Shown here one piece after another: positions 1 to 32,030 of a stretch of DNA of 32,030 nucleotides. The DNA is from a virus, in IMG/VR virus record IMGVR_UViG_3300027728_000054, positions 1 through 32,030 of that record; one strand, written 5' to 3'. The stretch's first letter is position 1. The number at the start of each line of letters is the position of its first letter. The notes under the pieces are model-generated. The model was not told where the DNA came from. It did no database searches and saw only the letters and a program-made list of their open reading frames with translations. The translations under genes were made by a program, and so were the position numbers.

Positions 1-1462
1 ATGTTGCTGTTATTGTACCATTATCCAATCCACAAGTTGTTGATTCAACACCCAAGATTGAAACACACAAACATCCCGAAACCGTGATGTTAATGTAAAA
101 CTCATTGTTAACAGGAACAGTTGAGTCATTGGCTCTTACATTATAAACGCCAGATGGTAATCCTGTCTTATAATTCCCCAATCCTAATTCAGGGTTAAAC
201 CAATCAAAAGTATATGGTGGAATCCCACCACTAGCAGTTATCAATACCGAACCTAATCCAGTCTGACAAGCTCCCGTAACATTTAAAAAATAATCAAAAA
301 TACCACCATTACCAAAAGCACCTGTTGATGGTGTGACTGTTGGAGTTACTGTTGGTGTTGGTGTTTTAGTTTGGGTTGGTGTTGGACTCGGAGAAGCGTT
401 TGGCGTTATTGTTGGAGTCGGAGTTGTTGTCGGAGTTATTGTTGGGGTTGGACTTGGACATGGTGGACAATTACCTGAATCATCACAACCTGCCGTTAAC
501 ACATATGAAAAAGTTGGATTGGTGTCAATGTATAGTGTGTCACCAGTAAATCCTGTTGTTGCAGTTGCGCACCCAACATAAGAACCACCAACACCGTAGT
601 AATTTATTGAAAATACACTACCGTCAACATAATCGGTTGACATCTCAACATCACCTCGTCTAAAACTAAACGTAGAACCGTCACAACAATCGGTAAATGT
701 ATAAACACATTCAGTAGTATTAGATTCTGTACAAGCTCCACACGCTCCTTGTGATGTATCATTAGTGTAAGGACTAATAAATGTTTGTGCCGGTGTATTA
801 AAAGAATTTGTACCCAAGTAAGCATAACACAATCCATCACCACTATAAACAACAGATGATATTGCAATTTGGAATGCTGCAGTATTAACTTCAAATGTTT
901 TATAAACCGGGTCAGGGTTAGATATTCCAAAACAACAACTTACAAAGTATTTGTTAGCATATGTTGGACAAGGGTAACTACTTTCACATACTGTGCAGTT
1001 ATCAAAACCAACCATGTAATCATCACCACCACTACCACTTAAACTTGTGATTTCCCAACACTCACCGTTGATAGCAATTGCCTGACCAACAGATGCTGTT
1101 GATGGGACATTTACGTCTAAAGTGGTTACCTCATCACAACAACTTGTCAATATTGCAGGTACAAAAGTTGCTGGAGGTATAATACATCCACCACCATGTT
1201 CATATACACAAGCATCACAATCTGTACCTGTACCACCTGAATAACTTGTGAAACTATTACTTAACGTATAAGTAAGAACACCGCCAGTATGAGTACTGAA
1301 AGCCTCCCAACATAATGTTCCGTAAGTTCCATCTGTTGTTGTATATGTTTGTCCAACAATAAAAGTACTATTTGACGTACCATTTACAGTAGGTGTGCAA
1401 GGTTGAATGACGATTGTCGGGTCAGAACAACAACGAAGATAAAAGAAATTACTACAAGCCAT
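1..1462 (-). CDS. Cys-rich modular tail/fibre-like protein with Pro/Thr linker and SprB-type repeats (3' end cut by window)
   Basis: The frame is open from an ATG at 1462 to the window edge, giving at least 487 codons without a stop; the carboxyl end lies outside. Three parts are visible. Residues 1 to about 340 hold tandem Cys modules: CC pairs followed by a CW or CY, then CxxC (CDAC, CTVC, CGAC), another Cys and the next CC. Next comes a Pro/Thr/Ser linker of about 45 residues introduced by CPPC. Then there is a domain with GGIPPYTFDW and GVYNVRAND, which matches the consensus of SprB repeats from Bacteroidota surface adhesins, and the start of a second one (TTCGLDNGTITAT). The ATG shares one base with the stop of the upstream tail gene (TAATG). 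Its place at the end of the baseplate block suggests a virion surface or adhesin role; this is inference. Being cut, it could equally be the front part of a giant fibre. Confidence 0.85.
   Translation of the reverse strand, partial: MACSNFFYLRCCSDPTIVIQPCTPTVNGTSNSTFIVGQTYTTTDGTYGTLCWEAFSTHTGGVLTYTLSNSFTSYSGGTGTDCDACVYEHGGGCIIPPATFVPAILTSCCDEVTTLDVNVPSTASVGQAIAINGECWEITSLSGSGGDDYMVGFDNCTVCESSYPCPTYANKYFVSCCFGISNPDPVYKTFEVNTAAFQIAISSVVYSGDGLCYAYLGTNSFNTPAQTFISPYTNDTSQGACGACTESNTTECVYTFTDCCDGSTFSFRRGDVEMSTDYVDGSVFSINYYGVGGSYVGCATATTGFTGDTLYIDTNPTFSYVLTAGCDDSGNCPPCPSPTPTITPTTTPTPTITPNASPSPTPTQTKTPTPTVTPTVTPSTGAFGNGGIFDYFLNVTGACQTGLGSVLITASGGIPPYTFDWFNPELGLGNYKTGLPSGVYNVRANDSTVPVNNEFYINITVSGCLCVSILGVESTTCGLDNGTITAT
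71..302 (-). other. SprB-like repeat unit within the Cys-rich protein
   Basis: The encoded segment of roughly 77 residues runs from DYFLNVTGAC to NITVSGC. It shows the hallmark order of SprB repeats: a Cys near the start, a G-S-V-L-I-T strand, GGIPPYTFDW, then a GxYxVRAxD strand and a closing Cys. A second unit appears to begin directly after it and runs off the window edge. The family is known from Bacteroidota gliding and surface adhesins; its binding partner here is unknown. Confidence 0.6.
326..469 (-). repeat. Pro/Thr low-complexity repeat (linker-coding)
   Basis: On the plus strand this is a run of GTTGG, GGTGTT and GGAGTT words. Read on the coding strand it gives alternating Pro-Thr, Pro-Ser and Thr-Pro with a few Ile, Val and Asn, bounded by CPPC on one side and PSTG on the other. 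It looks like an extended hinge between the Cys modules and the SprB-like part. Such tracts are prone to length change by slippage. Confidence 0.75.
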
Positions 1463-4437
1463 TATTCAAAACAACTAACTGAAAGATTTATACCAACTGA
1501 TAATTGAACTTGTTCTGATGTATTGTTGTCAACAGACCTCAAGTTAGTTATTGTTAATTTATTACCATTTAATGTGTAAGTATACCCATATTGGTAAATT
1601 TTATACAAATTATTTATTAATGTTGTTCTCCAAGTGTAGTCAGACGGAGCATCACTAATACCATATCCTGTATAGAAAAATTCATTAATAATTGTTTGAG
1701 AACCAATAGTAAGAGTTAAATACCATTCTGATTTTACAGAGTTTTGAGTACAAATCTCAGGATTTAAATCATTTTGAGTGTAAAAATTATTAACTCTATT
1801 GGCTAATATTCCTGTGAAATTTGAAACAGTAGCATCACCATTTAACCAAGGGTAAATGAAGAACTCGGCGTAACCTGTATTACAATCATAATCAAATATA
1901 TTTGAGATGATAAAACATGGTTCCGCAGGAACTGGTACAATTTGACAACCTCTTTGTCTTCTATAAACAAATTTCTGTTTGTGAAAGATTGAATTTTCAA
2001 GTCTAACACCTGTCATCCAAATTGTTGTTGCTGGAATCATTTGTTCAATTAGTTTCATCCAAAAAGGACCCAAAGCATCTACATACTCAATTAACTTTTG
2101 ATAGGTATATTTGTTATTTGGAAGTCCAACAGTTTGTTCAGATTGTATGTATTTCCAAAACACACTTTGTAATGTTGGATATCCACCAGTCTTACCATCT
2201 GTTATGTACATTCTGTTTCTGGCGTTAATCATATTTTGCCAAAACGTTTGAGCGAATTCAAAGAATGTTTTCTTCTGTGGCTCAGGGTCAATGACAGTAT
2301 CATCAATACCACCCGGTGTTGGGAAGTTTGCAGTATATCCCGATTCAGGAATTGGGTAATTATAGTTTCTTGATTGGTCCCAAACATCATAAGCTAAACC
2401 TTGACCTACATTCAAGAATATATCAACGTTCTTAACATTTAAAACCAATTTTTCACTATCAGTAAAATAATAAGATTCATATCCACCTTCAGTTGAAACT
2501 CTCAACCTATCATCGGTCGCAACCCAAGACTTTTGATTGTCAGGTACTTTTCTTAATTTGTAACCATCCATCATATATGGGAAGTCTGAAAATCTTTGGA
2601 GATATATTCCACCATAGGTAAATGGTTCTAATGAAACTTGGTTATCTAAATTTTGTCCTGTGTAAGTTTGATAGGTTGGTGTAAATTGGTCAGGACTTCT
2701 ATGTTGTGGTGTTGATTGATACCAACCAGCCCCTTCTTGGAAAAACACCGCATTTGAACCCGTATTTGCCGGTGACTGTGGAAAACCATCATTCGCAACA
2801 GGGTAATCATTTCTTCTGATATTGACGGTTTGATAATCAGTTGTTGTTGTGTATGCCGTAAATTGTTCACCTCTAATAGAATATGTTACAGCACCATTTA
2901 AAGTTGGTGTTTCTGTCACATAGGTACCACCCGATAATGATGCCCATTGGGTATCAAAATTGACCATATTAATTCTTTGGTCGGCTAAATAAATGAATTC
3001 GTTATAATCAATTAACGCATCAGGTGCACCAATTAATCTTAATAAAAATTCAACAGATTTTCTTGTTCCCTTACTTTTGAAAAGATATGCGGAATTCAAT
3101 ATCAAATTTCTATAGAATTGGTAATTTAATTCTGTTGGTGTTTGAGACCTCGCATAACCAGGGTATTCTGTTATGGTTGTTCCAAAAACACTATCTAAGA
3201 AATTTTCGTTAGTTATTGGTGAAAAATTATTTGACCAACCTAAAGTTTGAGAAAGATTAAATAATAACTGTGATGGAATATCATTACCCGGATTATAGTC
3301 AACACTATTCATCCACGCCAAAGAATCAATAAATTGTTTTATTTGGTCAAAACTTCTACCATATATCTGTAGAACTTTTTCAACTCTTTGGTCCATAGTA
3401 TCAAATTCTCTAATTGAATCTGTAATCAAAAATCTTGATACCAAATTTGTTTTATATGAGTCTAAACTTTCCGCAGTGTCGGCTAATTTTGCCAAGTAAT
3501 TGTCAAATCTACCCGAGATAATATCTAAATTCCAACTACCATCTTTAGGCCATGTAACTTGAACATAACCAGTATAAAATTGTCCAGCTTCGTTCTGTAA
3601 AGGTACTTGGAAATTTGCAGTGTATTCAGGTGAAATAAGTCTATTCATTAAGAATTTTTCCACCTCATCTAAGTCTTCTGCAAAAACTTGGTCAACAATA
3701 AAATCATTAGGTCTAACTATAAAATTATCTAACGATGTTGATAAACCACTGAAAGGATTTCCTTGAACTATAAAATTTAATGAACCTGAATCAATTGATG
3801 ATGATGGTGTGAACCCAATAACTCGGTATTCAATATTATCCAATGATAATGCATAATCTAAATAAGTTTTTGTTAAATTACGATACTTGGATGTCACAAT
3901 TTCTCGTAACATAATATTAGTCGTTGCATTGACAGAATACTCTATGTTAAAAGGATTGTAGATTCTTGAAACATTTACATCAAAACTTGTCTCATCCTCA
4001 ACTGAGTCATAAACAATATTTGTTGCAGTTTGTCCTGTGGTATAGTTTGTCATCGTTCTTCTGACATCTAAACCCGCAGGGAAAAAGTTAATTATCTTAT
4101 TTATTGATACACTGAATCTTTTTGCCAATGAACCATAAAGAGAAAAATTCAGAACTTGTGAAACATCATAATTTGGATATACCCTAAACTGTGATTGTAA
4201 TATTCTTCTACTTTGGTCAACAGAATTTACATCTAAATCCTCTAAACTTATTGGTTCAGAAAATGTACCAATTGAAAAAGTTCTATTAACCTTTTCTGTT
4301 ACCGATGTTGTGAAATCAAAAACAGCATTAGTCAGTCCACCGCCTTCAACAACTTGAAATCCTACGATGTTGTCAAAAGTTCCGGCACCACTACCTGGTG
4401 TTGGTGGATAGAAAAATTTTGTCGAATTGACTGCCAT
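1462..4437 (-). CDS. P2 gpI-like baseplate/tail protein with long extensions (991 aa)
   Basis: A large tail protein. Residues about 340-480 resemble the phage tail protein I family: a helical stretch (RVEKVLQIYGRSFDQIKQF), then LLFNLSQTLGW, then FKSKGTRKSVEFLLRLIGAP, which is the usual KGT...LLRL signature before a beta-rich continuation. Classical gpI proteins are near 200 residues, so about 340 residues precede this core and about 500 follow it. Residues about 785-835 contain MIPATTIW and KFVYRRQRGC, a pattern I associate with large tail proteins of this kind. The last 150 residues carry scattered Cys and are beta-rich. Start and stop are both shared with neighbours as TAATG, so it is probably translationally coupled. 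Likely sits where the wedge meets the fibres; the family call is reasonable, the exact position is inference. Confidence 0.7.
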   Translation of the reverse strand: MAVNSTKFFYPPTPGSGAGTFDNIVGFQVVEGGGLTNAVFDFTTSVTEKVNRTFSIGTFSEPISLEDLDVNSVDQSRRILQSQFRVYPNYDVSQVLNFSLYGSLAKRFSVSINKIINFFPAGLDVRRTMTNYTTGQTATNIVYDSVEDETSFDVNVSRIYNPFNIEYSVNATTNIMLREIVTSKYRNLTKTYLDYALSLDNIEYRVIGFTPSSSIDSGSLNFIVQGNPFSGLSTSLDNFIVRPNDFIVDQVFAEDLDEVEKFLMNRLISPEYTANFQVPLQNEAGQFYTGYVQVTWPKDGSWNLDIISGRFDNYLAKLADTAESLDSYKTNLVSRFLITDSIREFDTMDQRVEKVLQIYGRSFDQIKQFIDSLAWMNSVDYNPGNDIPSQLLFNLSQTLGWSNNFSPITNENFLDSVFGTTITEYPGYARSQTPTELNYQFYRNLILNSAYLFKSKGTRKSVEFLLRLIGAPDALIDYNEFIYLADQRINMVNFDTQWASLSGGTYVTETPTLNGAVTYSIRGEQFTAYTTTTDYQTVNIRRNDYPVANDGFPQSPANTGSNAVFFQEGAGWYQSTPQHRSPDQFTPTYQTYTGQNLDNQVSLEPFTYGGIYLQRFSDFPYMMDGYKLRKVPDNQKSWVATDDRLRVSTEGGYESYYFTDSEKLVLNVKNVDIFLNVGQGLAYDVWDQSRNYNYPIPESGYTANFPTPGGIDDTVIDPEPQKKTFFEFAQTFWQNMINARNRMYITDGKTGGYPTLQSVFWKYIQSEQTVGLPNNKYTYQKLIEYVDALGPFWMKLIEQMIPATTIWMTGVRLENSIFHKQKFVYRRQRGCQIVPVPAEPCFIISNIFDYDCNTGYAEFFIYPWLNGDATVSNFTGILANRVNNFYTQNDLNPEICTQNSVKSEWYLTLTIGSQTIINEFFYTGYGISDAPSDYTWRTTLINNLYKIYQYGYTYTLNGNKLTITNLRSVDNNTSEQVQLSVGINLSVSCFE

Positions 4438-5345
4438 TATTCTGTAATAGTGGTGAAGTTTTTAGTGTAATCAATATTAGTACCTCTATCCTGACGAACT
4501 TCGTAAAGAAGAGCATTAAATTGGTCACGGATTTCGTATAGATTGTATTGTTTGTAAATGTTATTTTCACTATCATACATTGTGTAAACCCCATCATCAA
4601 TACTTTTAGTTTGATTACCAAACAGAGCAATTGCAAGAGATGATGTATCGTATTCAACAATATCAACTTCAATTGTGATTGGATTGAAAAATGTGTTAGA
4701 TAATATAATACTTTGTGCTGGTTGTCCAATAAATGGTGTTGCGTTTGGTTTGTTTGTTGGCGATGATGAAGGTGACACAGTCAAGAACATTAAATTAGAT
4801 ACCCCATCAACGTAACGATATCTCACCGCCTTTTGTGTTGTATTCACTTGGTTAACAACAACAGGCTCACAATAAAAACAAGATGTCACAATTCTGAAAA
4901 AATTTGGGACTTTAGAACCGTCAGCATTCAAGTATTCAATTCTAAACCCAACTAATCCTTGAGGTACAAATTTGTTTCTAAATTGTTCAGGAACATTAGA
5001 TAAATCAATAACAATCCCCTTTACGTTTGGTAATGCACTTAAAACACCACAATCACTAATTGTAGTTCTAATTTGTGCTGGTCTTATCATTAGAGTATAA
5101 ATTCCAATTTGATTGAACTCTTCGGCTGGTAATGTTAGATTGTATAATCCCCCAAGTACTTCAATACCAGCATTACCACCCGTATTGGTGTTATTAAAGT
5201 AAGGACGCAATATTGAAGGTGCGTCTAATGTTTTTAAAACAAAGTCCGTAGTTTGGTCCCTTGAAGGTGTGTAATTCAGAATGATTTCAACATCTTCAGG
5301 AGAAACGTCTGCGGGTCTTATTGTTCCATATGTTCCAACTGCCAT
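4437..5345 (-). CDS. Unknown structural-type protein of baseplate cluster (302 aa)
   Basis: I do not recognise the family. The protein is soluble-looking, rich in Asn, Thr, Val, Ile and Tyr, with no signal peptide or membrane span. It contains a Cys pair CFYC near residue 158 and one earlier Cys (SDCG). The composition and alternating hydrophobic pattern suggest beta-sandwich domains, as is common in virion proteins. It follows the 364-residue gene after 26 bases and is coupled by TAATG to the large tail protein gene after it. A TATTTAT element lies 17 bases before the ATG, so a new transcript may start here. The setting among baseplate genes is the only support for a virion role. Confidence 0.7.
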   Translation of the reverse strand: MAVGTYGTIRPADVSPEDVEIILNYTPSRDQTTDFVLKTLDAPSILRPYFNNTNTGGNAGIEVLGGLYNLTLPAEEFNQIGIYTLMIRPAQIRTTISDCGVLSALPNVKGIVIDLSNVPEQFRNKFVPQGLVGFRIEYLNADGSKVPNFFRIVTSCFYCEPVVVNQVNTTQKAVRYRYVDGVSNLMFLTVSPSSSPTNKPNATPFIGQPAQSIILSNTFFNPITIEVDIVEYDTSSLAIALFGNQTKSIDDGVYTMYDSENNIYKQYNLYEIRDQFNALLYEVRQDRGTNIDYTKNFTTITE

Positions 5346-5362
5346 TTTATATCTTTATTTCA

Positions 5363-5369
5363 ATAAATA
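5363..5369 (-). promoter_or_regulatory. TATTTAT element before the 302-aa gene
   Basis: The sense strand reads AACTATTTATTG, ending 17 bases before the ATG at 5345. It is one of seven copies of TATTTAT found in the short intergenic gaps of this window, and the longer AACTATTTAT is shared with the copy before the 1735-residue gene. Candidate phage promoter box; no transcript data are available. Confidence 0.35.
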
Positions 5370-5371
5370 GT

Positions 5372-6466
5372 TTATCCTTTTTTTTCTATAAGAAAATATC
5401 CGTATCCATAATTTTCCATATCAGACACGGTTGATACTTCCCCTAATCTTCTTATTTGTTCGTAAGCGGTATTTTTACCTCTTTCAACAAATACATCCGA
5501 TACAATTTGGGGTTGGTCAATCACACCCATCAAAATCGGTTCTTTGGTTATGGGAACCGCTTCAATCATGTTTTGAGTTAATCCACTACTGTTTTCAAAA
5601 TATATTGTCGTACCATCTGAGTAATCATAGTAATCAACATTTTGAATTGTATATGCGGTATATGATGATGCAATGTTATTAACAACACCAATTATCTCAA
5701 CACCTTGAATTACAGGAACCCCAACTATGTAAGGTGTCACACCATATTGTTGTAATTCTGTTAGTCTTGAAGTTGTTACACCTGATACAACAAATGGTAC
5801 CGTTGTGTATGCTGAGGAGACTTGTTGAGCAACGGTATTGTCGGCATCGTATGGATAGATATAATCATAACTTACAGGTGTTGTTGACCAATTACCACCC
5901 AAAGGTTGGAAGAATGCTCTTCCTTTAGGATTATAAATTATAACATTTTCAAACGGAACTTTAACTTCTTTTGAAACCAAGTTAACACCAAAAGGTGTTG
6001 TTTGTTTCATAGTTATGGTATACCCGCTTTTTGCTAATGGATATGTATGATTCAATATCTCTCCACTGAATATCTCTTCAGGACTGTTATCACCCCAATT
6101 TATTTTATAAGATGAAAACTCAAGAAATGATTTTGATTTTTGTGAGCTGTTGTATACGGTAAATGTATATGGACTAACTGTAGATGATGTGAATATAAAA
6201 TTAGTTACAACATCGGCCTGTTCAGCAACACCATCAAATGGGGTATAATAACCCATATCAATGGTTGTTTGAGTCAACATAATAGGAACAGTAAGACCTG
6301 TTAATATTGAAGCACCATTTGTTCCACCTGTCAACACTTGTCGCATTGATAGATAAACACCAACTTCAGTTACCTCTACGGTATTACCATTAACATAACT
6401 TGTTAAACCGGTTACCAAATCTGATTTGATAAATTCAGGCGATATTTGAAACTTATAATCAACCAT
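5372..6466 (-). CDS. Baseplate-cluster protein with a PKD-like segment (364 aa)
   Basis: Unknown family. Residues about 123-160 read INWGDNSPEE, then LNHTYPLAKSGYTITMKQ. This is the W-G-D-(G/N)-S ... H-x-Y ... Y-x-(V/I)-T pattern typical of PKD-type beta-sandwich domains found in extracellular and adhesion proteins. Residues about 255-300 are rich in Tyr and Asp. No Cys and no membrane span are visible. The ATG overlaps the stop of the 271-residue gene by 8 bases (ATGGTTGA). An immunoglobulin-like fold would fit a tail-tip decoration or fibre-attachment role, but that is inference from one motif and from position. Confidence 0.7.
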   Translation of the reverse strand: MVDYKFQISPEFIKSDLVTGLTSYVNGNTVEVTEVGVYLSMRQVLTGGTNGASILTGLTVPIMLTQTTIDMGYYTPFDGVAEQADVVTNFIFTSSTVSPYTFTVYNSSQKSKSFLEFSSYKINWGDNSPEEIFSGEILNHTYPLAKSGYTITMKQTTPFGVNLVSKEVKVPFENVIIYNPKGRAFFQPLGGNWSTTPVSYDYIYPYDADNTVAQQVSSAYTTVPFVVSGVTTSRLTELQQYGVTPYIVGVPVIQGVEIIGVVNNIASSYTAYTIQNVDYYDYSDGTTIYFENSSGLTQNMIEAVPITKEPILMGVIDQPQIVSDVFVERGKNTAYEQIRRLGEVSTVSDMENYGYGYFLIEKKG

Positions 6467-7274
6467 TTGGCTCTACATATTCATACCATTTTATGGGTTG
6501 AGTTGTTCCAACCCTATTAAAAGTTATCGTGTCATAAACATTGTATTTTTGAGACGGATAATTTAAATTAACTTGATAGTAAAAATTAAACAAATTATTT
6601 GGTGCGTATGTGTCAGACACAGAATCCGATTGGGGTCTATTAATCATACGAGTAAACGTACCGGTCTTAGCATTCCAAAATTTACAAGACATATAAAATC
6701 TTGTGATGTCAATATATTCTCTTGATTGTAACCAATAGATAAAGAATCCATTTGTATCCCCAACAAAATCCAAAATATATTTTGGTTTGTTAATATCAAC
6801 CAACGTTCCTTGCATGTCGGCAACCATCTTTTCACCTTGAGTTGTCGGGAGAATCATTGTTAAATAATTCTTTTGTTGTGCCTCTGATGGTGAATCATAG
6901 AAATCTAATTTGAAGAAACTTTTCTTGAAATTATTTCTGTAATAATATACCTCGTCGGTTGTAAACCCTTCACTTCTATAGTCCAAAATCCACTCACTAC
7001 TTGATGTTAGTGTCCCACCTGAAAAGAAATAAAACTCATAGTTAACATCTGTCCTTACCGTTAAATCATTTACGTTTGTTGATGTATAACCTGAATGAGC
7101 AAATCTGATAGTTTCAAAATCAAAACCTTTACCGGCAACTTCAGACATAATTTTTGTCTCAATTTCCCTAATCTCATTTTCAGTATCCAACAAACTCCAA
7201 TTCAATTGGACAGGAATAAACAGACCTTTGTCTTGAATATCATTTCTACTAATTTGAATTTTATTCACAGTCAT
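6459..7274 (-). CDS. Unknown baseplate-cluster protein (271 aa)
   Basis: I do not recognise the family. It begins MTVNKIQISRNDIQDKG and is rich in Phe, Tyr, Asn and Asp, with a single Cys (FYMSCKFW, about residue 194) and no signal peptide or membrane span. The C-terminal third is aromatic (NNLFNFYYQVNLNYP). The start overlaps the stop of the upstream 564-residue gene by 14 bases, and its stop overlaps the next start by 8 bases, so all three are probably made from one message with coupled translation. A virion component of the baseplate is the simplest reading; nothing in the sequence proves it. Confidence 0.7.
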   Translation of the reverse strand: MTVNKIQISRNDIQDKGLFIPVQLNWSLLDTENEIREIETKIMSEVAGKGFDFETIRFAHSGYTSTNVNDLTVRTDVNYEFYFFSGGTLTSSSEWILDYRSEGFTTDEVYYYRNNFKKSFFKLDFYDSPSEAQQKNYLTMILPTTQGEKMVADMQGTLVDINKPKYILDFVGDTNGFFIYWLQSREYIDITRFYMSCKFWNAKTGTFTRMINRPQSDSVSDTYAPNNLFNFYYQVNLNYPSQKYNVYDTITFNRVGTTQPIKWYEYVEPNG

Positions 7275-8952
7275 CTACGGCAGGTTGTGTTGCAATGTTT
7301 AATCCTCCAAGGATGTCTTGATAGTTTGTACCCTCAGGTATCAATCTAAATACATAATCCCTGTAAGGATAATGAGCCCTATTCAAATAAGGATAGTTTA
7401 CACCTCTATCTAAATTATCAAACTCACCATATAAATAAGGCTCCCTCCATCTAAACTCTTGGTCTATGGTAGAATAAAACGCATAACTTGGTACGTTTTC
7501 AGAATTGTTCTGTGGTGCGGTTTCAACGTAATCTGAAAAAACTCTTAAGGTTAATGGAATGTGTGGTACATAATAGTAACCCATGGCATTTGGATTTGGA
7601 GTTGATTCTGTTTTAAACACATCTTGGTTGAATTTAATTTTATGAATCAAAGGTGAAATAACTCTTTCAACTTGTTCATAATCATTCCACTCACAAAAAT
7701 CACCGTCTAATAAATCACCAACTTTTAAAACTTGATTGTAATAAAATGTTTCAGTTGTTCCACTAGTTTTAGTATAACTATTAACAGGTATATTTGTAAA
7801 AGAATATTGGTTATTATCTGACCACCAAGTACTAACATCTTTAGTAAGATTAAATCCCCAACCTCTTTTGAGTCCTACACCATTAAATGACTTGTTAAAG
7901 TATCCTGTATATCCTTTGTTAACAACCGATAAAAATATCTCACCTACAGGACGATTTCTGTTGTCTGTAATTCCACTAAGAATCAATTCTTTTTTCAATG
8001 TAACATCGTAAGTATTTGATGATGTTTTTGTTGAAACTCTTGTCTGTTGATTTGGTGTAATAGAACTAAACTCTAATTTTTTCTGATTATTAAATGGGTT
8101 AAGTTCAAATCCGGTTTTTGTTACATCAACTTCGTTCTGTGTAAATAAAACTCTGTTTTTTCTAACGTAATATTTTGACCTTGTTTCCAAATTTGATGGA
8201 TTAGAAACTCTTTTAAATGTTCCCATCCTACCATTAAAAAATGTATTACCAGTGTAACCAGGGTTTATAATATTAAACACAAAATCAGAACTTTCATATC
8301 TGTCATTACCTAATGATAACACCTCAAATATTGTATCACCGTCATAATCAAATGATAATTCAACGGATTCAAATGGAACAAGTCCATGTGACATCAAACA
8401 CTGAAAAGAAATAATATTAAAACCACCTTCTGAAGATGACGATATTATAAATGGAATCCCCTCTTCAGCATTCCACTGAATGGTTTGTCCCGAATAAGTT
8501 CCTTGCATTGTAACACTACCATCATTTGTAGATGGGTAGGTTAAATAATAAGTCCAATTATAAGTGTATGCACTCTCAGGTGAGTAATCAAAGTGATAAT
8601 CTGTTATTCGTGGTCTAAAGAAGTCAAACTCATAATATTGTGGGTAACCTCTCCACACACTACTAACCGATGATTGTTCAGGATTTACATAATATAAATT
8701 ATTAAGAAATGGAATATATTCTGTGGTCCCTGTTAAAGTATTATCATACAAATATTGTAACTTGAATGTTGGTCTGAACACCTCAGAAGTTTGTCGTTCA
8801 TCGTCATATAGTTGTGATAAGTTTAAAGAGGTGTTTCTTACAAACTGTGTTAACTCCTCTTGTGTTTGACTTAGTTCAAGATTCACCTGTTGGTCAATAG
8901 AAGGTGCCGATTTAAACTGAAGTCTAGACGGTATAATTGTAAAATCACTCAT
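7261..8952 (-). CDS. Unknown large baseplate-cluster protein (563 aa)
   Basis: I chose the ATG at 8952, giving the overlap ATGAGTGA with the stop of the upstream giant gene; a GTG one codon earlier (8955) is also open. The first 45 residues look helical (QVNLELSQTQEELTQFVRN), a possible oligomerisation or docking segment. The remainder is beta-type and very aromatic, with many Tyr, Phe and Trp, for example YPQYYEFDFF and PYLNRAHYPYRDYVFR. No membrane span and only three Cys. The size and place after the gp6 and gp7-position genes would suit a peripheral wedge protein, but I see no recognisable family motif. Confidence 0.7.
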   Translation of the reverse strand: MSDFTIIPSRLQFKSAPSIDQQVNLELSQTQEELTQFVRNTSLNLSQLYDDERQTSEVFRPTFKLQYLYDNTLTGTTEYIPFLNNLYYVNPEQSSVSSVWRGYPQYYEFDFFRPRITDYHFDYSPESAYTYNWTYYLTYPSTNDGSVTMQGTYSGQTIQWNAEEGIPFIISSSSEGGFNIISFQCLMSHGLVPFESVELSFDYDGDTIFEVLSLGNDRYESSDFVFNIINPGYTGNTFFNGRMGTFKRVSNPSNLETRSKYYVRKNRVLFTQNEVDVTKTGFELNPFNNQKKLEFSSITPNQQTRVSTKTSSNTYDVTLKKELILSGITDNRNRPVGEIFLSVVNKGYTGYFNKSFNGVGLKRGWGFNLTKDVSTWWSDNNQYSFTNIPVNSYTKTSGTTETFYYNQVLKVGDLLDGDFCEWNDYEQVERVISPLIHKIKFNQDVFKTESTPNPNAMGYYYVPHIPLTLRVFSDYVETAPQNNSENVPSYAFYSTIDQEFRWREPYLYGEFDNLDRGVNYPYLNRAHYPYRDYVFRLIPEGTNYQDILGGLNIATQPAVDDCE

Positions 8953-11900
8953 CACTTAAATACTTTTGTTTAAATTTATCAAGTGCCGTTAAACCAGTTT
9001 TTAATCCAAAATAAAAATGGAATGGAGCACCCACTAAAAATCTACTATTCCAATTACCAACATTTGGTGTAATCACACCATTGTTATCTTGCATGTAAAT
9101 GTAACCTCTCGCTCTTCTATCATCACCTTGAGTATTTGACCCAATAAAGTATGTTGGAGACACCACATTTGTTCTATCTAAAACTTGATACTTTCTTGAG
9201 AATATATCATTTGTTTCCGTTGCCCATGTATTTTCATCACTACCAAATATTGTTGGGTTTACCAATCTTGGGAATAAATAACTTAATAATGTACTTCTCG
9301 GTGGGTTTTGTTCCCACTGATAGAAAGGCACTTCTTGTGATTTAATACCGTAACTATATTGAATCGCAGATGATGCCGGATTTGGTCTGAAATTGATTTT
9401 ACCAGGAGTTAAAAAATCTTTGAACTGTAGGTCTTCTGTAGTTGAAGAGAAGAAGATACCCATAACAGGTCCACTTATATTATTCCCCAATAATTGAACG
9501 GGGTCATCCGTACCACCAAAAGACTCGTAAGCATCTGCAGAGAATTTAATAACACCATTTTCAGAGTTGATTGATAATAATTGTACTAAATCACCGTCAG
9601 CTCTAAATTCTTTTCTTGAAAAAAGAATATTAATAATACTACTATTAAGTGTTTGTGGTAATGTTGTTAAAGATAATAATCTAATGAACGCGTTATTTGT
9701 TATTCTTGATATAACGAAGAACGTTAAAATATCTGAAGTATCACCATAACTTGTTGGTGTAAGTTTATTCATCACAAAACCTTTGTATGTTGGGTCTAAT
9801 GAAATTTCAGAATAGATATCACTCTTTGGACCCAAATTCATAATTGTTGTTGGGTATAATAAGTTTAAATCATTAATCTTACCCGCCGAAGGTGTTTGTC
9901 TTTTACCAATAAACCCTTTAGCAGACGATGGATTATAAGGACTACTTCTCATGTAAAAGTTGTTACTGTCATCATTGAAGTAAACAAACTCTTTACAGTA
10001 CGTTGTTCTAACAGGTCTATTCTGACCATCATAAACAGTTCTTGTTTGAATTGGTGGTGTGTATAATGTTCCGTTTACCCAGTTGTTAGTAAATGTTTGA
10101 GATAAAACACCTCTACACAACGCATAAAAGAATCTATACCTAACACCATATTCTGTAAACCCTAACAAATCTTTAGGTAATGAAACTAAAGGTTTTGTCA
10201 TAAACCTATAACATCCATCATAAACTATGTCATTATTTTGACAGTCGGCTTTAACCCCAAAAGTTTTTCCGTCACCACTATAACAATCAATACTAACCAT
10301 GTTGGTACATGAAAAAGTTTCAAGAACATTCACAGCACCTGTTAAATCTGTGATGTCAGAAGTTACAATGTCAGCACCTGTACCATAAGCAACAGTTGTA
10401 AAATCCTCCTGATACTGAGTGGTGATTTCATAAATGGTGAAACCTAAATTCTGTTGTAACACAGGAACAATACCATTCCAATTTGAACCTTCTAAGAAAT
10501 CTGAAGACGGTAGTCTGTCAGTTCTCATTACATTTAAAATCTTATTAGAAATTGTAAGAGGTGTTGATTCAAATTGTGGTAACAAAGAAACTGAAATATA
10601 TTCACTATCAACTTGTGAAGGTTTTTTACCTTGACCTATTGTCTTTAACCAATAAAAATCTAAACCTGAAACATCTTCTAATGAATCATATTTACCATCA
10701 TTGATTTGAGTATCAAAAAAGTCGTTTTTATCTTTACTTGTTGTTAATACAACACCACTATTTGTTGGATATTCAAAGTAATCATCAACACCATAACTCT
10801 TTAAAGTTCTACCACCACTATTTATGAAATTTTTCCATTCAGTATTAGCATCTAATCCACTATAGTAACCAACATTTGATGTTGTAAATGCTGAAAAACC
10901 GTTACCGGCACTAAAGAATTTACTCTCATAAAATATGTTAGATTGAACATTGTGATTTTGAACTGACATATCAGTTTCTGTCAATTTTTGAATAGGTACA
11001 TTGACTCTTGATTTAGTTGTAACAACAACGTCATCTTCGTTTGTAAATCCAAGAATCTTACCAATACCATATTTGTTGGTATACAAAGGTGAGTAAGGGT
11101 CAACCCCTCTTTGAAGAATTAAAATATATTGATTTTCAAATCCTTCAAATGTTGTTCTTGGTTGATATCCTGTGGTATACTTATCCCAAGTCAAACCTTG
11201 TTTTCTAGCATAGGTAACATTAACAACCGAATTTATTAATTTTAAAAATGAATTATATGTAGGTTGTAATTGACATACAGGACCCACAAACACAACACTA
11301 CCATCACCACTATCTAATGTTGGTGTTGCACATGCACAAACCTCCATGGTCTCACCAACCCAATCTTGTGCGGTTGTATCATATACGTTAGTTAGGTTAA
11401 CATATTGTGTAGTTCCATCACAAGCCTGATATGAGAAATATGCGAATAATTGACCGACAGTTGAGTCGTCACATTTTACAACATACTTTCTACAAGATGA
11501 ACACCCTGGTTGTGCAATAAGATTAAACGCATCACTAACGGTAATTGCGGTAACCACTTGGTAATATTCAATGTCCGCAGGGTAATTATAATTTGTTTCT
11601 GTCGAACCTGAACTTAAGGTATACGTTTGAGTCGTATCTGTAGTTTGAGAAGTAGCATAATTTATTGTTACGGTACTAGGACCAATAAATAACGTGGTAC
11701 CGCTAATACCCGTATCTGATTGAGTATTAGAACTGAACTTATAGTTATTGTCCGACGAATTTTCAGGATTAACAAATGTCAACAACGTTCCTGAAGGAAA
11801 CTGAGATTGAGACATTATTGTTAAAGTATTATCAAAGTGTTTTGTCGTTGCGTTTGATGGATTATCAAAACTAACAGAAATTCTATTGAGTCCGTCAAAG

Positions 11901-14152
11901 TATTTTTTTCTACTATTGAATTGATTAACTCTCTGAGCCATCGGTAATGATGTTCCATATGCGAAATACTTGTCATTATCCGCATCAGGTAATCTTGTCT
12001 CCTCAGACTCTGTAGATTTATAAACCCCCAACTTTTGGTTTCTAAAAATTCTTGAACCAACCGCCTGTGACAAAGTAAAAGATTGAACCGCAATATTATT
12101 ATCTGAGATTGTACCATCATCATCATCATTACTTTCAACCTTATTAAACTTCAAATCACTCTCAGAAATTTTTTCATAATAAAGTCCAGGATTTGCTAAA
12201 GGTGTTAACAAAGATGTTCCACCACCTTCACTGTCACCGGCAATGGTGTCACCAGGTTTACAATCACAACCCTGACACTCGGGGTATGTTATCATTGATA
12301 AGTTAAACGCTCCAAATTTAAACTTTGTAATTCTTCTGAATTGTGTTGTTAGTGTTATAGCAAGTGTGGTAAAAAAGATTGCTGGTGCAAGAAATAGTAA
12401 ACCAGCACCAAATACCGCCATTAAAGCGGCCGTAAGGGTAAAGAAAGTGTAGGCTAAATACGATGAAATAGCTATCAAAGCAATTACAATAGGAACCGCC
12501 AAATTATTCCACAAAAATGCAATAATATGATAAGCAATAAGAAGTGGTACAAATATTATTTGGAATATCTGAAATAAGATTGAAAATAAGAAATATATTA
12601 AATCAAAATTCTTAACCCCCTCGTTGACGGGAAAATTGTTTGTTGTGTTGGTACACTGATTGTCGGCAATATCTTTTACACCGATAAACTTACTTCTACC
12701 ATCCCCCCTTTTATATTGGTCAATTAAACTAGAAACGGTAAAGACTTTGTTGTATTGAAACTCATAGAAGGTATCAAGACAATTAATGGCATTATTTAAT
12801 TTTTCATTCTCAATTGCCGTGGTACTGGCATCGGTATATCCTGACCAATCAATACCAAAGTAATATGAACTTTTTAAATCTTTTAACAATAATGGGTTAC
12901 TACCATAAATCGGGTCAACAGAGGACAATTGCCATCCATATTCTCTGATGTTTGGAACCAAGTAATATGGTCTTCTAATTTGCTCAACAGAGTTTGGTGA
13001 TTGTTGCCATTTGATTTTGAATCTGTATTTTCCTTTTGTTGGAATACCCACCGACGGGTCTCGTGAAAATATTCTTGTTCCGTCTTCAGAGGTTGTCACA
13101 TAATCCAAGTTCATTGGAACTTCAACAACCCATGTACCGTCACCGTCAATTACATTACCTGAGTTTTCCAATCTATATTCCTCCAAGATTGGTCTACCCT
13201 CATCATCTTGGTTGATTGTTTGTCTAACGGCCAATACCTGACCAGGACCAGGGATATTCTGACACAGACTACCTGTATTGTCTTTTGGTTTACATCCTCT
13301 ACCTAACACACTTGGAGGTCCATCGGTTCTTACAGATGGTGCCCCGATTCTATACTCATCAGGACTTGAGAACATTGAACCCATGAATATCGCTGTTGGT
13401 TCAATATCAATATTGGCTTCTTCACGTAAATCAAAATCAACACGGTTTACCTCGGCTTGACATAGGCTTGGGTCACCCCAAAATGGATTTACTTCAAAGG
13501 TCTTGGTGATGGATACAATCTGTGGTAAACTCTCCAAGTTGGTTGATGTTTGGAATCTATCACCCGCCACCTGAGCTTCAGTGGCTCTACCCATACGAAT
13601 CAAATCCTGAGGGGTTAGTGAGAACTCACCAATGTCACTCAAGTCCAAATCCATTACCATAGTTTGTTGTCCCAATGGAACACCAAAAATCATGTAGTCA
13701 CCACTCTCGTTGGTCTTGACAGTATACTTGTAATAACGGTCGTAAACCGCAACTAAAGTTGGGTCTTTTAAAACCTCTTCTCTTGTTGGGAAAGTACCAA
13801 CTACAGCATGTTTTGCATATGACGGCTCACTTGGTAATAAGTTAAATCTAATACCATTGGTGTCCCTATCGTTTGGTTGAACATAAGGATATAGAGCAAC
13901 AATCTGTTCGTTAAGTGCATCGGTTTCAGTGATAGGTACAAAGATTGAAACCTTTACGTTTGGAATACCTAATCCACCGTTGGCAATAACCCTACCAACC
14001 ACAACACCGTAGTCCGCACAGTTTCTTGTGTAAACATCATTCTGAGAAATTTGAAGAGAAAGAATTTCTAAAAATTCAAAATCTTGCTCTAATTGAAACG
14101 ATATATTTTTGTCTACACCTAAGTCAGTTTTTATCCTATATGATTTTCCCAT
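8945..14152 (-). CDS. Giant baseplate-locus protein with hydrophobic helix cluster (1735 aa)
   Basis: It occupies the position that gp7 holds after gp6 in T4, but is longer (T4 gp7 is about 1030 residues) and I see no convincing gp7 motif. Residues about 48-165 (VVVGRVIANGGLGIPNVKVS ... GDYMIFGVPLG) resemble a carboxypeptidase regulatory-like beta-sandwich, usual in surface proteins. Residues about 517-604 are almost wholly hydrophobic, enough for three or four membrane spans. A CQGCDC cluster follows at 626-631, and further Cys groups (CSSC near 884, CACA near 939) lie downstream. An acidic run NDDDDG is near residue 675. The ATG lies 91 bases after the gp6 stop, behind a TATTTAT element, and its end overlaps the next gene by 8 bases. 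A baseplate role is inferred from position; the membrane-like segment is unexplained. Confidence 0.8.
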   Translation of the reverse strand: MGKSYRIKTDLGVDKNISFQLEQDFEFLEILSLQISQNDVYTRNCADYGVVVGRVIANGGLGIPNVKVSIFVPITETDALNEQIVALYPYVQPNDRDTNGIRFNLLPSEPSYAKHAVVGTFPTREEVLKDPTLVAVYDRYYKYTVKTNESGDYMIFGVPLGQQTMVMDLDLSDIGEFSLTPQDLIRMGRATEAQVAGDRFQTSTNLESLPQIVSITKTFEVNPFWGDPSLCQAEVNRVDFDLREEANIDIEPTAIFMGSMFSSPDEYRIGAPSVRTDGPPSVLGRGCKPKDNTGSLCQNIPGPGQVLAVRQTINQDDEGRPILEEYRLENSGNVIDGDGTWVVEVPMNLDYVTTSEDGTRIFSRDPSVGIPTKGKYRFKIKWQQSPNSVEQIRRPYYLVPNIREYGWQLSSVDPIYGSNPLLLKDLKSSYYFGIDWSGYTDASTTAIENEKLNNAINCLDTFYEFQYNKVFTVSSLIDQYKRGDGRSKFIGVKDIADNQCTNTTNNFPVNEGVKNFDLIYFLFSILFQIFQIIFVPLLIAYHIIAFLWNNLAVPIVIALIAISSYLAYTFFTLTAALMAVFGAGLLFLAPAIFFTTLAITLTTQFRRITKFKFGAFNLSMITYPECQGCDCKPGDTIAGDSEGGGTSLLTPLANPGLYYEKISESDLKFNKVESNDDDDGTISDNNIAVQSFTLSQAVGSRIFRNQKLGVYKSTESEETRLPDADNDKYFAYGTSLPMAQRVNQFNSRKKYFDGLNRISVSFDNPSNATTKHFDNTLTIMSQSQFPSGTLLTFVNPENSSDNNYKFSSNTQSDTGISGTTLFIGPSTVTINYATSQTTDTTQTYTLSSGSTETNYNYPADIEYYQVVTAITVSDAFNLIAQPGCSSCRKYVVKCDDSTVGQLFAYFSYQACDGTTQYVNLTNVYDTTAQDWVGETMEVCACATPTLDSGDGSVVFVGPVCQLQPTYNSFLKLINSVVNVTYARKQGLTWDKYTTGYQPRTTFEGFENQYILILQRGVDPYSPLYTNKYGIGKILGFTNEDDVVVTTKSRVNVPIQKLTETDMSVQNHNVQSNIFYESKFFSAGNGFSAFTTSNVGYYSGLDANTEWKNFINSGGRTLKSYGVDDYFEYPTNSGVVLTTSKDKNDFFDTQINDGKYDSLEDVSGLDFYWLKTIGQGKKPSQVDSEYISVSLLPQFESTPLTISNKILNVMRTDRLPSSDFLEGSNWNGIVPVLQQNLGFTIYEITTQYQEDFTTVAYGTGADIVTSDITDLTGAVNVLETFSCTNMVSIDCYSGDGKTFGVKADCQNNDIVYDGCYRFMTKPLVSLPKDLLGFTEYGVRYRFFYALCRGVLSQTFTNNWVNGTLYTPPIQTRTVYDGQNRPVRTTYCKEFVYFNDDSNNFYMRSSPYNPSSAKGFIGKRQTPSAGKINDLNLLYPTTIMNLGPKSDIYSEISLDPTYKGFVMNKLTPTSYGDTSDILTFFVISRITNNAFIRLLSLTTLPQTLNSSIINILFSRKEFRADGDLVQLLSINSENGVIKFSADAYESFGGTDDPVQLLGNNISGPVMGIFFSSTTEDLQFKDFLTPGKINFRPNPASSAIQYSYGIKSQEVPFYQWEQNPPRSTLLSYLFPRLVNPTIFGSDENTWATETNDIFSRKYQVLDRTNVVSPTYFIGSNTQGDDRRARGYIYMQDNNGVITPNVGNWNSRFLVGAPFHFYFGLKTGLTALDKFKQKYLSDE
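12341..12604 (-). other. Hydrophobic multi-helix segment inside the 1735-aa protein
   Basis: This codes for residues 517-604. Nearly every position is Leu, Ile, Phe, Val, Ala, Tyr or Thr, including IFQIIFVPLLIAYHIIAFLW, IVIALIAISSYLAYTFF and FGAGLLFLAPAIFF. Short polar breaks (WNN, near 550) divide it into about three or four helix-length blocks. It is followed by basic residues (QFRRITKFK) and a Cys cluster. No other protein of the window has a comparable stretch. Confidence 0.75.
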
Positions 14153-14166
14153 TTAAGGCTTTAATG

Positions 14167-14173
14167 ATAAATA
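14167..14173 (-). promoter_or_regulatory. TATTTAT element before the 1735-aa gene
   Basis: The sense strand reads AACTATTTATC, ending 14 bases before the ATG. It lies in the 91-base gap after gp6, the longest gap of the late block, which fits an internal promoter. The same gap has a 10-base palindrome (ACCTTAAGGT, 14217-14226) and a weak 6-bp stem, neither convincing as a terminator. Confidence 0.35.
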
Positions 14174-14243
14174 GTTATTTGGGTTTTTTTGAGAAAACCT
14201 CTTAATCTAAAAATATACCTTAAGGTGTGATTAAATAAAGGTG

Positions 14244-16082
14244 TTATGTGAAAGAAACGTTCTGTAAGTTTCTTACCCTCACCTTAATATCTTTTTGTGG
14301 GTATCTAACCTGATAAACTTGGTTAGGTTGTGCAAACAAAGTATCGTCAACAGGTCTGATAATTCTTAACTCAGCGTCTGAATATGGCATTGAAGTTTCA
14401 TCCGAAGAATATTGTCCCCCCACTTTGTTATCAATAACAATATCCGATACGGTAATTACACCATTTTGACTTTGAACAATACTTCTAAGTTCTGACAAAT
14501 AAACGTTCTGACCTAACTGTCTGAATTGGGGGTCAAAATATGTTGAAACTCTGTTAACAATATCACTAATAATTTGTCCTGAGTTTTGTGTTGCATCTAA
14601 TACAACTGAAATCTCCACACCCAAGTCTAAAACCTCTGCGGTTGTTACCTGAATATAGTCATTCATCATTCTATAATTTGACAAATAATTTGCTACGTTT
14701 TGTTTCAATGTATTTGATACAATACTAGTCAACTTACCAGATGTATCATAAGATAACATTGAGATGACAATTTTGTTGTTGTTTTCTGTGATTGATACTT
14801 TTGCAGGTGCACCGAATTCTGCTGGCATGTTCCTCAATAAAGAGTCATAGTCATTAACGGTAACCGCTCTGTTCTGAGCCGCGAAGTTAAATGCGACAAA
14901 GTTTCTAACTTCTTCTGTGTTTGGTGCGTTTGAACCACCAATAGCCGCGGTAACGTTGGTACATCTCAATGAATTGATTACCGAACTATTAATTGTTTGT
15001 GACGGACCATTAACAAAGAATGATACCGTTCCAATCTGATTAATAACGTTTGTACCTAAGTTTGTCGCTAAACCACCACCAACTCTATACTGAACAAATA
15101 ACGTTGCGTTTGGTGTCAATGTTGAACCCAATGAAAAGTTATTGGTAATGTTCTGAATTGTAATTGGGAAACCTAAATTGGTGAAGGTATTCAATTGGTC
15201 TTGAGCTGAAGTTGTACCCCCACCAAAAGTTAGTTTATCAAACCCTTCAGGTGTGAATTCAGAGATGAATCTACTATTTGTTTGAAGGTACCTACCTACT
15301 TTAATACCGGGTTGGTCAGACACTTTGGTAGGGTCTTCAATAAAGATTCTATCCTCAGCCAAAGCATCTACCTCAAACCATCTGTTTTCTAAACCTAAAA
15401 ATTCTGCAGCGGTAGGAACGTTAGTGTAGTTGGTTCCGTTCTTTAATAATACACTTGTAATACCAAGAACATTTTTATCTGGTAAAAACAATTCAAAGAA
15501 TGGTTTTACATCGGCAGGTGTGATAACTCTTTTGTAAACTTTGGTAATACCATTTACAACAAGCTCTCTTTTTGTGATTGTGTAGTTAACTAAATTACCT
15601 GTGGCATCAAAATTTGGAATCTTTAATCTGTTTGGGAAACCGGCGTAATTGTATGGTGACGAGAAATCAATATCGTATTGGTTTTCAAACACAATACCCG
15701 CACCAAATATTTGAGAACCTCTATTTAGAATACCCAAATATCTTTCATCTTCTTTATCACCAAAAGCAGGTACAGTAATTGAGAAATCAACTAAAGATAC
15801 TGATGGTCTCTGACCCGGTATTTTAAGACCGTATGTTCTGGCTATATTATAAATTGATGACCTTTGTTGTGCGTATTGTAATACAGTCTCTTGGATACTT
15901 CTATCAATGTGATAGTGTAGGTTGTCTGCAACCGCAGCATTCAAATCCAAGAATACCGAGAACACTGACGCGTCGTTGAAGTCCTGAATTAGTTCAGGAT
16001 AATATGTACGGACATAGTTTTGTAACTCTATACGAATTCCTTCATAATCTCGTACTGTATATGAAATTCTATTGTTTGCCAT
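14244..16082 (-). CDS. gp6: Baseplate wedge protein, T4 gp6 / baseplate J-like (612 aa)
   Basis: The start (ISYTVRDYEGIRIELQNYV), the DASVFSVFLDLNAAVADNLHYHID segment (residues about 37-60) and the helix ERSIQ-type region after it match the amino end of T4-like gp6 wedge proteins. Residues about 395-420 (VNDYDSLLRNMPAEFGAPAK) are the usual baseplate J pattern in which a D-Y-x-x-L-x-x-x-(M/P) stretch precedes a beta strand. The length of 612 is close to T4 gp6 (660). In T4, gp6 forms the inner ring of the baseplate with gp25 and gp7. The ATG follows the gp25 stop by 7 bases, the same order as in T4. Confident family call. Confidence 0.9.
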   Translation of the reverse strand: MANNRISYTVRDYEGIRIELQNYVRTYYPELIQDFNDASVFSVFLDLNAAVADNLHYHIDRSIQETVLQYAQQRSSIYNIARTYGLKIPGQRPSVSLVDFSITVPAFGDKEDERYLGILNRGSQIFGAGIVFENQYDIDFSSPYNYAGFPNRLKIPNFDATGNLVNYTITKRELVVNGITKVYKRVITPADVKPFFELFLPDKNVLGITSVLLKNGTNYTNVPTAAEFLGLENRWFEVDALAEDRIFIEDPTKVSDQPGIKVGRYLQTNSRFISEFTPEGFDKLTFGGGTTSAQDQLNTFTNLGFPITIQNITNNFSLGSTLTPNATLFVQYRVGGGLATNLGTNVINQIGTVSFFVNGPSQTINSSVINSLRCTNVTAAIGGSNAPNTEEVRNFVAFNFAAQNRAVTVNDYDSLLRNMPAEFGAPAKVSITENNNKIVISMLSYDTSGKLTSIVSNTLKQNVANYLSNYRMMNDYIQVTTAEVLDLGVEISVVLDATQNSGQIISDIVNRVSTYFDPQFRQLGQNVYLSELRSIVQSQNGVITVSDIVIDNKVGGQYSSDETSMPYSDAELRIIRPVDDTLFAQPNQVYQVRYPQKDIKVRVRNLQNVSFT

Positions 16083-16089
16083 CTATTGT

Positions 16090-16560
16090 TTAAATATTGA
16101 TAATAACGAAATCACTTTGTGCAAACGCCAAATTGTCAACTGTGTAGTCAATCTTTACTTTTGCCGTATACTCAGATGTTCCTTTACCGGGAACTCTATA
16201 AACATACTCTCTTGCAGTTCCTGGTATCGTAGTTCCTTTAGCCAACGGAACCTCTTCAGACGGGTCTGCAGGTTCAATTGTAATTTTATTAAGTAAAAGA
16301 TTTGGCATGAAATTTTGGACAGAATCCCTAATATCAGCTTCTATTGCATCAAAAGTAAGGCCATCATACGGTTCAAAGATATATTCATACAATCTTGTAC
16401 CAAACGTTGGTAAAAAATATCTTGAACCCCTTCTTGTAAGAATTAAGTGTAATAAGTCACTCCTTATTTGCTGATATTGAGTTTCCGTTAGGGCTAAATA
16501 ATCCCCTTGTGTTGAATCCACAAAAGGAAATTCTAAACCATATGTAATACCTTCAGCCAT
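16090..16560 (-). CDS. gp25: Baseplate wedge protein gp25-like (156 aa)
   Basis: Residues 41-64 read LTRRGSRYFLPTFGTRLYEY then IFEP, the hallmark of the gp25/gpW lysozyme-like wedge family (basic-G-x-R ... P-x-F-G-x-x-L ... I-F-E). Length 156 is slightly above T4 gp25 (132). The family contributes to the wedge core that contacts the sheath and gp6 and is conserved in nearly all contractile tails. It is the first gene of the late block, placed after the nrdA terminator, with two copies of TATTTATAAGA in the 84-base gap upstream. The ATG at 16560 gives a start MAEGITYGLEFPF, typical for the family. Confidence 0.93.
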   Translation of the reverse strand: MAEGITYGLEFPFVDSTQGDYLALTETQYQQIRSDLLHLILTRRGSRYFLPTFGTRLYEYIFEPYDGLTFDAIEADIRDSVQNFMPNLLLNKITIEPADPSEEVPLAKGTTIPGTAREYVYRVPGKGTSEYTAKVKIDYTVDNLAFAQSDFVIINI

Positions 16561-16561
16561 A

Positions 16562-16599
16562 TCTTATAAATATACTCTGTATTTTTTTTCTTATAAATA
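16562..16599 (-). promoter_or_regulatory. Paired TATTTATAAGA direct repeats before gp25
   Basis: The sense strand holds TATTTATAAGA twice (16589-16599 and 16562-16572), 27 bases apart, between the nrdA terminator and the gp25 ATG. The distal copy overlaps the T-tract of the terminator; the proximal copy ends 3 bases before the ATG. The distal one is better placed for a promoter box. On the plus strand the same sites read TATAAATA, the T4 late-promoter core, but no gene reads that way here. Confidence 0.35.
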
Positions 16600-16626
16600 A
16601 AAAACCCATCAAAAATGATGGGTTTT
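16591..16626 (-). terminator. Rho-independent terminator after nrdA
   Basis: In the sense of transcription, AAAACCCATC, a 6-base loop, then GATGGGTTTT form a 10-bp stem (16601-16626), followed by TTATTT. It begins 19 bases after the nrdA stop and closes the replication/nucleotide block before the baseplate genes. Confidence 0.85.
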
Positions 16627-16644
16627 ATTTATTTTAGATGTTAG

Positions 16645-18351
16645 TTATGACTCACAAGCCACACATTGTAAATCATTTAGATTTAACTTCTTTCTTGAGA
16701 AAGCCTGTGCTGAGTTCATAGAGTGTTGGTAATACAGAGTTTTAACTCCAAGTTGCCATGCATCAATTAGAAGTTTGTTAACATCCTTTGTTGGCATGTC
16801 AGGTGAAACCATCAAGTTTAGGGATTGAGCTTGGTCAATATAATCTTGTCTTACCGCCGCTTGGTTAATGATAGATGCCTGATTAATTTCCGCAAAGGTT
16901 CTAAAAACATCTTTTTGTTCGTTAGTTAAGAAATCCAAGTGTTGAACTGAACCGTCATACTTCTTGATACTATCCCAAGTAGTTTTGTTGTCCTTACCCA
17001 TGTCAACCAATAATCTCTTAAGAATAGGATTTTTGATTGTTACCTTTATTTTTGCAACATCCTTAACATAACAGTTAGACCAAATAGGTTCAATTGATTG
17101 AGATACTTGTCCCAAGATAAATGCTGAAGATGTTGTTGGTGCAATAGCATTCAATGTAACATTTCTTCTACCATAACCAACAAGTGTTTCAGGTTCACCA
17201 AAAATTTCGGCCAATTCTTCTGAAGCCTTGTATGATTTATCTTTAATTAATTTGAATACTTCAACATTCAATTTTGCGGTATCCTTACTGTCAAATGGTA
17301 ATCCTTTAGATTGTAGTAAAGAGTGCCAACCCAATACCCCCAAACCAAGGGCTCTTTGTCTTTTAGCGAAGTTGTAAGCTCTTTCCAAGTAAAAGAAGGC
17401 TCTTTGTCCTTCAATGGTACCGTTTGTTCTTAATTCGTCAATTTTACCGATAAACTCTGTTACAACCGCATCCAAGAAATACACCATTAATTCAACTGCA
17501 TCTGTGTCTTTCCACTCATCATAATGTAACAAATTCATTGAAGACAATACACATACAAATGATTCATCCTCAGAATTGTGAAGTGCAATTTCAGAACACA
17601 AGTTAGAGTTGTAGATTTTCATATCTTTATCTCTATACACCTCAGGTGCTTTATTGTTCACAGTATCCACAAACATGATGTATGGATATCCAATCTCACC
17701 TCTTCTTTGAATGACCTTAGCCCATACAGCTCTTTTATCAGAGTCACCGTTAACCATGTCCTCCATAAAATCATCGGTTACTGTAATTGCGTGAGTCAAA
17801 TCTTGAATTGGAAATCCTTCAGTTCCAATTTCCAAGAACTCCATAATATCAGGGTGTTCAATTGGAAGGTATGGTGAGAATCTACCTCTACGTGTTGAAC
17901 CTTGTGATATGTTGTCCACAACACTTTGGAATAGGTTCATAAAATGAACTGCACCTGGTGCGTGTCCATTGTCGGTAATTTCAGCTCCTCTACCTCTGAG
18001 GTTACCAAAGTAACCTGAGGTACCTCCACCCATCTTACTCATTTCACCAACTTCAGATTGAGTAAAGAGGATTGATTCAATGTTGTCTCCAATGTTTGAA
18101 CCAAAACAACTTACCGGTAGTCCACGTTTTTTCCCAAAGTTAGCCCATACAGGTGATGATAATGAATACCACCCTTTACTCATATACTCGTAAAACTTGT
18201 CTGCAAAACCAACCTTACCTAATAGTTTTTCAGCATGGTTCGCAATTACACGAATTCGTTCAAGCGGTTCTTCTCCTTCGCTAAGATATCCTCTACGAAG
18301 AAATGTTATGGATTCGTCATTAATCCAATCAAAAGGTTTTCTATTTTCCAT
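16645..18351 (-). CDS. nrdA: Class I ribonucleotide reductase large subunit NrdA (568 aa, no ATP-cone)
   Basis: Reduces ribonucleoside diphosphates to deoxy forms with NrdB. Catalytic residues are in place by pattern: C82 (VSCFGSN), N250-x-C252-x-E254 (NLCSE), C267 (FVCVLSSMNL), the radical-transfer tyrosines Y540-Y541 (KTLYYQHS) and a C-terminal redox pair C563/C566 (CVAC). The loop APTTSSAFILGQVSQSIEP is typical of the family. It is shorter than the E. coli subunit (761) because it lacks the N-terminal ATP-cone and part of the helical region; the missing cone is instead present at the front of the NrdB encoded just upstream. The ATG is 23 bases after the nrdB stop, so the two are co-transcribed. 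A terminator follows. Very confident. Confidence 0.96.
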   Translation of the reverse strand: MENRKPFDWINDESITFLRRGYLSEGEEPLERIRVIANHAEKLLGKVGFADKFYEYMSKGWYSLSSPVWANFGKKRGLPVSCFGSNIGDNIESILFTQSEVGEMSKMGGGTSGYFGNLRGRGAEITDNGHAPGAVHFMNLFQSVVDNISQGSTRRGRFSPYLPIEHPDIMEFLEIGTEGFPIQDLTHAITVTDDFMEDMVNGDSDKRAVWAKVIQRRGEIGYPYIMFVDTVNNKAPEVYRDKDMKIYNSNLCSEIALHNSEDESFVCVLSSMNLLHYDEWKDTDAVELMVYFLDAVVTEFIGKIDELRTNGTIEGQRAFFYLERAYNFAKRQRALGLGVLGWHSLLQSKGLPFDSKDTAKLNVEVFKLIKDKSYKASEELAEIFGEPETLVGYGRRNVTLNAIAPTTSSAFILGQVSQSIEPIWSNCYVKDVAKIKVTIKNPILKRLLVDMGKDNKTTWDSIKKYDGSVQHLDFLTNEQKDVFRTFAEINQASIINQAAVRQDYIDQAQSLNLMVSPDMPTKDVNKLLIDAWQLGVKTLYYQHSMNSAQAFSRKKLNLNDLQCVACES

Positions 18352-18374
18352 AATAATTATTACTGTAAATATAA

Positions 18375-19655
18375 TTAAAATAAATCGTTCAAAGTAATAG
18401 ACTTTGATTTTTTACTGTAATTTATACTACGTTTGTTAAAAAAGTCTGTGTGTTTTGTTGTTAAAATTTCGTCATTAAACCATTCGGTAGTTTCCAATGT
18501 AATAGGGTTCACATCAAATACTTTATCAATCCCAATAGCATTTAATGAAATGTTAAATCTATGTTTGATAAACTCTAATGTTTGTTCTTTAGTTAGGAAA
18601 TCCAAATCACCTTTTTCAAAAATCCAATCAACAATATCAGTCTCAGCTTCGTAAGCATCAATGGTAGCGTTAATTAAATCTTGAACTAATTCAGGTGTCC
18701 ACCAACTTGGGTTTTCTTTTTTAATTAGATTGACTAAGTCAAACCCAAATTCTGCGTGAATATTTTCTTCTTTTGAAGTTGCCTCAACTGCGTTACTTGT
18801 ACCTTTCAATACGTTCTTAAACTTATTGAATGACATGATAACTAAAAATTGTGAGAACAACGATACGTTTTCCACAAACATTGAAAACAATATAACGGAC
18901 TCAAAGTAATCTTGGTTTTCAATTGCCTTTGAATTTGAGATAGATTTCTCCAAATACTTAATTCTTTTACGCATTGCAGGTACCTCAAGTAGATTTTCAA
19001 ATTCTTTATTGAGTCCAAGTACTTGAATTAAGTTTGAATAAGCGTCTGCGTGTCTTACTTCAGATTCCGCAAACGTTGCACCAACACTACCAATTTCAGG
19101 TTTTGGTAACTTCTTATAAATGTCACCCCAAAAAGTTTTAACAGCAATTTCAATTTGTGAGATAGCCAACATAGCTCTTTGTACCGCAGACTTTTCTTTT
19201 TCATTTAAATGAACCTTAAAGTCTTGAATGTCAGAAGTAAAATTAAACTCAGTATGAACCCAATAGGAATGACGAATAGCATCAACGTATTGAAGTAAAT
19301 TAGGATATTCGTAAGGTTTTAAGTTAACTCTCTTGTTGAAGATATTTGGTCTGTGTTTTGAGCGATAAATAATGTACTCTTTGGCAACATCATTTAAACC
19401 ATTGTCCATTAATTTATTCTCAACCATATCATGAATCTCATCAACATGAGGTACTTTGGTCTTATCGTTTCTGAAAAGACTTTTCTTGGTTAATCTTGAT
19501 ATTTTTTCAGCCATTTCATCATCAACTTTGTTAATACCCATCATCGCTTTTAAGATAGCATTTTGGATTTTGTCCGATTCGAATGGTACTTTATCACCAC
19601 TTCTTTTAATCACATATTGTGTTTCACCTTGAGTTAATTCATTAGAATTATCCAT
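18375..19655 (-). CDS. nrdB: Ribonucleotide reductase small subunit NrdB with N-terminal ATP-cone (426 aa)
   Basis: Generates the radical for NrdA. Residues about 13-104 form an ATP-cone: YVIKRSGDKVPFESDKIQNA ... VDEIHDMVENKL ... AKEYIIYRSKHR. The R2 core follows: E199-x-x-H202 with the radical tyrosine Y206 (ESEVRHADAY), E262 (FVENVSLF) and E297-x-x-H300 (EENIHAEF); E169 probably takes the place of E. coli Asp84. The tail ends TLNDLF, suited to binding NrdA. I start at the ATG 19655: the frame is open up to 19781, but that extension is Lys/Asn-rich and overlaps the helicase end by 95 bases. ATP-cones usually sit on NrdA; on NrdB they are known from Leeuwenhoekiella blandensis, where they switch the enzyme by dATP-driven assembly. 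Confidence 0.95.
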   Translation of the reverse strand: MDNSNELTQGETQYVIKRSGDKVPFESDKIQNAILKAMMGINKVDDEMAEKISRLTKKSLFRNDKTKVPHVDEIHDMVENKLMDNGLNDVAKEYIIYRSKHRPNIFNKRVNLKPYEYPNLLQYVDAIRHSYWVHTEFNFTSDIQDFKVHLNEKEKSAVQRAMLAISQIEIAVKTFWGDIYKKLPKPEIGSVGATFAESEVRHADAYSNLIQVLGLNKEFENLLEVPAMRKRIKYLEKSISNSKAIENQDYFESVILFSMFVENVSLFSQFLVIMSFNKFKNVLKGTSNAVEATSKEENIHAEFGFDLVNLIKKENPSWWTPELVQDLINATIDAYEAETDIVDWIFEKGDLDFLTKEQTLEFIKHRFNISLNAIGIDKVFDVNPITLETTEWFNDEILTTKHTDFFNKRSINYSKKSKSITLNDLF

Positions 19656-19686
19656 AATATTTAATATATTTTTTTTTAATTTTTGT

Positions 19687-21066
19687 TTATTGGGCGTTTT
19701 GTTGTTCTCTTTGTTTTCTTTTCTCAAGAAGTTCTTTGACCCTGTCTCTCTTTTTTCCTTCTTGTTGTTCTTCGAATCCAAGGAAAGTTGTTGACGATTC
19801 AGTATCTATCTCCAACAATTCGTTGTCAAATTTACAATTTTCAAAAATAACACCATCAGAGCCAATACGAGATTTAGTAATCGCAATTGTTGCTAATTTT
19901 AATTCTTTTTGTTGAAGTGTTTTAGCAACTGAAATAATTACGTGACCAACTTGAGCCTTTTTGATTGAACCCCCCATTTGGTCGGTAGTTACAACTTCAG
20001 AAGAAATTGATGAACGGTTACCTTGAGTTGCGGTCCATCCAACAAGATTCATTTCGTGACACATAGCCTCAAAATGTCTCATCACAGAACCTTCTGCTTT
20101 CCACTCGTCATTCCTTGTATTTTCAGGAACAACACAGTCAATGTAATCCAATGTAACCATATCAATTGGAGTACCATCGGCAACCATCTTTCTGATTTGG
20201 TTTTTGATTTCATTCATTGTCACAGTATCCGAAGGTAATTTCTTCAAGATTAGTTTGTTTGACATCGTATTCTTAATTTCTTCCACTTTGTCCATAACAG
20301 CCTCTTTTTCAGTTGCTAATCTATCAGGTTCAACTCCAGTCCAAATTGTGAAGTGTTTTCTTTGGATAATCTTTGGGTTGTCTTCAAAAAAGATTTGAAT
20401 AACGTTATATCCCATGTTAAATGCTGTGTTAGCAATTTTGGTCATGAGTGTCGTTTTACCAACACCGGTAGGTGCCAAGATAACTCCAATCTCACCCTTT
20501 GCTAAACCACCTTTCATTAGTCTGTCAATACCCGGAATTCCCATTGGGATAGGGTGTCTGAAGTCATCATTAAGGACTTCATCCATTCCCGAGAAGATGT
20601 CTTGTACACCACCATCTCTAATTCCAACTTGTAGGGCGGTTCTAACCAATCCTTCAACCGTATCATAAGATTCAAAATCACCTTGGTCTATGATTTTTTG
20701 AGCTTTGTTCATTACCTTTTGAAGTTCTTGTTGTTTACAAAACTTCAAGGCTTTTTCTTGCACAAACACACTTCCCTCAAACGGTGCGTTTTGAACTTGT
20801 TTAATAGTGTCTAATACAATCTTCAACGCCAACTCAACTGAAATTTCTGCTTTGGATATTTGTTCCAAAGTTTCAAATCCAGGTGTTGATTGATACTTTT
20901 GGTAATATTCCCTTACCATTTGTATAATTAATTTAAAATATTTGTTGTCGAAATAACTAGGGTCTAAAACTTCGATAATAGATTGTGCGAACTCTTTATC
21001 TACGATGATTTGGTTAAGTAATTGTATTTGAAATGTATTGCCGAGATAGTCGAAATTTTTAGTCAT
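19687..21066 (-). CDS. Replicative DNA helicase, DnaB/T4 gp41-type (459 aa)
   Basis: Unwinds DNA at the phage fork as a hexamer. Residues 1-120 form a helical N-terminal domain; the RecA-type motor follows, with Walker A APTGVGKTT (198-206), a catalytic Glu in FFEDN (E228), Walker B MVTLDYID (303-310), a polar Gln motif TATQGN (Q348) and a likely arginine finger in KSRIGSDG (R400). The C-terminus is a charged tail (KKRDRVKELLEKRKQREQQ) that might bind a primase or loader. Length matches T4 gp41 (475). It sits between an unknown gene and nrdB, 31 bases before the latter. No primase gene is seen in the window. It could equally be called DnaB-like; the functional class is safe. Confidence 0.93.
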   Translation of the reverse strand: MTKNFDYLGNTFQIQLLNQIIVDKEFAQSIIEVLDPSYFDNKYFKLIIQMVREYYQKYQSTPGFETLEQISKAEISVELALKIVLDTIKQVQNAPFEGSVFVQEKALKFCKQQELQKVMNKAQKIIDQGDFESYDTVEGLVRTALQVGIRDGGVQDIFSGMDEVLNDDFRHPIPMGIPGIDRLMKGGLAKGEIGVILAPTGVGKTTLMTKIANTAFNMGYNVIQIFFEDNPKIIQRKHFTIWTGVEPDRLATEKEAVMDKVEEIKNTMSNKLILKKLPSDTVTMNEIKNQIRKMVADGTPIDMVTLDYIDCVVPENTRNDEWKAEGSVMRHFEAMCHEMNLVGWTATQGNRSSISSEVVTTDQMGGSIKKAQVGHVIISVAKTLQQKELKLATIAITKSRIGSDGVIFENCKFDNELLEIDTESSTTFLGFEEQQEGKKRDRVKELLEKRKQREQQNAQ

Positions 21067-21090
21067 AGAGCCGCGTGTATAAATTAAATA

Positions 21091-21543
21091 TTACCGACTT
21101 AGGTCATAACTCAGGAAGTCATGATATAAATTTTGAGCTGAAAAAATGTCAGTCAATCCTTTCAAAATGATTTTAAGGCTGGGACGTACATCAACCGTAT
21201 ATCTCACTTTTGGTGGGTACAATTTCGCATCAAAAATTCTGTGTAAAATAATTTCATCGGACAATTTGACATACAGATGGAAGTACTCAGGACCCTCTGT
21301 ATTTGATGTGTTTAGAACATCTGGGTCATTGGTAATTTCATCTTGATTGTCCATCATGTAAATTACTGTTTTCATTTTGAGATTCTCGGACAACATCGTT
21401 TCTACTTCTTTCATGAAGTAAGCTAAATCATAGGACTTTCGTGCCAATGGATTATAATTTTTGACATTGTAAAAACGTTGAACGACAATGTTGTTGTTCA
21501 AGGTTAGGAGAAACTCCATCTTAACTACGGATTCTTCTTTCAT
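21091..21543 (-). CDS. Unknown protein with two repeated halves (150 aa)
   Basis: Unrecognised family. The protein seems to be an internal duplication about 79 residues apart: IVVQRFYNVKNYNP (residues 19-32) aligns with IILHRIFDAKLYPP (98-111), sharing R, an aromatic, N/D, K, Y and P, and both are preceded by a beta strand and followed by a predicted helix. The two halves are joined by an acidic linker (DNQDEITNDPD). It begins 3 bases after the nuclease stop and ends 24 bases before the helicase start, so it is likely co-expressed with replication genes. A second ATG eight codons in (MEFLLTLNN) is also a possible start. No Cys, no membrane span. Confidence 0.75.
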   Translation of the reverse strand: MKEESVVKMEFLLTLNNNIVVQRFYNVKNYNPLARKSYDLAYFMKEVETMLSENLKMKTVIYMMDNQDEITNDPDVLNTSNTEGPEYFHLYVKLSDEIILHRIFDAKLYPPKVRYTVDVRPSLKIILKGLTDIFSAQNLYHDFLSYDLSR

Positions 21544-21546
21544 AAT

Positions 21547-22557
21547 TTAATTGTTTAATTGTTTGTATTTGCGTTTTTCTTTTCTTGTGAGTTTGGTAAA
21601 AGGTTTCATAAAATTAACAAAGGCATCATCGTCCTTGGGTTGGTATTTAAAAAAACCATCTTCCATCATTAAACGGATTAAGTTTTTATTATCCCTACCC
21701 TCAGGGTCTAATGTTTCAGAATAGTAAAGGGTGACAAACTCTTTTGCTTCATCTGTGATGATGGGGTTTCTAAGGTCCACAATTTTTTGATTAATTCTGA
21801 AGAATTCATCGCCAATCTGTCCTTTTTTTGTTTTTCCATTTTTAATATTTTGTAAAACTGTTTCTTTTCTATTTTCGGAAATTAACTTGTCTGTCCTTGT
21901 ACAAATATCGGAAACAGTTAATACATTATCAACAATCTCAGGAAATAATTTGACAAAAGTTTTTTCACCAAGACGGTCAATACCAAAGATATTATCCGAC
22001 TTGTCACCCAAAAAAACTTTAACAACAAGAACGTTTTGGTGAGGTATGTGAACATCACCAAACTTTATCTTGTCTCCGTAATTATAACTGATTTTCTTGA
22101 TTGGAGAATAAATGGAAGTATTCTCCGAAATGATTTGTAAAAGGTCACGGTCTGATGAAAAAACAACCTTTTCTTCGTCTGTCGCTAACGAACAATAATA
22201 GGCTATCAAATCATCAGACTCATTACCATCAATTTCAATCTGACGAACAAAACACTCTTCGAGATATTGTTTAACTCTCGACTTTTGGAAGTAATATGAC
22301 TCAAGCTTGGCTTCAGTCATATCATTCCTTCGGTTTAATTTGTAGTCAGGATATAACTCACGTCTTGATTGTGAGTTGTTTTTGCCATCCCAAAAGACGA
22401 TGACTTTGTCGAATTCGTTTTCGTCCAACTGGCGACGAATGGTGTTGATGAAGTGAAATACCCCGCCAATGTGTTCGCCTTCCACGAAAAAGTCTCTGAC
22501 TCCGTGGAAACCGATTTTAAATAAGTTATCTCCATCAACTAATAAAGTTTTGACCAC
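21547..22557 (-). CDS. rnh: 5'-3' exonuclease / flap nuclease, T4 RNase H-like (336 aa)
   Basis: Removes RNA primers and flaps from lagging strands. Metal-binding motifs of the FEN/PIN-like nuclease family appear in order: DGDN (8-11), FWDG (D57) followed by the basic SRRELYPDYKLNRR helical arch, EIDGNESDD (E113, D115, D116), SSDRD (D136, D138), and LGDKSDNIFGIDRLGEKT (D185, D188) with the helix-hairpin-helix-type turn. Length fits T4 RNase H (305). The start is a GTG at 22557: an in-frame stop lies 10 bases upstream and the first internal ATG is beyond residue 75, past the DGDN motif, so GTG is needed. It is 17 bases after the HNH gene stop. Confidence 0.93.
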   Translation of the reverse strand: MVKTLLVDGDNLFKIGFHGVRDFFVEGEHIGGVFHFINTIRRQLDENEFDKVIVFWDGKNNSQSRRELYPDYKLNRRNDMTEAKLESYYFQKSRVKQYLEECFVRQIEIDGNESDDLIAYYCSLATDEEKVVFSSDRDLLQIISENTSIYSPIKKISYNYGDKIKFGDVHIPHQNVLVVKVFLGDKSDNIFGIDRLGEKTFVKLFPEIVDNVLTVSDICTRTDKLISENRKETVLQNIKNGKTKKGQIGDEFFRINQKIVDLRNPIITDEAKEFVTLYYSETLDPEGRDNKNLIRLMMEDGFFKYQPKDDDAFVNFMKPFTKLTRKEKRKYKQLNN

Positions 22558-22574
22558 AATTGTGATTTATAAAA

Positions 22575-23141
22575 TTAAAATTTTTTTCCTTTTTTGATAT
22601 TTTCTGCAGCCCACAAAGGTTGCAGATTAGTATAATGACACAACTTCAAAAGCTCTTCAACATTCTTGGCTGAGGATAAGGGGATAATGTGGTCAACATG
22701 CCATTCATTTCTTTTTTTCCAATTCATCCCCTCTGTAAATTTGCTTTCTAAAAAGTTTTTTAAAAAACTAGGAGAACAACCAATAATATCAAATGTCTTG
22801 TTTGTTTTTTTTATTTCAAATACATTCATATATTTCCATAATCTGCACCTCATTCTATTAGTCAAAACAAAGATTGGGTCAATTTTTCTTCTTTCTTTCC
22901 TCTGTTCTTGTTTTCTTTTTTTGTAATTTTGCCGATACTGCTTTCTTTTATCAGGATTTTCTGTATAAAATTTTTTCAATCTTTCACCAAGCCACTTAGG
23001 ATTTTTGGTTCTAAGAATTTTTTCAGATTTTTTTGTACATGTTTTACATTCAGGTCTAAAACCATCTTTTTTTGTACTGTCTTTTCGAAAATCAGAAGAA
23101 TTCAGATGAAGGCCACATCTACAACAAACTTTAGTTTCCAT
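22575..23141 (-). CDS. Free-standing HNH endonuclease with N-terminal zinc motif (188 aa)
   Basis: Residues 6-35 hold a zinc-ribbon-like C-x2-C ... C-x2-C (C6, C9, C32, C35). A very basic middle (KKRKQEQRKERRK) follows, then an HNH core: WHVDHIIPLS (H148, D150, H151), TNLQPLW (N172) and ENIKKG (N181). Such solitary HNH proteins in T4-like phages often act as homing endonucleases that cut gene-poor alleles nearby. Neighbouring genes uvsX and the 5' nuclease are intact, so it is free-standing, not intronic. Its start overlaps the end of the 50-residue ribbon-helix-helix-like gene by 11 bases. Shares the N-terminal Cys arrangement with the HNH protein at 24622-25137, although the nuclease cores differ. 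Confidence 0.88.
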   Translation of the reverse strand: METKVCCRCGLHLNSSDFRKDSTKKDGFRPECKTCTKKSEKILRTKNPKWLGERLKKFYTENPDKRKQYRQNYKKRKQEQRKERRKIDPIFVLTNRMRCRLWKYMNVFEIKKTNKTFDIIGCSPSFLKNFLESKFTEGMNWKKRNEWHVDHIIPLSSAKNVEELLKLCHYTNLQPLWAAENIKKGKKF

Positions 23142-23283
23142 TGTTAATATATTCTTTTAATAATTTATTAACAAGGGAAGAAAGATTTATCGATTTATCT
23201 TTAAAATATTGTGGTAGTTTGGGGTCTATTGAGACACCAATCTTAACTTTCTTTTCAATATCTTCTTTTTTCTTTCTTCCCAT
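23131..23283 (-). CDS. Small ribbon-helix-helix-like DNA-binding protein (50 aa)
   Basis: A short reading frame beginning MGRKKKEDIEKKVKIGVSID and ending YINNGN. The order is a basic front, one beta strand (KKVKIGVSID), a short helix (LPQYFKDKS), the turn INLS and a second helix (SLVNKLLKEYI). This is the ribbon-helix-helix pattern of Arc/MetJ-type repressors and of antitoxins. Its stop lies inside the HNH gene (11-base overlap), so the two are probably translated together. A TATTTAT element ends 4 bases before the ATG. It might regulate the HNH gene or its own transcript. No toxin partner is visible, so I do not call an antitoxin. Fold assignment is by eye. Confidence 0.65.
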   Translation of the reverse strand: MGRKKKEDIEKKVKIGVSIDPKLPQYFKDKSINLSSLVNKLLKEYINNGN

Positions 23284-23287
23284 ATTA

Positions 23288-23294
23288 ATAAATA
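23288..23294 (-). promoter_or_regulatory. TATTTAT element before the ribbon-helix-helix gene
   Basis: The sense strand reads AGATATTTATTAAT directly before the ATG. The spacing of 4 bases is too close for a usual promoter with a leader, so this copy could be chance or an operator rather than a start signal. Confidence 0.2.
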
Positions 23295-23334
23295 TCTACT
23301 AATATAATAAAAGTAGAATAATTACAACTTTTTT

Positions 23335-24342
23335 TTAATTATCTTCTTTTTCATCCTTCAAATCAAAATCACCATCAGTACCGATAATTTCTTTCCAATA
23401 CTCCGCATATTCTGTTTTGTATTTTTCAATAGAGATTTTTTCTTCCGCTGCGTCTTTACCCGCCAAGAACCCGTGTGGTGTTACAATTATCTTACCATCC
23501 TCATAACCCAAACCTGATATGTGATTTTTCATTACAGATACTTTAGTTCTAATTGCGAACTTTACACTTCTTTTATCTTTAGTTGCTGTAATTTTGTTTG
23601 TTCCCGATTCTTTTTGATTACCAAATAAAAAAACCAAAGATGAATTTAACCAAATCGCCTCACCACCCTTACTTTTAATTTTAGGTTGCCCAAATGGATT
23701 ATCAGGCAAACTCACCCAAGGCTGGTTGATTATAACCAAAGTATTTTCGTACTTTGATTCCGATTTCCGACTTCCTGAAATACGTTGATTAATACCCATT
23801 CCAATTTTGTCTGCTAACACACCAGCATTTTGCATCTTCCCGCCCTTACCTTCAAATGTCATCTTACAAGGGACCGAACCAACTGAATCCCATAAAAATA
23901 ATAAATCATACTCCAATTCACCCTTTTCTTGTGCGTCAAGTAAAGAATTAATATAATCAGTAATTTCCTCAATATAACTGAAACCATTATTGAAGATAAA
24001 AAACCCATCCCAATCTATTTCACCGGTTTCTTCGTCAACTATTTCTTCACACTTAAATCCCATAAGGCGAGCATGTTCAAAACTCCACTTTTGTTCAGTA
24101 ATAATGAAAACTGGGAGAATTTCTTTTTTTTGAGCATCAACCGCTGCTTTTACTAAAGCAGTAGTTTTCCCGGTATCGGAATGTCCGAGAAACATATTAA
24201 TGTGGCCAATTGCTGGTCCAGGGAGCCCTACCGCATCAAGAAAATCAGTGCCCAAATCAAAAAATTTTTGAGGCTTATACTTTGCGGATGTTGAATATTT
24301 CTTCTTAAATGAAGAAAAATCAGTTGATTTCTTTATTGCCAT
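23335..24342 (-). CDS. uvsX: UvsX/RecA-like recombinase (335 aa)
   Basis: ATP-dependent strand-exchange protein for recombination-dependent replication and repair. Walker A GHSDTGKT (53-60), a catalytic Glu in FIITEQ (E83), Walker B DLLFLWDS (146-153) and VIINQ (Q207 region, the end of motif 3) are in order; the basic stretch around GINQRISGSRKSESK could be the DNA-binding loop L1 and KIKSKGGEAIWLNSS loop L2. The acidic C-terminus (DGDFDLKDEKEDN) is typical of RecA/UvsX tails. Length is near T4 UvsX (391) and RecA (about 350). Its start overlaps the 78-residue gene by 23 bases. Flanked on both sides by HNH genes. Whether it is nearer to UvsX or RecA needs a tree, but the gp32 and gp41-type neighbours favour UvsX. 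Confidence 0.92.
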   Translation of the reverse strand: MAIKKSTDFSSFKKKYSTSAKYKPQKFFDLGTDFLDAVGLPGPAIGHINMFLGHSDTGKTTALVKAAVDAQKKEILPVFIITEQKWSFEHARLMGFKCEEIVDEETGEIDWDGFFIFNNGFSYIEEITDYINSLLDAQEKGELEYDLLFLWDSVGSVPCKMTFEGKGGKMQNAGVLADKIGMGINQRISGSRKSESKYENTLVIINQPWVSLPDNPFGQPKIKSKGGEAIWLNSSLVFLFGNQKESGTNKITATKDKRSVKFAIRTKVSVMKNHISGLGYEDGKIIVTPHGFLAGKDAAEEKISIEKYKTEYAEYWKEIIGTDGDFDLKDEKEDN

Positions 24343-24556
24343 TATATTTCCAGAATTCAGTTAATACTTGTAATTTGTCGCTGGCATTTGCCAACTTTTC
24401 AACCATGTTATCCATTTCTTCCAACATCTGAGGGTGTTCGCCAATCCCTGCAGCGTTTTCAAGGTAAATCATCATAGTCGCTTCCGCTTCCAAAATCTGA
24501 GACTCATATTTTTTTTTGAGACTGTCTATCGCTTTTTGTCTGGTTTCTTTTGTCAT
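24320..24556 (-). CDS. Small helical protein upstream of uvsX (78 aa)
   Basis: Unknown function. Begins MTKETRQKAIDSLKKKYES and is almost entirely helical with heptad-like spacing, broken by GIGEHPQM in the middle, giving a possible helical hairpin. No Cys and no DNA-binding motif. It ends inside uvsX (23-base overlap), so translation of the two is probably linked. Small helical proteins of similar look occur beside recombination genes in other T4-like phages, but I cannot name the family with certainty. Confidence 0.7.
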   Translation of the reverse strand: MTKETRQKAIDSLKKKYESQILEAEATMMIYLENAAGIGEHPQMLEEMDNMVEKLANASDKLQVLTEFWKYNGNKEIN

Positions 24557-24621
24557 AATTTTTTTACTAATAATTCTACTATAAAAAATATAGTTTATAA
24601 TACATTTTTTCCTAATGATTT

Positions 24622-25137
24622 TTAAATAAATTCCAAATGTTTATTTTTAGTATCAAGAATAACCCCACCTATTGTTGAGTAAATCATTTTTTCTTTATTG
24701 TAAATCAAATATCTATGAATTAAATTATGTTCTTTAATGGAAAGTTTTATAACGTCTAGCCAATCCACTTGATTATAAGACCAATGGTGTAAATGAAAAC
24801 CTTGTTCTTTTGTTAAAAAAATTTCTGTATATTTTGCCGCTAGATATTTTTCAGGAAACTTTTGTCGATATCTTTTCATAATATTTTTCTTTTTTTCAGT
24901 AGAAGGTTTGTTTTTATCCTTATACCCAAGCCTATGATATTTTTCGCGATTTCTTTCCCTCTCTTTTTCAATCCATTCAGGATTTTTTTTTAATTCCTTA
25001 ATTCTTCGTGAAGTATCTTTGATTGTACATTTTTTACACTTATTTAAATGACCATCAGGCATTTTCTTATGAACATAAAATTCTTGTATTGGTAAAATAT
25101 TACAACACTTAAAACACTTTTTTTCAGTAATTCCCAT
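24622..25137 (-). CDS. Second HNH-type endonuclease with N-terminal zinc motif (171 aa)
   Basis: Residues 8-37 carry C-x2-C-C ... C-x2-C (C8, C11, C12, C34, C37) with F-Y ... DGHLNKCKKC between, the same plan as in the other HNH protein of the window. A Lys/Arg-rich middle follows. The likely nuclease core is GFHLHHWSYN (H115, H117, H118) with EHNLIHRYL (H137, N138, H141), a histidine-dense variant of the HNH motif. It lies between intact gp32-like and helical/uvsX genes, so it is free-standing. A 17-bp perfect inverted repeat ends one base before its ATG and could hide the ribosome site. Likely a homing endonuclease; loss of activity cannot be excluded. Confidence 0.8.
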   Translation of the reverse strand: MGITEKKCFKCCNILPIQEFYVHKKMPDGHLNKCKKCTIKDTSRRIKELKKNPEWIEKERERNREKYHRLGYKDKNKPSTEKKKNIMKRYRQKFPEKYLAAKYTEIFLTKEQGFHLHHWSYNQVDWLDVIKLSIKEHNLIHRYLIYNKEKMIYSTIGGVILDTKNKHLEFI

Positions 25138-25138
25138 A

Positions 25139-25180
25139 TAACTTTGTCATGTATTATTTTATAAATACATGACAAAGTTA
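25139..25180 (-). repeat. 17-bp perfect inverted repeat abutting the HNH start codon
   Basis: Arms TAACTTTGTCATGTATT and AATACATGACAAAGTTA pair perfectly around an 8-base loop (TATAAAAT in sense). The 3' arm ends one base before the ATG at 25137, so in a read-through transcript from gp32 it would fold over the ribosome-loading region. There is no T-tract, so it is not a normal terminator. A TATTTAT element (25161-25167) overlaps the 5' arm and loop. Confidence 0.85.
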
Positions 25181-25181
25181 A

Positions 25182-25199
25182 AATGGTTATTTTACCATT
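25182..25199 (-). terminator. Weak hairpin directly after the gp32 stop
   Basis: AATGGT, a 6-base loop AAAATA, then ACCATT form a 6-bp stem starting right after the TAG, followed by TTAAC. The stem is AT-rich and the T-tract short, so attenuation or 3'-end protection is as likely as termination. Confidence 0.25.
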
Positions 25200-26066
25200 C
25201 TAAAATGGCAAATCTTCATCGGGTGTTGAATCAGCCTGAGGGTCCGTGTACGTTTTGTTTGCTGTGGTACTTGTCATACCACCGCCGTATGATTCAGTGG
25301 AAGCCTCTTCATTACCATAGACGTATCCACCTTTATCACTATCCCAACGTGGAACTTCACCACGAGCGATTGACTCAAGATATTCAACAGGTTTCTTAGA
25401 ATAAACATCTAACCATGTCATCTCATTTTCAACCCACCCTTTCAATACTTTCATATCTTCATGAATAGGTGCTGCGTCTTCATACATAATAGTTGATACG
25501 GTCGTGTATGCCGCTCCTTTAGGAGTCTTTTGCTTACTCAATTCAATGATAAGGTCACGTCCTTTTTCAGGGTCGGTGATATCACCTTTGTTTCTCCAAA
25601 TAGGGATGATTTTATCAAGAATACCTTCATTCTTGTAGTTATGTTTGAATCTCCAAAACTTCACACCGTCTTCTTCGTGGTCACGGTCAATAACCTTTAC
25701 AATATAGAATTTACGTGATTTGTACTGTTTAGCCAATTCTTTGTCAGATTCTTTACCTGTTGACATAAGTTCTTCATATACTTCGTTCAATGGTGAACGC
25801 TCGTTATCATTTTTTCCTGGGTCGTAAAATTTTTGCCATTTTCCACCTACTTGGATTTCATGGTACCAAGCCTCTTTAAAAGGTGAACTACCATCTATGG
25901 TTGGGAGGATTCGGATACGTCGTGTTCCTGAGTTTGATTTCTCATCAAGAATAAGAGCGAAGTATTTCTTCATTCTTTCTTCTGATGACATACGGTTTTC
26001 TCCGCTTGAGCTGTTTTTCTGTGATTGTTCGTACTGTGCAAGTACTGCGTCTAATGATGTTGTCAT
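25200..26066 (-). CDS. gp32: gp32-like single-stranded DNA-binding protein (288 aa)
   Basis: Binds single-stranded DNA at forks and recombination sites and would work with UvsX and the helicase. Residues about 45-140 follow the T4 gp32 core: RRIRILPTIDGSSPFKEAW, then a Lys/Tyr-rich stretch (KQYKSRKFYIVKVIDRD) and EEDGVKFWRFKHNY. Unlike T4 gp32, the protein has no Cys at all, so the zinc-binding subdomain is missing. The C-terminal 45 residues are Gly/Ser/Thr-rich and end DEDLPF, very like the DDDIPF tip of bacterial SSB. The start MTTSLDAVLAQYEQ lies 65 bases after a strong terminator, so this is probably the first gene of its transcription unit. Length is near T4 gp32 (301). Family call good, based on pattern and neighbours. 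Confidence 0.82.
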   Translation of the reverse strand: MTTSLDAVLAQYEQSQKNSSSGENRMSSEERMKKYFALILDEKSNSGTRRIRILPTIDGSSPFKEAWYHEIQVGGKWQKFYDPGKNDNERSPLNEVYEELMSTGKESDKELAKQYKSRKFYIVKVIDRDHEEDGVKFWRFKHNYKNEGILDKIIPIWRNKGDITDPEKGRDLIIELSKQKTPKGAAYTTVSTIMYEDAAPIHEDMKVLKGWVENEMTWLDVYSKKPVEYLESIARGEVPRWDSDKGGYVYGNEEASTESYGGGMTSTTANKTYTDPQADSTPDEDLPF

Positions 26067-26105
26067 AGTTTTTTAGATATTATTTTAGAGTTTAGTTTAA
26101 AGTTA

Positions 26106-26129
26106 CAAATTTAATTTTAATTAGTCAAA
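26106..26129 (-). promoter_or_regulatory. Possible Bacteroidota-type promoter before gp32
   Basis: The sense strand has TAAATTTG (26106-26113), matching the -7 box TAnnTTTG, with TTTG 12 bases upstream (26126-26129). The usual spacing between the two boxes is longer, about 17-23, so only the -7 box is supported. Position between a terminator and gp32 is right for a promoter. Confidence 0.25.
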
Positions 26130-26130
26130 T

Positions 26131-26162
26131 AAAAAAAAAGGTTGTGGGATGTCCACAACCTT
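26131..26162 (-). terminator. Strong rho-independent terminator before gp32
   Basis: In the transcribed sense AAGGTTGTGG, a 5-base loop, and CCACAACCTT form a perfect 10-bp stem followed by nine T. It lies 24 bases after the stop of the 211-residue gene and ends that unit. Confidence 0.92.
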
Positions 26163-26186
26163 AATATAGTCAAAAATATTAAAAAA

Positions 26187-26822
26187 TCAAAACTTAAATT
26201 TAGTTTTTTCTTCCTGAGGTCTGAAAGTTGATTTGATTTCTGAAGGATTTACATCCTCAACTTCATCTGATGTTAGAACATATTCGTGTTTACCCGATTT
26301 TTCAAAGTCTTCTTTCTTATCATCAAAGAAGTCTGCCAACTTTTGGGTGAATGGTCCTGAGTCCAAACTTCTCAATTGTAGTTTTTCTTGTGGGGATTTC
26401 TCACGATACTTTTCAATTTTAGTTTCAATAGCATTGAGTTTGTCAACTAATTGGTCCATATCACTTAACTTAGATTGTAAGTTGTCAAGATATCCAAATA
26501 GATTACCAAAATACTCTTCTTGTTTTTTTTCAATATTTTGTTGAGACTTAACCAATTCTGTTATGTCCAGCTCTTGAGTACCACTACCGTTTTCATCTGA
26601 TTTACCTTCGTCATCAATTTTTGTGACTTCACTATCAGTAGCCACATCAATCTTTTGTGGTGGCATTGATGGGTCTACCGGTGCAGCTTCAGGAGCAACT
26701 GCTGGTTCAGCTTCAGGTGTTGGTGGTAAATCTCCTTCAGGAGGTAATGCCTGTTCGGTAATATATCTATTAATCTTGTGATGTCTCTCAATTTCCTTGA
26801 GTATTTTCTTATCTAAATTCAT
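26187..26822 (-). CDS. Unknown protein with Pro/Ala/Glu linker and coiled coil (211 aa)
   Basis: The front (MNLDKKILKEIERHHKINRY) is a short basic helix. Residues about 26-60 are a Pro/Ala/Glu linker (PPEGDLPPTPEAEPAVAPEA). Residues about 85-145 form a strong coiled-coil candidate (ITELVKSQQNIEKKQEEYFG ... LSDMDQLVDKLNAIETKIEK). The end is charged and ordered less clearly, closing KTKFKF. No Cys, no membrane span. It starts 3 bases after the 74-residue gene and is followed by the terminator. An elongated virion, scaffold or assembly protein would fit the shape and the position behind the hub-like gene, but I recognise no family. Confidence 0.72.
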   Translation of the reverse strand: MNLDKKILKEIERHHKINRYITEQALPPEGDLPPTPEAEPAVAPEAAPVDPSMPPQKIDVATDSEVTKIDDEGKSDENGSGTQELDITELVKSQQNIEKKQEEYFGNLFGYLDNLQSKLSDMDQLVDKLNAIETKIEKYREKSPQEKLQLRSLDSGPFTQKLADFFDDKKEDFEKSGKHEYVLTSDEVEDVNPSEIKSTFRPQEEKTKFKF

Positions 26823-26825
26823 CGG

Positions 26826-27050
26826 TTAACCATTTAATAAGTTTTTTATTCCGTGTTGGGTTTCTACTTTAACTTTACGATTTGCAGTGTGTTGATGACC
26901 GGCTCTTTCAATAAGACCATCTTTTTCACGAACAACATAACAATCGCCCGTATCAAGGTCACATACTTCTGTGTTACCATCACCAATTGGCTTTGATGAA
27001 ATTCTGGCTTGTTTACCAAGGTACTGATTTAATCTATTATTTAAATCCAT
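26826..27050 (-). CDS. Small unknown protein (74 aa)
   Basis: Begins MDLNNRLNQYLGKQARISSK. The middle, NTEVCDLDTGDCYVVREKDG, reads like two short beta strands with a Cys on each (C29, C37), so a small beta-barrel or hairpin stabilised by a cysteine pair is possible; the end HGIKNLLNG is basic or neutral. It follows the hub-like gene by 42 bases, with a TATTTAT element in the gap, and is 3 bases before the coiled-coil gene. I cannot assign a function. Confidence 0.68.
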   Translation of the reverse strand: MDLNNRLNQYLGKQARISSKPIGDGNTEVCDLDTGDCYVVREKDGLIERAGHQHTANRKVKVETQHGIKNLLNG

Positions 27051-27067
27051 AGTTTGAGATTTTTATT

Positions 27068-27074
27068 ATAAATA
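27068..27074 (-). promoter_or_regulatory. TATTTAT element before the 74-aa gene
   Basis: The sense strand reads GATATTTATAAT, ending 17 bases before the ATG at 27050, the same distance as the copy before the 302-residue gene. Confidence 0.35.
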
Positions 27075-27092
27075 TCAACAATATTCAAATTA

Positions 27093-30000
27093 TTAACAAT
27101 TTGAGCCTATCTGTTTACATTGAACCCCATTGAAGGAAACTATTTTAGTTCCACTTCCATTCGGATAACAACTACAACAGAAATTATTAAGTATTGAATC
27201 CAATATACTTACCGATACAATATCATTGGCTTTGTATCCCAAATTAGGACAATCAAGTGGTAAGATACCTAAAGTTGTTGTGAACCTATAAAGTCTTGCT
27301 GGTGTTCTAACTGTCGCAACAAAATCAACATAGTAATCACCATTTTCGGTTATTCTATCCAAGGCAACGTTCCAACTATTTTGAGACACAAAACTTCCAT
27401 CCGAGTTGTTTGATAATGTGTTTCCTGATATTTCAAAATTAGCAACAGGTACAGATTGTATCAAATTATCTTGATTAATAACCAATGTAACAGGGTAACT
27501 GTTTACAAGTTGTCCTGAGAATACATTTAACACACCTGTCAATCTGTTATCTACTTGTGACACATAATTTACCGACAAGTCATATTGGTTTAATGTTAAC
27601 GCGTTTGCTAAGATAACATCGTCAGTTGTTATTGGTGGAAGACTTGATGTACTTGGTGTGGGAGTTGGTGGTATATTACCAGTACCAGGTCCTTGACCTT
27701 GAACAAATACAGTTGAAACTGATGGTGTAGGACACGGTGGTGTGGCAGTAACAATATTACCAAGGTTTGTTGTTGGGTTTGGTACAGGCCTTGGAGGTAA
27801 TTGAATTGTTTTAATTGGAGGTGTTACGTTGTTTAGTAAATCTACCGCCTTAGCATATGAGGCACTTAAAGTAATGTTTTGCGTCTCAGTAACTTGTTTA
27901 TCATAAGGCCAGTTTTGTAAGTAGTATTGTATCATACCAACACTCTTAATTCTTTGGATACTTGGAAGAATCTTATCTCTCACAAATAAGATATATTTAT
28001 CAATACTTACAAAACTAACATATGGTAATGTTACATTACTATTTTTTTCGGTTGTTGCAGATTGACAAGTATATGTGTTAGTGAAATACTTATCACCCAA
28101 TGGTCCGTAATCACTTGTCAGAGTAACCTTACCAAAGTTATAATCGTAACCTTTGAATTTATTTTCAATACCTGATGACATCCAAGAGATTACAAATATA
28201 CCAAAAACAACTTCAGGTCTTTGTTCAACTTTTATAATTTCATTATAGAATTGTTGTGGAGTATAAATAAATGTTTTCCCAGCAACTGATTGGAAACCAA
28301 ACTCAGCTTCCAAATATGGGAACGATACTTTTGAGGTACAAGAATTTTGAGCCGCCAATTGATTGTTTGTTTGAACTGTCTGATTGGCATTATTACCTTG
28401 TGTTGTTGTTGATGCAGTCTGTAGTGCGTTATCTTTAGTATTTCTATATTGTTGTAATAACTTAGAAACTAAGTTTGTTTTAATACTTTGAATATAAACA
28501 TCAATTCTTGGTAATGACATATAACTTTGTCTTATACCTTTAAATGTGGTTTGAAATTGTCCTGGTTGTATTGAGTGTTTTACTTCAGTAATCATGTACG
28601 AACCATTAAACATTGGTACGTGTCTCAAATTAAAATACATTGTTGGTTGAAGTAACGCATTACCTAACGCAACAACTTCACATTCATAACTCATGTTTTT
28701 GTATATGTTATACAGAGAAACATTTTGTGTTGCAGTACTTCTACCTGTGGCGCTGTTCGCCATCAAATTAATTTGTTGTATTGATTCTGATGTTGCCTTT
28801 CCACTATCTTGAGTAATTGCGAAAGAATAAAATATATTTTGATTACGAGTTCCAATATCAACGTTGAATCCTACAACTCTGTTAGACAATGCATAGTCGG
28901 TTTTTGTTCCTAAATCCTCATAGAATGGATTAAGTTGTTCATTTCTCAAATCAAATGAATCACTTCTAAACATATAGTTTTTATTATCTTTCATATCCAA
29001 ATATGAAGATGGTCTATCCGTATAGAAACAAACAAGTTTTGGTCCCGATTTTCTAGTGTCTACCGTCATGTAGGTTCCCCACATTTCATTAGCAAACTCT
29101 TGTGATGGTTGAACTGTAACAGGTAATGGTGCTGGCGAGTTTTGTACGTTATAGAAATTAACATACGCAGGAACCGGCATAACCGAAAAATGGTTTTGTG
29201 TTAATATTCCACTGATAAATGTGAAGACACTCATCTTCAAATTCATAAATTCAGGGTCAACCATTTGTTGTAACGCAAAAATATCAATGATAACTTTATC
29301 ACCAACGTTTCTCGATGCTCTATCTAAGAATAACACATCTTCAAATAAAGTTCTTGAATCATCATAACCGGCAATCCACTTATCATTCAAAGCCTTAAAC
29401 ATTTCATATAGTTCAACCTTTGTTTGACTTCCCTCCCACTGTGATTGAATAATACTTTCAGGAACTTCAGTTACATCCGGTAATCCTGTGTCAGGTTTTT
29501 TAATTTTTGTGTCGGTTAAATTTAAAGTATCATTAAAGAATGTAGTGTGTTCATTAATCCAAGAATTTATTTGTCCTGCAAATTGTTGAATTGTTAATGT
29601 ATCATCCTCAAGTTTTTGAGTTGTATACATTTTTGCAAGTGTATTTAACTCGGCAATGTTCTGCGAATTTAATTCAATGTTAGATTCTTCAAAGAATTGG
29701 AAAATATAATTACCTATAGTTCCGATATCGGCCTGTGGTATGGTTGAATTACCAAAATAAATTAAGGCAGTTTCAGTTGTGTTAAGGAAATTTGGTGTTG
29801 ATAAGGTCAATACCTGATAGGGTTGCCATTGAATTGGTTCCGTAAGTTGGGGGGCATTTGTTATATGTTGAATATATGATAACCAAACTCTTTTATCATA
29901 GTCTGTAGGATTTCCAAGTTTTAAAGCAATATCATAATTCATCAAGTTTTGAATTTTTGACATAACCAAACTATATTGGGAATCTACCATATCCAATATC

Positions 30001-32030
30001 ATTTGTTGTCCTGTAGACTTTGGTAATGGTACACTCATCAAATCCCTAAATAATAATTGGAAATTTCTGAATTTATCGTTTTGAGTATTTTCAACACCAA
30101 ACGTTTCAAGTCCAATATTGTTGCTTGAAGCGGTGATAAATGTATTTGTGAATTTTGATGATGGTTGTGAGAAGTTTAAAAATTCACTCTCCATCAAGTC
30201 CAACACACTTTTTTCAAAAACAGTAAAGACCTCTTCAAATTCAGCATAGTCATTAGTATTTGAAAATTTAAATGATGACGTACCTAAAGTATTTTTGGTG
30301 GTAAAATAACTTTCAAAATTTGGTCTAACAATATCTGTAGTATCAAAATATCCATAGTTAGGTAAAGACCAAAAAGTTCTAACAGAACCATTAAATATAG
30401 AACTATTGTTGTATAAAGGTTCAGTCAACACACCAATTGAATTAAAACACTTAAACCTTATTTCATTTTGTTGTGTACCAAATGATGGTAGGATATAATA
30501 ATTTGTTTGTGGTGTTGTGGCATTTAAAGAACAACTATTAATATTTGGATTTGACTCGGGTATTGTATCAGGTATAACAACTGAATAGGTACTAATATCA
30601 ATTGTTGTTGATAATCCTGTAGTGTCTAAAGTTGTTGTTGTGATGTTTGAATCCGCCAAGTTTACAACCTTCATACCGTTGTTTATGGCTTGGGTTATTT
30701 CACCGTCACTATAATTTGTGAATAGGTTTCTACCATTCAAGAAATAATTGAAACTATTAACTGTTTTGGGATAGAAACCTAAATCCATCTCAACAGTTCT
30801 TACGTTATTTGCAAAAGTTTCTTTTTGTAATGTATAGGAAAAATTACCTACAGTGTATGTTTTACTTGTGTTTGGAGTTCCCGATGTTGGGTCATACTGT
30901 CTAGCATAATCAAAATCACCCCAAATTGGACTTAGAATATCTTGTCTTTGTTGTATTTGAGTTTTGTATCTATGCCAAAGTGAACCATATTTTAATAACC
31001 AAACATATGGTAATCTATGAACTGCACCAAACTTTTTGAACGATGCAAATATGTAATCCAATGAAATTGTTGTACCAGGTTCAACATAACTCTTATATCT
31101 TTCTCTGAGTGTTGCTAACGGTAAAGAATTTAAAAATAAGTAAGCGGCTTGTTTATAAGGACTTGATTGACCTGTTTGGTCTTGTTCTACACCATACAAT
31201 ATTGAATTAATAAAATATGGAGTGTTTAACATTGAAGTTGTGGTATCAAATTCTATTTGACTAAAGTCCGTACTATTTGTTGGTGGAGTGTTTGATACAA
31301 TACCTTCGGTAGGTAACAATAATGTTCTATTACCATATAATTGTACCAAACCTGACGATAAATCAGGTGTTTGAGTTTCAATATAATTAAATGATGTTAC
31401 AGGTCTGATTTGATTATAATCAACAGGGTCTGTAAAGTTTGTTATTGTTTTAGTTGGATTATAAAACTTATAAGTTCTTGTTGTATTAAATACGTTTTCA
31501 GGACCACTTACTAATTGATATCCAACCAAATTACTTGTATCCCAACTTTCATTTGTATACGGATATAAATCAGTCACCTGAGGTGTGTTAGTAATTGTAC
31601 TACTCAACATACCCTGTAAGGTTTGTAATTGAGGTTCGTCAATATAAACTGACAACGATGCCAAAGCACTTAAGTCAGCATTGTTAACACTATTATTTTG
31701 AGTACCCACATTGAAAATGTCAATCGGTAAAATACCATTAGGGTGCTCAACAGAGTTTCTTAAATAATCTGTGGTTAAATCACCTCTAATATATGTTTGC
31801 CACAATCTACCTTGCCCATCTAAAGATGAATTTCGTAATACTTCAGGAAAAGTTGTAGAATTTAATGGAGTATTTTTTAGTGTCTGAATCAGATACGGAT
31901 TACTAACACCTAAACTTTGAACAATATTTCTAGCTTCTGTTGTTCCGACAAGATTAATAATATCACTTTTTTCAGGACTGTTAATTAATCTACCAAAGTT
32001 TGTATAGTAAGAATATATGGATTGTCTTTC
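27093..32030 (-). CDS. Giant baseplate hub-like protein (5' end cut by window; at least 1645 aa)
   Basis: The frame is open from the window edge to the stop at 27093; a TTG at 31805 is internal, since 75 more sense codons precede it (for example GRLINSPEKSDIINLVGTTE). Numbered from the edge, residues about 1113-1175 read ALLQPTMYFNLRHVPMFNGS then YMITEVKHSI and FQTTFKGIRQ. That is the end of the hub/gpD-like domain, in which a pore-lining barrel is followed by G-x-Y-x-I-x-x-V-x-H-x-I. Residues about 1249-1375 look like a degenerate lysozyme/glucosaminidase fold (KFKGYDYNFG ... YVSFVSIDKYILFVRDKI). Pro/Thr linkers near 1410-1463 lead to a beta-rich, Cys-containing end (CCSCY). It probably forms the tail-tip hub and may contain a wall-facing module. 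The hub call is moderate and the lysozyme call weak. Confidence 0.72.
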   Translation of the reverse strand, partial: ERQSIYSYYTNFGRLINSPEKSDIINLVGTTEARNIVQSLGVSNPYLIQTLKNTPLNSTTFPEVLRNSSLDGQGRLWQTYIRGDLTTDYLRNSVEHPNGILPIDIFNVGTQNNSVNNADLSALASLSVYIDEPQLQTLQGMLSSTITNTPQVTDLYPYTNESWDTSNLVGYQLVSGPENVFNTTRTYKFYNPTKTITNFTDPVDYNQIRPVTSFNYIETQTPDLSSGLVQLYGNRTLLLPTEGIVSNTPPTNSTDFSQIEFDTTTSMLNTPYFINSILYGVEQDQTGQSSPYKQAAYLFLNSLPLATLRERYKSYVEPGTTISLDYIFASFKKFGAVHRLPYVWLLKYGSLWHRYKTQIQQRQDILSPIWGDFDYARQYDPTSGTPNTSKTYTVGNFSYTLQKETFANNVRTVEMDLGFYPKTVNSFNYFLNGRNLFTNYSDGEITQAINNGMKVVNLADSNITTTTLDTTGLSTTIDISTYSVVIPDTIPESNPNINSCSLNATTPQTNYYILPSFGTQQNEIRFKCFNSIGVLTEPLYNNSSIFNGSVRTFWSLPNYGYFDTTDIVRPNFESYFTTKNTLGTSSFKFSNTNDYAEFEEVFTVFEKSVLDLMESEFLNFSQPSSKFTNTFITASSNNIGLETFGVENTQNDKFRNFQLLFRDLMSVPLPKSTGQQMILDMVDSQYSLVMSKIQNLMNYDIALKLGNPTDYDKRVWLSYIQHITNAPQLTEPIQWQPYQVLTLSTPNFLNTTETALIYFGNSTIPQADIGTIGNYIFQFFEESNIELNSQNIAELNTLAKMYTTQKLEDDTLTIQQFAGQINSWINEHTTFFNDTLNLTDTKIKKPDTGLPDVTEVPESIIQSQWEGSQTKVELYEMFKALNDKWIAGYDDSRTLFEDVLFLDRASRNVGDKVIIDIFALQQMVDPEFMNLKMSVFTFISGILTQNHFSVMPVPAYVNFYNVQNSPAPLPVTVQPSQEFANEMWGTYMTVDTRKSGPKLVCFYTDRPSSYLDMKDNKNYMFRSDSFDLRNEQLNPFYEDLGTKTDYALSNRVVGFNVDIGTRNQNIFYSFAITQDSGKATSESIQQINLMANSATGRSTATQNVSLYNIYKNMSYECEVVALGNALLQPTMYFNLRHVPMFNGSYMITEVKHSIQPGQFQTTFKGIRQSYMSLPRIDVYIQSIKTNLVSKLLQQYRNTKDNALQTASTTTQGNNANQTVQTNNQLAAQNSCTSKVSFPYLEAEFGFQSVAGKTFIYTPQQFYNEIIKVEQRPEVVFGIFVISWMSSGIENKFKGYDYNFGKVTLTSDYGPLGDKYFTNTYTCQSATTEKNSNVTLPYVSFVSIDKYILFVRDKILPSIQRIKSVGMIQYYLQNWPYDKQVTETQNITLSASYAKAVDLLNNVTPPIKTIQLPPRPVPNPTTNLGNIVTATPPCPTPSVSTVFVQGQGPGTGNIPPTPTPSTSSLPPITTDDVILANALTLNQYDLSVNYVSQVDNRLTGVLNVFSGQLVNSYPVTLVINQDNLIQSVPVANFEISGNTLSNNSDGSFVSQNSWNVALDRITENGDYYVDFVATVRTPARLYRFTTTLGILPLDCPNLGYKANDIVSVSILDSILNNFCCSCYPNGSGTKIVSFNGVQCKQIGSNC

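Follow-up and report, generated by a model that had tools for sequence, protein, structure and literature searches.

What is the role of a long inverted repeat located immediately upstream of the start codon of a phage HNH gene? The repeat was observed in a 32,030-nucleotide virus fragment (the window), all the main genes of which are on the minus strand. The presence among them of baseplate, ribonucleotide reductase, replicative helicase, exonuclease, UvsX-like recombinase and gp32-type single-strand DNA binding protein (SSB) genes indicates that the fragment derives from a T4-like phage. The relatives, rather than the window itself, suggest a host in Bacteroidota. In the T-even phages, an RNA structure hides the start of I-TevI, I-TevII, I-TevIII, segB and Aeh1 mobE on early/middle read-through transcripts, and a late promoter is located inside (PMC2988022). 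The sequence-only reading of the window had proposed that a switch of the I-TevI type might exist here.

The repeat and the HNH gene

The repeat lies between two genes:

25200..26066, minus strand: gp32-type (T4) SSB gene; the product has the tail DEDLPF, and no late box is present upstream
24622..25137, minus strand: putative HNH endonuclease gene encoding 171 aa, with the Zn module CFKC..DGHLNKCKKC at the N terminus and the core HHWSYN..H..H
25139..25180, minus strand: perfect 17-bp inverted repeat with an 8-nt loop (RNA hairpin), one base separating its end from the HNH start codon
25164..25180, minus strand: 5′ arm TAACTTTGTCATGTATT, found in read-through transcripts only, if the inferred late start holds
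25139..25155, minus strand: 3′ arm AATACATGACAAAGTTA, adjoining the HNH start codon

The two arms were complementary at 17/17 positions, exactly as first described from the sequence. With loops of 3–60 considered, this was the longest perfect inverted repeat of the window. The longest perfect repeat in 200 dinucleotide shuffles of the whole window measured 9–15 bp, none exceeding 15, in agreement with the earlier statement that a chance match of this length was very unlikely. The fold of the coding strand around the repeat reached −31.5 kcal/mol (z = −6.2). On this strand, TATTTATAAAAT extends over the last part of the 5′ arm and the loop. Immediately past the SSB stop there is a further, weaker hairpin, AATGGTAAAATAACCATT; the ACCAT of this hairpin is paired with the AUGG of the HNH start in another predicted fold. 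The window copy of the HNH start region shows no clear Shine-Dalgarno sequence, and Rfam gave no match above cut-offs for the repeat region. The sequence-only reading had pointed out that a repeat scattered at many genome sites would be an insertion scar. A single copy was found in the record and it tracked the HNH gene, so that neither a scar nor a repeat family was retained.

The HNH protein weakly matched the profiles of the phage HNH/endonuclease VII-like families phrog_2340 and phrog_2633, and a set of Cys/His residues was invariant across its family. The structure model was confident (pLDDT 96) and partly matched Hpy99I, a beta-beta-alpha-Me enzyme, as well as phage HNH proteins. The window protein shares with phrog_2340, phrog_2633 and Hpy99I the Zn-binding cysteines and the HNH core; unlike them, it had no match in Pfam, no solved structure related to it by sequence was found, and the structural overlap was partial. 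The matches were of HNH type only, with no GIY-YIG domain. The designation as a probable endonuclease is based on the conserved Cys/His pattern and the partial HNH matches. A nonsense change at position 24624 removes the last 9 aa present in near-identical relatives (L083/L084), and this copy may be decaying.

A second HNH/endonuclease VII-like gene (22575-23300 region) is preceded by an ORF of about 51 aa resembling ribbon-helix-helix proteins, with a late box approximately 11 nt before the ATG of this ORF. The gene seems to be absent in L084 and is therefore probably another insert. The same design was looked for at this gene (22575-23141) and was not counted, the hairpin being imperfect and inside the small upstream ORF, with the late box further off.

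The late-promoter-type box

The promoter-type box reported in the 5′ arm and loop was recovered independently as a motif upstream of late genes:

25160..25167, minus strand: TATTTATA, late-promoter-type box where the 5′ arm meets the loop, 30 nt upstream of the HNH ATG

Words were counted, without prior choice, in the non-coding DNA immediately preceding the genes of the window and of three related contigs. The most over-represented words in this phage clade were GTATTTAT and TATTTATA. The latter occurred 44 times upstream of genes for 5.1 expected, compared to 8 for 4.3 expected for its reverse complement, indicating a single orientation. Boxes preceded 71 of the 321 genes; 169 of the 321 have a non-coding stretch of 15 nt or more in front of them. 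Genes for the tail sheath, the portal, the head-tail adaptor and the baseplate wedge were among the 71, which did not include the SSB, helicase, reductase and UvsX genes of the window. Over whole contigs, the box pattern TATTTATAA stood out less clearly from its reversed control than in the upstream-region test. Because of the upstream over-representation and the position before late genes, TATTTATA is very probably the late promoter of the clade, the counterpart of TATAAATA in T4. In the window and in L214-L232, the distances from box to ATG clustered at 11-13 and 21-25 nt. With the T4 spacing, the 11-13 nt class would give leaderless late mRNAs.

At the HNH loci of T4-like phages, the box occupied either the 5′ arm or the loop, 18-38 nt upstream of the ATG. 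The promoter-to-start spacing of T4 would place the start of the late HNH transcript near 25154 in the window, and this transcript would consequently lack the 5′ arm, as judged by the position of the motif. The mean predicted unpaired probability around the HNH start was 0.22 on the read-through transcript and 0.58 on the late transcript, a larger rise than for other late genes (0.42 and 0.62, respectively); in some members (L085, L131) the predicted late transcript was still partly paired. In the other phages of the HNH family, a TANNTTTG-type box was found in 26/85 loci. Outside the T4-like set, complementarity between the box and the start was −12.1 kcal/mol versus −8.3 for swapped pairs (p = 3e-5), many single cases being weak.

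Pairing of the arms in related loci

Relatives of the HNH gene were gathered from viral contigs and bacterial genomes. With a stem score of at least 14 and a 3′ arm at the HNH start as criterion, a stem covered the start in 18/19 loci of T4-like phages, several of these loci being related, so that the count overstates their independence. Among the other genes of the same phage group, 2/317 showed such a stem, and both were terminator-like. No significant hairpin was present in L130, and many members outside the T4-like phages have weak ones. The arm sequences were often unrelated between T4-like loci and the pairing was retained: the energy of the own 5′/3′ arms ranged from −15 to −26 kcal/mol (mean −19.2), compared to a mean of −5.4 kcal/mol when arms were swapped, the few well-pairing swaps being between close relatives. 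Between L085 and the window, one double change replaced a C-G by a T-A pair in the stem. The conserved pairing with compensatory changes that had been put forward as a check of the switch was thus observed. Both the predicted folds and the swap control argue for a stable RNA structure over the start region on read-through transcripts. It is very improbable that the hairpin arose by chance, or has no function, as could happen in an AT-rich intergenic region, since no shuffle reached 17 bp and matched arms are conserved at nearly all related loci.

The same comparisons bear on a role at the DNA level, for example as a site bound by a protein dimer or as a by-product of replication. The arms are perfect as DNA, and the palindromic SSB-end sites described below suggest that a dimer binds nearby. 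L003 differs from the window by two point changes over 6.9 kb, one of them at position 24624, and by an inverted loop (25156-25163), which puts the box on the other strand and removes it from the coding strand. The inversion, either a natural on/off variant or a replication slip, reveals a DNA-level process at the repeat. A protein site would, however, be expected to keep its sequence, whereas the arms differ completely between members with their pairing kept, and some stems contain G-U pairs. We therefore regard an action as DNA as quite unlikely, slightly more so than the possibility that the repeat ends or processes the SSB message, which is itself improbable. As a terminator, a 3′-stabilising stem or an RNase III site separating the SSB mRNA from the HNH mRNA, the repeat would be suitably located between the two genes in phages missing the usual GC-rich SSB terminator, and stems of 17-23 bp could be RNase III substrates. 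The stem nevertheless lacks a following U-run, the terminator scan lists none at the repeat, and the combination of GC-rich stem and U-run that defines an intrinsic terminator was not found there. The distance from stem to SSB stop varied among members and the position relative to the HNH start was constant. In L087 and L118 the 3′ arm even lies within the first HNH codons, indicating that the constraint on the stem follows the HNH start and not the SSB stop. The late box within the 5′ arm or loop of the T4-like members also argues against a function in the SSB message.

Insertion site, movement and proposed control of the HNH gene

When HNH clusters were defined at 60% identity, 59/63 were located directly behind a gene whose product ends with an acidic stretch followed by PF (the DDxPF tip). 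Such a tail preceded 5/471 other ORFs of the same loci. The preceding genes encode, among others, gp32-type SSB, OB-fold SSB (PF00436), another SSB family, SF2 helicases, primase-helicase and Cas4-like nuclease. The same SSB-HNH gene order was found in isolated coliphages, and in a Salmonella phage a family member is present behind a primase/helicase. In the enterobacterial phages L237, L238 and L239, the same C-terminal end, DDDxPFA..GLQY...IYxL, is found on SSB and on a primase/helicase immediately preceding the HNH gene, as though the C-terminal codons had come with the element.

In the window, the SSB end and its copies are arranged as follows:

25200..25208, minus strand: SSB-end codons CCATTTTAG (P-F-stop), the presumed homing site; the stop is TAG
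25193..25199, minus strand: inverted copy AATGGTA immediately past the SSB stop, forming with the SSB end the palindrome CCATTTTAGAATGG
25178..25186, minus strand: CCATTTTAA, a further copy of the SSB-end sequence, located between the genes; it resembles an operator and, in one of the predicted folds, is paired with the start codon
24566..25228, minus strand: approximate mobile block, running from the final ~29 nt of SSB through the operator-like sites, the hairpin and the HNH gene to the 3′ tail

Of the 42 testable clusters, 30 carried a second SSB-end copy between the SSB stop and the HNH start, for 2.6 expected; in 22 clusters this interval contained an inverted copy, for 1.1 expected. The second copy of the window is located 10 bp upstream of the late box and does not overlap it. 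In the T4-like members, the SSB end tends towards the palindrome CCATTTTAGAATGG. The SSB stop was TAG in 12/20 T4-like HNH-bearing members compared to 1/78 HNH-less relatives (TAA in 77/78). In a DNA-only search with the palindrome CCATTTTAGAATGGTA, 23 of the 32 tail-coding matches were directly followed by an HNH family member. L242, L265, L270 and L295 carry an SSB-tail gene followed by this palindrome and no HNH gene; these loci may have lost the element or may be alleles that resist it.

The movement of the element could be followed in L084. Compared to the window, the final ~29 nt of SSB, the copies of its end, the hairpin and the HNH gene were 90-100% identical per 50-nt step (mostly 98-100%), whereas the flanks were approximately 80% identical. 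The downstream flank of L084 was 98.7% identical to that of the HNH-less L008, in which a GC-rich terminator follows SSB in place of the element; this normal terminator is gone in the element-bearing phages. The alignments indicate that the hairpin and the HNH gene moved as one block, with co-conversion of the SSB end. The comparison of L084, L008 and the window, along with the conserved insertion context, corresponds to a gene moving into element-free alleles at one site.

We consider it likely, on comparative grounds, that the repeat belongs to the control region of a free-standing HNH homing endonuclease, whose start would be buried on read-through mRNA and freed by an inner late promoter. 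In this model, the element inserts at the 3′ end of DDxPF-ending genes, here the gp32-type SSB gene. Its arrival would replace the SSB terminator, and early SSB transcripts would therefore read into the HNH gene. On these transcripts the repeat would fold and bury the HNH start region, so that little endonuclease would be made. Late in infection, the TATTTATA promoter at the arm/loop junction would start a short transcript near 25154, holding the 3′ arm only and leaving the start codon free. Through the nearby SSB-end copies, the endonuclease may bind at its own promoter and repress it. The hairpin, the conservation of matched arms, the late-gene box, the DDxPF linkage, the extra site copies and the joint transfer are seen by sequence comparison and fit this scheme, from which we infer read-through, silencing, late start, cleavage and autorepression. 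The inverted loop of L003, the lack of a stem in L130, the weak hairpins outside the T4-like phages, the residual pairing in L085 and L131 and the shortened HNH product of the window count against it. The I-TevI-like switch proposed initially is well supported on computational grounds, by the conserved stem, the box, the joint movement of gene and hairpin and the predicted change in start pairing.

As in I-TevI, I-TevII, I-TevIII, segB and Aeh1 mobE, a hairpin would cover the start and a late-type promoter would lie inside, here by sequence comparison. The extra SSB-end copy upstream of the HNH gene is a candidate site resembling the upstream operator-like copy of the homing site proven for I-TevI (PMC2988022). 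The window differs from the T-even set by another endonuclease lineage and host gene, by the box TATTTATA instead of TATAAATA of T4, and by a hairpin conserved over many diverged members. SegG of T4, a free-standing GIY-YIG homing endonuclease encoded between genes 59 and 32, has gene 32 as its target (PMC2988022, Table 1). The window enzyme is similarly free-standing and associated with a gp32-type SSB gene; unlike SegG, it is of HNH type and located after the SSB stop, and its family follows the DDxPF codons into unrelated genes. We found no description of SSB-linked HNH homing, or of homing to the SSB tip, in the open-access literature.

We lean, with some reserve, towards a large HNH homing family recognising the codons of the convergent acidic DDxPF tip of replication proteins. 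One element type would then invade genes for SSBs of several families, for helicases, for a primase-helicase and for a nuclease, in phages and bacteria that are unrelated to one another, and its control module (target-mimic operator, local-type promoter and start-burying hairpin) would be rebuilt for each host promoter. If true, such targeting of the codons for a functional peptide tip that unrelated replication genes have in common would explain how a homing gene avoids relying on just one host gene. The results suggest that control of the I-TevI style, with a hidden start, an inner late promoter and a target-like operator, has arisen once more in another endonuclease family; instead of a few T4 cases, they offer matched-arm evidence that is strong and spans the family.
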